In this document: piece after piece, positions 1 through 64,000 of the stretch
How positions within the stretch are numbered: the first letter of the stretch is position 1
How the letters are laid out: each line of letters opens with the position of its first letter
Notes under the pieces: generated by a model
Seen by the model: the letters and a program-made list of their open reading frames with translations, nothing else
Told to the model about the DNA's origin: nothing
Database searches by the model: none
Assembly (NCBI RefSeq): GCF_009911265.1
Contig: NZ_QXXA01000015.1
Span: 1-64,000 of the forward strand
DNA: 64,000 bases
Reading direction: 5' to 3'
Source: Senegalia massiliensis
GTDB lineage: Bacteria > Bacillota > Clostridia > Tissierellales > SIT17
Made by a program: the position numbers and the translations under genes

Positions 1-72
1 ACAATAGAAAGATTAAAAAATTCGCATAAACAAACTATGGATTTAATGGAGAAGATAGAGATAGTAGAATAA
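1..72 (+). CDS. C-terminal end of an unidentified protein (partial)
   Basis: An open frame runs from the window edge to a TAA at 70-72 and encodes 23 residues ending in DLMEKIEIVE. The composition is charged and helical. It is followed directly by a terminator hairpin, which supports its being the true end of a gene. Too little is visible to name it. Confidence 0.6.
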   Translation, partial: TIERLKNSHKQTMDLMEKIEIVE

Positions 73-77
73 TTTAA

Positions 78-109
78 TTAGAGATATCTTTAGATATCTC
101 TAATTTTTT
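78..109 (+). terminator. Rho-independent terminator
   Basis: An 11-bp perfect stem (TTAGAGATATC paired with GATATCTCTAA) with a TTTA loop is followed by six T. It separates the partial upstream gene from cdaA. Confidence 0.85.
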
Positions 110-152
110 AATCATAAATGTAAGATGAATAACATATAGTTATATTTAGTGG

Positions 153-181
153 TTTCAAATTTTTACAATATGTAATATAAT
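153..181 (+). promoter_or_regulatory. Candidate vegetative promoter of cdaA-cdaR
   Basis: TTTCAA at 153-158, a 17-nt spacer and a perfect TATAAT at 176-181. The -35 box is weak, so this is a tentative call made from spacing and position upstream of the operon. Confidence 0.45.
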
Positions 182-223
182 TTTATTATAGACAAAAACA
201 AAAATAGTATAGAGGTGTTAAGT

Positions 224-1060
224 TTGGAGTATTTTAAAGGGCTTATATTAAATATAGGATTAAGAGATATTATAGATATGATAATAGTAGCAATTGCATT
301 TTATAAGATATATACTTTAGTTAGAGAAACTAGAGCAGAACAACTTATAAAAGGTATAGTTGTATTGTTAGTAGCTACAAAAATGAGTGAATGGTTGAGA
401 CTATTTACTACAAATTGGATATTAGAAAGAACTATGACTGTGGGAGTAATTGCACTTTTAATAGTTTTTCAGCCTGAACTTAGAAGAGCACTTGAGTATA
501 TTGGTAGGAGTAGATTTTTCACCAAATCTTTTATTGAAATAAAAGAGGAAGACATTTCTCATGTAATTGAAGAAATTGTTGAAGCTTCAGCTTCACTTTC
601 AAGACAAAAAATAGGTGCTTTAATAGTTTTTGAAAGAGAAACTAGACTTTCTGAAATTGTTGAAACAGGAAATATTATAAATGGCTCTGTCTCAAGCGGA
701 CTTCTTATAAACATATTTATTCCAAATACTCCTCTGCATGATGGCGCAGTAATAATAAAAGATAATACAATAAGAGCTGCTGGTTGCGTATTGCCTTTAA
801 GTGAAAATATGAGTATAAGCAAAGAATTGGGTACAAGACATAGAGCAGCCCTTGGGGTTTCAGAAAGGTCAGATGCATTAGCTATAGTAGTTTCAGAAGA
901 AACGGGGGCCATTTCTATAGCAGATAGAGGGAAATTATCCAGATATGTGGATATACAGACACTTAGACAAATACTTCAAAATATGTATAAACATCATGTT
1001 AAAAAGAAACAAGGTTTAATTGACAGATGGAGGAATATATATGAAAAAGATAGATCTTAA
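224..1060 (+). CDS. cdaA: Diadenylate cyclase CdaA (DacA)
   Basis: Membrane-bound enzyme that condenses two ATP into the second messenger cyclic di-AMP, which controls potassium and osmolyte balance and wall homeostasis in Gram-positives. About 278 residues, the family's normal length. Three hydrophobic helices fill the first 85 residues, followed by the DisA_N cyclase domain with the signature HDGA near residue 173 and GTRHR near residue 204. A GTG at 215 is in frame, but it overlaps the AGAGGTG ribosome site at 211-217; the TTG at 224, six bases downstream of that site, is the better start. The gene overlaps cdaR by 20 bases, the usual translational coupling. Identification is secure; only the start is uncertain. 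Confidence 0.95.
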   Translation: MEYFKGLILNIGLRDIIDMIIVAIAFYKIYTLVRETRAEQLIKGIVVLLVATKMSEWLRLFTTNWILERTMTVGVIALLIVFQPELRRALEYIGRSRFFTKSFIEIKEEDISHVIEEIVEASASLSRQKIGALIVFERETRLSEIVETGNIINGSVSSGLLINIFIPNTPLHDGAVIIKDNTIRAAGCVLPLSENMSISKELGTRHRAALGVSERSDALAIVVSEETGAISIADRGKLSRYVDIQTLRQILQNMYKHHVKKKQGLIDRWRNIYEKDRS

Positions 1061-2336
1061 AAATAAAAATTTTACAATGAAAATAATTGCTGCTTTTTTT
1101 GCCTTCATAATGTGGACTTATGTAATGAGTGAAGTTAATCCTAGAATAGTAAAACAAATACCAAATGTAAAAGTAGAAATATTAAATGAAGAAAGTCTGG
1201 AAAGAAATAATTTAACCCTTATGGACATAAGTGATGATACTATTACAGTAGAAGTAAGAGGGCGAAGAAATGATGTAATCAATATAAAACCAAGTGATAT
1301 TACAGCTAAGATTGATTTAAAAGGTTATAGAGCAGGAATAAATAAAGTTCCTATAAAGATATCTGATTTATATAATGCTGAAATAGTAGATTCTTCACCT
1401 GAATTACTTACAGTAAATATTGATAAGTTGATTGAGAAGCAAATGCCTATATCTGTCGAATTAATAGGAGAGCCTATAGATGGTTATGCTGCAGGTGAAA
1501 TAGATGTGAATCCATCAGAAGTATTAGTAAAAGGACCTAGAAGTATAGTAAATAATGTTGATAAAGTAAGAGCAAATGTAAATATAGATGGTATACAAAA
1601 TGATATAAAAACAACTGTGCCTATGAAACTTTTAAATGGTGATGGCGAGGAAATATCTAGATTAGAAAAAGATCCTAACACGGTAAATGTTGAAGTATCT
1701 ATATTAAAATTAAAAGAAGTAAATGTAGAACCAGTAATAAAAGGTAATCCTCTAGTAAATCATGAAATAACTAATATAGAAATAGAACCAAAAAAAGTAA
1801 CAATAAAGGGAAGAGAGGATGTTTTAGAAGGTGTTGAAACAATAAAAACTAAACCTATAGATATTAGTTATGAGTCTGATGATTTAGATAAACAAGTGGA
1901 ATTAGATCTTCCAGAAGGAATACATTTAGTAGGAGATAAAGAATTAAAAATAAATGTAAAGATATCTAAAAATGAAAAAAATAAATTGGAATTTGAAAAA
2001 AGTGATATAAAAGCTAAAAATATGGATGAAGGGTTAAAGTTTAAATTAGCAGAATCTGAAGATGATAAAGGTATAAGTATTTCAATCACTGCACTTGAAG
2101 ATATAATGAAAGACTTAGGCAAAAATGATTTTGAGTTATTTATAGATCTTAAAGATATATCTGAGGGAGAACATACTGTAGATATAGAAGTTAAAACACC
2201 AGAAGGAGTTATATTAGAAAGTATAGATCCTAAAAGTCTTAAAATAGTAGTTGAAGTAAAAGATGAATCTGAAGTTGAAGGTGAAGGTGAAGGTTCAGAA
2301 GATAATAATACCCAAGATGAAAATACTGAACAATAA
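1041..2336 (+). CDS. cdaR: CdaA regulatory protein CdaR (YbbR-domain protein)
   Basis: Membrane-anchored partner that modulates CdaA activity. The ATG at 1041 is chosen because GGAGG at 1029-1033 sits seven bases before it; the upstream in-frame TTG at 1020 has no such site. The product is about 431 residues: an N-terminal signal anchor (AAFFAFIMWTYVM, residues roughly 14-26), then a long extracytoplasmic part made of repeated YbbR domains rich in beta-strand-type sequence, for example the VELIGEP and VKGPRS segments. It ends in an acidic low-complexity tail of Glu, Gly, Asp and Asn. Its position immediately after and overlapping cdaA matches the conserved cdaA-cdaR-glmM arrangement, although here glmM lies some 15 kb away and other genes intervene. 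Confidence 0.9.
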   Translation: MKKIDLKNKNFTMKIIAAFFAFIMWTYVMSEVNPRIVKQIPNVKVEILNEESLERNNLTLMDISDDTITVEVRGRRNDVINIKPSDITAKIDLKGYRAGINKVPIKISDLYNAEIVDSSPELLTVNIDKLIEKQMPISVELIGEPIDGYAAGEIDVNPSEVLVKGPRSIVNNVDKVRANVNIDGIQNDIKTTVPMKLLNGDGEEISRLEKDPNTVNVEVSILKLKEVNVEPVIKGNPLVNHEITNIEIEPKKVTIKGREDVLEGVETIKTKPIDISYESDDLDKQVELDLPEGIHLVGDKELKINVKISKNEKNKLEFEKSDIKAKNMDEGLKFKLAESEDDKGISISITALEDIMKDLGKNDFELFIDLKDISEGEHTVDIEVKTPEGVILESIDPKSLKIVVEVKDESEVEGEGEGSEDNNTQDENTEQ

Positions 2337-2348
2337 GGATTTGATAGT

Positions 2349-4067
2349 TTGAGAAAAGAACTTGAAGTTATATTAAATTCAACTCATGATGCTATGATTG
2401 CAGTAAATAAATATGGGGTGATTACTCTTTTTAATAAAGCTGCAGAAAAGTTGACTGGTATAAATAAGGAGTATGCTTTAAATAGAGAAGTAAAAAAGGT
2501 AATTTTAAATACAAGACTTAATCATATATTAGAAACAGGAGATTTTGAATTAAATCGAAAACAAGATTTAGGAAATATAAAAATAATTACTAATAGAATG
2601 CCAGTTATAAATGAAAAAGGTGAAATCATTGGAGCAGTAGCTGTATTTAGAGATATAACTGATATAAAAGAACTTGCAAGTCAAGTAACTAATTTAAAAG
2701 AAGTACAATCGATGTTAGAAGCTATTTTTTATTCAACTCAAGATGCAATATCTGTAGTAGATCAAAATGGGATTAATCTAATGATTAATCCCGCTTATAC
2801 TAAACTTACTGGATTAAGTGAAAAAGATATCATAGGTAAGATTGCTACTGCAGATATAGCAGAAGGAGAGAGTATACATTTAAAAGTACTAGAAACAAAG
2901 AAAAAAATTAAAAATGCTAAAATGAAAGTAGGACCAATGGGTAAAGAAGTAATTGCTACTGCAGCTCCTATAATTGTTGATAATGAATTAAGAGGAAGTG
3001 TAGGAGTATTACATGATTTATCTGATATTGTGAAAGCTACAAATGAATTAAAACTTGCAAAAAAAATAATTAGAAGCTTAGAAGCAAAATACACTTTTGA
3101 AGATATTGTAGGAGAAAATAAACTTCTAAAAAACGCAATAGAAAAAGCAAGAAAAGCTGCTAAAGTACCTGCTACAGTATTATTAAGAGGCGAAAGTGGA
3201 ACTGGAAAAGAATTGTTTGCACATGCAATTCATAATGAAAGTGATAGAAAATTTAATCAATTTATAAAGGTGAATTGTGCTGCTATAAGTGAGTCACTTC
3301 TTGAATCAGAACTTTTTGGATATGAAGAAGGGGCGTTTACTGGAGCTAAAAAGGGAGGCAAGAAAGGATTATTTGAACAAGCCTCTGGAGGAACTATTTT
3401 CTTAGATGAAATAGGAGAAGTAAGTCCAAATATTCAAGTAAAATTACTTAGAGTATTACAAGAAAAAGAAATAATAAGAGTAGGAGCTACAAAACCTATA
3501 GATATAAATGTTAGAATAATAGGTGCTACTAATATGGATTTAGAAAAAGCAGTGAAAGAATCCAGATTTCGAGAAGATTTATATTATAGATTAAATGTAT
3601 TACCTATTCATATTCCAGCATTGAGGTATAGAAAAGAGGATTTACAAGATTTAGTATATAATTCTATAAGAAAATTAAATCAAGAATATGGAAGAGCAAT
3701 AGTAGAAATTTCTAATTTAGCATTAGATATACTTTCATTACATGATTGGCCAGGAAATGTTAGAGAGTTAGAAAATGTAATAGGTAGATCAATAATAAAT
3801 ATGAAAGTAAATGAAAATAAAATAGAAAGAAGACACTTACCTAAAATAACTGAGAAGTATATTGAAAAAAAACAGTTTCTTAATAATGATGAATTCACAT
3901 CGCAGAAAACACCAGAATCGTTAAAAACTATATTAGAGAATAAAGAAAAAGAGTATTTAACTTATATATTAAATAAATTCAAGGGCAATAAGACTAAAGC
4001 TGCAAAAGTTTTAGATATTTCCATAAGAAGTCTATACTATAAATTGGAAAAATACAAGATTATTTAA
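2349..4067 (+). CDS. Sigma-54-dependent transcriptional activator with two PAS domains
   Basis: Enhancer-binding protein that uses ATP to open sigma-54 promoters. Start is TTG at 2349 with AAGGA at 2335-2339. Order of parts in 572 residues: PAS domain about 1-110, second PAS about 115-235, AAA+ domain about 250-480 with Walker A GESGTGKE (281-288), the sigma-54 contact loop GAFTGA (328-333) and Walker B FLDEIGE (351-357), then a Fis-type helix-turn-helix at about 545-570. Two PAS domains suggest it senses a small metabolite or redox state directly. It lies just upstream of palindromic sites and a -24/-12 promoter that precede buk, so it most likely controls the branched-chain acid operon, in the manner of Bacillus BkdR (inference from arrangement). 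Confidence 0.93.
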
Positions 4068-4068
4068 T

Positions 4069-4110
4069 TGCAATATTTTGCACAAAAACTAGTTTATGCA
4101 AAATATTGCA
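4069..4110 (+). promoter_or_regulatory. Paired palindromic activator sites (probable enhancer for the sigma-54 activator)
   Basis: TGCAATATTTTGCA at 4069-4082 and its exact reverse complement at 4097-4110. Each copy is itself palindromic in its arms (TGCAA-N4-TTGCA). Centres are 28 bp apart and lie about 135-160 bp upstream of the -24 box, a typical enhancer distance. There is no T-run after the second arm, which argues against a terminator. Confidence 0.7.
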
Positions 4111-4236
4111 TGCAATAAAATTCATAAACAGATTAATTGCTTTTTATTTAATTATGAGGTTTATTATAAAGTAAGTATTATTGAGGGATATGAGGAAAAT
4201 GTTTTCAGGAGATGGTTTAATCCTAACAATGTTATT

Positions 4237-4254
4237 TTGGCATATAAATTGCAT
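4237..4254 (+). promoter_or_regulatory. Sigma-54 (-24/-12) promoter of the buk-ptb-vor operon
   Basis: TTGGCAT-ATAAA-TTGCAT: the invariant GG (4239-4240) and GC (4251-4252) have the exact spacing required by sigma-54 holoenzyme (TGGCAY-N5-TTGC). It sits 35 bases before the buk start codon and downstream of the paired palindromes. Confidence 0.85.
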
Positions 4255-4288
4255 TATATATTAAAAGAAAACTAATGGGAGTGAAATA

Positions 4289-5377
4289 ATGAAAGAATAT
4301 ATCTTGGCTATTAATCCTGGTTCAACTTCAACTAAAATTGGCATATTTAAAGGAAATGAAAAGGTTTTAGAGAAAAAAATAAATCATGACTTAAAAGATT
4401 TAGAAATTTTTAATAATGTTACAGATCAATATGAATATAGACTTAATATGATAGAATCAGTATTAGAAAAAGAAGGCTTTGCTCTCGATACATTTAAAGT
4501 AGTAGTAGGGCGTGGTGGTCTTTTAAGGCCAATACCAGCAGGGATATATAAAATTAGTGATGAAATGATTAAAGATTTAAAAAATGCTGTTAGAGGTGAG
4601 CATGCATCTAATTTAGGTGCAGTAATAGCAAAGGGATTAGCAGAAAAAATAAATGTAGATTCATTTATAGTTGATCCTGTTGCAGTTGATGAATTTAGAG
4701 ATATAGCTAGAATCTCTGGAATTCCAGAAATAGAAAGAAAGTCTTTATTACATGCATTAAATATAAGGGCTATATCATATAAATTTTCAGATGAAATTAA
4801 TAAAGATTTTGAAGAGTTAAATTTAATAGCAGTTCATCTTGGAGGCGGAATTTCTATAGCTGCAATAGAAAAAGGAAGAATAATAGATGTCAATAATGCT
4901 AATGAAATGGGACCTTTTTCTCCAGAAAGAGCAGGAGAATTGCCAGTAGGAGATTTAGCAAAACTTTGTTTTTCGGGGGACTATATAGAAATAGAAATGA
5001 AGAAAAAAATAAAAGGAAAAGCAGGATTAGTAGCTTATTTAAATACTAATAATGCAATAGAAGTAGAAGAAAAAATTAAATCTGGTGATGTATATGCTAA
5101 ATTAATTTATGATTCTATGGCATATCAAATAGCAAAAGAAATTGGTAAGATGAGTACAGTATTAAAAGGAAATGTTGATTATATAATTATTACTGGAGGA
5201 ATGGCTTATTCTGACATGCTTGTTCAATACATTAAGGATATGGTTAACTTTATAGCTCCTATAAAAATATATCCTGGTGAAGATGAATTAGAAGCTTTAA
5301 ATGATGGAGCTCTTAGAGTATTGAATTCAAGAGAAAAAATAAAAATATATGAAGAAGAGGTGTATTCAAATGATTAA
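4289..5377 (+). CDS. buk: Butyrate kinase family protein, first copy
   Basis: Acetate/butyrate kinase family enzyme that transfers phosphate from an acyl-phosphate to ADP. 362 residues, normal for Buk. The N-terminal phosphate-binding motif [10 protein letters not shown] (residues 8-17) and the HLGGGIS motif are intact. Start ATG follows GGGAGTG at 4278-4284. First gene after the sigma-54 promoter; it overlaps ptb by 8 bases. The segment after the VNNA motif reads NEMGPFSPERAGELP, whereas the second copy downstream has [16 protein letters not shown], so this copy has lost two residues in a normally conserved loop and may differ in substrate or activity. A branched-chain substrate (isobutyrate, isovalerate) is inferred from the downstream 2-oxoacid oxidoreductase. 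Confidence 0.9.
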   Translation: MKEYILAINPGSTSTKIGIFKGNEKVLEKKINHDLKDLEIFNNVTDQYEYRLNMIESVLEKEGFALDTFKVVVGRGGLLRPIPAGIYKISDEMIKDLKNAVRGEHASNLGAVIAKGLAEKINVDSFIVDPVAVDEFRDIARISGIPEIERKSLLHALNIRAISYKFSDEINKDFEELNLIAVHLGGGISIAAIEKGRIIDVNNANEMGPFSPERAGELPVGDLAKLCFSGDYIEIEMKKKIKGKAGLVAYLNTNNAIEVEEKIKSGDVYAKLIYDSMAYQIAKEIGKMSTVLKGNVDYIIITGGMAYSDMLVQYIKDMVNFIAPIKIYPGEDELEALNDGALRVLNSREKIKIYEEEVYSND

Positions 5378-6287
5378 AGATTTTAAAGATATTTTAGATT
5401 TGGCAAGAAAAAAAGGACCAAGGACATTATCAGTAGCAGTTGCACAAGATAAAGAGGTTTTACAATCTGTAAAAAAGGCAAAATATGAGCAAATAGCAAA
5501 TTCAATTTTAGTAGGTGATAAAGAAGAAATTGAAAATATAGCAAAAGATATAAATATGGATTTAAATGAGTTTGAAATTGTGGATATAAAAGATAAAAAA
5601 GAAGCTTCACTTAAAGCTGTAGAACTTGTAAGTAAGGGAAAAGCTGACTTAGTTATGAAAGGGATTGTTGATACTTCAATAATACTTAAAGCAGTGCTAG
5701 ATAAAGAAGTAGGACTTAAAACTGGAAACTTGTTAAGTCATGTTGTAGCTTTTGATATACCTACTTATGAAAAGATATTATTAGTGTCAGATGCAGCAAT
5801 GAATATAGATCCAGATTTAGATGCAAAGAAAAAAATATTAGAAAATGCTAATTTTGTAGCTTATTCTCTAGATATTGAAGAACCTAAAATTGCTGTAATT
5901 TGTGCTAAAGAAAAAGTAAATCCTAAAATGCCAGATACAGTAGATGCAGCTGAACTTACAAAAATGAATGAAAATGGGGAAATAACTGGATGTATAGTAA
6001 AAGGACCATTTGCATTAGACAATGCTATATCAAAACAAGCAGCAATTCATAAAGGGATAGAACATCCTGTAGCTGGAAATGCTGATATTTTACTTATGCC
6101 TGATATTGAAGCAGGAAATATCTTATATAAATCCTTAGTATTTTTGGCAAATGCAAATATTGCTGGTGTTATAGTTGGAGCAAAAGCTCCTGTAGTACTA
6201 ACATCTAGAGCAGATGATGATGAGGCAAAATTTAATTCAATAGCATTAGGTGTTTTAATGGCATCAAAGAATAAGGAGGCAGAATAA
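5370..6287 (+). CDS. ptb: Phosphate butyryltransferase
   Basis: Exchanges CoA for phosphate on butyryl-CoA or branched acyl-CoA, giving the acyl-phosphate used by Buk. The start is placed at ATG 5370 (MIKDFKDILDLARKKGPRT), served by AAGAGG at 5354-5359; an in-frame ATG at 5349 lies inside the end of buk and lacks its own site. The product is about 305 residues and is recognised as a phosphate acetyl/butaryl transferase by the GPRTLSVAVAQD start, the VMKGIVDTS segment, the GCIVKGPFALDNA segment and the C-terminal PVVLTSRADD motif. It lies between two butyrate kinase genes with overlap upstream and no gap downstream, so all three are expected to be co-translated. Confidence 0.94.
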   Translation: MIKDFKDILDLARKKGPRTLSVAVAQDKEVLQSVKKAKYEQIANSILVGDKEEIENIAKDINMDLNEFEIVDIKDKKEASLKAVELVSKGKADLVMKGIVDTSIILKAVLDKEVGLKTGNLLSHVVAFDIPTYEKILLVSDAAMNIDPDLDAKKKILENANFVAYSLDIEEPKIAVICAKEKVNPKMPDTVDAAELTKMNENGEITGCIVKGPFALDNAISKQAAIHKGIEHPVAGNADILLMPDIEAGNILYKSLVFLANANIAGVIVGAKAPVVLTSRADDDEAKFNSIALGVLMASKNKEAE

Positions 6288-7367
6288 ATGACAAATACTT
6301 ATAGATTATTAGTTATCAATCCGGGTTCTACATCTACCAAGATTGCAATTTTTGATAATGAAAAATTAGTTTTAGAAGAGACTTTAAGACATTCCACTGA
6401 AGAACTTTCACCATATGAAAGTATGTATGATCAGTTTGAATTTAGAAAAAATATTATACTAAAAACTTTAAATGATAAAGAAATAAATATTACTAAATTA
6501 TCTGCAGTTGTAGGTAGAGGAGGATTATTAAAGCCAATTTCAGGTGGAACATATAATGTAGATGAAAAGATGATAGAAGACTTAAAAGTGGGAGTGTTAG
6601 GTGAACATGCTTCTAATTTAGGTGGTATAATAGCTGGAGAAATAGCTACTGGATTAAATATTCCTTCATATATAGTAGACCCTGTTGTTGTTGATGAAAT
6701 GAAAGATATAGCTAGAATATCTGGAATGCATGAACTTGAAAGAAAAAGTATTTTTCATGCATTAAATCAGAAAGCAGTTGCAAGACGTGCATCAGATGAA
6801 TTAAAAAAAACATATGAAGAATTAAACTTCATAGTTGCTCATTTAGGTGGCGGAATTTCAGTTGGAGCCCATGAAAAAGGAAAAGTTATAGATGTAAATA
6901 ATGCATTAGATGGAGAAGGTCCATTTTCACCAGAAAGATCAGGAGGTCTTCCATCAGGTGATTTAGCTAAAATGTGTTATTCTGGAAACTATACTTTAGA
7001 TGATATAAAGAAGAAAATAAAAGGAAACGGTGGACTTGTAGCTTATTTAGGAACAAATGATGCGAGAGAAGTAAGTGAAAGAATAGATAAAGGAGACAAG
7101 AAAGCAGAATTAGTTTATAAAGCTATGGCATATCAAGTATCAAAAGAAATAGGAGCTTGTGCGGCTGTATTAAAAGGACAAGTTGATGGGATTATACTTA
7201 CAGGCGGTATAGCATATGATGATACTTTTATTTCTTGGATAAAAGACAGTGTAGAATTTATAAGTAAAGTATTTGTTTATCCAGGAGAAGATGAGATGAT
7301 AGCACTTGCTCAAGGTGGACTTAGAGTATTAAGAGGCGAAGAAAAAGCAAAAGAATATACTGATTAA
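6288..7367 (+). CDS. buk: Butyrate kinase, second copy
   Basis: Second acyl kinase of the operon, 359 residues. Motifs [10 protein letters not shown] (near residue 10), AHLGGGISV and the canonical [14 protein letters not shown] loop are all present, so by sequence this is the more orthodox butyrate kinase of the two. ATG at 6288 begins right after the ptb stop codon and is preceded by AAGGAGG inside the end of ptb. The two kinases are clearly homologous along their length but not recent duplicates, since most positions outside the motifs differ. Likely role: ATP generation from butyryl- or branched acyl-phosphate. Confidence 0.94.
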
Positions 7368-7385
7368 TCAACGAAGGATGATTAT

Positions 7386-8060
7386 ATGTTAAATGATAAT
7401 AGAATAAGAATAATTACAGGACATTATGGAAGTGGGAAAACTGAATTTGCTGTTAATTATGCTATACAATTAGCTAAAGCTAACAAAAAGACAGCTATAG
7501 CAGATTTAGATATTGTAAATCCCTATTTTAGAAGTAGAGAAAAAGAAGAATTTTTAAATAATCTAGGTATAAGGGTTATTGGAAGTTCAATTAAAGGGCT
7601 TGCATCTGATGTTCCTGCTGTTTCAGGGGAAATACTCACTCCATTACAAGATAATACATTTAATGCAGTGTTAGATGTAGGAGGTGACCCAGCAGGTGCT
7701 CGTGCTCTAGGTAGATATTACGAATATTTTACAGAAGGAAATTATGATATGTTTTTTGTAATAAATGCAAATAGACCAGAAACTAGGGAAGTTGAGAAGA
7801 CTATTCAATATCTTAAAAATATAGAAATTCAATCTAGGGCTAAGGTAACAGGAATAATAAATAATACACATTTATTAAAATCAACAACAGTTGAAGATGT
7901 TATGAGAGGTCAAAAACTATGTAAAGAGGTATCAAAGAATTTAAATATTCCTATTATATATATCTCATGTATAGAAAGTGTTGCAAAAGATTTACCTAAT
8001 GATTTAGAGGGTGAAATTTTTCCAATAAAGATGTATATGAGAGAAGAATGGATGAGCTAA
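7386..8060 (+). CDS. P-loop ATPase of the 2-oxoacid oxidoreductase operon, function unknown
   Basis: 224-residue soluble protein. A glycine-rich nucleotide-binding loop GHYGSGKTE lies at about residues 12-20, followed by ADLDIVNPYFRSRE, an arrangement like the MinD/ParA type SIMIBI ATPases in which the Asp after the second strand coordinates magnesium. LDVGGDPAGA at about residue 97 fits the next conserved acidic strand. It sits 18 bases after buk and 18 before the ferredoxin subunit gene, so it is almost certainly co-transcribed. Its role is not known; activation or metal/cofactor maturation of the oxidoreductase is a guess from context only. Confidence 0.75.
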   Translation: MLNDNRIRIITGHYGSGKTEFAVNYAIQLAKANKKTAIADLDIVNPYFRSREKEEFLNNLGIRVIGSSIKGLASDVPAVSGEILTPLQDNTFNAVLDVGGDPAGARALGRYYEYFTEGNYDMFFVINANRPETREVEKTIQYLKNIEIQSRAKVTGIINNTHLLKSTTVEDVMRGQKLCKEVSKNLNIPIIYISCIESVAKDLPNDLEGEIFPIKMYMREEWMS

Positions 8061-8078
8061 TATTAAGGAGGGTTTTAA

Positions 8079-8309
8079 ATGGCAAAGGCAAAAGGTAAAG
8101 TTACTTTTAGAGAGGATAGATGTAAAGGTTGTGAATTATGTACAACTGTTTGTCCTGTAAACATTGTTGTTATGAATAAAGAAAAAATAAATATTAAAGG
8201 GTACCATCCAGCTACTGTATCTGATATGGATAAATGCATAGGATGTGCAAATTGTGCAACTATTTGTCCAGATACTGTAATTGAAGTTGAAAGAGTAATT
8301 GAAAAATAA
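8079..8309 (+). CDS. 2-oxoacid:ferredoxin oxidoreductase, ferredoxin-like (delta) subunit
   Basis: 76-residue protein carrying two [4Fe-4S] motifs: CKGCELCTTVCP (about residues 17-28) and CIGCANCATICP (about 48-59). Such small subunits pass electrons from the thiamine pyrophosphate site to external ferredoxin. RBS AAGGAGGG at 8063-8070. It is followed after 14 bases by the alpha subunit gene, matching the four-subunit VOR/KOR layout (delta, alpha, beta, gamma). Confidence 0.92.
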   Translation: MAKAKGKVTFREDRCKGCELCTTVCPVNIVVMNKEKINIKGYHPATVSDMDKCIGCANCATICPDTVIEVERVIEK

Positions 8310-8323
8310 TAGGAGGGGAAAAA

Positions 8324-9385
8324 ATGACTAAAGTATTAATGAAAGGTAATGAAGCAATAGGAGCAGCTGCTATAAAGGCAGGTTGTAATTATTTCTTTGG
8401 TTATCCAATAACACCACAAAATGAATTACCTGAATATATGGCTAGAGAATTACCTGGAGTAGGGGGAGTATTTTTACAAGCAGAATCTGAGGTTGCTGCA
8501 ATAAATATGGTTTATGGTGCTGCTGGAGCAGGTGCACGTGTTATGACATCTTCTTCAAGTCCAGGAATAGCTTTAAAACAAGAAGGAATTTCTTATATTG
8601 CTGGAGCAGAATTACCTTGTGTAATTGTAAATATAGTTAGAGGTGGTCCAGGATTAGGTGGTATCCAACCTGCACAATCAGATTATTATCAATCTACACG
8701 TGGTGGAGGAAATGGAGATTATAGACATTTAGTATATGCTCCTGCTACAATTCAAGAAACAGTTGATTTAGTAATGGAGGCTTTTGATGTAGCTGAACAA
8801 TACAGAAACCCTGTAATGGTAATAGGTGATGGTATGATAGGACAGATGATGGAACCAGTTGAATTTAAAGAACCTAAAAAAAGACCAATTGCACCTAAAA
8901 CATGGGCAACTGATGGAACAAAAGGAAAAAGAAAGCCTAATATAATAAATTCTTTATTTATAGATCCTCAAGAATTAGAAGATCATGTATTAAGACTTGA
9001 AAAGAAATATGATGAAATAAAGAAAAATGAAACTAGATATGAAAATTACAATGTATCTGATGCTGATGTAGTTGTTGTAGCATATGGGACTACTTCTAGA
9101 ATAGTAAAGAATGCAATTGCTAAGTGTGAAGAAGAAGGTATGAAAGTAGGTCTTATTAGACCAATTACATTATGGCCTTTCCCAGACAATGCATTTGAAG
9201 AAATAACTGATAAAACTAAAGGGGTACTTACAGTAGAGATGAGTACAGGACAAATGATAGATGATGTTAAAATAGCAGTAAATGGCAAAAAGCCAGTTCA
9301 CTTCTATGGAAGAACTGGAGGAATGGTCCCAACACCAGATGCTATAGTGGAAGAAATTAAAAAAATTGCAAGGGGTGAAAAGTAA
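8324..9385 (+). CDS. vorB: 2-oxoacid:ferredoxin oxidoreductase alpha subunit (VorB type)
   Basis: 353 residues. The pyruvate-ferredoxin oxidoreductase domain I features are visible: [16 protein letters not shown] at the N-terminus, [10 protein letters not shown], and [20 protein letters not shown] with the ESE loop. A C-terminal transketolase-like domain contains [10 protein letters not shown]. This subunit binds the 2-oxoacid together with the beta subunit; annotated relatives are 3-methyl-2-oxobutanoate (2-ketoisovalerate) dehydrogenases, so valine, leucine and isoleucine derived oxoacids are the most likely substrates given the ptb/buk neighbours. 2-oxoglutarate or other 2-oxoacids cannot be excluded from sequence. 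Stop and next start overlap by one base. Confidence 0.88.
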
Positions 9386-10131
9386 TGGCAAAGGTATTTG
9401 AAAGAACTAATGGATTAGTAGATATACCAACTCATTACTGTCCAGGTTGTACGCATGGTATAATTCATAGATTAGTTGGAGAAGTATTAGAAGAGTTAGA
9501 TGTATTAGGTGAAACTATAGGTGTAGCTCCTGTAGGTTGCTCTGTATTTGCATATAATTATTTCAATTGTGATATGCATGAAGCAGCTCATGGTAGAGCA
9601 CCAGCTGTAGCTACAGGAATTAAAAGAGTACATCCAGATAAAGTAGTATTCACTTATCAAGGTGATGGGGACCTTGCATCAATTGGAGCTGCAGAGATTA
9701 TTCATGCAGCAGCAAGAGGAGAAAAAATAACTACAATATTTGTAAATAATGCTATATATGGAATGACAGGTGGACAAATGGCTCCAACTACACTTGTAGG
9801 ACAAAAAGCTACTACATCACCTTTTGGTAGAGATGTATCACATGCAGGTATGCCTATAAAAGTATCAGAGATGCTTGCAACTTTAGATGGAGCTAAGTTT
9901 GTTGAGAGAGTTTCTGTTCATAATGCTAAAGAAGTTAGAAAGGCAAAAAAAGCTATAAAGAAAGCATTTGAACTTCAATTAAGTGGAGAAGGATTTGGAA
10001 TTGTTGAAGTATTATCAACTTGTCCTACAAACTGGGGTGTAACTCCTGTAGAGGCATTAAGTTGGTTAGAAGAAAATATGATACCGTATTATCCATTAGG
10101 AAATATATTTTCACCTAAGGAGGCGAAATAA
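9385..10131 (+). CDS. vorA: 2-oxoacid:ferredoxin oxidoreductase beta subunit (thiamine pyrophosphate-binding)
   Basis: 248 residues. The pattern [10 protein letters not shown] near residue 18, [10 protein letters not shown], and the thiamine pyrophosphate motif [10 protein letters not shown] followed by [16 protein letters not shown] identify the TPP-binding beta subunit of ferredoxin-dependent 2-oxoacid oxidoreductases. The ATG at 9385 overlaps the TAA of the alpha subunit. With the neighbouring subunits it decarboxylates a 2-oxoacid, transfers the acyl group to CoA and reduces ferredoxin. Confidence 0.9.
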
Positions 10132-10132
10132 T

Positions 10133-10669
10133 ATGCAAGAAAGAGTTATAATGGCAGGTTTTGGTGGTCAAGGAGTAATGAGTATAGGACAATTATTAAC
10201 TTATGCAGGTATGATAGAAAATAAAAATGTTTCTTGGCTTCCATCTTACGGTCCAGAGATGCGTGGAGGTACTGCAAATTGTAATGTAATGGTTTCTGAT
10301 ACTAATATAGGTTCACCTATAGTTACTGAAGCTACTGCAGCAATAGTAATGAATAGACCATCTTTAGATAAATTTGAAAAAGATATAGTTAAAGATGGTA
10401 ACTTATTAATAAATAGTTCTCTTATAGACAGAGAAGTTGAAAGAGACGACTTAAAAGCATATTATATTCCTGCAAATGAAATAGCAAATGAATTAGGTAA
10501 CTCAAGAGTAGCAAATATGGTTATGCTTGGTGCATATTTAGAACTTACAAATGCAGTGAAAATAGAATCAATACTTGAAGCATTTAAGAAAGTATTTGGT
10601 GAATCAAAATCTCATTTAATACCAATAAACAAAGAAGCACTTGAAAAAGGTGCAGAAATAATAAAATAA
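10133..10669 (+). CDS. vorC: 2-oxoacid:ferredoxin oxidoreductase gamma subunit
   Basis: 178 residues belonging to the pyruvate/ketoisovalerate oxidoreductase catalytic gamma domain. Signature segments are MAGFGGQGVMSIGQLL at the N-terminus, WLPSYGPEMRGGTANC and ANMVMLGAYLEL. The start follows AAGGAGG at 10117-10123. It is the last gene of the operon and is followed by a strong bidirectional terminator. Confidence 0.9.
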   Translation: MQERVIMAGFGGQGVMSIGQLLTYAGMIENKNVSWLPSYGPEMRGGTANCNVMVSDTNIGSPIVTEATAAIVMNRPSLDKFEKDIVKDGNLLINSSLIDREVERDDLKAYYIPANEIANELGNSRVANMVMLGAYLELTNAVKIESILEAFKKVFGESKSHLIPINKEALEKGAEIIK

Positions 10670-10717
10670 ATAAACATATAATTTTGATATATATATATAA
10701 GTAAAAATAATATTTAT

Positions 10718-10755
10718 AAAATAACACCAGTCAATTAATTGACTGGTGTTATTTT
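10718..10755. terminator. Bidirectional terminator, perfect 38-nt palindrome
   Basis: AAAATAACACCAGTCAATT followed by its exact reverse complement, with A-run on one side and T-run on the other. It separates the rightward vor genes from the leftward heptad-repeat protein gene, so it can serve both. Confidence 0.9.
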
Positions 10756-10764
10756 AGTATCTAT

Positions 10765-12915
10765 TTAATTTCTAAAAAGATTTTTTATCCATTCTTTAAA
10801 TCCTTGTGATTTATTTTCGTTTTCTGTATTAATGGTTTTATTATCTGATGTATCTTTTTGTTTTAATTCAGGGGTTTTTAATATAAATTTAAGTTCACCT
10901 TCCATATTATTAGAGATACCTGAAAAACTAGTATTTTCTTTTGATAATTTAATAAGTTTATCTTTGTTATCTAGTGTTTTTTCAATATCTAAAGTTAAAG
11001 GTTTTATTTTAGAGCTTATTTTATCTATTCCTTCTTCATTGAATTCATTCATACTATCCTTAAATTTATTACTGTTTTTAACTAATTCTTCACTTCCAGA
11101 AATTAATTTTCCGCTGTTTTCAATTAGTAAACTTCCACCATTAGATAGCTTTTCGCTACCATTAACTAACTCTTGTGTACCACCTTTTAAACTACCTAAT
11201 GCTGTAGACAATGTTTTTGTTGAAGTAGCTAAATCATTACTTCCTTTTTCAAACTTGTAGAATCCTTCTACTAATAACTGACTATTATCATGTATTGATT
11301 CAGCACCATCATTTAATTGTTTACTTGCTTCAAAAAGTTTATCAGAATATGTTCCTAATGATTTAGTTCCTTCTTCTAATTGAGATATACCTCTACTAAC
11401 ATTACCCTGATTTTCATTAATAGAATTTAAACCAGTAGATAACTCACTAGAAACACTTTTTGATTTGTTTAAGCCTTTATTTAACTGATTAAGTCCTGTT
11501 AAAATATCATTACCGCCGTTTTCTAATTGTTCTAGTGCTGATTGTTGGGTATTCATTATTGTTGTAAGAGCCTCAATGGTAGCCTCCTGTCCTGGAGCTC
11601 CTTCTAAAGATTTAATAATCTCATTTAATTTATTTATAGTTAATTTTAGTTGCTGAATTCCTTCATTTTCTGCTTTTTTAGCAGATATTAATTCATTGGA
11701 AGCCTTTGTACTTTGTTCTAAACCAGAAGTAAGTTGAGTTTGAATATCATGTATTTTTCCTGTGTTTTCTATTATTAAGTTCATTCCTGAATTTAGTTTG
11801 TTGGTATTTTCGGGTATATCTTTAAGTCCTTTTGATATTTCTTGAGCTGAACTAGAAAATTCCACAGCTTTTTTACCAAATTCAGATGTACCTTTCCCTA
11901 AAGCTTCAATACCTTTACCCAACTCATTAGTACTATCTGATAGTTTATTAGCTCCTTTACTAATTTTTTCACTTCCATCTTTTGATGAGCTCATTCCATT
12001 TTCTAGTTTATCCAATCCATTTTTTAATGTATTACTGCCAGAACCTAAATCCATTACACCATTCATAAAGGTATTTAATCCATCATTTAAATCATTTTGA
12101 CCCTGATATAGTTTTTCACTAGCACTTGTTAATTGATTACTAGAATTTTTAATTTTATCAATACCTTCTAACAAACTATTGATATTATCTTTTTCATCTA
12201 TTTTTTCAATTTCTGGCAATTGTGTAAGAATTGTTGAGTAAATAGAATTCATTTCAAAGTCTTTAACTTCAGCATTTATTATCAATTTGTTAGGAAGATC
12301 AATTATATTATTATCTAAAGCTAAACTCTCTTTTAATCCAGGTATAGTTACAAAAGATATTATATTATTATTACCCTCTGATAAAACCTTACCAGTATTA
12401 GTTTTTATATTAGTAAATTTATCAGTGGGAAGAGTAATTACAGATGTAACTATATATGGAACATATAAATTATTTACTTTGTGATTATTAGAAACTTTTA
12501 TTTCTATTTTTAAATCTCCGGATTTTCCTAAGATATTTTCAGGATTAAGTTTTTTATTATCTAAAAAATAATTGATATCAAAACTTATAGGTAATGATTT
12601 ATCTGTTTTGCCTTGATAAAATATTTCTTTATCGTCTATATTCCATATAAGTTTATCGTCTTTTTTTTCAGGTTTGTCATTTCCTTTAATATTTTTAATA
12701 TTGTTTAGATTAGATTTATCTTCTATATCTTTTAAGACTTTATCCGAATGTAACCATATACTTGAAGTTTTTTGTGATTCTTTACCATTATGATCTAAAG
12801 TTACATAAACTGTTTCATCTTTTACAACAGGACTTGCGGCTGTTGCAAAACTTGTAAATAAAAATGATATAATTAAAATGCTAGTAAAAAATTTCAAAAT
12901 TTTATTGTTTTTCAT
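10765..12915 (-). CDS. Secreted or surface X3-Leu-X2-Gly heptad-repeat protein (YhgE-like)
   Basis: 716 residues. It begins with a signal peptide (KFFTSILIISFLFTSFATAA, cleavage likely near residue 28), then a beta-rich region of about 200 residues, then several hundred residues of heptads of the kind LSDGxxxLxxG, for example NKLSDSTNELGKGIEALGKG, predicted to form long coiled coils. The C-terminus is short and basic-hydrophobic (GFKEWIKNLFRN) without the multi-helix membrane domain seen in full YhgE/Pip proteins. It overlaps the mmpL gene by 14 bases, so the two products probably act together, the heptad protein bridging the envelope for an RND-type exporter (inference). Substrate unknown. 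Confidence 0.75.
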   Translation of the reverse strand: MKNNKILKFFTSILIISFLFTSFATAASPVVKDETVYVTLDHNGKESQKTSSIWLHSDKVLKDIEDKSNLNNIKNIKGNDKPEKKDDKLIWNIDDKEIFYQGKTDKSLPISFDINYFLDNKKLNPENILGKSGDLKIEIKVSNNHKVNNLYVPYIVTSVITLPTDKFTNIKTNTGKVLSEGNNNIISFVTIPGLKESLALDNNIIDLPNKLIINAEVKDFEMNSIYSTILTQLPEIEKIDEKDNINSLLEGIDKIKNSSNQLTSASEKLYQGQNDLNDGLNTFMNGVMDLGSGSNTLKNGLDKLENGMSSSKDGSEKISKGANKLSDSTNELGKGIEALGKGTSEFGKKAVEFSSSAQEISKGLKDIPENTNKLNSGMNLIIENTGKIHDIQTQLTSGLEQSTKASNELISAKKAENEGIQQLKLTINKLNEIIKSLEGAPGQEATIEALTTIMNTQQSALEQLENGGNDILTGLNQLNKGLNKSKSVSSELSTGLNSINENQGNVSRGISQLEEGTKSLGTYSDKLFEASKQLNDGAESIHDNSQLLVEGFYKFEKGSNDLATSTKTLSTALGSLKGGTQELVNGSEKLSNGGSLLIENSGKLISGSEELVKNSNKFKDSMNEFNEEGIDKISSKIKPLTLDIEKTLDNKDKLIKLSKENTSFSGISNNMEGELKFILKTPELKQKDTSDNKTINTENENKSQGFKEWIKNLFRN

Positions 12916-15001
12916 TTACATTACTCCCTTTCCTTTTAGTATTATAACTCCAATTTTTTGTTGTCTTATTAATAATTGATTCAGCAGCTAATAATAATCC
13001 TGGTAAAATAAATAATATAACTGTTGTACTTATTAATGCTCCCCTTGCAATCATAGTTGATAAGCTACTTATAAATTCCATATTTGATATAATTGCTACA
13101 CCAACTGTGGAAGCAAAAAAAGTTAATCCACTGGTAATAATAGATTTTGATGATTCTCTCACTGATATTTGCATGGCTTTAAATTTATCTGCATTATTTC
13201 CTAATTCTTCTTTGAACCTAGAAGTTAATAAAATAGCATAATCAACTGTAGCACCTAACTGTATAGATCCAATAACTATACTAGCAATGAATGGTATAGA
13301 GTTATTTAAGTAGAATGGGACACTCATATTTATAAATATTGCTAGCATTATTACTAATATAAGTAAGAGTGGTATAGAAAGAGATACAAATATTAACATT
13401 ATTATGATGAATACTGCCAAGTAAGAAATTAAATTAACTCTTTTAAAATCTCTATCTGCAATATCAATTAAATCTTTTGTTAAAACACCTTCTCCAGTTA
13501 ACATAGCTTTTTGATCATAATTTTTAATTATTTGATCTATTTCCTTGATTTGAATATTTTCTTCATTAGTCGCTGCTTTATATTTAGAGTTTATGATTAA
13601 TTGTTTATAACCATCTTTTTGAAAATTAGATTTAGCTTCTTTCGGAATAAAATTTTCCGGTATACCTGGTCCAATAAAATTTTGATATGTTAGTACATTT
13701 TCTATTCCTTGTACATTTTTTATTTCCTCAATCATTTTATATACTTTATAGTCAGGAACCTCATCGGATACTATTGCCATATGGGTTGTAGTCATATTAA
13801 AATTATTTTTAAGTTTTTCTAAAGCAACTATTGAATCTAAATCATCTGGCAGTGATTCATCTAAATTGTAGTACACATCATTATTTAATTGACCGTATAG
13901 AGCAGGCAAAAATAAAATTAAACCTATTATAATAAAAAATTTATATTTCCTAGTAACTAGACTTGATAGTTTATCAAATTCTGGCAATAAGGTTTTATGA
14001 TTGAATCTATTTATAGGTTTATCAAATACAAGTATTAGAGATGGAAGTATAGTTAATACAGATAAAACCCCTAAAACTACACCTTTAGCCATTACTATAC
14101 CAATATCCTTTCCAATAGTTAATTCCATAAAAGCTATTGATAAAAATCCTGCAATAGTAGTTAAGGAACTTCCTACTACAGAAGAAGCAGTTTTAGCTAT
14201 TGAATTTGCCATAGCGATTTCTTTATTATCAGTCTTTTTTGATTCTTCTTGAAATCTATGAAGAAGAAAAATTGAATAATCCAATGTTACCCCCAGTTGT
14301 AATACAGCAGCTAATGATTTAGTAATGTATGATATTTCACCTAAAAATATATTACTCCCAAAATTGTATACTATGGCATAACCAATACTAAGTAAAATAA
14401 TAAATGGTATAACAGTTGATTCTAAAGTTAAAATTAATATTAATATAGCTAGTATTACAGCTAAGCCAACATATATTGGTGTTTGAGAATCAGCTAAATC
14501 TATTGTATCTTTTATAACAGCAGACATACCACTTAAAAAACTTTTATCATCTATAATACCCCTTATATCTTCTATAGCATTTTGAGTTATATCAGATGAT
14601 GATTTATCTTGAAAATTAATCATAAGTAATGTTGAATCTTCACTATAGAATATATTTTTAATATCACTTGGGAGCATGTCTTTAGGAACACTAATATCTA
14701 ATAAATCATCTATCCAAGTTACTGAATCCACTCCTTTTACCTTTTCTATTTCGCCTTTTACATTTATTACATCTTTATTTTCCATATTTTCTATTACTAA
14801 CATTCCCATGGATGCACTTTTAAAAGTATTATTTAATATATTTTGTCCCTTTACAGAATCTAGATCTTCTGGTAAATAAGTTAATATATCATAATTTATT
14901 TCTGTTTTAACAACTCCATAAAAAGAAGGTAGTAATAATAATGTAGCTAATAGTAATATTATCTTACGATGTTTAGCTACAAAATTACTAAAAACGGTCA
15001 T
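12902..15001 (-). CDS. MMPL/RND-family transporter
   Basis: 699-residue polytopic membrane protein. Residues about 14-32 form a first helix, followed by an extracytoplasmic domain with the sequence DILTYLPEDLDSVKG, then a block of about five helices including LQLGVTLDYSIFLLHRFQEE. The whole arrangement repeats in the second half (NDVYYNLDESLPDDLDS and IQLGATVDYAILLTSRFKEE), the internal duplication typical of RND/MMPL exporters; the Asp-Tyr pair in each repeat is the expected proton-relay region. Second gene of a leftward operon led by tetR, which suggests an inducible exporter of a lipid, toxic compound or antimicrobial. The substrate cannot be told from sequence. Confidence 0.9.
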   Translation of the reverse strand: MTVFSNFVAKHRKIILLLATLLLLPSFYGVVKTEINYDILTYLPEDLDSVKGQNILNNTFKSASMGMLVIENMENKDVINVKGEIEKVKGVDSVTWIDDLLDISVPKDMLPSDIKNIFYSEDSTLLMINFQDKSSSDITQNAIEDIRGIIDDKSFLSGMSAVIKDTIDLADSQTPIYVGLAVILAILILILTLESTVIPFIILLSIGYAIVYNFGSNIFLGEISYITKSLAAVLQLGVTLDYSIFLLHRFQEESKKTDNKEIAMANSIAKTASSVVGSSLTTIAGFLSIAFMELTIGKDIGIVMAKGVVLGVLSVLTILPSLILVFDKPINRFNHKTLLPEFDKLSSLVTRKYKFFIIIGLILFLPALYGQLNNDVYYNLDESLPDDLDSIVALEKLKNNFNMTTTHMAIVSDEVPDYKVYKMIEEIKNVQGIENVLTYQNFIGPGIPENFIPKEAKSNFQKDGYKQLIINSKYKAATNEENIQIKEIDQIIKNYDQKAMLTGEGVLTKDLIDIADRDFKRVNLISYLAVFIIIMLIFVSLSIPLLLILVIMLAIFINMSVPFYLNNSIPFIASIVIGSIQLGATVDYAILLTSRFKEELGNNADKFKAMQISVRESSKSIITSGLTFFASTVGVAIISNMEFISSLSTMIARGALISTTVILFILPGLLLAAESIINKTTKNWSYNTKRKGSNVNEKQ

Positions 15002-15012
15002 TTAATCATCTC

Positions 15013-15600
15013 CTAAATTATTTTTTTAATAGTATCAAATAAAATTGGTTTCATTTTATCAATATTATCTGGTTCATTTAAAATTATTGAGCTATAGCAA
15101 ACTGAACCTACAAGTTCAATAATAATAAATAATGTTTTTTCTACATCCTGTTGATTTATAGCTGAGTCTTTATATAAAGTCATAAAAAAGTCATATATTT
15201 CATGAATTCCCTCATATTCATTAGAGGCTTTTTTTAGAATACCCCAGGATAAATTTTTATAAATTAATTTCAACATAAATTTATTATTATTGAAATATTC
15301 AATAATATAGTCAATAAAAAACAAAACAGATTCTTCGTAATTAGTAAAATTTTTAGATTTAGTAGCATTCATAGATTCAATTAATAAATTACTACTTTTA
15401 TTAAGTATAATTTTGTTTAAAATATCATATTTGTCTTTAAAGTAAAGATAAAAAGTTCCTTTTGCTACACCAGCTTTATGAACTATATTGCTAATAGATG
15501 TTTCGTTAATACCTTTAGTACTGAAAAGTTCAAAAGCCGATGAAATAAGAGAACTTTCTTTTTTTATTTTATTTTTTTGCACTTTAGATATTTTTAGCAC
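15013..15600 (-). CDS. TetR/AcrR-family repressor of the mmpL operon
   Basis: 195 residues. An N-terminal TetR helix-turn-helix is visible (AFELFSTKGINETSISNIVH, then AGVAKGTFYLYFKDKYDIL, the most conserved TetR signature), with a divergent ligand-binding C-terminal domain. It heads the operon and its own promoter carries two 13-bp palindromes, so autorepression and control of the exporter are likely. Start choice is awkward: the strong site AGGAGGTG overlaps the GTG at 15600, so initiation may instead occur at a rare start codon a few residues inside, such as the ATA at 15591; no ATG is available. Confidence 0.9.
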   Translation of the reverse strand: MLKISKVQKNKIKKESSLISSAFELFSTKGINETSISNIVHKAGVAKGTFYLYFKDKYDILNKIILNKSSNLLIESMNATKSKNFTNYEESVLFFIDYIIEYFNNNKFMLKLIYKNLSWGILKKASNEYEGIHEIYDFFMTLYKDSAINQQDVEKTLFIIIELVGSVCYSSIILNEPDNIDKMKPILFDTIKKII

Positions 15601-15610
15601 CTCCTATTAT

Positions 15611-15652
15611 TGACCATTGGTCATATTATAAAATAAAAATGACCATTAGTCA
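15611..15652. promoter_or_regulatory. Two TetR operators
   Basis: TGACCATTGGTCA at 15611-15623 and TGACCATTAGTCA at 15640-15652, centres 29 bp apart. One overlaps the -35 box and the other lies just downstream of the -10 box of the leftward promoter, the expected layout for a repressor. Confidence 0.85.
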
Positions 15653-15653
15653 A
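15625..15653 (-). promoter_or_regulatory. Vegetative promoter of tetR-mmpL-heptad protein operon
   Basis: On the minus strand TTGACT (complement of 15648-15653), 17-nt spacer, perfect TATAAT (complement of 15625-15630). Embedded between the two operators. Confidence 0.85.
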
Positions 15654-15827
15654 CAATACTATATAATTTTAATTTTTAAAGTACGAAAGAAAATATTTAT
15701 ATATTGCATATTGGTATTAATAACTCCATATAAAAATACTTTAATGAATAATAATATTTAATAAATATCCGTATTTAAAATAATCAGAACTATTAATATA
15801 TCTTAATATTTTAAATGAATAATTAGG

Positions 15828-15856
15828 TTGAATTATAGGTATCAACTCTATATAAT
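15828..15856 (+). promoter_or_regulatory. Promoter of yitT-like gene
   Basis: TTGAAT at 15828-15833, 17-nt spacer, perfect TATAAT at 15851-15856. The leader also contains a small hairpin (CAGGTT-AAA-ACCTG, about 15871-15884) just before the ribosome site. Confidence 0.7.
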
Positions 15857-15904
15857 GAAGTTGAAAAACAGGTTAAAACCTGGAATAAAAAAGGAGATGT
15901 AAAT

Positions 15905-16801
15905 GTGGAACTTGCTAACAAGGCAAAATTTAAATCACGTTCAAAAAGTGATTCAAATGATTTGCCTCATTCGTTGAGATTAGTGTCAGTAATTTTAGGA
16001 GGATTATTATGTGCTGTGGCAATTAATGGTTTTTTCATACCAAATAATTTGCTTAGTGGAGGAGCTAGTGGAATTGCTTTAATGATACATTATTTAACTG
16101 AGCTTCCTACAGGTCTATTAGTATTTTTGCTTAATGTACCAATTTTTATGGTAGGCTTTAAAGTAGTAGATAGAGATTTTTTACTTTATAGCTTTATATC
16201 AATGTTCTCCATGTCATTGTTACTAAACTTAACAGAAGATATTGGATTTTATATTGAAGTAAATGATTTACTACTAGAAACTATACTTGGTGGATTATTA
16301 AATGGAATAGGTATGGGTATAATGTTCAGAAACAAAGCTTCTCAAGGTGGAATGGATATTATAGCAGCTATATTGAAGAAGAAACTAAATATAGATATAG
16401 GCTCAGCACTAATGGGAGTAAATTTACTGATAATAGGATTGTCATCATTCCTATTTGGTTTAAAACTAGCAATGTACACATTAATAGGATTATATATAGG
16501 ATATAAGATATTAGATAAAGTACAAGAAGGATTAGATACTAACCAAACTGTAATGCTCATATCATCTAAACCAGAAACAGTAGCAAAAAAAATATTCAAT
16601 GAACTTGGAAGAGGAGCTACTTTTTTAAACGGTGAAGGAGCATATACACATGACGATAAAAAAGTAATTTATTGTACAGTAACTTCAACTCAAATAGGTA
16701 AATTAAAAGAAATAGTTACAAATATAGATAAAGATGCTTTCATCAATATATCGCAAAGCAAAGAAGTAAAAGGTAAAGGATTTAGAAATGTAGAATTTTA
16801 A
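15905..16801 (+). CDS. YitT-family membrane protein (DUF161 with C-terminal DUF2179)
   Basis: 298 residues. Five or six hydrophobic helices in the first 200 residues with the family pattern NGFFIPNNLLSGGASGIALM and ASQGGMDIIA, then a soluble C-terminal DUF2179-type domain of about 80 residues (from TVMLISSKPETVA to the end). Start is GTG at 15905, eight bases after AAGGAG. A terminator follows at once, so the gene is probably monocistronic. The family is widespread in Firmicutes, where it has been linked to membrane transport; its exact substrate is not settled. Confidence 0.9.
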   Translation: MELANKAKFKSRSKSDSNDLPHSLRLVSVILGGLLCAVAINGFFIPNNLLSGGASGIALMIHYLTELPTGLLVFLLNVPIFMVGFKVVDRDFLLYSFISMFSMSLLLNLTEDIGFYIEVNDLLLETILGGLLNGIGMGIMFRNKASQGGMDIIAAILKKKLNIDIGSALMGVNLLIIGLSSFLFGLKLAMYTLIGLYIGYKILDKVQEGLDTNQTVMLISSKPETVAKKIFNELGRGATFLNGEGAYTHDDKKVIYCTVTSTQIGKLKEIVTNIDKDAFINISQSKEVKGKGFRNVEF

Positions 16802-16828
16802 AAAAGTAGACTTTTGTCTACTTTTTTT
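16801..16828 (+). terminator. Rho-independent terminator after yitT-like gene
   Basis: AAAAAGTAGAC, TTTT loop, GTCTACTTTTT, then more T. Confidence 0.9.
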
Positions 16829-16893
16829 ATTGCATAAAACTTATAATTTAATATAATTCGACAAATATCGTCATAGGACTGATAAATTAGAGC

Positions 16894-16922
16894 TTGAGTA
16901 TACTTTATTACTATGATATTAT
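16894..16922 (+). promoter_or_regulatory. Promoter of glmM
   Basis: TTGAGT at 16894-16899, 17-nt spacer, TATTAT at 16917-16922. Placed 32 bases before the glmM start. Confidence 0.6.
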
Positions 16923-16953
16923 AATAAAGTATCTAAATTCAGGAGGTTTTAAA

Positions 16954-18300
16954 ATGGGAAAATTATTTGGGACTGATGGAGTAAGAGGAGTAGCAAATAA
17001 AGATTTGACTGTAGAACTTGCTTACAAACTTGGTAGAATAGGTGGATATTTACTTACAAAAGGTAAAGAAAAAGCAAAAATAGTAGTAGGAATGGATACT
17101 AGAATTTCTGGAGATATGCTAGAGGCAGCTCTTATATCAGGGATTTGTTCTGTAGGTGTAGATGTATTATCTTTAGGAGTATTACCAACACCTGCTATAG
17201 CGTATTTAACAAGAGAATATAATGCAGATGCAGGGGTTATGATATCAGCTTCACATAATCCAGTAGAATATAATGGCATTAAGTTTTTTAATTCAGAAGG
17301 ATATAAATTAACTGATGAGATAGAAGATGAAATAGAAAGTTATATATTAAACAATGAAGATATATTAGCATCTCCTGTAGGAGAAAATGTAGGGAGAAAG
17401 ACTATTGTTATGGATGCGCTAAATGACTATAGTAATTTCCTAAAAACAACTATAGATATAGATTTAAAAGGTCTTAAAATAGCTGTAGATTGTGGTAATG
17501 GAGCTGCTTATATGATAGCACCATTATTACTAGAAGAATTAGGAGCAGAAGTACATGTAATACATAATGATCCTAATGGAGTGAATATAAATGTATCTTG
17601 TGGTTCTACTAAACCAGAAGAAGTACAAAAGCTTGTAAAAGAAACAGGGGCAGATATTGGACTTTCTTTTGATGGTGATGCAGATAGATTAATAGCTGTT
17701 GATGAAAAGGGACAAATTGTAGATGGAGATCATATAATGGCTATATGTGGATCCTATTTAAAAGAAAAAGATTTGTTAACTGGAAATACAGTTGTAGGTA
17801 CTGTTATGAGTAATTTAGGATTAGATATTTGTTTTGATAATAAAGATATTAATCTTGTAAAAACAAAAGTTGGAGATAGATATGTATTAGAAGAAATGTC
17901 TAAAAACAATTACAAATTAGGTGGAGAACAATCAGGTCATATAATATTCTTAGATCATAATACTACTGGTGATGGACTTTTAACTGGGATTAAACTATCA
18001 TCAATAGTAAAAGAAAAAGGTAAGACATTATCAGAACTTGCAAGTATAATGACTTCACTTCCACAAGTACTAGTAAATGCTAAAGTAGAGAATTCTAAGA
18101 AAAATAGTTATTTAGAAGATGAAATAATAAAAGTTGAAATACAGAATCTTGAAAAAAGATTTGATGGTGAAGGAAGAGTTTTAATAAGACCTTCAGGAAC
18201 AGAACCGTTAGTTAGAGTTATGATAGAAGGTAAAGATACATCAGAAATAGAAACTATAGCTAAAAAACTAGCTGATTTAATAGAAGAGAGATTAAATTAA
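16954..18300 (+). CDS. glmM: Phosphoglucosamine mutase GlmM
   Basis: Interconverts glucosamine-6-phosphate and glucosamine-1-phosphate on the way to UDP-GlcNAc for peptidoglycan. 448 residues, the standard length. It starts [12 protein letters not shown]; the phosphoserine loop SASHNP places the catalytic Ser at residue 100; the metal-binding DGDADR motif lies near residue 240 and the phosphate-binding [12 protein letters not shown] near the C-terminus. ATG 16954 follows AGGAGG at 16941-16946; a longer in-frame extension starting at 16894 overlaps the promoter and is rejected. It feeds the same pathway as glmS immediately downstream. Confidence 0.97.
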
Positions 18301-18326
18301 GAGAGCTTTGCTCTCTTATCATTTCT
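18298..18326 (+). terminator. Possible weak terminator overlapping the glmM stop codon
   Basis: TAAGAGAGC-TTT-GCTCTCTTA forms a 9-bp stem using the stop codon itself, followed by an interrupted T-rich stretch (TCATTTCTTT). Termination may be partial, letting some transcripts read into glmS. Confidence 0.5.
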
Positions 18327-18369
18327 TTGAAAGGGGTGATGCAAAAGGAAAAATAGTAGAAAATGAATA

Positions 18370-18518
18370 AAAATAAAGCGCCAGGGCAATAAGGGAACGG
18401 ATACTTTATTGCAGACGAGGACGAGGTTTATCGAATTTATCGGCGGGTACCTCGGGGTAAGCTACTACCCTTAAAGATAAGTAAAACAAATAAGTAATTA
18501 TTTGCACAACACTTATCA
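18370..18518 (+). ncRNA. glmS ribozyme (glucosamine-6-phosphate-activated self-cleaving riboswitch)
   Basis: The 5' leader of glmS carries the conserved core: AAAGCGCC with the scissile bond expected between A18377 and G18378, GCAGACGAGG, then ATCGAATTTATCGGCGG followed by GTACCTCGGGG. A distal P4-type stem pairs GATAAGT (18476-18482) with ACTTATC (18511-18517) and encloses the small hairpin AAATAA/TTATTT. When glucosamine-6-phosphate is plentiful the RNA cuts itself and the message is destabilised. Core elements and gene context agree, so the call is firm; exact outer limits are approximate. Confidence 0.95.
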
Positions 18519-18560
18519 GGTAGAAAAATAAATATCATATTTGAAAGTGAGTGAGACAAA

Positions 18561-20387
18561 ATGTGTGGAATAGTAGGATATATCGGAAATAGAGAAGCAT
18601 CAGATATATTAGTAGAAGGATTATCTAAACTAGAATATAGAGGATATGATTCTGCAGGTGTAGCAATATTAAACAATAATAACTTAGGACTTAGAAAGTA
18701 TAAAGGAAGACTTCAAATATTAAAAGATAATTTAGAAAAGCAACCAGTAAAAGGTAATACAGGTATAGGTCATACTAGATGGGCTACTCATGGAGAACCT
18801 TCAGATAAGAATAGTCATCCTCATGCAAATACTTCTGGAAATATAGCTGTAGTTCATAATGGTATAATTGAAAATTATATGGAAATAAAAGAAAAATTAA
18901 AAGTAAATGGATATAACTGTGTTTCAGAAACTGATACAGAAGTAATTGCACATTTGATTGATATGTACTATGAAAATGATTTAGTTGAAGCAGTTCAAAA
19001 AGCAGTAAAAGAATTGGAAGGTGCATATGCTTTAGGAGTAATAAATAAAGAAAATCCAGATAAATTGATTGCTGTAAGAAAAGACAGTCCACTTATAATA
19101 GGTATAGGAGAAGATGAAAATTTTATAGCATCAGATATACCAGCAGTATTAAAATATACTAGAAATATATTTATAATGGAAGATGGAGAAATGGCAATAG
19201 TAAGAAAAAATGATATAACTCTTATGACTACTTTTGGTAGGCCAGTTGAAAAAGAAGTTTATACAGTGAATTGGGATGTAGAAGCTGCAGAAAAAGGTGG
19301 ATATGACCATTTTATGCTAAAAGAAATATTTGAGCAACCAAAAGCAGTAAAAGATACATTATCTCCAAGATTAAACAAACAAAATGATATTAGATTAGAT
19401 GATATAACATTAACAAAAGAAGATTTAGATAATATCAATAGAGTATATATAGTAGCTTGTGGAACAGCATATCATGCTGGATTATTAGGTAAGAATTTAA
19501 TTCAGAAATATGTAAATGTACCTGTAATAGCAGAAGTAGGGTCAGAATTTAGATATAATGATCCATTTATAGATAATAAGACACTTATGATAATAGTAAG
19601 TCAATCAGGAGAAACAGCTGATACTTTAGCAGCACTTAGAATGGCTAAAGAAAAAGGAGCTAGAACACTTGCTGTAACTAATGTAGTTGGAAGTACTATA
19701 TCAAGAGAAGCAGATGATGTTTTTTATACTTGGGCTGGACCTGAGATTGCAGTGGCTTCAACAAAAGCATATACTACTCAACTAGTATCTATGGCTCTAA
19801 TATCACTTGATATGGCTAATAAAAAAGGTACTATATCAAATAGTATGTATCATGACTTAATAGATGAATTGAGAGATACACCAGCTAAAATAGATAAAAT
19901 ATTAGATACATCAGATGAAATAAAAAAACTAGCAGAAGAAATATACAACAAAGATCATATATTCTATATAGGTAGAGGAATAGACCATGATGTAGCACGT
20001 GAAGGGTCACTGAAGTTAAAAGAAATATCATATATTCATTCTGAAGCAATGCCAGCAGGAGAATTAAAGCATGGAACAATAGCTTTAATAGAAGATGGTA
20101 CTCCAGTAATAGCATTAGCAACACAAGATAAACTTTATGATAAAACAGTAAGTAATATAAAAGAAGTAAGTGCAAGAGGTGCAAAGGTAATAGCTCTTTC
20201 AATGTTGAAAAATAAAGAAATTGATCAATCGGCAGATAGAGTGATTTATATACCTAATATTATTGATGATTTAGCACCAATAGTAAGTGTTGTTCCATTA
20301 CAAATACTTGCATATCATGTGGCAACACTTAAAGGAGCAGATGTTGACAAACCAAGAAATTTGGCAAAGTCAGTTACTGTAGAATAA
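18561..20387 (+). CDS. glmS: Glutamine-fructose-6-phosphate aminotransferase GlmS
   Basis: Makes glucosamine-6-phosphate from fructose-6-phosphate and glutamine, the first step to UDP-GlcNAc. 608 residues, normal length. The N-terminal nucleophile cysteine follows Met (MCGIVGYIGN), the glutaminase domain continues with HTRWATHGEPS, and two SIS sugar-phosphate domains follow, with SQSGETADTLAALR and STKAYTTQ clearly visible; it ends DKPRNLAKSVTVE, the typical GlmS terminus. Expression is controlled by the self-cleaving RNA just upstream. Confidence 0.98.
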   Translation: MCGIVGYIGNREASDILVEGLSKLEYRGYDSAGVAILNNNNLGLRKYKGRLQILKDNLEKQPVKGNTGIGHTRWATHGEPSDKNSHPHANTSGNIAVVHNGIIENYMEIKEKLKVNGYNCVSETDTEVIAHLIDMYYENDLVEAVQKAVKELEGAYALGVINKENPDKLIAVRKDSPLIIGIGEDENFIASDIPAVLKYTRNIFIMEDGEMAIVRKNDITLMTTFGRPVEKEVYTVNWDVEAAEKGGYDHFMLKEIFEQPKAVKDTLSPRLNKQNDIRLDDITLTKEDLDNINRVYIVACGTAYHAGLLGKNLIQKYVNVPVIAEVGSEFRYNDPFIDNKTLMIIVSQSGETADTLAALRMAKEKGARTLAVTNVVGSTISREADDVFYTWAGPEIAVASTKAYTTQLVSMALISLDMANKKGTISNSMYHDLIDELRDTPAKIDKILDTSDEIKKLAEEIYNKDHIFYIGRGIDHDVAREGSLKLKEISYIHSEAMPAGELKHGTIALIEDGTPVIALATQDKLYDKTVSNIKEVSARGAKVIALSMLKNKEIDQSADRVIYIPNIIDDLAPIVSVVPLQILAYHVATLKGADVDKPRNLAKSVTVE

Positions 20388-20422
20388 AATCATTTCCAGG
20401 GAAATATGTTGTTGTAAAACGC

Positions 20423-20480
20423 AAATAAAGTCGGTAAGAAGAAAATAAAGTTGTACAGAGAAGAAAAAAGTTGGTAAGAA
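20423..20480 (+). repeat. Three direct repeats with 20-bp period (left part of motif cluster)
   Basis: AAATAAAGTCGGTAAGAA at 20423-20440, AAATAAAGTTGTACAGAG at 20443-20460 and GAAAAAAGTTGGTAAGAA at 20463-20480 begin exactly 20 bp apart. The first copy has a 20-bp perfect inverted partner at 20982-21001. Confidence 0.75.
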
Positions 20481-20489
20481 AAGTGGAAG

Positions 20490-20522
20490 GAAAAGTAAGA
20501 GTTCTTCTGCTTTTCTTTTTTT
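20490..20522 (+). terminator. Probable terminator of glmS
   Basis: GAAAAG paired with CTTTTC around a partly paired internal loop (AGA/TCT), followed by seven T. Lies about 100 bases after the glmS stop. Confidence 0.6.
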
Positions 20523-20849
20523 ATGTCGAATAAAATATTAGAATAAATTATAGATAAAAACATCATTTTTAAAAGAATATAGAGAAAAAATAAATGGGTA
20601 AAAAGATTATTGAGGAAAAGATTGAGAAAAAAGATTGGATAAAAGATTGAGAAAAGATAAGAAGAAATGGCTTTATTTAGATAGTTTCAAAGGATTGATA
20701 AAAAGAATCGAAAAAGAAGATAGAGGCAAAGAGAAAAAAGATTGATCGAAAAACTTGAAAATAATATTATTTTTAAGTAATGATTTTTGGTTTTAAACTT
20801 AACCCTTATTCCTTAATCCTTATTCACAGCTTCCCAATATATGGATTAT

Positions 20850-21124
20850 TTCTTACCAACATTATTTACTTAAAATGAATGAGAATTGTAAAATACAGGA
20901 AATAAAAAAATGATATTTCGGAACGACTTTATTTGCTTGAAAAAAATGGGAGGTTGAAAAATAGGGGTTTGTGAGGGAGGTTTCTTACCGACTTTATTTG
21001 CATATTACAGTTGTTATCGAAATGTAATAAAGTCGGTAAATAATCTTGAAAAATAAAGTTGAGGATGAAATAATTCTTGCAACTTTTGTCGCAAACCGAC
21101 TGGTGAAAATAAAGTCGAAAAAAT
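20850..21124. repeat. Six further copies of the AAATAAAGTCGGTAAGAA motif (right part of cluster)
   Basis: Minus-strand copies at 20850-20867 (AAATAATGTTGGTAAGAA), 20917-20934 (AAATAAAGTCGTTCCGAA) and 20982-20999 (perfect match to copy one). Plus-strand copies at 21025-21042, 21051-21068 and 21107-21124, increasingly diverged in their 3' halves. The conserved heart is AATAAAGTYG. Confidence 0.7.
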
Positions 21125-21174
21125 TCCTTGGGAAATAATTATAGTATAAGTTTTGAAAATATATGTAGAAGTTT

Positions 21175-21216
21175 AAAACCCATTGATAGAAAACTTGTTT
21201 TCTATCAATGGGTTTT
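21175..21216. terminator. Perfect 19-bp inverted repeat, terminator-like
   Basis: AAAACCCATTGATAGAAAA, 4-nt loop CTTG, then the exact reverse complement; T-rich on one side, A-rich on the other. No intact gene ends nearby, so it may be left from a deleted gene or be part of a repeat element. Confidence 0.6.
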
Positions 21217-21541
21217 ATTATATTTTTTGTACTTTTTCTTTAGACAATATAGATAAAAAAATTGAACATTTATTTTTTTGGAAAAAATAGAAGGTTTATA
21301 TATATATATGTAGAATTATTAAATAGTAAGCAGAATTATATATACATTACTTTATAGTGGATAATATATGGAATAGATTAAAAAATAATATTGATACTAT
21401 CAGGTGAAAAATAAAATTAATAATTACTAAAATATTAAAATAAACATAGGTGAAGAATCCTTAGATATAGTGTTAAATATCTTTAATTTTGAGTTGAAGT
21501 TTTCTGCACCTTGCTAATGAAAAAAATTTAGGAGGGTAAAG

Positions 21542-22560
21542 ATGGGCTTTATAATAAAAAAGAAAGAAAATTCAAATTTTAACAATCCAAAAGAGATGTA
21601 TAAAGATTATAAAAACAGAACAATAAGTGGATTACTAGATTATCAAACTGAAATGATTAATATATATATGGATAAGGCATATAATAAAGAAGACATTGCC
21701 TTAGAATTACCTACTGGTAGTGGTAAAACTCTTGTAGGATTAGTAATAGGGGAGTATAGAAGAAGAAAAAATAAAGAGAAGGTTGTATATTTATGTCCAA
21801 ATAATCAACTAGTACATCAGGTTGAGGTACAAGCTATTGAGAATTATGGAATTCAAGTAGATACTTTTACTGGTAAATTTAAAAATTATAGTCCAAAATC
21901 TAAATCTAGTTATAAAAGAGCTGATAAAATTGCTATTACAAACTATAGTAGTTTTTTAATAATAGTACGTTTTTTGATGATGCTCACTCTGCGGAAGATT
22001 ACATTGCTTCTCATTGGAATATAGACATTTCTAGACATGATAATAATTTATTGTATAAAGTATTAATTGAAAATCTAAAAGAGATTATAGATCCTGTACA
22101 TTATAATAGAATGTCCAATGATAAACCTATTGAAGACGAAAAGGCTTGGATTGATAAAGTTCCTAATATAAAAATGATTGAGAGTATAGGAACCATCGTT
22201 GATATTATGGATGAACATGTAAAAGGTACTGATTTACAATACTCTTGGATTAATATAAAAGACAAAATACATGCCTGTAATATATTCATAAGTTGGAACA
22301 AAATTAGTATAAGACCTTTTATATCTCCAACTTTAACTCATGAACCTTTTAACAATGCAGTGCAACGAATATATATGTCAGCAACATTAGGAGTGAGTGG
22401 GGAATTAGAAAGAGTGATGGGAGTAGAACATATTGAAAGATTGCCAATAGTAAATGAATGGGATGAAAAAGGATTAGGTAGAAGATTCTTTATTTTTCCG
22501 CAGGTTTCTTTAGATACAAGTATTTATGAAGATGTTATATATTTTTTACAATTAAATTAA
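21542..22560 (+). pseudogene. DEAD/DEAH-type helicase fragment, frameshifted and truncated
   Basis: The first 140 codons encode a superfamily 2 helicase start with Walker A LPTGSGKT (about residue 57) and VVYLCPNNQLVHQV. At a T-run near 21955 the frame is lost by the equivalent of one missing T; in the next frame the sequence resumes as STFFDDAHSAEDYIASHWNI, a DExH-like box II, and continues to KVLIENLKEI and then YMSATLGVSGE (motif III region) until TAA at 22558-22560. The second RecA domain is missing. Good RBS AGGAGGG at 21531-21537 shows it was once expressed. The single-base loss in a homopolymer could be a sequencing error, but the lost C-terminus argues for real decay. Confidence 0.85.
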
Positions 22561-22683
22561 TGATTAAATTGTTAGATATAGATGGTATCTTAAGATAAAT
22601 ATTTTCCAGTAGGATCAGAATGGAGAATTTGAAATAACGTATTAGTACTATCTAAGTAGATATTATATGTGAGGAGAGGGTTT

Positions 22684-23913
22684 ATGAAAAGGTATATATT
22701 TATCATAATAGTTATTTTATTATTAGTAAGTTGTAAAAATATAAGTGAAGAAGCTATGTCTCATCAAGAAGTTGAGGAAGATATTGAATATTTTCTAAAG
22801 ACCTTAGATACACATCCTCTTGTATCTGAAAAACCCGAATTAGCTAGAGAACTTAATGAATTTGTATATTCAGAGATTAAGGATTCAATTACAGAGAAAA
22901 ATTTATATTTTATAGTTTCTAAAGCACTGTCACAAATCAATGATGCTCATACTATGATTGATATTTATAGCCAAGATTTTAGAGCGGTGGATTTTAGAGT
23001 TAAGTGGTTAGAAGATGGGTTGTTTATTATTTCGGATGGCCAAATGTTTAGCAAAGGAGACAAAATATTGAAAGTTGGTAATAAATCAATAAATGAAGTA
23101 TTAAACGATTTTAGTAAAGTTTTATCTGTTGAAAATGAAAATAGATTAAAGTTTTTAATTGAACAGTTGCTACCAACTAAGATGTATTTAGAATATTTAA
23201 ATGTTATTAATGAAGATGGAACTGTAACATTTAAAATAATGAACATTGAAGGTGAAGAGAGTAATATAAAGTTGAGATTTAATACAAGATATAATTTACT
23301 AGATAAACATTATAAAGATATTTTTGATAATCCTTACTATTATGATATAGATAGTGAAAATAAAGTAGGAGTCTATTATTTAAACCAGTGTTTATATAAT
23401 GATGAATTTAAGAAATCAGTAGGCGAGTTTTTTAATGAAGTTAACAAACTAGATATTAGAAAAATAGCAATAGATGTAAGACGTAATCCAGGCGGAGATT
23501 CTAGAGCTATATTAGAAATAGTTAAATATTTAGAATATGATCAGGTTGTTAATCTTAATCAATCCATAAAATCTATAAATAAATCCGGTATAAGTTATGA
23601 TGGTGATATTTATATTTTAGTTTCTAAAGAAACATTTAGTTCAGGAAATGGTTTAGCTGGTGTATTTAAATATAATAATTTAGGAATTTTAGTGGGAGGA
23701 GCTACGGGTAATAGTACAAAAGCTTATGGAAATACAATATCTTTCACTTTACCCAATTCAAAAATTATGTACAATATAGCAACAAAAAAAATTTTAATAC
23801 CTGTTAATGGTTCACATAGCAATACTATCAAACCTGATATAAACATTAAAGTAAATATTGATGATATTTTATCTAAAAGAGATCCAGTAATTAAATGGTT
23901 AAAGTATGAATGA
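22684..23913 (+). CDS. S41-family peptidase-like lipoprotein
   Basis: 409 residues. ATG 22684 follows GAGGAGAGGG; an in-frame GTG at 22669 precedes that site and is rejected. A lipoprotein signal is clear (FIIIVILLLVSC, Cys near residue 18). The C-terminal half resembles the S41 (C-terminal processing protease) catalytic core: IAIDVRRNPGGDS followed by ILVSKETFSSGNGLAG with the expected nucleophile Ser, and VGGATGNSTKAYGN. A typical PDZ domain is not obvious. Likely anchored outside the membrane and acting on peptides or wall-associated proteins. Lies between two decayed regions and appears intact. Confidence 0.8.
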   Translation: MKRYIFIIIVILLLVSCKNISEEAMSHQEVEEDIEYFLKTLDTHPLVSEKPELARELNEFVYSEIKDSITEKNLYFIVSKALSQINDAHTMIDIYSQDFRAVDFRVKWLEDGLFIISDGQMFSKGDKILKVGNKSINEVLNDFSKVLSVENENRLKFLIEQLLPTKMYLEYLNVINEDGTVTFKIMNIEGEESNIKLRFNTRYNLLDKHYKDIFDNPYYYDIDSENKVGVYYLNQCLYNDEFKKSVGEFFNEVNKLDIRKIAIDVRRNPGGDSRAILEIVKYLEYDQVVNLNQSIKSINKSGISYDGDIYILVSKETFSSGNGLAGVFKYNNLGILVGGATGNSTKAYGNTISFTLPNSKIMYNIATKKILIPVNGSHSNTIKPDINIKVNIDDILSKRDPVIKWLKYE

Positions 23914-24345
23914 TTTTACATGTTTCCCTAGACTCTGGAAAGAAGAGTTGACTTTTCATTAGATATTACATATTTATTTAATAGATTTTGTATTTTATGG
24001 CTTTAAATATTCCTTATTATATAGATATGGTATTGATATAGATTATGAATAGATTTAGCTTGAATACCTAAAACTTATCTAGAACATCTTTTAAAGGTAA
24101 GAAGGAGAATTCTTAATTCAAAAAGGAGATAAAAATCTCTAAAATGGCATTAACTATATTAGTGCAATGAATATTTATGCAGCAATTTCGTTTATCGAAG
24201 TAAAAATTCATGATAATTAATCGATAGGCGAAGTTGTTTATGGTAATCTAAAAGTATACCACCATTCTAATTGAAAACTAGTCCACTTTTAAATATAATA
24301 CCCCTATATATTCAAAATATTTTGGGGGTATGGAGGTTGATAAGG
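23914..24345. other. Gene-free stretch before the dead transposase
   Basis: About 430 bases with no supportable reading frame. It contains a 17-bp wobble-paired hairpin at 24182-24237 and, near 24250-24292, an IS21-type end-like sequence (words ACCACC, AACTAGTCCACTTTT), then a CCCC/GGGG hairpin (TACCCC at about 24298-24303 with GGGGGTA at 24324-24330) just before the transposase start. Confidence 0.5.
24182..24237. repeat. Inverted repeat able to form a 17-bp RNA hairpin
   Basis: GCAATTTCGTTTATCGA at 24182-24198 pairs along its whole length with TCGATAGGCGAAGTTGT at 24221-24237 when G-U pairs are allowed; the loop is 22 nt. Wobble pairs in place of Watson-Crick ones fit an RNA structure or an aged inverted repeat. 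No T-run follows. Confidence 0.55.
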
Positions 24346-25528
24346 TTGGTGGAAAAGTCAGAGATATTGTTAAAATACTTTAGAGAAAATAAATCTTAAC
24401 GACAAATAAGTAGAGAAACGGGAATATCCAGAGTAACAGTTAAAAAATATATAGATGAATTCCAAAAAAAGACTAAAGAATTAAATGTACTAGATAAAAA
24501 TAAAAATCAAGATCTAATAGTGTCTTTGATAGAAGAGTTAGCTTTAAAATCTAAATATGATACAAGTAGTAGAACTAAAATTAAATTAACAAATGATGTT
24601 AAAAATGAGATTGAGAATCTAATCTTAAAAAATGAAAAGAATAAGTCGCTCGGTAGAGCTAAGCAATTAATGAAAAAAATAGATATTCATGAATATTTGA
24701 TAGAAAAAAGTTATGATATTAGTTATTCTACTGTTTGTAATTACACCAAAGATACCTATGATAAAAAAGAAACTTTCATAAGACAAGAATATCAATTGGG
24801 AGAGACTGTAGAATTTGATTGGGGTGAAGTAAAACTTGAGATAGGTGGTAAATCTTTATCATTATATATGGGATTATTCACTACTGCTAATGGTTCTTTT
24901 CATTATTCAAAGCTTTACCATAATCAAAAAACAGAGAATTTTTTAGATATGCATGTGGAATTTTTTAATTTTATCGAGGGAAATCATAAAGAAGTTGTTT
25001 ATGATAATATGAAACAAGCTGTTAAAAGATTTGTTGGTAAGACTGAAAAAGAAGCTACCGATCATTTAATATCTATTGCTTTGTATTATGGTTTTAAATA
25101 TAGATTTTGCAATACAAGATGTGGAAATGAAAAAGGTCACGTTGAAAGAGGTGTTGAATTCATAAGAAGAAAAGCCTTTCCAATAAAAACTGATTTTAAT
25201 TCTTTAGAATAAGCAAATGAACATTTGATAAAAGAAATCATGGAATTAAATTCTAAAAAGAGACATTGGCTTTCTAATAAGAGTTCTTCGGACATTTTAA
25301 GTGAAGAAAAACTTTATCTTTTACCTTTTAAGCCTAATTATGATGCAGCTCGTAGAAAGGAATTAAGAGTTAATAAATGTAGAACAGAATAAATATTCAG
25401 TTCCAGATTATTTTGTAGAAAAATTTATAAAAACTAACATATATACAGATAAAATTAAGATATACTACAAAGATAATTTAATAGCAGAATATCTTAGAGA
25501 TTATGGTGTTCATGAATGGATAAACTGA
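24346..25528 (+). pseudogene. istA: Degraded IS21-family transposase (IstA)
   Basis: Reading in the frame that begins TTG 24346 (after GGAGG 24332-24336) gives an IstA-like protein: a helix-turn-helix RQISRETGISRVTVKKYI, then a DDE core with VEFDWGEVK, VVYDNMKQAV and GNEKGHVERG providing the catalytic acids. It is broken by TAA at 24397-24399 and TAA at 25210-25212, and by a frameshift near 25380, after which KYSVPDYFVEKF, typical of IstA C-terminal parts, continues to a TGA at 25526-25528. No istB partner follows, so the element is dead. Confidence 0.88.
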
Positions 25529-25541
25529 AGATATCAAAAAA

Positions 25542-25835
25542 ATGACAAAGAAAACTAAATTATCTATAGAAAACCCTGATAATTTTTTATCGGATAATAA
25601 GGAAATATTAAAGCAATATTTAAAATTTAAGCAATCAGTTGAATACAAAAATTCACCTGCATATAAAATTCAATCTTTGCTTAAAGAATTTAATAGTGTA
25701 AGTGGATACTATGATATATTTATCCCAGCGATGAAAAAACTAAGTAATTCTTATGCTGAATACTATAGACAATTAGAAATTGCTAATGAAAAATTACTTG
25801 AACAATACCCAGAAATTGAAAAATTAAATAATTAA
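25542..25835 (+). CDS. Hypothetical protein, possibly a remnant
   Basis: 97 residues, charged and rich in Lys, Asn and Tyr (LKQYLKFKQSVEYKNSPAYK). No domain was recognised and no good ribosome site precedes the ATG. It directly follows the dead IS21 transposase in another frame, so it may be a leftover of that element or of a gene it interrupted. Confidence 0.35.
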   Translation: MTKKTKLSIENPDNFLSDNKEILKQYLKFKQSVEYKNSPAYKIQSLLKEFNSVSGYYDIFIPAMKKLSNSYAEYYRQLEIANEKLLEQYPEIEKLNN

Positions 25836-25888
25836 ATTTTGCTATAAAAAATGATTAAATCTGAAAAACTAGTAAGGAGTTGTTGTAT

Positions 25889-26356
25889 ATGGAATTACTG
25901 TTAAGACCCATGACTAATGATATTTTTGCTAAATACATAAATAAGTCTATAAAGAAATATGCTAATGAACATGTAAAAGCTGGTAATTGGATAAAAGAAG
26001 ATTCTTTAGAAAGAGCAGAAAAAGAATTTAAAAAATTATTGCCTGAAGGTTTAAAAACAAAAAAACACTATTTATTTTCTGTAACTCATGAAAAAAATAA
26101 TATAGGAGTACTATGGTTGAACATTTATATAAACAATAATATTAAGCAAGCTTTTATATATGATATTGAATTAGAAGAAGAATATCAGGGTAAAGGTTAT
26201 GGTAAACAAACTATGAATTTGATAGATAAGTATTTGAAAGAAAATGATGTTGATAGTGTACAACTACATGTTTTTGCACATAATGAAAGAGCAGTGAGTT
26301 TATATAAAAAAATGGGATATAAATTTACTGATTTTATGATGATTAAATATTTATAG
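25889..26356 (+). CDS. GNAT-family N-acetyltransferase
   Basis: 155 residues. ATG 25889 is preceded by AAGGAG at 25874-25879. The acetyl-CoA binding motif A is clear: YDIELEEEYQGKGYGKQTM with the QGKGYGK pyrophosphate loop, and the C-terminal motif B region VQLHVFAHNERAVSLYKKMGY is a textbook GNAT ending. Acceptor substrate unknown; relatives acetylate small amines or protein N-termini. Followed by a bidirectional terminator shared with thiT. Confidence 0.9.
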   Translation: MELLLRPMTNDIFAKYINKSIKKYANEHVKAGNWIKEDSLERAEKEFKKLLPEGLKTKKHYLFSVTHEKNNIGVLWLNIYINNNIKQAFIYDIELEEEYQGKGYGKQTMNLIDKYLKENDVDSVQLHVFAHNERAVSLYKKMGYKFTDFMMIKYL

Positions 26357-26387
26357 TTACAGACTGTATAAAAATATTTAGTTATTA

Positions 26388-26414
26388 AAAAAAGCTGATT
26401 TAATCAGCTTTTTT
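26388..26414. terminator. Bidirectional terminator between acetyltransferase and thiT
   Basis: AAAAAAGCTGATT and AATCAGCTTTTTT around one central base; A and T runs serve both converging genes. Confidence 0.88.
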
Positions 26415-26417
26415 ATT

Positions 26418-26969
26418 TTAGTAATTTTCACTTTTAATAGTCCTTTTCATTGGTTTCCAAATTAAACTTATTATTAATATAGATATTATAAGTTCTGGCA
26501 CCATATATGTTGCATTATAACCAATAGAATAAATCCAAGGATTTTGATCGCCAGCATATGAGGCAAAGAATATTACACCAGATAATACATGGGAAATTAA
26601 TCTTCCACTTAATGCTAATATTATACCAATAATCAAAGTTAAGTATCCCTTTACTCCATCTTTTTTTATCTTATATCCTAGACCTGCAAGTCCTAAAAAA
26701 CCAAATGCTATTGGATAGTCTAATAAGAATTGTATAGGATGATAAAATGAGGGTTTTAATAAAAAGTCTACAAGTCCATAAGTAGCTCCCATAAATATTC
26801 CAGGACCTAGTCCCCATCTTATAGCAAATATCATTATGGGAATCATACTACCAGCTGTAACAGATCCACCACTGGGTGCCTGATATATTTTTATATAACT
26901 AAGTAATATTGATAAAGCTATTAATATTCCACCTTCTGTTAACATTTTTGCACTCCATTTTTTGTTCAT
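26418..26969 (-). CDS. thiT: Thiamine ECF transporter S component ThiT
   Basis: 183-residue membrane protein with about six helices. Family marks include a basic start NKKWSAKMLTEGGILIALS, SGGSVTAGSMIPIMIFAIRWG and GATYGLVDFLL, all typical of ThiT (YuaJ), the thiamine-binding subunit that docks to a shared ECF ATPase module encoded elsewhere. AAGGAGG precedes the ATG. A TPP riboswitch with its own terminator lies directly upstream, which confirms the substrate. Confidence 0.95.
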   Translation of the reverse strand: MNKKWSAKMLTEGGILIALSILLSYIKIYQAPSGGSVTAGSMIPIMIFAIRWGLGPGIFMGATYGLVDFLLKPSFYHPIQFLLDYPIAFGFLGLAGLGYKIKKDGVKGYLTLIIGIILALSGRLISHVLSGVIFFASYAGDQNPWIYSIGYNATYMVPELIISILIISLIWKPMKRTIKSENY

Positions 26970-26993
26970 ATTGAACCTCCTTAAAATTTAGTA

Positions 26994-27020
26994 TAAAAAA
27001 AGCCACTACAAAGGTAGTGG
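26994..27020 (-). terminator. TPP riboswitch-controlled terminator
   Basis: On the minus strand CCACTAC-CTTT-GTAGTGG followed by seven T (complement of 26995-27001). Located between the aptamer and thiT. Confidence 0.88.
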
Positions 27021-27036
27021 ATATTTTTTAAAATAT

Positions 27037-27118
27037 ACACTTTCCTCCGCTAGTATTATCTAGTTCAGGTAGTAAGGGTCGTGATAAATCACTCTCAGCC
27101 ATAAAGCTCCCCTAGTGT
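27037..27118 (-). ncRNA. TPP riboswitch (THI element)
   Basis: Minus-strand leader of thiT with the conserved blocks AGGGGAGC, CTGAGAG, GACCCTTACTACCTGAAC, and TAATACTAGCGGAGGAAAGT. P1 pairs ACACT with AGTGT at the ends. With TPP bound, the downstream terminator should form and shut off thiamine uptake. Confidence 0.97.
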
Positions 27119-27141
27119 TAACGTTTTATTCTTTTGAATAC

Positions 27142-27171
27142 ATAGTATCATATACTGTATATAAGTGTCAA
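27142..27171 (-). promoter_or_regulatory. Promoter of thiT
   Basis: Minus strand TTGACA (complement of 27166-27171), 18-nt spacer, TACTAT (complement of 27142-27147), just upstream of the riboswitch. Confidence 0.75.
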
Positions 27172-27303
27172 TATAAACTAATGTTGAATTTATTAGTTAT
27201 CAATGGAAGATAAAGATATATATATAGTATTATTTTATACTCTCTTTATATCATACTAAGTGTGTGATATAATAAATAATATTATATAGAAAAGAGGTGG
27301 AAT

Positions 27304-28011
27304 ATGGACTTAATTAAGCATATTTCAATAGTTATAACTTTGATTATAACACTAATTTTACCAGTTGCATTTATAGCTCTATTATATAAAAAAGATAAAA
27401 AGACTTTAATTTGGTCTATAATAGGAATACTTACATTTTTTATAGTTCAAATAGCTATTAGGATTCCTATATTAAATTATTTAAGTTTGAAGCCTTGGTT
27501 TATAGTAAATATTTCTTCAAAAACTTATGTATATGCCATATTTTTAGCTTTAACAGCAGCATTAGTTGAAGAAGGTGGTAGATTTTTATCTTTTAAATTC
27601 ATTTTAAAAGATCATATTACATGGTTAAAAGGCATTGCATTTGGAATAGGACATGGAGGCATAGAAGCATTTTATCTTGTAGGATTACCTTTTATAAAAG
27701 CTTATTATAGTTTTTTAAATGGAAATTTGAATTTATTTAGTAATATAACAGTAGAAAATATAATTTTATCAGGTTTCGAAAGAGTTCTAGCAATAATAAT
27801 ACATATTGGATTATCATTAATTGTCTTATATAGTGTTAAAAAGAAAAAATATAAAAATTTATTATATGCATTTATCATACATACTTTAGTGAACTTACCT
27901 ATCTTAATCATTAATAGTGAAATCTTTATATGGACTTATATTATTATATGGAGTGTTATATTACTTAATGTCACATTTAAATACAAGAAAAAAATGAAAG
28001 AGGTTTTTTAG
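27304..28011 (+). CDS. YhfC-family putative intramembrane protease
   Basis: 235 residues with about seven predicted membrane helices. Two conserved motifs, ALVEEGGRFLSFK near residue 93 and FGIGHGGIEAF near residue 117, are those of the YhfC branch of the PrsW/CAAX-protease-like glutamic membrane peptidases. A candidate promoter lies upstream (TTTATA at 27245-27250, 17 nt, TATAAT at 27268-27273) and AGAGGTGG precedes the ATG. The next gene, a lipoprotein, begins one base after the stop codon, so the two are co-transcribed. Confidence 0.85.
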   Translation: MDLIKHISIVITLIITLILPVAFIALLYKKDKKTLIWSIIGILTFFIVQIAIRIPILNYLSLKPWFIVNISSKTYVYAIFLALTAALVEEGGRFLSFKFILKDHITWLKGIAFGIGHGGIEAFYLVGLPFIKAYYSFLNGNLNLFSNITVENIILSGFERVLAIIIHIGLSLIVLYSVKKKKYKNLLYAFIIHTLVNLPILIINSEIFIWTYIIIWSVILLNVTFKYKKKMKEVF

Positions 28012-28012
28012 T

Positions 28013-28477
28013 ATGAGAAATAATAGAATAATTATGATTATAATTATAGCTTTAATGTTTAGCTCATTGATTGGATGTAATAATGAAAATGAAGAAATAA
28101 ATGATAATGTAAAAACACCTGAAGAAACTATATCATCTTGGGCAGATGATATAGTAGAAAACTTTTTAATTTCTATAGATAAAAAAGACTATGAATCCTT
28201 TAGTAAGGATTTTAGTGAAAATATGAAAGAACAATTAAATGAAAGCATGTTCAAAGAGCAGGTTTTACTTATATCTGAATTAATAGGGGATTATATAAAA
28301 GGTTCTAAAGAATTATTAACTACAGAAGAAGTAGATGAAAATAATATAAAGTTGATTTATAGTTCAGATTATTCAAATGAAAAGAATGAAGTTATTGTAA
28401 CTACAGTATTTAATAAAGAGAGTCAACTTATTGAAGGGTTGTTTATTAATTCTGAAAAAATACAAAATATGCAATAA
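28013..28477 (+). CDS. DUF3887-like lipoprotein
   Basis: 154 residues with a lipoprotein signal (IIIIIALMFSSLIGC, Cys near 22) and an Asn/Glu-rich linker. The mature part (ADDIVENFLISIDKKDYESFSKDFSENMKEQL) resembles the small DUF3887/NTF2-like fold found in Firmicute lipoproteins. Function unknown. It may be a partner or substrate of the preceding membrane protease, judged only by coupling. Confidence 0.7.
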   Translation: MRNNRIIMIIIIALMFSSLIGCNNENEEINDNVKTPEETISSWADDIVENFLISIDKKDYESFSKDFSENMKEQLNESMFKEQVLLISELIGDYIKGSKELLTTEEVDENNIKLIYSSDYSNEKNEVIVTTVFNKESQLIEGLFINSEKIQNMQ

Positions 28478-28491
28478 AATGTAGAATAGAG

Positions 28492-28537
28492 TTAAAGGCA
28501 AAATGATGTATAAATTTATACATCATTTTGCCTTTAA
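28492..28537. terminator. Bidirectional terminator, perfect 46-nt palindrome
   Basis: TTAAAGGCAAAATGATGTATAAA followed by its exact reverse complement, between the convergent lipoprotein and ABC permease genes. Confidence 0.8.
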
Positions 28538-28561
28538 TTATGGATTCATACTAGCACACTC

Positions 28562-30178
28562 TTACTTTGTTTTAAATGTTTCAGGTGATTTTTTATAAAC
28601 TAAAGTTATAGCAATTAATATATAAATAATAGAAATTGCTATTGTAATAGGTAAAAATATTTTTGCTGGTGCGTCAATTTGTAATGACATGTAAGAAATA
28701 AAATATACAGCAAAATTAATAATTTTAAAAAAAGGATTTTTAACTTTTAAATCAGTTGTATAAGGTTGAAAAATATAATACATGAAAATATAATGTATTG
28801 AAAAAAATAAATTTAATACTATAATGAATATTAAAATTGGTATTATATCTATAATCCTTGAGGAATCATAAATAAATGTAATGATTAATAGACCTAAACA
28901 TAGTATCAATATAGGAATAATATTACTATAAATTATTTTTTTTAGTCTTAAAAAAAACATTTTGAGCAAAGCATCACCTTGTTTATAAAAGCTATATTTA
29001 AGTAATGATATATCACAATTATAAAAAAGTGATTTAATTATATTTTCCGAATTAGATAGTAAATAAATTATAAAAACAAATAATGTATATTTATTTATTA
29101 TCATATCTATTAGTTCTTTTTCTGGGATATCATCTATAAATATATTTAATACCAATATAGCTATGAAACCAAGTATTATTATAGCTGATTTTATAAGCAT
29201 TGGTCTATATATTGTTTTCTTATGCCTTTCGAAAAATATGGAATTTAAATAATCATATCCCTCTTTATTATTAAATTTACTTGATTTTAAATCATCAGTA
29301 GAATAATCTTTTTCATCTAATTTAATGCCCACAAAATTAGCTTCTTTGTAAACTTCATTTAATTCTTTAAAATCCTCTATAGTATTTTGAGAATTTATTA
29401 CATCCCAAAAGTTTTCATATTTATATATGTATATACTTGATAAAATACCTAAGGTTAAAGTAATTAAAAAAGGTATATTATTTGTAAAGAAAAAATATAC
29501 AAATGAAAAATATAATTTTGGCATAAATAAAAAAGATATTAAATAGCTTACTATAACTATAATAGCATATATAATAACTTGAATTATTGGTTTACTATTT
29601 ACATTAAATTGTCTTTTATTAAATAAGAAAAGGTATAATGCTTCACTTATTATATTTATTGAAGATATCATTAAAGATAATTTAATTCCAAATAAAAAGT
29701 TGAAATTTAAAAACTTAAAGAATATATAAAAAAATATTATTTTACCTAAAAATTTAATAGTTTCTTCGAAGAATATTTTAGAAATAAAATATTCTTTAGG
29801 TGGCATTCTCATTTGTTTTATTAAAATAAACTTTTCTTTATCTGTAGAGAGTGTATTTGAAAATACAAATGCTAATATAAAATAAAATGAAAGTATAAGC
29901 GAAAATATAGCATTTATATTTATATTTATATCACCATCAAATATCAAAAATGCAGGTAAAAAAATAGGGAGCAAAAATGATACAGCAGTTTTTATAGGTG
30001 TACTAACAAAACTCCAAATTATAGATAAAACACTTAGTATACTTTTAAATTTCATAAAAGAATAATTAATATTTTTAAGTAAATTTTTTATTAAAGGAAT
30101 CTTTTTTAAAAAATATAAAAATGCATTTATTGATATTGAAAATTGTATATTTGATATTTGTCTAATTGTTCTAATCAT
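28562..30178 (-). CDS. ABC transporter permease, exporter type
   Basis: 538 residues with many hydrophobic segments, about ten to twelve helices, in two blocks separated by a charged loop of about 100 residues (WDVINSQNTIEDFKELNEVY onward). No specific family motif was recognised; size and topology recall the large permeases of two-component bacterial exporters. It overlaps the ATPase gene by 8 bases (ATGATTAG), so the pair forms one transporter. Substrate unknown. Confidence 0.7.
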   Translation of the reverse strand: MIRTIRQISNIQFSISINAFLYFLKKIPLIKNLLKNINYSFMKFKSILSVLSIIWSFVSTPIKTAVSFLLPIFLPAFLIFDGDINININAIFSLILSFYFILAFVFSNTLSTDKEKFILIKQMRMPPKEYFISKIFFEETIKFLGKIIFFYIFFKFLNFNFLFGIKLSLMISSINIISEALYLFLFNKRQFNVNSKPIIQVIIYAIIVIVSYLISFLFMPKLYFSFVYFFFTNNIPFLITLTLGILSSIYIYKYENFWDVINSQNTIEDFKELNEVYKEANFVGIKLDEKDYSTDDLKSSKFNNKEGYDYLNSIFFERHKKTIYRPMLIKSAIIILGFIAILVLNIFIDDIPEKELIDMIINKYTLFVFIIYLLSNSENIIKSLFYNCDISLLKYSFYKQGDALLKMFFLRLKKIIYSNIIPILILCLGLLIITFIYDSSRIIDIIPILIFIIVLNLFFSIHYIFMYYIFQPYTTDLKVKNPFFKIINFAVYFISYMSLQIDAPAKIFLPITIAISIIYILIAITLVYKKSPETFKTK

Positions 30179-30878
30179 TTATTTTCTCCTCAAGCATTTC
30201 TATAACTTTATCTTCAAAATCAGGATTTTGTAATAGCTCTTTTTGCATAAGGGATAATTTACCATTATTTAAAGCTACTATTTCATCACATAAGTCTTTT
30301 GCTAATTGAAGGATATGAGTAGAAAATATAATTATATGATCCTTTCTAATTTCTCTAAGGAGTCTTTTTATTTCTAAAGCTACAACTACATCTAAAGATG
30401 TTAGAGGTTCATCTAATAATATTACAGGTGGCCTTCTTATTACAAACATGAGCATTTGAAGCTTATTTTTCATTCCATGAGAATATGACCTGATTAATTT
30501 ATGTCTGTCTTCATAATTGATTTTTATTATTTCAAAATATTCATCTATTAATAGAGGATGATCTAACTTATCTTTATTTATATCTATAAAAAACTTTATG
30601 AATTCATATCCAGTTAAAAATTCAGGAAGTATAGGATCAGAATATACATATGATAAGTTAGTAGATTCTAATCTTTTTCTCGCACCATTTATTTCTATGT
30701 AAGCTTTACCTTCATCTGATTTTAACTCTTCTGATAATATATTAAAAAAAGTTGTTTTTCCTGCTCCATTTCTTCCAAGAAGAGCATAGATATTTCCTTT
30801 ATTAAATTCAAAATTTAAATCTTTAAGTACCTCTTTATTTTCAAATGATTTACTAATATTTTCGATTATTAACTTCAT
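30171..30878 (-). CDS. ABC transporter ATP-binding protein
   Basis: 235 residues. Walker A LLGRNGAGKTTF near residue 35, a signature region SYSHGMKNKLQML (the usual LSGG is replaced by YSHGMK, as in many exporter ATPases), Walker B PPVILLDEPLTSLD and H-loop IIFSTHIL are all present. ATG 30878 is used because GGAGG lies just upstream; a slightly longer frame from 30890 overlaps that site. Partner of the overlapping permease. Confidence 0.93.
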   Translation of the reverse strand: MKLIIENISKSFENKEVLKDLNFEFNKGNIYALLGRNGAGKTTFFNILSEELKSDEGKAYIEINGARKRLESTNLSYVYSDPILPEFLTGYEFIKFFIDINKDKLDHPLLIDEYFEIIKINYEDRHKLIRSYSHGMKNKLQMLMFVIRRPPVILLDEPLTSLDVVVALEIKRLLREIRKDHIIIFSTHILQLAKDLCDEIVALNNGKLSLMQKELLQNPDFEDKVIEMLEEKIND

Positions 30879-31014
30879 ATATACCTCCAATATTTTCTAT
30901 TTAACATACATCATTATATTATAAAGATAATTTTTTATCAATACATCAAATATATAGACAATACCATATGAAGGAAGTATAATGATTGTATATTAAAATA
31001 TTAGAGGTGATATA

Positions 31015-32142
31015 ATGAGTAATTTAATAATAATGATTATAATATCATTTTCCATAATAGCAGCCATAGATAAAGTAATTGGAAACAAGATGAAACTTGG
31101 TAATCATTTTGAAGAAGGTTTTAAATCTATGGGAGGTCTCGCCCTTACTATGTTAGGTATTTATACTATATCTCCACTTATAGCTAAGGTTATATCGCCT
31201 TTTCTTTTTCCAATTTCAAAAGTAACAGGGATAGACCCATCTATATTTATAGGGATATTTTTGGCTCCAGATATGGGCGGATTTAATGCTTCATTAGCTA
31301 TAGCACATGATGCTCAAATTGGGATTTTCTCTGGACTTATACTTAGTTCAATGCTAGGTGCTACCCTTGTATTTACTATTCCTATTGCCCTTGGAATGAT
31401 AAAAGATGAAGATAAAAAACATTTTTCAAAGGGAATATTATATGGCATAATAACTATACCATTAGGTAGTTTGGTTTCTGGTGTTATGATGGGAATAGAT
31501 TTTGACATTTTATTATTGAATCATATTCCTATATTATTATTTTCTATTATGATATCAATGGGACTTTTTTTATGTCCTGATAAATTATTTAATGCATTTG
31601 AAAAATTTAATAAATTTATACTTTTACTTAGTACATTTGGTTTAATAATAGGAATTTTAAAGTTTACTTTGGGTATTAGTATATTTAATGATATAATTCC
31701 AATTGAAGAAGGACTAGTAGTTATAGGTAAAATTGCTATTATTCTTTCAGGAGCATATCCTTTAGTGTCTTTTATATCAGAAAAATTAGAAAAAGGACTT
31801 AGTTCTATTGGAAATAAGCTAAATGTAAATAATGATTCCATACTTGGAGTAATTACATCACTTGTGAATACAATACCTATGATTTCTATATATGACAAGA
31901 TGGATAATAAAGGTAAAGTTATAAATTCAGCATTTGCTGTAAGTGCATCTTTTGTATTTGGTGGACAAATGGCATTTGTTTTAGGGGTTTCACCTGATAT
32001 AATAGGACCATTTATAGTAGGAAAAATAGTTGCAGGAATCTCTAGTATTATAGTTATATTTGTTTCAACTAAAGAATATGGAAGTTATTTCAAGAATAAG
32101 AAATTTAGAAGAAAACATTTAGCTTTTAAAATAAAGAAATAA
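31015..32142 (+). CDS. eutH: EutH-family transporter (ethanolamine permease-like)
   Basis: 375 residues, about ten helices. The EutH hallmarks are visible: GNHFEEGFKSMGGLALTMLG near residue 30 and PSIFIGIFLAPDMGGFNAS with the conserved PDMGG. Diffusion or uptake of ethanolamine is the known role of EutH. There are no ammonia-lyase, microcompartment or eut regulatory genes nearby, so either the pathway lies elsewhere or this paralogue has another amine substrate. ATG follows AGAGGTGA. The aminopeptidase gene follows after 17 bases. Confidence 0.88.
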   Translation: MSNLIIMIIISFSIIAAIDKVIGNKMKLGNHFEEGFKSMGGLALTMLGIYTISPLIAKVISPFLFPISKVTGIDPSIFIGIFLAPDMGGFNASLAIAHDAQIGIFSGLILSSMLGATLVFTIPIALGMIKDEDKKHFSKGILYGIITIPLGSLVSGVMMGIDFDILLLNHIPILLFSIMISMGLFLCPDKLFNAFEKFNKFILLLSTFGLIIGILKFTLGISIFNDIIPIEEGLVVIGKIAIILSGAYPLVSFISEKLEKGLSSIGNKLNVNNDSILGVITSLVNTIPMISIYDKMDNKGKVINSAFAVSASFVFGGQMAFVLGVSPDIIGPFIVGKIVAGISSIIVIFVSTKEYGSYFKNKKFRRKHLAFKIKK

Positions 32143-32159
32143 TAATTGGAGGGATTGAT

Positions 32160-33938
32160 TTGAATATTAAAAGTAATATTGAAAGACTACGTAAACTAAT
32201 GAAGCAAAATGGAATTGATGCTTATATAATTTCAGATGTAGATCCACATCAATCAGAATATGTTGCAGAGTATTTTAAAATGAGAAGTTTTATATCAGGT
32301 TTTACAGGGTCAGCTGGTACTGTGGTTATAACTATGGATAAAAATGGTTTATGGGCTGATGGAAGATATCATATACAAGCAGAAGAACAACTTAAGGGAT
32401 CTGGAATAGATTTATTTAAGCAAGGCCTAGAAGGAGTGCCTACATATACGGAATGGTTAAAAGAGGTATTAGATAAAGGTAGTAATGTAGGATTTGATGG
32501 AAAAGTTATATCACAGGCAATTGCAAAAGATATTATAGAAAAGTTTAAGAATACTGGTATAAATGTAAATCATGAGTATGATTTTATAAAAGAAATTTGG
32601 AATGATAGAGGTAAACAAAACTTTAATGAAATATACAACCATGATATAAAATATGCTGGGAAGAGTACAAAAGAGAAGTTACAATCTGTAAGGGAAAAAA
32701 TGAAAGAAAATAATGCTGATTATTATATTTTAGGTAGCCTAGATAATATTGCTTGGTTGTTTAATATACGTGGAACAGATGTACCTAACAATCCAGTTGT
32801 ATATTCATATGCTTTAGTATCTCATAACAAAGCTACAATTTATTTAAATAAAGATAAATTGAATGGTAAAGCTAAGAATACTTTAGAAGAAAATAAAGTT
32901 GAAATAAAGGAATATGAAAAAATAGCTGAAGATTTAAATAATATAGCTGAAAATGCTAATGTATTTTTAGATGAATCAAAGATAAATAGATATTTATACA
33001 AATCTTTACCTAAAAATACTAATAAAATTAAGGGAACAAGTATAGCTACAAGTCTTAAATCTATAAAAAATGACATTGAAATTAAAAATTTAAAAGGTTG
33101 TCAAATTAGAGATGGTGTAGCTATGGTGAGATTTATTCATTGGCTAAAAGAAAATGTAGCTAAAGAAAAAATTACTGAAATAGATGCTATTGAGAAACTT
33201 GAAAACTTTAGAAGAATGAATGATAAATTTAAAGGTATTAGTTTTGATACAATAGCAGGGTATAAAGATCATGCTGCTATGATGCATTATAAAGCAAATA
33301 AAGATAGTCAGTATACTTTAGAAGATAAAAGTTTATTTTTAATAGATTCTGGTGGTCAATATCTAGATGGGACAACAGATATTACAAGAACTATAGCACT
33401 AGGAGATGTTACTGAGAAAGAAAAATCAGATTTTACTCTTGTACTAAAATCTCATATAGCTCTTGATAAATTAGTATTTTTATATGGAACAACAGGATCT
33501 AATATAGATATAATAGCAAGAAAACCTATGTGGGAAAATGGGCTGGATTATAAATGTGGTACTGGTCATGGTGTTGGATTTTTCTTAAATGTACATGAGG
33601 GTCCACAAAGTATTAGTAGACAGCCTAATAAAATAAAATTAGAAGAAAATATGATTTTAACTAATGAACCAGGTATTTATAGAAATGGTGAGCATGGTAT
33701 TAGAATAGAAAATACTATAGTTGTTAAAGAAAAGTTTGAAAATGAATTCGGTAAATTTATGGATTTTGAAACAATTTCATATTGTCCAATTGATTTAGAT
33801 GCTATAGAACCTTCATTGTTAGATAATGAAGAAAAGAAGTGGCTAAATGATTATCATAAAGAAGTATATAGTAAATTGAGTCCATATTTAGAAGAAGACT
33901 TACAAAAGTGGCTTGAAAATCAAACAAGAGAAATATAA
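32160..33938 (+). CDS. Xaa-Pro aminopeptidase (M24 family)
   Basis: 592 residues, the long three-domain form of aminopeptidase P: two creatinase-type N-terminal domains (ESEYVAEYF-like start, GRYHIQAEEQL, NIAWLFNIRG) and a C-terminal pita-bread catalytic domain with the metal ligands in IDSGGQYLDGTTDITRT, GTGHGVGFFLNVHEGP and LTNEPGIYRNGEHGIRIEN. Removes an N-terminal residue preceding proline, helping amino acid fermentation. Start is TTG at 32160 served by GGAGGGA at 32148-32154. Confidence 0.95.
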   Translation: MNIKSNIERLRKLMKQNGIDAYIISDVDPHQSEYVAEYFKMRSFISGFTGSAGTVVITMDKNGLWADGRYHIQAEEQLKGSGIDLFKQGLEGVPTYTEWLKEVLDKGSNVGFDGKVISQAIAKDIIEKFKNTGINVNHEYDFIKEIWNDRGKQNFNEIYNHDIKYAGKSTKEKLQSVREKMKENNADYYILGSLDNIAWLFNIRGTDVPNNPVVYSYALVSHNKATIYLNKDKLNGKAKNTLEENKVEIKEYEKIAEDLNNIAENANVFLDESKINRYLYKSLPKNTNKIKGTSIATSLKSIKNDIEIKNLKGCQIRDGVAMVRFIHWLKENVAKEKITEIDAIEKLENFRRMNDKFKGISFDTIAGYKDHAAMMHYKANKDSQYTLEDKSLFLIDSGGQYLDGTTDITRTIALGDVTEKEKSDFTLVLKSHIALDKLVFLYGTTGSNIDIIARKPMWENGLDYKCGTGHGVGFFLNVHEGPQSISRQPNKIKLEENMILTNEPGIYRNGEHGIRIENTIVVKEKFENEFGKFMDFETISYCPIDLDAIEPSLLDNEEKKWLNDYHKEVYSKLSPYLEEDLQKWLENQTREI

Positions 33939-33943
33939 TAAAC

Positions 33944-33970
33944 TTCAAGGTACCTATTAGGTACCTTGAA
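33944..33970. terminator. Hairpin between convergent aminopeptidase and XRE genes
   Basis: TTCAAGGTACC-TATTA-GGTACCTTGAA, 11-bp perfect stem. The T-runs are short on both sides, so termination strength is uncertain. Confidence 0.65.
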
Positions 33971-33972
33971 AT

Positions 33973-34353
33973 TTATGTAATATATGGAAGGACTGTTGTT
34001 AGTAATTTTTGAAATAATTCTAATTCTTTATCAGAACATTTATTTAGTAGACTTAATAATTCATTGATTTCTAAATTTTCTTTCAAATAAAATCCATTAT
34101 TTTCTAAAATTACAGCACTTTCATTTATTTTATCTCCAAAAATTAAGTAATCAAGAGAAATATGAAGGTGTTTAGATATATTCACCATAGTTGTTAAACT
34201 CATCTGTCTTTCTCCTCTTTCTAATTGTCCTATATAATAATCAGAAAGGTTTATTAACTCTGCTAATTCTTCTCTTGAAAGTTTAAATTTCTCTCTTTCG
34301 TTTCTTATTCTTAAACCTATGGATTTATTGTCTATAGGTGTATTATTTTCCAT
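33973..34353 (-). CDS. XRE-family transcriptional regulator
   Basis: 126 residues. The N-terminal helix-turn-helix is plain (LRIRNEREKFKLSREELAEL, then YYIGQLERGERQMSLTTMV) and is followed by a leucine-rich helical C-terminal segment of about 50 residues, likely for dimerisation. ATG is preceded by AGGAG on the minus strand. It is divergent from a Spo0E-like gene, which makes a developmental or sporulation-linked role possible. Resembles SinR/SlrR-sized regulators but without a recognised C-terminal SinI-binding domain. Confidence 0.88.
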   Translation of the reverse strand: MENNTPIDNKSIGLRIRNEREKFKLSREELAELINLSDYYIGQLERGERQMSLTTMVNISKHLHISLDYLIFGDKINESAVILENNGFYLKENLEINELLSLLNKCSDKELELFQKLLTTVLPYIT

Positions 34354-34432
34354 AAAAACAACTCCTAACTTACTTTATACTTTAACGGATTTTAAGAAAT
34401 ATTTTAATGTGCTGATTGCATATATATTACAC

Positions 34433-34461
34433 TTGCTTATTGCTAATATATGTTATAAAAT
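34433..34461 (+). promoter_or_regulatory. Candidate promoter of the Spo0E-like gene
   Basis: TTGCTT at 34433-34438, 17-nt spacer, TAAAAT at 34456-34461, about 34 bases before the start codon. Confidence 0.5.
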
Positions 34462-34494
34462 TTAATGTATATTGAGATTATAGGGGGAAATTAA

Positions 34495-34650
34495 ATGAAA
34501 ACTAATAAATTAATTATTGGAAAGAAAATTTTATGTAATGCTATTAATATGAACATAAGTAAAGAAATAATAATTAAAATAAGTCAAAAAATAGATAAAT
34601 ATATTTTAGAATATCATTCTGATAATAATAAAAAGGATGATGGATATTAA
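34495..34650 (+). CDS. Spo0E-like aspartyl-phosphate phosphatase (small)
   Basis: 51-residue frame with ATG 34495, preceded by AGGGGGAAA. The sequence NAINMNISKEIIIKISQKID, then KYILEYH, matches the Spo0E family: two helices with the SQ(E/K)xD signature, here SQKID, in which the Asp attacks the acyl-phosphate of Spo0A. Such peptides remove phosphate from Spo0A and delay sporulation. It is oppositely oriented to the XRE regulator and upstream of the polysaccharide deacetylase. The fit of pattern and size is strong despite the short length. Confidence 0.82.
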   Translation: MKTNKLIIGKKILCNAINMNISKEIIIKISQKIDKYILEYHSDNNKKDDGY

Positions 34651-34760
34651 CAATGTAATCTTATTGTAACCATTTAATACTGTTTTGTTACTCAAAATCC
34701 TCTTATATTTTATAAGATATATATTGTTAGAAAGATATATGAAATTTTAGGAGGATAAAG

Positions 34761-35657
34761 GTGAGTAGAAAAAAAAGGTTTATAAGATTCATATTTTTAT
34801 GTATAATATCAATTGTAATTATAATTATTCTAATTGGAAACCATAAAAGTGTAAGTTATAGTGGCAAAAAAATAGATGTTCAAAATAATGATAAAAATAA
34901 TTTGAATGAAAATTCAAATCAAAATAGTATAGAAGTTGAGCAAGATTATAATGAAACTGATTTATCGACTGATAATAGAGAAGATGATATAGATAATGAT
35001 ACAGAAAATGATACAGAAGATGATATAGATACTGTATTAACTGTACCAGTAGAGGAGGCATATAAGAAGGATGATAGAAAAATTGCATTTCTAACTTTTG
35101 ATGATGGTCCAAGTAAAAATACTACTGAAATATTAAAAATACTTGATGAAGAGAATATTAAAGCGACTTTTTTTGTATTGGGAAAACTCGCTAAGTATAA
35201 TGATGAAACAATTAAAGATATATATAATAAAAATCATAAAATTGGAAATCATACATATTCTCATGAATATAGAAAAATATATTCATCTACTGATATTTTA
35301 TTAAATGAAGTTAACAAAACCAATGAAATATTAAAAGGAATATTAGGAGATGATTTTAAAAGTAATCTTTTTAGATTTCCAGGAGGTTCATTTGGAGAAA
35401 ATAAATCAGTATATAGACAAGCAATAAAAAATCAAGGATATAAATATGTTGATTGGAATGCTTTGAATAAAGATTCAGAAGGTAGAAACAAAACTCCAAA
35501 TGAATTATTGCTTAATATAAAAGAAACAACAAAAAATAAAAAAAGAGTTATTATTCTTATGCATGATTCTGCTACAAAGAAAAATACAGTAGAGTCTTTA
35601 CCAATGGTAATTGATTATTTGAAAAATGAAGGATATGAATTTGGTGTTTTAGATTAA
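34761..35657 (+). CDS. Polysaccharide deacetylase (NodB domain), membrane-anchored
   Basis: 298 residues. Start GTG 34761, six bases after AGGAGG. One N-terminal helix (FIFLCIISIVIIIILIG) is followed by about 65 residues of Asn/Asp/Glu-rich linker and then a NodB domain: FLTFDDGPSKNTTEIL (motif 1 with the catalytic and metal Asp pair), NHTYSHEY (motif 2 metal His), FRFPGGSFGEN (motif 3), and ILMHDSATKK at the end. It probably removes acetyl groups from peptidoglycan or another envelope glycan. The sensor kinase gene follows 23 bases later. Confidence 0.93.
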   Translation: MSRKKRFIRFIFLCIISIVIIIILIGNHKSVSYSGKKIDVQNNDKNNLNENSNQNSIEVEQDYNETDLSTDNREDDIDNDTENDTEDDIDTVLTVPVEEAYKKDDRKIAFLTFDDGPSKNTTEILKILDEENIKATFFVLGKLAKYNDETIKDIYNKNHKIGNHTYSHEYRKIYSSTDILLNEVNKTNEILKGILGDDFKSNLFRFPGGSFGENKSVYRQAIKNQGYKYVDWNALNKDSEGRNKTPNELLLNIKETTKNKKRVIILMHDSATKKNTVESLPMVIDYLKNEGYEFGVLD

Positions 35658-35680
35658 AATATTTATAGAAGGTTGAAAAA

Positions 35681-37087
35681 ATGAAAAGCATAAAGACAAG
35701 AGTAGTAGGAGCATTTATTTTAATAATAGTAATTACTATTTTAATATTTGAAGTATTATTAATAGAATTGCTTCAGAGTTATTACTATAAGAATACTGAA
35801 GAAATAGTTACAAATCAAATTAAAATATCATCTGATTTTTACTCACGATACTTTTCCAATGTTTCACTTAAAGATAACATATTAGATAATGTTGATGTTT
35901 TTTGGAATCAAACAGAGAGTCAAGTTCAAATATTAGATTTAGAAGGTAATGTTTTAATGGATTCTATAGGAGTAATACACAAAGATAAATTATCAACAAG
36001 TGATGTAAGAAAAGCTCTATCAGGAGATCATGCTACATGGATTGGAAAAGTAAATTATGATAATCATGAAGTAATGGCAGTATCACATCCATTGATATCA
36101 TCTAATAAACAAATAGGTGTAATTAGATTTGTGACTTCTTTAGAAAAAATTAATAAAGCAATTATAAATATTTCCATGGTTTTTATCTTCATAGGTTTAG
36201 GAGTTATAATTATAGCAATTTCAGTTAGTTATATTATATCGAATACTATAGTATCACCTATTAAAGATGTGACAAAGATTGCAGAACAAATGGCTGAGGG
36301 TAATTTTAAAGTAAGAGGAAGTAATGAATATGATGATGAAATAGGTAAGTTAAATGATACACTTAATTATATGGCTGAAGAAATAACAAAAAAGGAACAA
36401 CTTAAAAATGAATTTATATCTTCTATATCACATGAATTACGCACACCTCTTACATCAATTAAGGGATGGGCATCTACTTTAAACACAGATAATAATGATA
36501 ATGAAGAAATTTTAAAAGATGGTTTAATTATAATAGAGAATGAAACTGAAAGATTAACCAAAATGGTAGAAGAATTATTAGATTTCTCTAGGTTTAATTC
36601 AGGAAAAATGATATTAAAAATACAAGAGACAAATTTTAAAGATATACTTAATTATATAAGAATTAATATGATGCCAAGAGCTCAAAGAGCTAATTTGTTT
36701 TTTAATGTAGACTTTAAAGGGGAAAATGACAAAGTATATATTGATAGAGATAGAATAAAGCAAGTTCTAATAAATGTTTTAGATAATGCATTTAGATTCA
36801 CTAAACCAAAAGGATATGTAATATTAATTTCACAAATAAAAGATGATGTATTAACCATAGAGATTAAAGATAATGGTTGTGGTATTAATAACCAGGAGCT
36901 TCCAAAGGTGAAGGAGAAATTTTATAAAGGTAAAACTAATAAATCTAATACAGGTTTGGGGCTTTCCATAAGTGATGAAATAATAAAAATGCATAATGGA
37001 CAAATAAACATTGATAGTGATTTAGGGCAAGGAACTAAAGTTATAATTAAGATACCTATATCTAAAAAGGTGATAATAGATGAATAA
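35681..37087 (+). CDS. Membrane sensor histidine kinase
   Basis: 468 residues. Two membrane helices (about 9-30 and 164-188) bracket an extracytoplasmic sensing domain of about 130 residues resembling the WalK/PhoR dCache-like type (VQILDLEGNVLMDSIG). HAMP follows, then the phosphoacceptor motif SSISHELRTPLTSIKG near residue 250 and the ATPase boxes VLINVLDNAFRFT, DNGCGIN and TGLGLSIS. It overlaps the next gene, a lipoprotein, by 8 bases; the response regulator comes third, an unusual order. Confidence 0.95.
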   Translation: MKSIKTRVVGAFILIIVITILIFEVLLIELLQSYYYKNTEEIVTNQIKISSDFYSRYFSNVSLKDNILDNVDVFWNQTESQVQILDLEGNVLMDSIGVIHKDKLSTSDVRKALSGDHATWIGKVNYDNHEVMAVSHPLISSNKQIGVIRFVTSLEKINKAIINISMVFIFIGLGVIIIAISVSYIISNTIVSPIKDVTKIAEQMAEGNFKVRGSNEYDDEIGKLNDTLNYMAEEITKKEQLKNEFISSISHELRTPLTSIKGWASTLNTDNNDNEEILKDGLIIIENETERLTKMVEELLDFSRFNSGKMILKIQETNFKDILNYIRINMMPRAQRANLFFNVDFKGENDKVYIDRDRIKQVLINVLDNAFRFTKPKGYVILISQIKDDVLTIEIKDNGCGINNQELPKVKEKFYKGKTNKSNTGLGLSISDEIIKMHNGQINIDSDLGQGTKVIIKIPISKKVIIDE

Positions 37088-38525
37088 AATTAAATTATTA
37101 ATAATATTATTTTTTATATTGCTTTTACAAGGCTGTAATATTGAATTAGATGATGGAGATAATATTGTTTCACCAAACAATCCAAATATAGCTATACAAG
37201 GTAAATGGAAAATAAAAGACAAGACTTATGTAAAAGACGATAGCTTAAAAAACAACCAATCAAATATATCAAATAAGAAAGTTATTTTCAGTGATAAATA
37301 TATATATATAAATAATAAATTAATTGAAAATCCAGAATATAAATCAAAAAATGTAAATACAAAAGAGTATCTATTATATAATTATAAAATTGACATGGAT
37401 GTTTTAAAAATTGATTCTGAAAACATAAATGTTTTAATAGTTACATCAGGTAATAATTATTTGTTTGATATTGTATATAAAGATGATAAAAATATTTTAA
37501 TGTATTACAGTGGAATGTTTTTGCATTTGGAAAAAATATCAAATGATACAGATATAAATATAGATGATAATGAAGATACAGGATATATAAATGAAGAAAG
37601 TGATTTATATAATAATTTAGCATCAGGTGTTTTATTGGGACTAAGGTCACATGATACAAAAAATTCTGATGGGAAATATACATATAGAACACTATGGATA
37701 TCATCAGAAAATAAGAAACTAAATCCAATATTAGAATTAAATAATTTATTTATCCCAAGAAAAAATGGGTTTTGGAATATGAAAATTAATAGTACTTCTT
37801 CTGCAGATACTTTATCAATAAATCCAATAGAAGATAATATTAATAAATCATTAGAGATTAAAGAACGTAAGGATTTAGACAAAGAGAAAAAAGTAATTCA
37901 ATTTGTAAGTGATGACTATGTTATAACAGAATATGCCAAAGTAAATGATTTAGATAATTCTGCTCCTAGATTTAGGGTTTTACCTTTAGACAATATTAAC
38001 TCTTCACAAGGTGTATTTCTAAAGGATATATATATTGAAAATGGGAAAGAAGCATATAATAATTCTGCGAAGGCTTTTTTAGTATCAAAGGGACAAGAAG
38101 AATTAAAAAATAAACAAGTTAATATTAATGAACAAAGTTTTACTATGACTAGAAGAAATGGATATTGGATTTTAAAAGGACGTTTATTTTACATGATGGA
38201 AGGTAAAGAAAATTATAAGGATTTTAATATAAATATTTTACCTACAGAGGAATTAATAAAATATAATGATCTACTATTATCTTGGAATTATATTAAATCA
38301 AGAGTTCCTCAAGCAATAGATGCATATACCTCACCTAATAAGGATTTAGCTATAATAATTACAGAATATGAAATATATATTTTTTATATTGAAAATAATT
38401 TATTATCTTCTAAACCTATAAAAATTATTGAAAAGCGAAATCAAGAAGAGGTTATAATGGCAGAATGGTCTACTAATAATTATGTAGATTTATGGAATGA
38501 TAAAATAAAAGAAGAACTTAAATAA
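37080..38525 (+). CDS. Putative lipoprotein of a two-component operon, function unknown
   Basis: 481 residues. The signal ends in a lipobox (LFFILLLQGC, Cys near 19). The mature part is Asn/Asp/Lys-rich with repeated strands; the segments GFWNMKIN and NGYWILKGRL suggest two similar beta units. No family recognised. Its position between kinase and response regulator, overlapping the kinase gene, suggests it modulates the sensor in the way YycH/YycI-like accessory proteins do, although it shows no recognisable similarity to them. Confidence 0.7.
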   Translation: MNKIKLLIILFFILLLQGCNIELDDGDNIVSPNNPNIAIQGKWKIKDKTYVKDDSLKNNQSNISNKKVIFSDKYIYINNKLIENPEYKSKNVNTKEYLLYNYKIDMDVLKIDSENINVLIVTSGNNYLFDIVYKDDKNILMYYSGMFLHLEKISNDTDINIDDNEDTGYINEESDLYNNLASGVLLGLRSHDTKNSDGKYTYRTLWISSENKKLNPILELNNLFIPRKNGFWNMKINSTSSADTLSINPIEDNINKSLEIKERKDLDKEKKVIQFVSDDYVITEYAKVNDLDNSAPRFRVLPLDNINSSQGVFLKDIYIENGKEAYNNSAKAFLVSKGQEELKNKQVNINEQSFTMTRRNGYWILKGRLFYMMEGKENYKDFNINILPTEELIKYNDLLLSWNYIKSRVPQAIDAYTSPNKDLAIIITEYEIYIFYIENNLLSSKPIKIIEKRNQEEVIMAEWSTNNYVDLWNDKIKEELK

Positions 38526-38567
38526 ATATATTTAAAACATTATAATTACTAAGGAGTTGCAAGGTAA

Positions 38568-39257
38568 TTGGGGAAAATATTAGTATTAGAAGATGAAGAA
38601 AGTATAAGAAAGTTTATAAAAATTAATCTTAAAAGAGCAGGATATGAAGTAATAGAAGCTGTTGATGGAGAAGAAGCTTTACAAAAGTCATTATATGAAA
38701 GTGAAATTGATGTTGCTATTTTAGATGTAATGTTACCTGGAATTGATGGATTTTCAGTTTGTAAACAATTAAGAAAAAATGATAAACAAATTGGAATTAT
38801 TATGTTAACTGCAAGAACTCAAGAAATAGATAAAATAACTGGTTTATCTATTGGTGCTGATGATTATGTAACTAAGCCTTTTAGTCCTAGTGAATTAGTT
38901 GCTCGTGTAGATGCACTATATAGAAGAGTAAAGTTGTTAAAGAAAAATAAATCAGATTATTTTATGCAGGGTCCATTTAAAATAGATTTAAAAGGTAGAC
39001 AATTATATAAAAATGGTAAGATTATAGAGTTAACTCCTATTGAATATGATTTAATATATTTATTTCTAATGAAACCAAATAAGGCACTTAGTAGAAATGA
39101 TATAATAGATAGTGTATGGGGAAAAGATTATTTTGGGTATTATAAAGCGGTAGATGTAAATATAAGAAGATTAAGAAAAAAAATAGAAGACAATCCATCT
39201 GAACCAAAATATATTGAAACAGTATGGGGATATGGATATAGATGGAAAACAAATTAA
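38568..39257 (+). CDS. Response regulator, OmpR/PhoB family
   Basis: 229 residues. Receiver domain with acidic pocket LVLEDEES (about 4-11), phosphoacceptor Asp in VAILDVMLPGIDG near residue 52, and the conserved Lys in DDYVTKPFSPSELVAR near 104; then a winged-helix DNA-binding domain (LTPIEYDLIYLFLMKP, VDVNIRRLRKKIED, VWGYGYRW). Start is TTG 38568, giving MGKILVLEDEE. The SD (AAGGAG at 38551-38556) is a little far; a closer AAGGT is weak. Partner of the kinase encoded two genes upstream. Confidence 0.95.
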   Translation: MGKILVLEDEESIRKFIKINLKRAGYEVIEAVDGEEALQKSLYESEIDVAILDVMLPGIDGFSVCKQLRKNDKQIGIIMLTARTQEIDKITGLSIGADDYVTKPFSPSELVARVDALYRRVKLLKKNKSDYFMQGPFKIDLKGRQLYKNGKIIELTPIEYDLIYLFLMKPNKALSRNDIIDSVWGKDYFGYYKAVDVNIRRLRKKIEDNPSEPKYIETVWGYGYRWKTN

Positions 39258-39351
39258 TTATAATTTAAAAAACATATAAAGTAAGAAGGAAAATATATAA
39301 TTATATAGAAGTAAATATATATAATAAATAAAATAAAAGGAGAGTGATTTA

Positions 39352-39672
39352 ATGATTTCTACTACAACACCAACAATTGAAGGTAAGAAAATTATTGAAT
39401 ATAAAGAAATAGTATTTGGTGAAGTTATTTCTGGAATGGATTTTATAAAAGATTTTGCAGCAGGTCTTACGAACTTCTTTGGAGGACGTTCAAAATCATA
39501 TGAAGGTGAAATGATCAGAGCAAGAGAAGAAGCAATATTAGAAATGGAAAAGAGGGCAAAACAATTAGGAGCAAATGCAGTAGTAGGTGTAGACATAGAT
39601 TATGAAGTTTTAGGACAAAGTGGTAATATGTTAATTGTTACTGCATCTGGAACAGCAGTTATTGTAGAATAG
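39352..39672 (+). CDS. YbjQ/UPF0145-family protein
   Basis: 106 residues. Family pattern: [14 protein letters not shown]-type start, [26 protein letters not shown] and [15 protein letters not shown]. The UPF0145 family forms pentameric beta-rich rings and is often labelled heavy-metal-binding; its role is unsettled. ATG follows AAGGAGAG. Flanked by a terminator on the right. Confidence 0.92.
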
Positions 39673-39692
39673 ATTAATATTAAATGATAATG

Positions 39693-39729
39693 AAAAGTTA
39701 GAATTACAATTTGTAATTCTAACTTTTTT
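39693..39729 (+). terminator. Terminator after ybjQ
   Basis: AAAAGTTAGAATTACA, ATT loop, exact complement TGTAATTCTAACTTTT, then extra T. Confidence 0.92.
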
Positions 39730-39819
39730 GTGTAAAGTAACCTAAATAATAAACTTTCATAATATATAATAGAATTTAATATTGTATGCTGGGTATATAG
39801 AATTTAGGAGGTTGTAAAA

Positions 39820-40689
39820 ATGGATAATAATTATAAAGAAGTTAGTAAAACACTTTGGATAATATTATTTGCTAATTTCTTAGTTGCAATAATTAAGATG
39901 ATTGTAGGCAATATAGTTATGAGCACAAGTCTTATAGCAGATGGTTTTCATTCTTTTGCAGATGGATCTTCAAATATAGCAGGATTAATAGGAGTGAAAC
40001 TTGCATCAAAACCTACAGATAAGGATCATCCTTATGGGCATGAAAAGTTTGAATTAATTTCTTCTTTAGTTATATCAGGTATGTTATTTTTTATATCTGG
40101 TAATATAGTTATGGATTCATTTAATAAATTATTTAATCCTACAAAATTAAATATAAGTATATATAGCATAGTAGCTATAATATTAACTCTTATAGTGAAT
40201 ATTATAGTTTCAACTCTTGAATATAAGAAAGGTAAAAAGTTAAATAGTTCAATATTGATTTCAGATTCATATCATACGAGAAGTGATATATTTGTTTCCC
40301 TTGGAGTACTTATTACATTAATACTAATAAATTTAGGATTACCTAATATAATAGACCCAATTGTATCATTTATTGTTGCAGGCTTTATAATTAAAGCTGC
40401 TATTGAAATCTTTATATCTAGTAGTAGAATATTAGTAGATAAAAAGGCTCTTGATACTGAAAAAGTAAAAGGAATTATAGACAAATATTCAGAGATAAAA
40501 GGAATTCATAAAATACGTAGTAGAAGTACTGGAAAAAAAGTTTTTTTAGATTTACATATGTTACTTTCTCCAGATATGACCATAAAAACTTCACATGATT
40601 TAATTCATAATATAGAAAAAGATATGAAAGAAAATATTGATGAAGGTATTCAAATAATAGCTCATTTTGAACCCTATTATGAGGATTAA
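39820..40689 (+). CDS. Cation diffusion facilitator (CDF) efflux protein
   Basis: 289 residues, six helices in the first 200 with the metal-site motifs LIADGFHSFADGSSN in helix 2 and SDSYHTRSDIF in helix 5 (the DxxHxxxD arrangements that bind Zn, Mn or Fe), and a cytoplasmic C-terminal domain of about 85 residues containing the KIRSRSTGKKVFLDLHMLL strand. AGGAGG at 39807-39812 precedes ATG. Metal specificity cannot be decided; the HxxxD type in helix 5 is found in zinc and manganese exporters. Confidence 0.92.
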   Translation: MDNNYKEVSKTLWIILFANFLVAIIKMIVGNIVMSTSLIADGFHSFADGSSNIAGLIGVKLASKPTDKDHPYGHEKFELISSLVISGMLFFISGNIVMDSFNKLFNPTKLNISIYSIVAIILTLIVNIIVSTLEYKKGKKLNSSILISDSYHTRSDIFVSLGVLITLILINLGLPNIIDPIVSFIVAGFIIKAAIEIFISSSRILVDKKALDTEKVKGIIDKYSEIKGIHKIRSRSTGKKVFLDLHMLLSPDMTIKTSHDLIHNIEKDMKENIDEGIQIIAHFEPYYED

Positions 40690-40724
40690 TTTAATATTAT
40701 ATTGTTAATTTTCTAAAAATTCAG

Positions 40725-40753
40725 TTGACAAGAAAAAATAATTGTTATAAAAT
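40725..40753 (+). promoter_or_regulatory. Promoter of aminotransferase operon
   Basis: Perfect TTGACA at 40725-40730, 17-nt spacer, TAAAAT at 40748-40753. Immediately followed by two operators. Confidence 0.8.
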
Positions 40754-40759
40754 GTATTT

Positions 40760-40803
40760 GAAACAACGTTTCTTTTTTTATCCTCTAGCTGAAACAACGT
40801 TTC
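40760..40803. promoter_or_regulatory. Two GAAACAACGTTTC operators
   Basis: Identical 13-mers at 40760-40772 and 40791-40803, each palindromic in its arms (GAAAC-N3-GTTTC), start-to-start spacing 31 bp (three helical turns). The first covers the expected transcription start. A diverged third copy, GAAATCGTTTTC, lies at 40813-40824. The shape resembles known IclR-family sites such as KdgR boxes, and an IclR gene closes this cluster. Confidence 0.75.
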
Positions 40804-40860
40804 AATATGAATGAAATCGTTTTCTAACCTAAAATTATTAAGAAAGGTAAAGGTGGTAAG

Positions 40861-42024
40861 ATGAAGCATAAGTTTATTGCAAAAAGATATTGGAAAGATA
40901 TAACTACTCCTATGGGGCAGTCGGATGTTTTAGCAGCAAGTTTTGATGATGTAATTAATTTAAGTTTGGGAGATCCTGATCTTATTACAGATGACTTAAT
41001 TATTGATAATTCAATGAAAGATGCTAAAGCAGGTCACACTAAATATACTGATTTTAGAGGTGATCCTGAGCTGAGAAAAGAGATAATAAAAACGTATAAA
41101 AAAGATTATAATATTGATTTTAAAGATGAAGAAATAATGGTAGTAGCTAGTGGATGTCTAGCAATGTATCTTGTACTGGAAGCAATAATAGATGATGGAG
41201 ACGAAGTAATTATACATTCACCTTTTTTTACACCTTATCCACAGCAAGTTGAACTTGCAAGAGGAATTCCTGTATTCTTAGATACTTTAGAAGAAGAAGA
41301 TTTTCAAATAAATATTGAAAGATTAGAATCTTTAATAACAGAAAGAACTAAGGCTTTGATTATAAATACACCTAATAATCCAACAGGAACATGTTTTACT
41401 AGAAGTACACTTGAAGATATAGCATACATAGCTAAAAAATATGATTTAGTTATAATTTCCGATGAAATATATGGAGCATATTCATACCAGAATCCATTTA
41501 TACCAATGGTTACTATTGATGATATGAAAGAAAGAACAATAACTATAAATAGCTTTTCTAAAGATTATACAATGACAGGTTGGAGGATAGGACATGTACT
41601 AGCTCCAGACTATATAATAAAAACTATTCAACAAATAAATGAAAATGTAGTATTTACTGCTCCATCTATATCACAAAGAGGCGCAATATATGCCCTGAGA
41701 AATAGAGAAAAAATACAACCTCCTATGATAAAGGAATATCGAGATAGAATTTTTTATGCATATGAAAGAATAAACAAAATACCAAATATGAGTGTATTAT
41801 CACCAAAAGGTACATTTTATTTATTTGTAAATATTAAAGAAACTGGATTATCTTCTACTGAAGTTAGTGATAGAATTTTAAAAAAAGCTCATGTATTAGT
41901 ATTGCCTGGAATAGCTTTTGGTGAAGCAGGTGAAGGTTATGTTAGAATAGCTTGTACTGTAGGAATAGAAAAGCTTAAAGAAGCATTTGATAGGATAGAA
42001 AAAATGAAACTATTTCAAAATTAA
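40861..42024 (+). CDS. Pyridoxal-phosphate aminotransferase, class I/II
   Basis: 387 residues, fold type I. LSLGDPDL near residue 38 resembles the AspC-like substrate loop, INTPNNPTG near 174 and the PLP-binding NSFSKDYTMTGWRIGH with the Schiff-base Lys near 239 are intact, and the C-terminal RIACTVG carries the substrate-carboxylate Arg. Amino donor unknown. Followed after 12 bases by a 2-hydroxyacid dehydrogenase, so the two could convert an amino acid to its 2-oxoacid and then to a 2-hydroxyacid. Confidence 0.92.
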   Translation: MKHKFIAKRYWKDITTPMGQSDVLAASFDDVINLSLGDPDLITDDLIIDNSMKDAKAGHTKYTDFRGDPELRKEIIKTYKKDYNIDFKDEEIMVVASGCLAMYLVLEAIIDDGDEVIIHSPFFTPYPQQVELARGIPVFLDTLEEEDFQINIERLESLITERTKALIINTPNNPTGTCFTRSTLEDIAYIAKKYDLVIISDEIYGAYSYQNPFIPMVTIDDMKERTITINSFSKDYTMTGWRIGHVLAPDYIIKTIQQINENVVFTAPSISQRGAIYALRNREKIQPPMIKEYRDRIFYAYERINKIPNMSVLSPKGTFYLFVNIKETGLSSTEVSDRILKKAHVLVLPGIAFGEAGEGYVRIACTVGIEKLKEAFDRIEKMKLFQN

Positions 42025-42036
42025 AGGAGAGATAAA

Positions 42037-43041
42037 ATGTTCAATATAAAAAAAGTAGTATTTCTTGGTGTTCCTGGTATGAATCCTAAAGATATAACAA
42101 ATATGGAGAAATACATTAAAGAAGAATACGAAAATGTTGATTATGAATTTTTGTCTGAAAATGTAATACCAAAAGATGAATTAATTGAAAAATGTAAAGA
42201 TATAGATGTTTTAATTTCTTGGGATCAGAAAATGGATGATGAAATTTATGAAAAATTGAAATTACGTGCTTATTGTGCTGCAAGTACAGGATATAATGCT
42301 GCAAATGTTGATGCAGCAACTAGAAATAATGTGATTGTTACAAATGTTTCAGGATATTGTACAGAAGAAGTTGCAACACATACCATAATGTTAATTCTAA
42401 GTCTTTATAGGAAAACATATAAAATGATTCCATATGTAAAAGAAGGAAATTGGGATCTAGAGATATTAGGTAAAATTAAAAGATTTGAAAATAGTACAGT
42501 AGGATTATATGGATTTGGCAAAATACCACAAGCAGTAGCAAAAAAATTAAGTGGTTTTGGAGTTAGAATTATTTCTTCAGATCCATTTGTAACAAAAGAG
42601 GATATGAATGAATTTAACGTAGAAAAAGTTGAAACAGATACTTTATTAAAAGAATCTGATTATTTATCATTACATGCTCCATTAGTAGATTCTACAAAAT
42701 ATTTTATAAGAAAAGAAAATATTAAAAAGATGAAAAATACAGCATATATAATAAATACTGCAAGAGGAGCGTTAATTAATTCAGAAGATTTATATAACTC
42801 TTTAAAAAATGGAGAGATTTTAGGTGCAGGTTTAGATGTATTAGAAGTTGAACCACCAGGGGAATTGGAAAAGAAAATAATAAACTTAAAAAATACAATA
42901 GTAACTGCTCATTCTGCTTACCTTTCTGAGGAAGCAGCAGATCAACAAATTAAAACTACAGCTAAAATTGTAGGACAAATATTAAGAGGAGAAAGACCCA
43001 TGAATGTGATAAATCCTAAAGTTCTTGACAATATTCAATAG
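42037..43041 (+). CDS. D-2-hydroxyacid dehydrogenase family protein
   Basis: 334 residues. NAD-binding Rossmann motif GLYGFGKIPQAVAKKL near 152-167; catalytic set visible as Arg in INTARGALIN near 241, Glu in LDVLEVEPP near 270 and His in TAHSAYLSEEAA near 291. GYCTEEVATHTIML is the usual domain-hinge motif. Reduces a 2-oxoacid to a D-2-hydroxyacid or the reverse. RBS AAGGAGAG precedes the ATG. Second gene of the operator-controlled cluster. Confidence 0.92.
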   Translation: MFNIKKVVFLGVPGMNPKDITNMEKYIKEEYENVDYEFLSENVIPKDELIEKCKDIDVLISWDQKMDDEIYEKLKLRAYCAASTGYNAANVDAATRNNVIVTNVSGYCTEEVATHTIMLILSLYRKTYKMIPYVKEGNWDLEILGKIKRFENSTVGLYGFGKIPQAVAKKLSGFGVRIISSDPFVTKEDMNEFNVEKVETDTLLKESDYLSLHAPLVDSTKYFIRKENIKKMKNTAYIINTARGALINSEDLYNSLKNGEILGAGLDVLEVEPPGELEKKIINLKNTIVTAHSAYLSEEAADQQIKTTAKIVGQILRGERPMNVINPKVLDNIQ

Positions 43042-43066
43042 ATAAAAAATAAAAAAGGGTGATTTT

Positions 43067-44434
43067 ATGAGTGATAGTGATATTGGTAAAATAGAAAAAA
43101 GTAATGTAAGAGCAACTGACGTAGTAAAATTTGCAATATTTTCACTTATTGGTGCTTTACTATTTTTATTCCCAATTAAATATGGTAATAGTTTTAACAT
43201 TCCAGTAGGCATTGGAATAGATTTTGTTAAAGGCTATATTCATGAGTATACTAAATATATTATGCTGATATTTGTAGTAATAAATGCTATATTAACCACA
43301 ATAAATTATTTTTTCAAACCAAACTTTATACAGGAAAATAAATGGCTAAATAAAGTATTAGTTGCTACTCCATTATATTTAGTGAGTAGAATAATAGGAG
43401 CAATAGTTATTGTAATGGTGTTTTTCCAATTAGGTCCTGAAGCAGTTATTTCAGGTAGTACTGGTGGGACTATGTTAGACCTGACTATGTCATTGGTATC
43501 TGTACTTTTAGTAATATCATATACCATGCCACTTATAACTGACTTTGGAATAATGGAATTTTCAGGTGTATTAATAAGAAGTTTGGTGAAACCATTATTT
43601 ACAGTGCCAGGAAGATCTGCAGTAGATTTAATGACATCTTGGTTTGGAGCTTCAAATGCAGCAGTACTTTTAACGGAAAGACAATATAATACAGGTTATT
43701 ATTCTGGAAGAGAAGCGGCAGTTATAATGACTAATTTCTCTCTTGTATCAATTCCTTTTTGTTATATAGTAGCTACGATAATAGGTATAGAAAATTTGTT
43801 TACACCTTTTTATTTAACTATAGTAGTTGTAGGATTTATACTTGCGGCAATAATACCTAGAATACCACCATTGAATAAAGTAACAGAAGATTATAATAAA
43901 GAAACTGGAAAAGTCATAAACGAAACTGTTCCTCAAGGCAAAAGTAAATTTGCATATGCAGTAGAAACAGCTTCATTAAGAGCAAAAGATACTACATTTT
44001 CAGATGTAATTAAACAAGGGAATGATATGTTTTTTAGCGTTATTTTTGGTCTCGCACCAATTATACTTTCCTGGGGAACTATATCACTTATATTAGTAGA
44101 ATTCACTCCAGTATTTAATATACTTGCATATCCATTTGGATTTTATTTAGATATATTAGGTGTAGAAGGAGCATTTGAATTATCACCTGCTACATTAGTT
44201 GGATTTGCAGATATGTTTATACCAGGACTTATCTTAGCACCATCTAAAATAATTGAAACTAAATTCATATTAGGTATACTATCACTTGTACAAATAATAT
44301 ATCTTACTGAAGTTGGAGTAATAATAATAAATTCTAAAGTTCCAATTGGATTTAAAGAGTTATTGTTTGTATTTTTAGAAAGAACTGTAATAGCTATACC
44401 ATTAATAGTATTAATGACAAAGTTATTATTATAA
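43067..44434 (+). CDS. YjiH-family membrane transporter (nucleoside-recognition/gate domain)
   Basis: 455 residues with about ten to eleven helices. It shows the YjiH features: VVKFAIFSLIGALLFLFPI at the N-terminus and a gate-type segment VPGRSAVDLMTSWFGASNAAV where a nucleoside-recognition domain is expected, plus LSPATLVGFADMFIPGLIL. Substrate is not established for the family. In this operon it probably imports or exports the amino or hydroxy acid handled by the two enzymes upstream (inference). Confidence 0.85.
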   Translation: MSDSDIGKIEKSNVRATDVVKFAIFSLIGALLFLFPIKYGNSFNIPVGIGIDFVKGYIHEYTKYIMLIFVVINAILTTINYFFKPNFIQENKWLNKVLVATPLYLVSRIIGAIVIVMVFFQLGPEAVISGSTGGTMLDLTMSLVSVLLVISYTMPLITDFGIMEFSGVLIRSLVKPLFTVPGRSAVDLMTSWFGASNAAVLLTERQYNTGYYSGREAAVIMTNFSLVSIPFCYIVATIIGIENLFTPFYLTIVVVGFILAAIIPRIPPLNKVTEDYNKETGKVINETVPQGKSKFAYAVETASLRAKDTTFSDVIKQGNDMFFSVIFGLAPIILSWGTISLILVEFTPVFNILAYPFGFYLDILGVEGAFELSPATLVGFADMFIPGLILAPSKIIETKFILGILSLVQIIYLTEVGVIIINSKVPIGFKELLFVFLERTVIAIPLIVLMTKLLL

Positions 44435-44477
44435 TATAAGATTAGACTCAGTTTAAACTGAGTCTAATCTTATATTA
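44432..44477. terminator. Bidirectional terminator, perfect 46-nt palindrome
   Basis: 23-nt arms around the centre GTTTAAAC, beginning with the yjiH stop codon and ending inside the last codons of the convergent iclR gene. Both genes probably end here. Confidence 0.85.
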
Positions 44478-45228
44478 ATTTTAATTCAGTTGAGATAGCT
44501 TCTGTAGTAGATTTTAACTTATCTTCTAAGAATTCTAAATTTTTATATTGTAGTCTTGTAGTAGGACCAGATATACTAATTCCTGCATTTATATCTTCAT
44601 TTTTATCTTTTATAGGACTTGCAAGACAAGTTAATCCATATTCATATTCTTCGTTATCATGAGCAATAGAGGTATCTATAATATTTCGTTTATCATAATT
44701 AAATTGTTGTACATTGGTTATAGTATTGATAGTTCTTTTAGAAATATTTGAATTAAAATACTCACTAAGTTCTTTGTCAGTAAATTCCGCTAAAAATAAT
44801 TTACCAATAGAAGAACAATGAAGAGGCGTTATAGGTATTAATTTTGAAACTAATATAGAAGACTCACCTTCAATACTTTTTAAAATTAAAATATTATCTT
44901 TATATTTCATTCCTAGATTTATAGTCTCTCCTATATCTTCAGAAAGTTTTTTCATATATGGAGTTGAAATAGATACTATATCAAATTGGTTTTTTGATTT
45001 CTCCCCATATTTAATATGAGATTTTCCTAGTATATACTTACCATCATCATTTACTTTTTCTACTGCATCCCATTTTTCAAGTGTAGATAAAATTCTAAAG
45101 ACAGTAGCTTTAGGTAAATCTAAGTCTTTAGAAATAGTAGATACACCAACTTCTTCAGTATTATTATAAATATACTCAATTATATTCATAGCTCTATCTA
45201 CCATTGTTATTATATTTATATCATTCAT
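44470..45228 (-). CDS. IclR-family transcriptional regulator
   Basis: 252 residues. N-terminal winged helix (RAMNIIEYIYNNTEEVGVST, LDLPKATVFRILSTLEKW) and C-terminal effector-binding domain with the family patterns SSIGKLFLAEF and YGLTCLASPIKD. Strong Shine-Dalgarno AGGTGGAG on the minus strand. It is convergent with the aminotransferase-dehydrogenase-transporter operon whose promoter has IclR-like operators, so it is the probable local regulator; the small molecule sensed is unknown. Confidence 0.92.
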   Translation of the reverse strand: MNDINIITMVDRAMNIIEYIYNNTEEVGVSTISKDLDLPKATVFRILSTLEKWDAVEKVNDDGKYILGKSHIKYGEKSKNQFDIVSISTPYMKKLSEDIGETINLGMKYKDNILILKSIEGESSILVSKLIPITPLHCSSIGKLFLAEFTDKELSEYFNSNISKRTINTITNVQQFNYDKRNIIDTSIAHDNEEYEYGLTCLASPIKDKNEDINAGISISGPTTRLQYKNLEFLEDKLKSTTEAISTELKLI

Positions 45229-45338
45229 AATACTCCACCTTTATATATATTTCTATTATAATAATATCAGAAAATACCAAAAAATGATATAATGAGAATC
45301 TATTATGATTTATAAAATATAATATTAGGAGAATAGAT

Positions 45339-46151
45339 ATGAACAAAGTATGGATTTCAATTATAGTTGTTTTACTATTAATAGTATTTCTATATACACA
45401 AAATAATTTTTTGAAAGTTACTAAGTTTAAAGTTGATATAAAAAAAGATTTAGGACCATTTAATGGACTTAAAATATTGCATTTATCTGATTTGCATAAT
45501 AAATCATTTGGGAAAAATCAAAATAAAATAATGAAAAAAATAAAGAATTTAAATCCAGATATTATATTCTTCACAGGAGACTTGATAGATAGTAGAAGAG
45601 ATGGAATAGAAAATGGTGTAGATTTATTAAAGGAATGTTCAAGTATTGCATCTGTATATTATATAACTGGAAATCATGAAGAGAGAAGTGAAAAATCTTT
45701 ATCTTTATATGAAGAATTAAACAAATTGAATGTAAATATATTAAGCAATCATAAGGATATTTTAATAAAAGGTGAATATAAATTAAATATTATAGGGATA
45801 AGAGATGAGACTATATCCAAAGGAAAATCAGAATTAGTTTCTAAATTAAAAAATATAGACATGGAAGAATCTGATATAAACATACTTCTAGCTCATAGGC
45901 CAAGTTATATTGAACATTATAAAACCCAGAAATTTGACTTAGTATTTTCAGGACATGCCCATGGTGGACAAATAAGAGCACCTTTAATCGGAGGATTATT
46001 AGCTCCTGACCAAGGGATATTACCACAATATGATTCTGGAATATATAAAATAGATAAAACTAATCTAATAGTTAGTAGAGGCCTTGGAAATAGTTTATTT
46101 CCTCAAAGGTTATTTAATAGACCACAGATAATACTAATTATATTAAAATAA
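45339..46151 (+). CDS. Membrane-anchored metallophosphoesterase (YkuE/YaeI type)
   Basis: 270 residues. An N-terminal helix (VWISIIVVLLLIVFLYT) is followed by the calcineurin-like metal motifs ILHLSDLHN (D and H), FFTGDLIDS, ITGNHEER and SGHAHGGQIRAPLIGG. YkuE-type enzymes are surface phosphoesterases of Gram-positives, acting on phospholipid or nucleotide headgroups; the true substrate here is unknown. The gene stands alone between promoter regions. Confidence 0.92.
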   Translation: MNKVWISIIVVLLLIVFLYTQNNFLKVTKFKVDIKKDLGPFNGLKILHLSDLHNKSFGKNQNKIMKKIKNLNPDIIFFTGDLIDSRRDGIENGVDLLKECSSIASVYYITGNHEERSEKSLSLYEELNKLNVNILSNHKDILIKGEYKLNIIGIRDETISKGKSELVSKLKNIDMEESDINILLAHRPSYIEHYKTQKFDLVFSGHAHGGQIRAPLIGGLLAPDQGILPQYDSGIYKIDKTNLIVSRGLGNSLFPQRLFNRPQIILIILK

Positions 46152-46195
46152 TACGAACTAAAATTAATCTGTATGAAGAAAAGTATGTGAATAGG

Positions 46196-46225
46196 TTGAC
46201 GTAACAACCACATCCATAGTAAAAT
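46196..46225 (+). promoter_or_regulatory. Promoter of the riboswitch-xanthine dehydrogenase operon
   Basis: TTGACG at 46196-46201, 18-nt spacer, TAAAAT at 46220-46225, about 20 bases upstream of the riboswitch. Confidence 0.7.
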
Positions 46226-46245
46226 GTATTTAATAATAAAATATA

Positions 46246-46314
46246 GTTCATATAATAGCAGTAATATGGTCTGCAAGTTTCTACCGAACTACCGTAAATG
46301 GTTTGACTATGAGC
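46246..46314 (+). ncRNA. Purine riboswitch, guanine class
   Basis: All core segments of the purine aptamer are present: TATAAT (J1/2), AATATGG (L2), GTTTCTACC (J2/3), CCGTAAATG (L3) and GACTATG (J3/1). The C in GACTATG is the specificity base C74 of guanine/hypoxanthine aptamers rather than the adenine U74. P1 pairs GTTCAT with ATGAGC with one G-U. A terminator follows, so ligand should switch expression off. Confidence 0.95.
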
Positions 46315-46342
46315 AATTTTAATTTACGCTATTAGATTTTTT

Positions 46343-46384
46343 AAGTGTTGATTTTGCTCATTTGTGCAGAATTAACACTTTTTT
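46343..46384 (+). terminator. Riboswitch-controlled terminator
   Basis: 15-bp stem with two G-U pairs (AAGTGTTGATTTTGC with GCAGAATTAACACTT), 8-nt loop, then T-run. It lies between aptamer and first gene. Confidence 0.85.
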
Positions 46385-46420
46385 GTGTTATATAATCTAA
46401 TTAGTGAGAGGAGAAAATAA

Positions 46421-47206
46421 ATGTTTACGATAAAAGAATATGTAAAACCGAATACAATAAATGAAGCTTATGAAATATTAATTTCCAAAAAAAACAATAC
46501 AGTTATAGGAGGTAGTGCTTTCCTAAAGATGGGCTCAAAGAAAATAGGTACTGCTATTGATTTATCTAATCTTAATTTAAATTATATAAAAGACAAAGAA
46601 GGATATATAGAAATAGGAGCATATACTACACTTCGAGACTTAGAAACTAATCAACTTCTAAAAGAAAACTTTAAAGGAGTAATACCAAACTCTGTTAAAA
46701 ATATAGTAGGAGTTCAATTTAGAAATATTGCTAATATAGGGGCTTCAGTTTTTTCTAAATATGGATTTTCAGATATAATAACTGCTCTTTTAGCATTAGA
46801 TACAGAAGTTGAATTAGCTAAAACTGGAAGAATAAAATTAGATGAGTTTTTAAATAGCTCTTATGAAAAAGATATATTAACTAAAATATTTATAAAGAAA
46901 AATCAAAGAGTAGCAGTTTACAAAGACTTAAGAAATTCTGTAAGTGACTATCCAATATTAAATGTTTCAGTTTCAAGACTTGAAGATAATTTTAAAATAT
47001 GTGTAGGAGCAAGACCTAATCGAGCTAAAATTGCTTTTAAAGCTTCTAGAGAACTATCTAATAGTAAAGAGGTTACAGATTTAGATTATTATGCAAACAT
47101 TGCAAGTGATGAATTAAATTTTGGTACAAATGATAGAGCATCTAAAGATTATAGAAAAGCAATATCTAAGATTCTTATTAAAAGAGCTATAAAGGAGTTA
47201 TTATAA
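46421..47206 (+). CDS. xdhB: Xanthine dehydrogenase-type FAD-binding subunit
   Basis: 261 residues, CO dehydrogenase flavoprotein/XdhB family. FAD contacts are visible in NTVIGGSAFLKMGSK near residue 28 and in VGVQFRNIANIGASVFSKYG near 95, the usual GGN(I/V)A-like site. It carries electrons between the FAD and the iron-sulfur subunit. First gene after the riboswitch terminator; the stop codon overlaps the start of the [2Fe-2S] subunit. Shorter than many XdhB (about 290), mainly at the C-terminus. Confidence 0.88.
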   Translation: MFTIKEYVKPNTINEAYEILISKKNNTVIGGSAFLKMGSKKIGTAIDLSNLNLNYIKDKEGYIEIGAYTTLRDLETNQLLKENFKGVIPNSVKNIVGVQFRNIANIGASVFSKYGFSDIITALLALDTEVELAKTGRIKLDEFLNSSYEKDILTKIFIKKNQRVAVYKDLRNSVSDYPILNVSVSRLEDNFKICVGARPNRAKIAFKASRELSNSKEVTDLDYYANIASDELNFGTNDRASKDYRKAISKILIKRAIKELL

Positions 47207-47655
47207 TGAAAATAACAATAATTTTAAATGGCAAAAAAATATATATAGAAGTAAAAAATAATGAGTATTTAGTAGATACCTTAAGAAAAATTGGCTTATC
47301 AAGTGTTAAAAGAGGGTGTGACACTTCTAATTGTGGTTTATGTACAATATGGCTTGATAATAAACCTGTTTTATCATGTTCAGTTCTTTCTATTAAAGCT
47401 GATGGATTAAATATTACTACCATGGAAGGACTTGAAAAAGAGGCAGAGGAATTTGCTAAGATACTTGTTTCTGAAGGGTCAGATCAATGCGGATATTGTA
47501 GTCCAGGATTTATTCTTACAGTATTAGCTATGAAAAATGAATTAGAAAATCCTACAGAAGAAGAAATCATTCATTATTTAACGGGTAATTTATGTAGATG
47601 TACTGGATATAAGGGTCAATTAAGAGCAATAAAAAAATATTTGGGGGTAGCATAA
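47206..47655 (+). CDS. xdhC: Xanthine dehydrogenase-type [2Fe-2S] subunit
   Basis: 149 residues. Two [2Fe-2S] sites are complete: the plant-type ferredoxin loop CDTSNCGLC with a later Cys (PVLSC) near residues 44-66, and the helical domain CGYCSPGFIL plus LCRCTGY near 99-135. This is the standard small subunit of three-component molybdenum hydroxylases. The start codon overlaps the stop codon of the FAD subunit gene, and the large subunit begins two bases after its own stop. Confidence 0.94.
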   Translation: MKITIILNGKKIYIEVKNNEYLVDTLRKIGLSSVKRGCDTSNCGLCTIWLDNKPVLSCSVLSIKADGLNITTMEGLEKEAEEFAKILVSEGSDQCGYCSPGFILTVLAMKNELENPTEEEIIHYLTGNLCRCTGYKGQLRAIKKYLGVA

Positions 47656-47656
47656 T

Positions 47657-49933
47657 ATGGGATATGTAGGTGAAAATATACCAAAAATTGATGGAATGGC
47701 TATTACTACAGGAAAGCCAGTGTATACAGATGATTTAGCAGATAAAAATTCTCTTATAATAAAGATATTAAGGAGTCCCCATGCCTTTGCAAAAATTAAA
47801 AATTTAGATATAAAAAGAGCTGAAAAATTAGAAGGAGTAGAATGTATTTTAACATATAAAGATGTACCTAATGTTAGATTTACTTTGGCAGGACAATCCT
47901 ATCCTGAACCTTCTCCTTATGATAGATTAATTTTAGACGATATAGTAAGATATGTTGGAGATGAAGTTGCAATAATTGCTGCAACAGATGAAGAAATAGC
48001 AGAAAAAGCAATTAAGTTAATAAAAGTTGAATATGAAGTTTTTGATCCAGTATTAGATTTTGAAAAAGCAATAGATAATAAATCAATTATTCATACAGAA
48101 GATAACTTATATTGCAATTTTGATATAGGAATGAAACAGAAAAAAAATATAGTAACAACTAAAAACCTTGAAATTGGTGATGTGGAAAAGGAACTGGAAA
48201 AATGTGATGTAGTTGTAGAAGAAACTGTGTGTACCCAAGCACAAGCACACAGTATGATGGAAACATATAGAGCATATAGCTATTTAGATCATACTGGTAG
48301 ACTTGTAGTAGTAAGTTCTACTCAGATACCTTTTCATATTAAGAGACAAATTTCACGAGCGTTAGAGTTACCATCTAGTAAAGTAAGAGTAATAAAACCT
48401 AGAATAGGCGGAGGATTTGGTGGAAAACAAACAGGGGCAGTTGAAATATTTGCAGCTATTGTAACTATGAAAACTAAAAAACCGGCTAAAATTATTCTTT
48501 CAAGAAAAGAGACATTTACTGCGACAAATAGTCGTCATCCTATGAAAATAAAGGTAAAACTAGGTGCAGATAAAGAGGGCTTTATAAAAGCTATAGATAT
48601 TTATGGATTATCTGATACTGGGGCATATGGAGAGCATGCTCCCACAACATTTAATCTTGTAGGAGATAAAACACTACCATTATATAATAAGACAAATGCA
48701 GTTAGATTTAGAGGAGAAGTAGTGTATACAAATAAAATGTCGTCAGGAGCATTTAGAGGGTATGGTGCTACACAAGGAACTTTTGCAGTGGAAACAGCTA
48801 TAAATAAATTATCTAAAAAAATAAATATAGACCCTACTTTAATTAGATTAAAAAATTTAATTAGAGAAGGAGAAACTTCTTTATTACATGAAGATGAAAA
48901 ATTGGGTAGTTCTACACTTCATAAATGTATAGAAAGAGGAAAAGACTTAATAGGATGGGATGAGAAGTACCCATTTAAAAACATTTCAGATACAAAGGTA
49001 AGAGGTGTAGGTATGGCAGTAACCATGCAAGGATCTGGTATAGCTAATATTGATACTGCTTCAGCTGAAATTAGATTAAATGAGGATGGTAAATATACCC
49101 TTTTAATAGGATCAACAGATATGGGAACAGGTAGTGACACTATTTTAACCCAAATGGCTGCAGAAACCTTAAATACTAATGTGGAAAATATCATAGTAAA
49201 TGCATCAGATACTGATTTATCTCCCTATGATCCAGGATCTTATGCTTCAAGCACAACTTATGTAACAGGGATGGCTGTAGTAAAAGCAGGTAAAGATTTA
49301 AAAAAGAAAATTTTAGAAAGTGGAGCCAAGCATTTAGAATGTAAACTAGAAAAAGTAGAATTTGATGGCACGAGTGTATTTCATGTAGATAATGATAAAA
49401 ACATAAGTTTAACTAAGTTAGCAGAACTTCAAATATTAGGATTTGGAGGCAGAAAACAATTAGTAGGTCATGCTACTCATGGAAGTGATATTTCTCCTCC
49501 ACCATTTATGTCAGGATTTGCAGAAATAGAAGTTGATAAAGAAACAGGAAAAGTTGAGTTACTTAATTATGTAGCTGTAATAGATTGTGGAAAGGTTATA
49601 AACCCAAAACTTGCAACTATTCAAGCAGAAGGTGGTATAGTTCAAGGTATAGGTCTAGCACTTTTTGAAGAAGTAAAATACACTAAAAATGGAAAACTTT
49701 CTACAGATAGTTTTATGCAATATAAAATTCCTACAAGAAAGGATTTTGGAAATATTAAAGTAGAGTTTGAAGAAAGTTATGAACCAACAGGACCATTTGG
49801 AGCAAAATCAATTGGTGAAGTTGTAATAAATACTCCAGCACCTGCTATTGTAGATGCAATATATAACGCAGTAGGAGTTAGAATTACAGATTTACCAATT
49901 ACACCTGAAAAAGTTTTTTTAGCTCTCTCTTGA
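47657..49933 (+). CDS. xdhA: Xanthine dehydrogenase-type molybdenum-binding subunit
   Basis: 758 residues, the normal size. Molybdopterin-domain motifs include RIGGGFGGKQ near 251, SSGAFRGYGATQG near 364 and the active-site region GPFGAKSIGEVV near the C-terminus with the catalytic Glu. Such enzymes hydroxylate purines (xanthine, hypoxanthine) or related N-heterocycles. The guanine riboswitch supports a purine substrate. The frame is intact, and no maturation genes for the molybdenum cofactor are in the window. Confidence 0.92.
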   Translation: MGYVGENIPKIDGMAITTGKPVYTDDLADKNSLIIKILRSPHAFAKIKNLDIKRAEKLEGVECILTYKDVPNVRFTLAGQSYPEPSPYDRLILDDIVRYVGDEVAIIAATDEEIAEKAIKLIKVEYEVFDPVLDFEKAIDNKSIIHTEDNLYCNFDIGMKQKKNIVTTKNLEIGDVEKELEKCDVVVEETVCTQAQAHSMMETYRAYSYLDHTGRLVVVSSTQIPFHIKRQISRALELPSSKVRVIKPRIGGGFGGKQTGAVEIFAAIVTMKTKKPAKIILSRKETFTATNSRHPMKIKVKLGADKEGFIKAIDIYGLSDTGAYGEHAPTTFNLVGDKTLPLYNKTNAVRFRGEVVYTNKMSSGAFRGYGATQGTFAVETAINKLSKKINIDPTLIRLKNLIREGETSLLHEDEKLGSSTLHKCIERGKDLIGWDEKYPFKNISDTKVRGVGMAVTMQGSGIANIDTASAEIRLNEDGKYTLLIGSTDMGTGSDTILTQMAAETLNTNVENIIVNASDTDLSPYDPGSYASSTTYVTGMAVVKAGKDLKKKILESGAKHLECKLEKVEFDGTSVFHVDNDKNISLTKLAELQILGFGGRKQLVGHATHGSDISPPPFMSGFAEIEVDKETGKVELLNYVAVIDCGKVINPKLATIQAEGGIVQGIGLALFEEVKYTKNGKLSTDSFMQYKIPTRKDFGNIKVEFEESYEPTGPFGAKSIGEVVINTPAPAIVDAIYNAVGVRITDLPITPEKVFLALS

Positions 49934-49981
49934 TGGGTATATTATAGTTAATAAATAAAAATTAAAGGTGGAGAGTTTATA

Positions 49982-50761
49982 GTGATAGATTTGGAGAGCA
50001 TTATAAATGAGGATAAATTAAAATATAGTTTATATGTTGAAGATCTAAAAACAAATAAAATTATATTTGATATTAACTCAGATGCAGAAGTCACTTCTGC
50101 AAGCATGATAAAGATATTTATAATGGCAGAAGCTTATAGTCAAATATCTAAAGATGAATTTATGAGTCAAAAAATAGTTAATATTGATAGAGATAATATA
50201 GTGGGTGGAAGTCTTATAAAAAACTTATCAAATTATTGTTACTCTATAAAAGATCTAATTTTTTTAATGATGAATTTAAGTGATAATACAGCTACAAATC
50301 AACTTGTTGATATATTGAGAATTGAAAACATTAATAAGTTTATAAATGAAGAAGGACTTAAAAATACTGTGATTAATAGAAAAATGATGGATTTTGAAAG
50401 GAAAAAACAAGGCTTTGATAACATAACATCAGCAAGTGATGTTGCACATATATTAAAGAAAATATATTATAAAGATTTAATTGATACAGATGCATCAGTT
50501 AATATGATGAATATAATGAAAAAGCAAATGGATAATAGAATGATGGCTAGAAATATTGATAAGTCTAATACAAAAATTCATCATAAAACTGGAAATATAC
50601 CATATACAAATCATGATGCTGGGATTGTAATATTTAAAGATGTTGAGTATTTATTTGTTATGTTAACTTGGGACGGAGTAGACAATATATATGGCAGAAA
50701 AGTTATAGGAGAAGTATCAGAAAAAATATATAATGATTTTTTAAAAAGCTATGGATATTAA
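49982..50761 (+). CDS. Class A beta-lactamase-like serine hydrolase
   Basis: 259 residues without a signal peptide. The three penicillin-binding motifs are present: SxxK as SMIK (SASMIKIFIM near residue 39-42), SDN (LSDNTATNQL near 100), and KTG (HHKTGNIPYTN near 203). Start GTG 49982 follows AAAGGTGGAGAG. The absence of an export signal and the genomic place after xdh argue for an intracellular hydrolase or esterase rather than antibiotic resistance, but a true beta-lactamase cannot be excluded by eye. Confidence 0.85.
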   Translation: MIDLESIINEDKLKYSLYVEDLKTNKIIFDINSDAEVTSASMIKIFIMAEAYSQISKDEFMSQKIVNIDRDNIVGGSLIKNLSNYCYSIKDLIFLMMNLSDNTATNQLVDILRIENINKFINEEGLKNTVINRKMMDFERKKQGFDNITSASDVAHILKKIYYKDLIDTDASVNMMNIMKKQMDNRMMARNIDKSNTKIHHKTGNIPYTNHDAGIVIFKDVEYLFVMLTWDGVDNIYGRKVIGEVSEKIYNDFLKSYGY

Positions 50762-51355
50762 TATCTATTTGAAAATCTTTTTTACTTAAGGACCAAATAT
50801 AATGAGCTATTTGTAAATAACTTACTATATGTTATAATTTTCAATATAGATAAGGGGCTAAGGCTACTTAGTAATAGTCAAAATAAAATTTGATTTATAC
50901 GCTACTTCATGCTTTTTAGCAGTCTAGAAGACAGATGGCTTGTTAACTTTACTATTTTTAAATTTGCTTGATTCTTTTACAGAAGGATCAAACTAAGATA
51001 TGCAAAAAAATGTTTATGATTTTTAAATACTAAAAAATCATAAATCTCGCATATTAGTGTAACAGTAGAAATAAAACCGACGCCTTTTGATTGTATCAAT
51101 TAAATGTATCTGCTTAATAAATTCACAATCTTCATATGTTAAAGTGAAGCTTTTGGTATTAGCTAACATAGAGTTTATTATATGCAGCGCTAGCACCAAC
51201 ATAAGAGTATCCATTTTAACAGTGAGCACACAACCTAGCATATGACTGAGGTATACCGAAAACTGATCCCAACCAGCCAACTCATAAATTCTTCACTGAA
51301 TAAAAGAAAAGATGTAAATTTGTATTACAAATATATTGTACTAGGAGGTGGTAAT
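50762..51355. other. Gene-poor stretch with remnants and a hairpin
   Basis: About 590 bases with no supportable gene. A structured palindromic stretch lies at 50998-51054 (TTTATGATTTTT with AAAAATCATAAA, flanked by TATGC and GCATA). From there to about 51300 the base composition rises and a minus-strand frame of 80 codons (51280-51038) is open, but it lacks a ribosome site and similarity that could be recognised. Probably debris of an insertion next to the transferred tetR. Confidence 0.45.
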
Positions 51356-51925
51356 TTGGCACAGCAATATACCAGAAAAATGATTCGCGATGTATTCATC
51401 AAGATGCTTAATGAGCGTTCACTTAATAAAATCACAGTTAAGGATATTGTTAGAGCATGTGGGGTCAATAGAAATACTTTTTATTATTATTACACAGATG
51501 TATATGCAATTCTGTCAGAAATCTTCCAAACAGAACTTCAGGCAGCTATTGATGAATATAATGATACACTCTCTTGGGAAGAGGGCTTTCTTGTGGCTAC
51601 TAAGTTTGCTTCAGAAAATAGAAAGGCAATTTATCATGTATATGATTCCATGCAGAGAGAAGAATTAGAGAACTATATATACAATGTATCAGGAACTGTC
51701 ATGATCCGATATGTTGAAAAAGTAAGCGATGGTATCTCAGCCTCTTCGGGAGACAAAAAACTGATTGCTTCCTTTTATCAGTGTGCCCTCACTGAAATGG
51801 TACTACGCTGGATTGCTTCCAGAATGAAGGAAGACCCTGATACTATCATCAGACGAATCGGGCAGCTTTTTGATGGCAATATTGCCCTATCCCTTAAGAG
51901 AAGTGCTAGTTTAAATGATGTCTGA
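51356..51925 (+). CDS. TetR/AcrR-family regulator, probable controller of oleate hydratase
   Basis: 189 residues from TTG 51356, five bases after AGGAGGTG at 51343-51350; the longer frame back to 51242 starts inside unconnected sequence. TetR helix-turn-helix: LNKITVKDIVRACGVNRNTF, then YYYYTDVYAILSEIF. The C-terminal domain ends in the pattern CALTEMVLRWIASRMKEDPD. Codon use is visibly different from neighbours (more CGC, GGC, CTG), suggesting recent acquisition. It is followed by a terminator, a perfect 57-nt palindrome and oleate hydratase, which may be its target. Confidence 0.9.
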   Translation: MAQQYTRKMIRDVFIKMLNERSLNKITVKDIVRACGVNRNTFYYYYTDVYAILSEIFQTELQAAIDEYNDTLSWEEGFLVATKFASENRKAIYHVYDSMQREELENYIYNVSGTVMIRYVEKVSDGISASSGDKKLIASFYQCALTEMVLRWIASRMKEDPDTIIRRIGQLFDGNIALSLKRSASLNDV

Positions 51926-51965
51926 TAAAAAAGGAATCTTCTATTGCTTTTTTATCAGACATTTT
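51919..51965 (+). terminator. Terminator after tetR
   Basis: TGTCTGATAAAAAAG (starting before the tetR stop codon) pairs over 15 bp with CTTTTTTATCAGACA, 13-nt loop, then TTTT. Confidence 0.85.
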
Positions 51966-51993
51966 AATCTTAATTCCTAAAAATTGACAAAAG

Positions 51994-52050
51994 ATTAGAC
52001 AAATTAACTGTGGTGTTCGAAATTCGAACACCACAGTTAATTTGTCTAAT
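51994..52050. repeat. Perfect 57-nt palindrome (28-bp arms, 1-nt centre)
   Basis: Arms run 51994-52021 and 52023-52050 with a single A at 52022. The core GTGGTGTTCGAA is much richer in G+C than surroundings. TTGACA at 51984-51989 lies just before it. It could be a second terminator, an operator for the adjacent TetR protein, or the scar of a mobile element. No matching T-run follows, so plain termination is less likely. Confidence 0.8.
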
Positions 52051-52128
52051 GAAAAAGAAATAAAAAAGCGATATTATAAGTTTAAATAAATATTACAAAC
52101 TTAAAGGAGGGTTTATTGCATTATTATG

Positions 52129-52157
52129 TTGACACACTAATAGAGTGAATATAGAAA
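52129..52157 (+). promoter_or_regulatory. Candidate promoter of oleate hydratase
   Basis: Perfect TTGACA at 52129-52134, 17-nt spacer, TAGAAA at 52152-52157. A TATAAT-like box also occurs a little later (about 52166-52171), so the exact start is open. Confidence 0.5.
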
Positions 52158-52219
52158 AACTCTAAATATAATAGTTGGATTTAGAAGACTGTAAAAAATT
52201 AAGAAAGAGGGAGATAGTA

Positions 52220-54013
52220 ATGGAATTAAAAACACATGATGATAGACTTACTCTTACAAATGGAAGTTATCATGCTTTAGTAAATGCAAGAAAGCCTAAA
52301 GGAATTAAAGATAAAAAAGCTTATTTAATCGGTACAGGAATTGGAGCTTTAGCTGCTGGTTGTTTTTTAATTCGTGATGCTCACATGGATGGCAGCAAGA
52401 TTACCTTCTTAGAGCAATTAGACATTCCTGGTGGATCTTTGGACGGAGAGGTTCGTCAAAATATGGATTATGTAGCACGTGGAGGACGTGAAATGGGTCA
52501 CCATTTTGAGGTTTTATGGAGCTTATTTAGTTCATTACCATCTACAGAAGATCCTAATATGACTATTTTAGATCATTTTTATTATACAAACTACGATGAT
52601 CCAAACTTTAGCAATTGTCGTATTACTAAAAACAAAGGTGAGCGTTACGACAATGGAAAATTTAATTTGGGTCAAGACTTGGCAAAAGAATTAGCTGCTT
52701 TTGTAAATATAACAGATGAAGAACTTGAAGATAAATCTATTGAAGATGTTTTTTCAGAAGAACTTTTAAATACTGATTTCTGGACATATTGGAGAACAAT
52801 GTTTGCTTTTGAAAATTGGCATAGTGCTTTAGAGATGAAATTATATATGAATCGTTTCATTCACCATGTTGGGGGATTACCAACTCTTTCAGCTTTACAA
52901 TTTTCACGACATGATCAATTCACTTCATTTGTAAAACCTATGGTTAAATATTTAGAGGACCATGGTGCTAAATTTGAATATGGAGTTAATGTTGACAATG
53001 TTGAGTTCTCAATCTCAGATGATAAAAAGGTTGCAAAGAGAATAGTTGCAACAGATAAAGTTGGAAAGAATATCTCTATTGATTTAACAGAAAATGACTT
53101 AGTATTTATTACTAATGGTTCTATGACTGAAGGTTCGGGATATGGTGATGACAATACGTCTGCACCATTTAATAAAGAGCCAGAAGGATGCTGGAAGCTA
53201 TGGAGAAACATAGCAGCTCAATCAGATGAATTTGGAAGACCAGATAAATTCTGTACAGATACAGAAAAATCTAATTGGGAGTCTTGTACAGTAACTTGTC
53301 ATGATGAACGTGTTCCTGAGTACATTGAAAAGATCACAAAACGCTCACCATATGGAGGGCACACTGTAACAGGTGGAATAGTTACAGCTCTCGACTCTTC
53401 ATGGCTAATGAGCTGGACAATAAACCGTCAAGAACAGTATTATGGACAACCAGAAAAAGACGTTGTTGTTTGGGTATATGGTTTGTTCTCTGATGTTCCT
53501 GGAGATTATATTAAAAAACCTATGAGAGATTGTACTGGTAAGGAAATCACAAAAGAATGGTTATATCATATAGGTGTTCCTACAGATAATATTGAAGAAT
53601 TAGCAAAATCATGTAGTGCAGTTCCTGTTATGATGCCATTTATCACGTCTCAATTTATGCCTCGTGCAGCTGGAGATCGCCCATATGTTGTACCAAAGAA
53701 TTCAGTGAACTTTGCTTTCCTTGGACAATTTGCTGAAACATTGGATGATCCAGGACGTGATACTGTATTTACTATTGAATATTCAGGACGTACAGCTATG
53801 GAAGCAGTATATGTTTTAACTGGAGTTGAAAAAGGAGTTCCAGAGGTATTTGCTTCTAGATATGATATCCGATATTTGTTAAATGCAGGTGTAAGCTTGT
53901 TGGATGGAGAAAAACCAGAACTTGATCTACCACCAATGGCTAAACGTAAGATTTTAAAACAAGTAGCAGGAACAGATATTGAAAAGTTATTAAAAGAATA
54001 TGGAATTATTTAA
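52220..54013 (+). CDS. ohyA: Oleate hydratase (MCRA-family, FAD-dependent)
   Basis: Adds water to the cis-9 double bond of unsaturated fatty acids such as oleate or linoleate to make 10-hydroxy fatty acids, usually a detoxification step. About 597 residues, the full family length. ATG 52220 follows GAGGGAGA; the in-frame upstream extension lacks a site. Rossmann FAD motif LIGTGIGALAAGCFLIRDA near residue 36, FLEQLDIPGGSLDG, the MGHHFEVLWSL segment and the ending FLGQFAETLDDPGRDTVF with EYSGRTAMEAVY are characteristic. Intact, between a TetR regulator and a pseudogene. Confidence 0.97.
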   Translation: MELKTHDDRLTLTNGSYHALVNARKPKGIKDKKAYLIGTGIGALAAGCFLIRDAHMDGSKITFLEQLDIPGGSLDGEVRQNMDYVARGGREMGHHFEVLWSLFSSLPSTEDPNMTILDHFYYTNYDDPNFSNCRITKNKGERYDNGKFNLGQDLAKELAAFVNITDEELEDKSIEDVFSEELLNTDFWTYWRTMFAFENWHSALEMKLYMNRFIHHVGGLPTLSALQFSRHDQFTSFVKPMVKYLEDHGAKFEYGVNVDNVEFSISDDKKVAKRIVATDKVGKNISIDLTENDLVFITNGSMTEGSGYGDDNTSAPFNKEPEGCWKLWRNIAAQSDEFGRPDKFCTDTEKSNWESCTVTCHDERVPEYIEKITKRSPYGGHTVTGGIVTALDSSWLMSWTINRQEQYYGQPEKDVVVWVYGLFSDVPGDYIKKPMRDCTGKEITKEWLYHIGVPTDNIEELAKSCSAVPVMMPFITSQFMPRAAGDRPYVVPKNSVNFAFLGQFAETLDDPGRDTVFTIEYSGRTAMEAVYVLTGVEKGVPEVFASRYDIRYLLNAGVSLLDGEKPELDLPPMAKRKILKQVAGTDIEKLLKEYGII

Positions 54014-54033
54014 AGGTATGAGCATTAGATAAT

Positions 54034-54795
54034 TTGATTAAAATCCCGAATTTAGAAAATTGGGATTTTAATTTATATGTAGATATTATTCATACTATAG
54101 AAGAAATGCAAAGTTGGTATGAAGATGATTTGCGCAAAGAATCCTTAAAATCATCGGAATATGAGAATAATAAAAAAATTGAAGAACAAAAATTGTTTTT
54201 TAAAGCTTTTCGAAAACTTTAAAAGAGGGATGAAATTCCTGTAGATTCTAAGAAAAAGAATGTTTATTATGAAAAATATAAAGATTATGTAAAAGAAGAA
54301 ACAGAAAACAAGGGCAAAAAGATACAAGAAATTGAAAAGTCAATTGAATATGAAAAGTTTTTTCTTCGTTGGGAAAGAAGTGTCAATAGGGAGAGAAATA
54401 ATTATAGTCATTATGGCAGTAATTCAGCTACAAGATATCGGGTTGATTGTATAAAAAATTTAGAGAAAGATTTAGAGTCAATTTTAGAAAATTCTCCAGA
54501 AGCATGAGAATTTTATTATAAACGTCAATTAATAAGCGATATAGAAACCGAACACAAACAGCATTTGATAACTGTCCCTTATGTAGTTAAAGCAAAACAA
54601 AAGGTAATAGATTCATTGAATTTAGGTGTTCCTGTATATATTGTAGGACATTTAGGAAGTGGAAAAATACAGCTATCAACTGAAGCAGCTTTGGATTTTA
54701 CTATTCAAAAATTTGGAGAATTTAATGAAGAAAGGAAACTTTACTATAAAAATATTTTAACTAATGGAAGGAAAAAGGAAATAGAGTCTTTATAG
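54034..54795 (+). pseudogene. Degraded P-loop (AAA-type) ATPase gene
   Basis: One continuous frame is interrupted by TAA at 54220-54222 and TGA at 54505-54507, yet the translation stays sensible across both stops: a charged helical N-terminal part (LENWDFNLYVDIIHTIEE), a long coiled segment, then a P-loop in VYIVGHLGSGKIQLSTEAA where the usual Thr after Lys is now Ile. It ends at TAG/TAA-rich sequence near 54795 without the rest of the AAA domain. Two stops, a damaged Walker A and missing C-terminus show a dead gene. Confidence 0.8.
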
Positions 54796-54926
54796 CTACT
54801 ATTTATATCTGGATCTCATAATTTAACTTAACAAAATCTTTATACTATTCTTAACAGTCTTAATCCTATTTTTATATGAATCTTGATAAAATGAAATTAT
54901 AAAATATATAAGAAGGGATGGTGTAT

Positions 54927-55016
54927 ATGAATTTTATTCAAGTTATTTCTTTAATAACTACAATTGCTTTGCTAATATACTTATTCTTTGTACTGATTAA
55001 GGGGGAAGAACTATGA
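54927..55016 (+). CDS. kdpF: KdpF-like peptide of the potassium-transporting ATPase
   Basis: 29-residue frame MNFIQVISLITTIALLIYLF, then FVLIKGEEL, one membrane helix, with RBS AGAAGGGA before the ATG. Its TGA overlaps the ATG of a kdpA-like frame (ATGA at 55013-55016), the arrangement seen in kdpFABC operons where KdpF stabilises the complex. Because kdpA downstream is only a stub, this gene is probably a non-functional remnant despite being open. Confidence 0.72.
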   Translation: MNFIQVISLITTIALLIYLFFVLIKGEEL

Positions 55017-55201
55017 TTAATATTGTTACTCAAATTTTACTGTACTTGATTGTCTTAGTTATGCTTGGGAAATCATTAGATAAGTACATGGCAAAGGTTT
55101 ATGAAGGAGATAAGGTTTTCTTAAGTCCAGTATTAAATCCCATAGAAAAGCTCATATATAAAATAATTGGAACAAATAATTACAGATTATTTTTTTTATG
55201 A
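55013..55201 (+). pseudogene. kdpA: Truncated kdpA (potassium-transporting ATPase A subunit)
   Basis: The 62-residue product matches the KdpA start: ITQILLYLIVLVMLGKSLDK, then YMAKVYEGDKVF, SPVLNPIEKLIYKIIG, a pattern of first helix, then the conserved Lys-Tyr-Met/Ile-Ala and PxExxxY segment. Full KdpA has about 550 residues; here the frame ends after about 62 in LFFL and the feo promoter region begins, so nearly the whole gene and kdpB, kdpC are missing. Confidence 0.78.
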
Positions 55202-55260
55202 TATAATGAGAATACATTTCAAAAGATATTAATTATAAATATTATATAGGAGGAATTTAT

Positions 55261-55518
55261 ATGAATTTAGCTGATGTAAAAAGAGGGGATAAATTTAAAA
55301 TAATTAATATTCCAGATACATTGGTAAAAGCAAAGACGTTAAGGTTTGGAATTTCAGAAGGAACTACAGTAGAATGTGCTGAAAAAATACCAGGAGGACC
55401 TATAATTATCAAGAAGAATTTACAAGAAATTGCTATAGGTAGGAAATTAGCAAAGAAAATTACAATAGATGAATTGACAACAAAATCTGCTGCATATAAA
55501 GCAGCTATAGCTAGATAG
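55261..55518 (+). CDS. feoA: Ferrous iron transport protein FeoA
   Basis: 85 residues with an SH3-like FeoA domain: MNLADVKRGDKFKIINIPD start, the FGISEGTTVECAEKIPGGPI loop and REIAIGRKLA-like end. FeoA is a small cytoplasmic partner of FeoB. ATG follows AGGAGG at 55250-55255. FeoB begins 11 bases after its stop. Confidence 0.93.
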   Translation: MNLADVKRGDKFKIINIPDTLVKAKTLRFGISEGTTVECAEKIPGGPIIIKKNLQEIAIGRKLAKKITIDELTTKSAAYKAAIAR

Positions 55519-55529
55519 GGGGAAAATAT

Positions 55530-57383
55530 ATGGATTGCTGTAATATAAGTCATCAAATAGATATCCCAGAAGGTGCAAAAAAAATTGTACTTACAGGAAA
55601 TCCAAATGTTGGTAAATCTATATTTTTTAATTCTTTTACAGGGGTATATGTAGATGTATCAAATTTTCCAGGTACTACATTAGATATTAGTTCAGGAAAA
55701 TATAAAGATGATATTATAATTGACACTCCAGGTGTATATGGAGTATCTTCATTTAATGATGAAGAAATAGTTGCAAGAGATGCTATAGCATCAGCAGATG
55801 TAGTTATAAATGTGATAGATGCTGTACATTTAGAAAGAGATTTGTTTTTAACTCAACAAGTTATAGATATGGGAATACCTACTATAATTGCTATAAATAT
55901 GATGGATGAGGCTAAAAAGAATGGTTTACAAATAGATTTAGATATATTAAGTAAAGAATTGGGAGTACCTGTAATACCGACCGTTGCTCCAAAGGGAGAA
56001 GGTCTTAAAGAGGTAAAAGATTCTATTCATCTTGCTAAAGTAGGAAATAGCAGTATAAAATTAGAAAAAATATTAAATGATATAACAAAGAATGCTACTA
56101 ATAGAGCAGAAGCAGTACTTATAATGGAAGGCGATCCACATGTATCTACTAAAAATAATATTAAAGATATAGACTATAGAGATCAAATCTATATGGATAG
56201 ACGTGAAAGAGTAAATCAAATAATTGATAAAGTTGTAACTGAAACTACAGATAGTGTAAGTTTTAAAATAACACTTGGTAGACTTATGTTGAGACCACTT
56301 ACTGGGATACCAATGTTAATAGGTGTATTATTTTTATTATATGAATTTGTAGGAGTATTTATAGCTCAAACAGTTGTAGGAATAACAGAAGAAACTATAT
56401 TTATAGAAACATATGAACCATTTATAAGAGGTATTGTAGATAATTTTATTTCTCCATCTTCATTTATAGGACAAGTATTAATTGGTGAATTTGGAGTACT
56501 TACTATGTCAGTAACATATACTTTTGGTTTATTATTACCTCTTATAATAGGATTTTATTTGTTTTTATCAATACTTGAAGATTCAGGTTATTTACCTAGA
56601 ATAGCAGCATTGGTTGATAGAATGCTTACGGGACTTGGTTTAAATGGTAGGGCTGTAATTCCTATGATATTAGGTTTTGGATGTGTTACAATGGCTACAA
56701 TAACAACAAGACTTTTAGGGTCTAAAAGAGAACGTATAATAGCAGTATTTTTATTAGGACTTGCAATACCTTGTTCAGCACAATTAGGTGTTATTATGGG
56801 ACTTATTGCACCATTAGGTGCTAAATATTTTGTACTATATGGGTTAACTATATTTTTAGTATATGTACTTGCAGGAACTATTTTAAATAAAATATTACCA
56901 GGAGAATCTACAGATTTATTGATAGATTTACCACCATTAAGATTGCCACAAATAAGCAATGTATTAAGAAAAACTTATATAAAATCAGTATCTTTTATAA
57001 AAGAAGCAGGTCCTATATTTATAATAGGAGCAGTTATTATAACTATTCTTCAATATAGTGGAATACTTACAACTATTCAAGACTTAGTAGCTCCAATAAC
57101 AACTGGATTCTTAGGATTACCTAAAGAAGCTGCTACAGCATTTATAATGGGAATAGTTAGACGTGATTTTGGAGTAGCAGGTTTGAATTCAATGTCTTTA
57201 ACTCCAGATCAAATATTGGTGTCATTAGTAACAATTACACTTTTTGTACCTTGTATAGCTGCTATGATGATTATGCTTAAAGAAAGAAGTAAATTTGAAG
57301 CTGTAGCTATCTGGATATCAAGCTGGGTAATAGCATTTTTAACAGGAGGAGCATTATACTTTATATTAAGTACTTTTTCTTAG
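55530..57383 (+). CDS. feoB: Ferrous iron transport protein FeoB
   Basis: 617 residues. N-terminal G domain with G1 GNPNVGKS (about 23-30), G2 region SNFPGTTLD, G3 IDTPGVYG and G4 NMMD; a GDI-type helical linker; then about eight to nine helices with the gate motifs YLPRIAALVDRMLTGLGLNGRA, LGFGCVTMA and CSAQLGVIMGL. Imports Fe2+ under anaerobic conditions. Shorter than many FeoB (about 650-770) but all conserved parts are present. A small zinc ribbon protein gene follows after 11 bases. Confidence 0.97.
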   Translation: MDCCNISHQIDIPEGAKKIVLTGNPNVGKSIFFNSFTGVYVDVSNFPGTTLDISSGKYKDDIIIDTPGVYGVSSFNDEEIVARDAIASADVVINVIDAVHLERDLFLTQQVIDMGIPTIIAINMMDEAKKNGLQIDLDILSKELGVPVIPTVAPKGEGLKEVKDSIHLAKVGNSSIKLEKILNDITKNATNRAEAVLIMEGDPHVSTKNNIKDIDYRDQIYMDRRERVNQIIDKVVTETTDSVSFKITLGRLMLRPLTGIPMLIGVLFLLYEFVGVFIAQTVVGITEETIFIETYEPFIRGIVDNFISPSSFIGQVLIGEFGVLTMSVTYTFGLLLPLIIGFYLFLSILEDSGYLPRIAALVDRMLTGLGLNGRAVIPMILGFGCVTMATITTRLLGSKRERIIAVFLLGLAIPCSAQLGVIMGLIAPLGAKYFVLYGLTIFLVYVLAGTILNKILPGESTDLLIDLPPLRLPQISNVLRKTYIKSVSFIKEAGPIFIIGAVIITILQYSGILTTIQDLVAPITTGFLGLPKEAATAFIMGIVRRDFGVAGLNSMSLTPDQILVSLVTITLFVPCIAAMMIMLKERSKFEAVAIWISSWVIAFLTGGALYFILSTFS

Positions 57384-57394
57384 GAGATGATTAA

Positions 57395-57550
57395 ATGAAA
57401 TGTAACACTACAGAAGGATTAAGGATTTGTTCTGAGTGTAACAATAAAATAAAGGATCCTAATTTAATTAGGTGTCCAAGGTGTAATACTATACTTTTAA
57501 AGAAATGTTCAGAGTGTAAAGGTTGTTCTTTATTCAAAAAGTTGGGATAA
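57395..57550 (+). CDS. Small double zinc-ribbon protein linked to feoAB
   Basis: 51-residue frame with ATG 57395 preceded by AGGAGATG at 57382-57389. Four CxxC-type pairs or near-pairs: CSECNNK, CPRCN, CSECKGC; nine cysteines in all counting the one at residue 3. The protein is probably a zinc- or Fe-S-binding accessory to the iron transporter, filling the place of FeoC in other bacteria (inference from position only). The terminator hairpin overlaps its stop codon. Confidence 0.8.
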   Translation: MKCNTTEGLRICSECNNKIKDPNLIRCPRCNTILLKKCSECKGCSLFKKLG

Positions 57551-57567
57551 TATATCCCAACTTTTTT
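57536..57567. terminator. Bidirectional terminator between feo operon and ligD polymerase gene
   Basis: AAAAAGTTGGGATA-ATA-TATCCCAACTTTTTT; 14-bp stem with A and T runs, overlapping the ends of both convergent genes. Confidence 0.92.
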
Positions 57568-58432
57568 ACTTTATCTTATTTTTTACTTTATAAATATTTT
57601 TCCAAGGGTCATCCTTTTGTCCTAAACGTCTAAATATATTTGATATATTGTATTTTGTAGCAGAAAGTGTAGTATCTAATTCATCCCAATCAATTGGTGT
57701 TGCTATAGGAGCATTATCTTTATCTCGTATACTATATGGTGCTATTGAAGTTTGACCATATGAGTTTCTTAAATAATCAATAAATATTTTATTATTTCTT
57801 TTATCTTTTCTTTGCTCAATAGTATATAAATCACTATTTTTTTCAACTAATTCTTTTGCTATGTTTTTAGAAAAATGCCTTGTTTCTTCAAAATCATACT
57901 CTTGTATAATTGGAACAACAATATGGAGACCTTTTGAACCTGTAGTCATTACATAAGCAGATAGTTTCTTATAGTCTAATAATGTTTTTAAATCTTTAGC
58001 AGCTTTTATTACTAAATTAAAATCTTTATTTTCAGGAGGATCCAAATCAAATATTATTTTATCTGGATAATCAAGACTATCTTTTTTACTGAGCCAAATA
58101 TGTTGAGATATACAAGCCTGATTAGCTAAATAAACTAAGGAGTGTTTATTATTACATAGTGGATATATTGTATGACCTTTGTCTTTATTCTTAATATCAA
58201 CTCTATCAAACCAGCTTGGAAAATATGACGGTATTTGTTTTTCATAAAAATTTATATCATTTATTCCGTTAGGAAATCTATGCATAGTTAGAGGTCTATT
58301 TTCTATGTGGGGTATTATATAATTTGATATTTTTAAAAAATAATTTATTAAATCTTTTTTTGATATATTAGATTTAGGAAATATTATTTTATTTTCATTT
58401 TTTATGTTAATATTTTTATTATTTATCTTCAT
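57566..58432 (-). CDS. Stand-alone LigD-type primase-polymerase (end joining)
   Basis: 288 residues, the polymerase (POL) domain of bacterial LigD as a separate protein. Conserved landmarks: RPLTMHRFPNGI near 43, CISQHIWLSKKDSLDYPD, the catalytic pair in IIFDLDPPENKD near 129, and TTGSKGLHIVVPI near 162. These archaeo-eukaryotic-primase-like enzymes fill or add ribonucleotides at double-strand ends. The phosphoesterase domain is encoded next to it, two bases upstream. No Ku or ATP-dependent ligase gene is in the window. Confidence 0.94.
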   Translation of the reverse strand: MKINNKNINIKNENKIIFPKSNISKKDLINYFLKISNYIIPHIENRPLTMHRFPNGINDINFYEKQIPSYFPSWFDRVDIKNKDKGHTIYPLCNNKHSLVYLANQACISQHIWLSKKDSLDYPDKIIFDLDPPENKDFNLVIKAAKDLKTLLDYKKLSAYVMTTGSKGLHIVVPIIQEYDFEETRHFSKNIAKELVEKNSDLYTIEQRKDKRNNKIFIDYLRNSYGQTSIAPYSIRDKDNAPIATPIDWDELDTTLSATKYNISNIFRRLGQKDDPWKNIYKVKNKIK

Positions 58433-58434
58433 AT

Positions 58435-59016
58435 CTATGATTCTTCCTTTAGTTCATTTATTGTTTTTCCTGATATAACCGATTTATTTTCAGTACTAGT
58501 AGGGTTTCTTCTGGCATCAGCATAATCATCTTTCATTTTAACTAAAATCCAACGTTCATTTTTTCCTTTAGAAGTTCTAATTAAAGCATAACCACCTTTA
58601 AGTTTCTCTCCTTCTAGAAATATAGTTAGATGTCCATTCTCCAATGATTCTTTTATTGTTGGAGAATTATTTTCTTTAAGATTGTAATAAGTACCTCTAT
58701 CCCATATTATGACTTCACCAGCACCATAGTTGTCTTTAGGTATTACTCCTTCAAAATCTTTATATTCAAAAGGGTGATCTTCTGTAGGCATAGCAAGTCG
58801 TCTTTTCCTTGGGTCAGTTGAAGGACCTTTAGGAATAGCCCAAGACTTTAAAATACCATCAACTTGAATTCTAAAATCGTAGTGAAGATTAGTTGCATCA
58901 TGTTTTTGGATTACAAATATAAGTTCATCATTTTTTTTAATTCTTTTACCTGTAGGTTCAGTTGTATTATTAAAGTTTCTTTTATTTTTATATTCTTTTA
59001 AATTATCTTTTTTCAT
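58435..59016 (-). CDS. Stand-alone LigD-type 3'-phosphoesterase
   Basis: 193 residues. The PE-domain signature is complete: VIQKHDATNLHYDFRIQ (metal-binding HxxxxLHYDxR), LKSWAIPKGPS, MPTEDHPFEYKDFEGVIP and GAGEVIIWDRGTY. Removes 3' phosphates or trailing ribonucleotides from DNA ends. First gene of the leftward PE-POL pair; GGAGATGATT on the minus strand gives a ribosome site. In most bacteria this domain is fused in LigD with POL and ligase; here it is split. Confidence 0.95.
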   Translation of the reverse strand: MKKDNLKEYKNKRNFNNTTEPTGKRIKKNDELIFVIQKHDATNLHYDFRIQVDGILKSWAIPKGPSTDPRKRRLAMPTEDHPFEYKDFEGVIPKDNYGAGEVIIWDRGTYYNLKENNSPTIKESLENGHLTIFLEGEKLKGGYALIRTSKGKNERWILVKMKDDYADARRNPTSTENKSVISGKTINELKEES

Positions 59017-59120
59017 TTAATCATCTCCTATTATGTATGTACCAAAAAAACATAAATATAAACTTAAATGTTTACAATAAGATGTTATAATATATTTAGA
59101 TATGATTGGAGGAATTATAA

Positions 59121-59327
59121 ATGGAAGATAATAAATTGCAATGTGAAGGTTGTGGAAGGAATTGTTTTATAACTTTAAAAAAAGAAAATAATGAATATTA
59201 TATAGAAGGCAATAAATGTATTGGTGGGGAAGAGCAAGCAAAGTCTAAATGGGGCTTTCTAAAACAAAAATCCTCTTTGGAAAAGCCTAAAAAGAAAGGA
59301 TTTTTAAAGAAACTATTTAATAAATAG
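59121..59327 (+). CDS. Small cysteine protein related to DUF1667
   Basis: 68 residues. The front half LQCEGCGRNCFITL with later GNKCIGGEEQA matches the pattern of DUF1667 (CxxCxxxC ... NxCxRGxxY), a putative iron-sulfur or zinc site; the back half is a short basic tail (KPKKKGFLKKLFNK). ATG preceded by TGGAGGAA. In other genomes DUF1667 proteins accompany FAD-dependent oxidoreductases, but none is adjacent here. Function unknown. Confidence 0.7.
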   Translation: MEDNKLQCEGCGRNCFITLKKENNEYYIEGNKCIGGEEQAKSKWGFLKQKSSLEKPKKKGFLKKLFNK

Positions 59328-59347
59328 ATGGATTAATCCATCTATTT
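59322..59347 (+). terminator. Terminator after the small cysteine protein
   Basis: Palindrome AAATAGATGGATT and complement, overlapping the stop codon, ending in TTTTA. Confidence 0.8.
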
Positions 59348-59407
59348 TATTAGCTTTAATTGTGTTATACTATATATTAATAATACATAATAAATGAGGT
59401 GAGAAGA

Positions 59408-61396
59408 TTGAATAAAATCAAAATAGACGAATTAATGAAAGATAAGGATTATTTGAAGTTATTAGCTGAAGAATATCCAACTATATCTTCAGTTTCATCT
59501 GAAATAATAAATTTGAATGCAATATTAAATCTTCCTAAAGGTACTGAGCATTTCCTAACTGATATCCATGGGGAATATGAAGCTTTTAGTTATGTACTTA
59601 GAAATGCATCAGGAGTTTTAAAGCTTAAAATAGATGATCTTTTTGATGACGAATTAACTAACGAAAAAAAGAAAAAATTAGCTACACTTTTATACTATCC
59701 AGAAGAAAAATTAGATTTAATAAAAAAAGAAGCAGTTGATATAGATAGTTGGTATAAAGATACATTGATAAGGTTAATAAAAATTTGTAGAGTAGTTTCT
59801 TCAAAATATACACGTTCAAGAGTAAGAAAAATGTTACCAAAGGATTTTTCTTATATTATAGAAGAATTATTACATGAAGAAGAAGAAAGATTAAACAAGC
59901 ATGATTATTTTCATAACATTATCCATACAATAATAGACATAGATAGAGCAGATGAATTTATAATAGCTATTTCAAATTTAATTCAAAGACTTGCAATTGA
60001 TAGACTTCATATAATTGGAGATATATATGACAGAGGGCCATTATCTCATAAAATATTAGATGATTTAATACTAAGAAGAAGCTTTACAGATATTCAATGG
60101 GGTAATCATGATATATTATGGATGGGGGCAGCAGCAGGTTCACTTGCTTGTATTACAAATGTAGTAAGAATAGCTTTAAGATATGCAAATTTAGCTACAT
60201 TAGAAGAAGGATATGGAATAAACTTATTGCCTCTTGCTACATTTGCACTTGATATATATAAAGATGATGAATGCAAAAACTTTATTCCTAAAAAACCTAT
60301 AGAAAATTATTATCAAGAAAAAGACTTAGAATTACTTTCAAAAATGCATAAAGCAATTTCTATAATTCAATTTAAAATAGAAGGACAAATTATAAAAAAT
60401 AGTTCTAATTATAAAATGGAACATAGACTTTTACTTGATAAAATAGATTATAATAATTTTAGTATTACAATAGAAGATAAAAATTATAAATTAAATGATA
60501 AAAACTTTCCTACTATAGATCCAAATAATCCATATATATTAACCAAACAAGAAGAGAGGATACTAAATAGAATAAAAGAATGTTTTTTAGAAAGTGATAA
60601 ACTACAAAAACATATAAAATTCCTCTATTCTAATGGAAGTATGTATTTAAAATATAATTCAAATCTTTTATATCATAGTTGTATACCATTAAATGATAAA
60701 GGAAAATTTAGAAAAGTTGAATTAGGGGATGAAAAATTATATGGAAAGAAATTATTTGATAAACTTGATTTTCTAGCGAGAATGTTCTATTTCAATAATG
60801 ATCAAATAGATAAAAAATTATATGGGGAAGATATAATGTGGTATTTATGGTGTAATGGTGATTCCCCACTTTTCGGTAAGGATAAGATGACTACTTTTGA
60901 GAGATATTTTATTGAGGATAAAATGACACATATTGAAAAAAAAGATCCATATTATAAGTTTAGGGATAATGAAAATGTATTAAATAATATATTAGAAGAA
61001 TTTGATTTAAATCCTTACTCATCCCATATAATAAATGGGCATGTACCTGTAAAGGCTTCAAGTGGAGAAAGTCCAATAAAAGCTAATGGTAAATTACTAG
61101 TTATTGATGGTGGTTTTTCAAAAACATATCAATCAAAAACAGGACTTGCAGGGTATACATTAATATATAATTCATATGGAATTAGACTTGCATCTCATGA
61201 ACCATTTGAGTCTAAGATAAAAGCGATTAAAGAAGAAAAGGATATATTATCAACATTAGAATTACTTGAAAAAATGGATAAGAGAAAATATATATATGAT
61301 ACTGATAAAGGTAAAGAGTTAGAAGAAAGAGTAGAATATCTTAAAAAGTTATTGTCAGCTTACAGAATGGGATTAATAAATGAAAATGTACAATGA
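59408..61396 (+). CDS. fbp: Class III fructose-1,6-bisphosphatase
   Basis: Gluconeogenic enzyme removing the C1 phosphate of fructose-1,6-bisphosphate. About 662 residues, the usual length of the Firmicute class III type. Calcineurin-like metal motifs are present: LTDIHGEYEAF near residue 55, IIGDIYDRGPLSHK near 205, IQWGNHDILWMG near 235 and ILNGHVPV-like HIINGHVPVKA near 543. TTG 59408 lies six bases after GAGGTG; the GTG at 59399 lies within that ribosome site and is less likely. Confidence 0.95.
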   Translation: MNKIKIDELMKDKDYLKLLAEEYPTISSVSSEIINLNAILNLPKGTEHFLTDIHGEYEAFSYVLRNASGVLKLKIDDLFDDELTNEKKKKLATLLYYPEEKLDLIKKEAVDIDSWYKDTLIRLIKICRVVSSKYTRSRVRKMLPKDFSYIIEELLHEEEERLNKHDYFHNIIHTIIDIDRADEFIIAISNLIQRLAIDRLHIIGDIYDRGPLSHKILDDLILRRSFTDIQWGNHDILWMGAAAGSLACITNVVRIALRYANLATLEEGYGINLLPLATFALDIYKDDECKNFIPKKPIENYYQEKDLELLSKMHKAISIIQFKIEGQIIKNSSNYKMEHRLLLDKIDYNNFSITIEDKNYKLNDKNFPTIDPNNPYILTKQEERILNRIKECFLESDKLQKHIKFLYSNGSMYLKYNSNLLYHSCIPLNDKGKFRKVELGDEKLYGKKLFDKLDFLARMFYFNNDQIDKKLYGEDIMWYLWCNGDSPLFGKDKMTTFERYFIEDKMTHIEKKDPYYKFRDNENVLNNILEEFDLNPYSSHIINGHVPVKASSGESPIKANGKLLVIDGGFSKTYQSKTGLAGYTLIYNSYGIRLASHEPFESKIKAIKEEKDILSTLELLEKMDKRKYIYDTDKGKELEERVEYLKKLLSAYRMGLINENVQ

Positions 61397-61483
61397 TTTT
61401 TTGAAATAGATTTTTGTTTAACAAACAATATTCAGGGTAATATTTGTTAAGGAAAGACTTATTATATTAGGAGGGATTTTAAT

Positions 61484-61825
61484 ATGAAGGATTATCATGA
61501 GCCAATGGAGTTATTAGATGAGCATACTAGAGATTGTGTTAGAGCATTAAATAGTTTAAGAGAAGAGGTAGAGGCAGTAGATTGGTACCATCAAAGAGTT
61601 GCTGCTGCTACAGATGAGCAATTAAAAGCTGTTATGGCACACAATAGAGACGAAGAAATAGAACATGTAGCTATGACATTAGAATGGTTAAGAAGAAATA
61701 TGGATGGATGGGATGAAGAATTAAGAACTTATTTATTTACTGATGATCCAATTCTTGAAGTAGAAGAAAAAGCTGAAGCTGAAGAAGATAGCAATACTGA
61801 TTTAGGAATTGGAAAATTAAAATAA
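61484..61825 (+). CDS. Encapsulated ferritin (EncFtn) cargo protein
   Basis: 113 residues. The half-ferritin fold's ferroxidase residues fit: E28, E58 and H61 have the same spacing as E32, E62 and H65 of the Rhodospirillum protein, and W34-Y35 follow the first Glu. After an acidic linker (EVEEKAEAEEDSN) the C-terminus LGIGKLK is a classic encapsulin-targeting peptide. Oxidises Fe2+ inside the shell. Strong AGGAGGGA precedes ATG; the shell gene follows after 41 bases. Confidence 0.95.
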   Translation: MKDYHEPMELLDEHTRDCVRALNSLREEVEAVDWYHQRVAAATDEQLKAVMAHNRDEEIEHVAMTLEWLRRNMDGWDEELRTYLFTDDPILEVEEKAEAEEDSNTDLGIGKLK

Positions 61826-61866
61826 TATTAGTTATTTAATTTTATTTTTTTGAAAGGAGAATTGTT

Positions 61867-62652
61867 ATGTTAAAAAGAAATTTAGCACCTATATCAGAGA
61901 ATATGTGGCAAGAGATTGATCAAAGAGCAAAAGAAGTACTTTCAAATTATTTATCCGCAAGAAAAGTAGTTAATGTTTCAGGACCAAAAGGTTGGGAGTA
62001 CAATGCAATTTCAGAAGGACGATTAGAGCCTATTGAATGTGAAGAGGAAGTATGCTCAGGGGTATATAAAGTAAAACCTTTAGTAGAATCTAGAGTAGAG
62101 TTTGAGTTAAATAGATGGGAAATGGATAATTTAGAAAGAGGAGCAAAGGATGTAGATTTAGATAATCTTGAAGAAGCTGCTAAAAAAATAGCTTTATTTG
62201 AAGAAAAAGCTATTTTTAATGGGTTTAAAAAAGGAATGATAGAAGGTCTTAAGGATGCTTCATCTCAAGAAAAAATGAACTTTGGTAATAGCGGAGATGA
62301 TATATTAAAATCAGTATCTCAAGCTATGATAAAACTTAATAGAGCATTTGCTGGTAAGCCTTATGTTCTTGTTGTAGGTGAAGAAGCATACCAAAGAATA
62401 AACGCAAATTGTATGGGCTATCCATTACTTAAAAGATTAGAAGATTTATTAGGAACAGAAATTGTATATAGTCATGTAGTAGATGGAGCATATTTATTAC
62501 CATATAATCATGAAGATTTAGAAATGACTATAGGAAAAGATCTGTCTATAGGATATCAAAATAGTGATAATGAAAAAGTTAAATTCTTTATAACAGAATC
62601 ATTTACATTTAGAGTATTAGATCCTAATATAATTATAGAATTTACTTTATAA
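61867..62652 (+). CDS. Encapsulin nanocompartment shell protein
   Basis: 261 residues with an HK97-like fold. Family marks: MLKRNLAPISENMWQEIDQR at the start (contact surface for cargo peptide), GPKGWEYNAISEGR, EKAIFNGFKKGMIEG, and YVLVVGEEAYQRI; ending FTFRVLDPNIIIEFTL. This size belongs to the small T=1, 60-subunit shells. Together with the cargo gene it forms an iron-storing compartment. Followed by a bidirectional terminator. Confidence 0.97.
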   Translation: MLKRNLAPISENMWQEIDQRAKEVLSNYLSARKVVNVSGPKGWEYNAISEGRLEPIECEEEVCSGVYKVKPLVESRVEFELNRWEMDNLERGAKDVDLDNLEEAAKKIALFEEKAIFNGFKKGMIEGLKDASSQEKMNFGNSGDDILKSVSQAMIKLNRAFAGKPYVLVVGEEAYQRINANCMGYPLLKRLEDLLGTEIVYSHVVDGAYLLPYNHEDLEMTIGKDLSIGYQNSDNEKVKFFITESFTFRVLDPNIIIEFTL

Positions 62653-62658
62653 ATCATA

Positions 62659-62688
62659 TTAAAAAGACTCCCTAGGGAGTCTTTTTAA
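62659..62688. terminator. Bidirectional terminator between encapsulin and metQ
   Basis: Perfect 30-nt palindrome TTAAAAAGACTCCCT and complement, overlapping the end of metQ. Confidence 0.92.
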
Positions 62689-63485
62689 TATGCAGTAACC
62701 ACGCCACCATTATAATTTTCCTCTATAAAGTTTTTAATTTCATCACTTTGAAGAGCTTTAACTAAAACTTCTAAATTTTTATTATCTTTATCTTCTGGTC
62801 TTATAGCTATTATATTGGCATAAGGAGACTCTTTTCCTTCAAGTAGTATAGCATCTTCTGTAGGCACCAAATCAGCCTCTAAAGCATAGTTCCCATTTAT
62901 TACAGCTAAGTCAACATCATCAAGTGACCTTGGTATTTGAGCTGCTTCAAGTGCTTTAAATTCTAGTTCCTTAGGGTTTTCTACTATGTCTTTCTCTGTT
63001 GCAAGTAAACCGGCTTCTTTATCTAATTGTATTAATCCTTCATTTTCTAAAAGTAAAAGAGCACGACCGCCATTTGTAGGATCATTTGGTATAGCAATTG
63101 TACTTCCTTTTTCAATTTTTTCTACATCTTTATATTTGTCAGAATATAGACCTAATGGCTCTACGTGAATCTTTGCAAGGGCAACTAGATCAGTATCATT
63201 TTTTTCATTAAAATCTTCAAGATAAGGTGTATGTTGAAAGAAATTTGCATCTAATTCACCATCTGAAAGAGCTAAATTTGGTTTTACATAGTCAGTAAAT
63301 TCAACTATTTCTAAAGTTATACCATCATCTGCTAACTTTTCTTTTACTTCATTTAATAGTTCTGAATGAGGAATAGGAGTTGCTCCTATTTTTAAGGTGC
63401 TTACATCTTCTTTTTCCTCTGCCTCGTTACCACATCCTACAAAGATTAATGTTACTAAAGATAATACGATTAATAATTTTTTCAT
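62685..63485 (-). CDS. metQ: Methionine ABC transporter substrate-binding lipoprotein MetQ
   Basis: 266 residues of the NlpA/MetQ family. Lipobox LVTLIFVGCGNE puts the acylated Cys near 18; then KIGATPIPHSELL, FTDYVKPNLALSDGELDANFFQHTPYL, the binding-site pattern IAIPNDPTNGGRALLLLE and a C-terminal ENYNGGVVTAY. Binds methionine (or a relative) outside the membrane and delivers it to MetI. Last gene of the leftward met transporter operon. Confidence 0.95.
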   Translation of the reverse strand: MKKLLIVLSLVTLIFVGCGNEAEEKEDVSTLKIGATPIPHSELLNEVKEKLADDGITLEIVEFTDYVKPNLALSDGELDANFFQHTPYLEDFNEKNDTDLVALAKIHVEPLGLYSDKYKDVEKIEKGSTIAIPNDPTNGGRALLLLENEGLIQLDKEAGLLATEKDIVENPKELEFKALEAAQIPRSLDDVDLAVINGNYALEADLVPTEDAILLEGKESPYANIIAIRPEDKDNKNLEVLVKALQSDEIKNFIEENYNGGVVTAY

Positions 63486-63497
63486 TTTATCATACTC

Positions 63498-64000
63498 CTA
63501 ACGATTTTCTAATAATTTAAATGCTATTTTATTACCTAAAGATTGTACACCTTGGACTAATATTATTATGGCTATAACTGCAATAAGCATTACACTTGCA
63601 TCAAAACCATAATAACCATATCTTATTGCTAAATATCCAAGGCCTCCAGCTCCAATGGCTCCTGCTATAGCTGAATAGCCAATTAAATTTATAATAGTTA
63701 AAGTCATACCTAATATTAATGAAGGTAAAGCTTCAGGTACTAAAACTTTAAATATTATTTGCCTTGTAGTAGCTCCCATAGATAAAGATGCTTCTATTAC
63801 TCCATAACTTACTTCTTTCAATGAAGATTCAACTACACGTGCAATAAAAGGAGCTGCTGCTATAGATAGTGGAACTATAGTTGCTGTATTTCCAATGGAA
63901 GTTCCTACAATTAATTTTGATAAAGGTGATAATATCAACATAAGTATTATAAATGGAAAGGATCTTCCAATATTTACTATGAAGTCTAATATGCTATTTA
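63498..64000 (-). CDS. metI: Methionine ABC transporter permease MetI (N-terminal part outside the window)
   Basis: The reading frame stays open to the window edge (NSILDFIVNIGRSFPFIILM upstream of the first internal Met), so the 147-residue version starting at 63941 is only part of the gene. The visible 167 residues contain the inner-membrane permease EAA-type loop, VESSLKEVSYGVIEASLSMG, then ATTRQIIFKVLVPEALP, and four helices. About 50 N-terminal residues are missing relative to a usual length near 217. The ATPase gene metN probably lies just beyond the edge. Confidence 0.94.
   Translation of the reverse strand, partial: NSILDFIVNIGRSFPFIILMLILSPLSKLIVGTSIGNTATIVPLSIAAAPFIARVVESSLKEVSYGVIEASLSMGATTRQIIFKVLVPEALPSLILGMTLTIINLIGYSAIAGAIGAGGLGYLAIRYGYYGFDASVMLIAVIAIIILVQGVQSLGNKIAFKLLENR

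Follow-up and report, generated by a model that had tools for sequence, protein, structure and literature searches.

A 57-nt palindrome between tetR and ohyA of Senegalia massiliensis as a probable TetR operator nested in a transcription terminator

Here we ask why two co-directional genes of Senegalia massiliensis, tetR (51356-51925) and the oleate hydratase gene ohyA (52223-54013), are separated by a perfect palindrome of 57 nt. The stretch of DNA analysed (64,000 nt, hereafter the window) contains at 51994-52050, just as a preliminary description of the locus had reported, two 28-nt arms (51994-52021 and 52023-52050) that are 100% complementary around a one-base centre. No perfect palindrome in the window is longer, and ten dinucleotide-preserving shuffles of the window gave maximum arms of 10-11 bp as against the 28 bp observed. 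A search of the 3.1-Mb genome for the 57-mer, which had been proposed as a check, returned one copy only; no second copy of the 19-bp core was found in the genome with up to 3 mismatches allowed, and an Rfam scan gave sub-threshold matches to generic hairpins, none above the gathering score. From the self-complementarity of the element, a terminator score and sequence comparison between loci (of the operator core, stem covariation, strand bias, promoter spacing and transfer of the module), we consider it probable that the palindrome is a composite element, namely a TetR operator nested in the terminator of tetR and lying just upstream of the ohyA promoter.

The tetR gene starts with TTG on the + strand and encodes a protein with the recognition helix VNRNTFYYYY, which scores above the curated cutoffs for both TetR_N (PF00440; 29.9 vs 24 bits) and TetR_C_8 (PF14278; 81.5 vs 26.1 bits) and thus belongs to the TetR_C_8 subgroup of the TetR family. 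It is not a member of the DhaS equivalog TIGR02366 (82.1 bits vs a cutoff of 129); the proteins nearest to its structural model (pLDDT 89), by sequence as well as by fold, are the Listeria DhaK regulator 4mk6 and DhaS (2iu5). OhyA, an MCRA family protein (PF06100) also encoded on the + strand, scores 859 bits against a cutoff of 567 for the oleate hydratase equivalog NF010584, with residues 11-595, its full length, aligned. The atypical codon use previously attributed to tetR is borne out by a mean log codon probability of -1.39 vs about -0.7, and GC3 is 33% in tetR, 19% in ohyA and 9-17% in the neighbours.

Both genes had been regarded as a transferred module, and the suggested comparison of borders in related strains agrees with this: the flanking beta-lactamase-like and feoA/feoB genes lie ∼100 bp apart in three sister genomes of the same genus, as against 4.4 kb in the window, where an acquired segment (50769-55176) with 90% DNA identity to Clostridium frigidicarnis is found between the class A beta-lactamase-like gene and feoA. 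The three sister genomes contain no ohyA closer than 56% identity, and the module has relatives with 85-90% DNA identity in Clostridium, Metaclostridioides, Fusibacter and others. The left junction of the segment cuts the terminator hairpin 3′ of the beta-lactamase-like gene; at its right edge (55013-55198) we observed a truncated kdpA (PF03814), of which about the first 50 residues remain, preceded by a kdpF-like small ORF. Downstream of ohyA, a decayed and truncated AAA ATPase gene (54087-54830, + strand) shares 74-92% DNA identity with a gene of several relatives, and in many relatives an intact AAA ATPase gene (about 705 aa) follows ohyA. The ohyA copies in plasmid and phage collections are all <60% identical, so that no transfer vehicle was identified. 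Upstream of tetR, the DNA at 50808-50863 (+ strand) matches at 79-89% (blastn) a promoter-like region with a TATAAT-type -10 that lies directly 5′ of tetR in several relatives; in the window ∼450 bp of unrelated single-copy DNA (50864-51316), absent in relatives, separates this region from tetR, and this DNA may change tetR expression. That the tetR-ohyA module was itself transferred fits the earlier suggestion that the palindrome is a mobile-element scar or a dispersed repeat; it is, however, present as a single copy in the genome and keeps its position in dozens of species, which leaves such an origin scarcely credible.

To place the element in a wider context we fetched 80 ohyA loci; in 59 of them a TetR gene with the same orientation lies a short distance upstream, and a palindrome screen was passed by 39 of the 59 Firmicutes tandems. 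On visual inspection, several of the 20 that failed nevertheless have an operator or terminator; neither was seen by eye in the Peptoniphilus/Anaerococcus group among them. A set of 47 loci (19 close and 28 distant, one non-ohyA locus included), which are related to each other and hence are not to be counted as independent events, was aligned on the palindrome centre and has a common layout at fixed spacing, with an operator core at ±1-9, a stem at ±10-18, outer half-sites at ±19-27 and a -10 element from +50. As judged from this comparison, the palindrome is a control element that has been conserved in the tetR-ohyA tandems of Firmicutes.

The centre of the palindrome looks like the site of a TetR protein. 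Operators of this type are dyads of 15-30 bp with conserved half-sites near a target promoter; here the dyad is a 17-bp core (TGTTCGAAATTCGAACA, 52014-52030) with position-specific conservation, in which TG/CA at ±7,8 is nearly invariant among the 47 centre-aligned loci and which keeps a fixed spacing to the -10. Outer half-sites lie beyond the stem on either side, TTAGACAAA on the left (51995-52003) and TTTGTCTAA on the right (52041-52049), and across loci they take the form TTAGACAAA/TTTGTCTAA or TTTACAAA/TTTGTAAA. The class of recognition helix tracks both the core and the outer half-sites: NRNTFYYYY pairs with centres TGTTCGAA or TGYCTRAA, and RM[TAS]FYYHF with TGATAAA and similar centres, a correlation with few independent changes because it mostly coincides with a deep division within the family. 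When 391 genomes of the class were searched with the 19-mer core it was identified in three, these being the window's own genome, another tetR-ohyA locus, and a genome (G372; locus L127, 463-2124) in which the identical core is flanked by a related tetR and a patatin-like phospholipase gene. The outer half-sites of L127 keep the same distance, though the intervening stem is only partly complementary, and the occurrence of the core at a patatin gene suggests lipid-linked TetR regulation beyond ohyA. At a locus with lysR in place of tetR (L021) the stem is still perfect and the centre is without symmetry, a single case that separates the constraints on stem and centre in the expected direction.

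The fixed 17-bp core, its covariation with the recognition helix and its recurrence at a gene other than ohyA, next to a related tetR, argue for an operator, as had been supposed from the window alone. The accompanying idea of a double operator holds in part, in that extra half-sites are present at fixed spacing; these are probably also read by TetR. At 51972-52001 there is in addition the remnant of a second operator-like site, which many close relatives show as TGCCTAAAAATTAGRCA and which, according to the alignment, has been altered here by an 11-bp insertion. A third full operator over the ohyA -35 was rejected, its right half not being conserved, as was autoregulation of tetR via a like site, since the region 5′ of tetR in relatives lacks a matching palindrome. 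Elsewhere in the genome, a second TetR gene (locus L009, contig C3, 1474-2049), whose product is 26% identical to the window TetR, is followed by a perfect 42-bp palindrome (about 2090-2131) with paired changes in a sister genome (L008); this is possibly the same architecture.

It could be argued that the element is an operator and nothing else, that is, a long repressor site for several TetR dimers, placed at the centre and the outer half-sites with the right one occluding the -35, in which stem pairing is a by-product. Such a site would account for the fixed half-site spacing, the tracking of the recognition helix and the outer half-site adjoining the -35, and TetR proteins do mostly repress. 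The stem between core and outer half-sites (52004-52012, pairing with 52032-52040; + strand) is where this account falls short, as it lacks a conserved sequence yet is complementary. At ±10-18, 95% of pairs are complementary in close and 77% in distant relatives, vs 33% across loci, and 195 of 252 pairs are Watson-Crick in the distant loci, vs a mean of 87 and a maximum of 117 when arms were swapped between loci (2000 shuffles), with the caveat that these pairing figures are inflated by the choice of the 47 loci by palindrome score. The 28 distant loci carry 27 different stem sequences. Stem mismatches over all loci comprise 25 G-U on the + strand vs 7 A-C (one-sided p 0.001, ignoring relatedness), an asymmetry that a + strand RNA hairpin should produce. 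Close relatives have 6 GU and 15 AC in the outer region, and as the GU bias is absent there the outer positions look constrained as DNA. Choosing loci by palindrome should leave the GU/AC bias, the strand bias of the U-tract and the -10 spacing unaffected. An operator needs neither complementarity without conserved sequence, nor an excess of GU over AC, nor a U-tract mainly on the + strand, and we consider a purely protein-binding site unlikely.

A mutational artefact was also considered, in which template switching (quasipalindrome correction) would maintain identical arms in the absence of selection. Arms free of mismatches, and paired changes between close relatives, are what this process would leave behind; however, GU intermediates are enriched, unrelated stems occupy the same place in distant loci and the -10 spacing is fixed, all of which makes it very improbable. 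The cruciform switch that had been offered as a further possibility was abandoned, as we found no signal for it beyond the palindrome itself, and both the GU-over-AC bias and the U-tract on the plus strand speak for a terminator hairpin in the RNA instead.

Using a simplified d'Aubenton-Carafa-type terminator score, we obtained positive values for 20/28 distant loci on the + strand and 3/28 on the - strand (Wilcoxon p 6.6e-7). The window itself scores weakly, with similar values for the two strands (+6 on +, +8 on -), and the U-tract is clear in most distant relatives. Folded as RNA, the palindrome gives a predicted hairpin of -41.5 kcal/mol (z -13.4), with the stability expected of an intrinsic terminator, and the stem together with its U-rich right flank looks like an intrinsic terminator of the plus strand. 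The preliminary remark that the repeat is not followed by T is correct provided that the stem is taken to include all of the 28-bp arm; it fails otherwise, since T residues abound in the outer right arm TTAATTTGTCT, which would also serve as the (weak) U-tract of the + strand terminator, and in most relatives this arm is a clear T-tract (TTTATTTATCT, TTTTTTTGTCT). An AT-rich hairpin over the tetR stop codon (51918-51962, + strand), of which relatives have only part, is a possible additional weak terminator.

Seven further perfect palindromes in the window (10717, 26388, 28492, 33944, 44432, 57536, 62655) lie between convergent genes and are probably bidirectional terminators, and the palindrome at 51994-52050 might by the same token be nothing more than a bidirectional intrinsic terminator that happens to have unusually perfect arms and has no connection with TetR. 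It shares with this class a GC stem flanked by A-rich sequence on the left and U-rich sequence on the right. In contrast to such terminators, it lies between co-directional genes and bears at its tip a conserved TetR-type operator of 17 bp that tracks the TetR helix; the same core moreover recurs at another tetR, and we regard a terminator without a role for TetR as quite improbable.

The predicted ohyA promoter (+ strand) consists of a weak -35 (ATGAAA, 52049-52054), starting at +27 from the palindrome centre where TTG/ATG is favoured across loci, and a good -10 (TATTAT, 52072-52077), with transcription predicted to start at ∼52084. The -10 starts exactly at +50 from the centre in 38/47 loci (19/19 close and 19/28 distant), a spacing that is kept across Firmicutes. 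A TTGACA at 51984 was dropped as the -35, lying within the 11-bp insertion unique to the window, as was a short leader ORF near 52113 (TTG start after AGGAGG) that the alignment of relatives does not keep. Because the outer half-sites end at the ohyA -35, the operator centre is placed ∼62 bp upstream of the predicted start, with the right outer half-site ∼40 bp upstream, and these are positions typical of activators. On the composite reading, activation of ohyA by TetR, in analogy to DhaS, is weakly favoured over repression, given a site upstream of the -35, the pairing of a weak -35 with a good -10, the DhaS-like fold and the lack of a palindrome 5′ of tetR in relatives. On the side of repression, the right outer half-site touches the ohyA -35 and most TetR proteins are repressors.

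DhaS of the Lactococcus lactis dhaKLM operon, named an operon activator in the title of PDB entry 2iu5, and the Listeria DhaK regulator 4mk6 are likewise TetR proteins and the nearest solved structures. Unlike DhaS, the window TetR falls below the DhaS family cutoff, its putative target is an oleate hydratase and its candidate operator is embedded in a terminator hairpin. We take the half-sites of DhaS to be ATTTGTCC, which resemble the outer arms ATTTGTCT of the palindrome. Passages of a study on vaginal lactobacilli report that oleic acid induces ohyA and a TetR gene; that tetR neighbours farE, not ohyA, and these passages describe no operator (PMC11429459). Induction of ohyA by oleic acid in lactobacilli makes fatty-acid sensing by the TetR protein plausible here by analogy. 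Staphylococcus aureus likewise has an oleate hydratase for which a TetR-type fatty-acid regulator, FarR, has been considered; FarR, however, is not encoded near ohyA and its stimulus has no robust effect on ohyA, and control by SrrAB is reported (PMC11669549). A literature search covering few subscription journals returned no description of a TetR operator for ohyA or of such an architecture.

Taken as a mechanism, we infer that the adjacent TetR regulator would bind its operator at the palindrome centre (52014-52030), which would also form the tip of a hairpin; the GC-rich stem of this hairpin, together with the U-rich flank on its right, would act as the intrinsic terminator of the tetR transcript. 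Transcription of tetR would end at this hairpin, thereby insulating ohyA from read-through, and TetR on the same DNA would control the ohyA promoter, the signal being an unsaturated fatty acid or a derivative. Occupancy by TetR might further be coupled to termination, with tip-bound TetR acting as a roadblock to enforce termination of tetR and, from its fixed position, also activating the promoter that follows, an extension that we consider doubtful; if true, a single DNA element would allow the regulator to feed back both on the 3′ end of its own gene and on ohyA.

Oleate hydratase, whose substrates are unsaturated fatty acids, is found widely among gut bacteria, and in the literature searched little is described of ohyA control outside staphylococci and lactobacilli. 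The locus provides a concrete candidate regulator-operator pair for ohyA in anaerobic Firmicutes. It would also illustrate clearly, by comparison between loci, how a single palindrome can combine the roles of protein-binding site, RNA terminator and promoter-positioned control site, with constraints on sequence and on pairing that are separable position by position.
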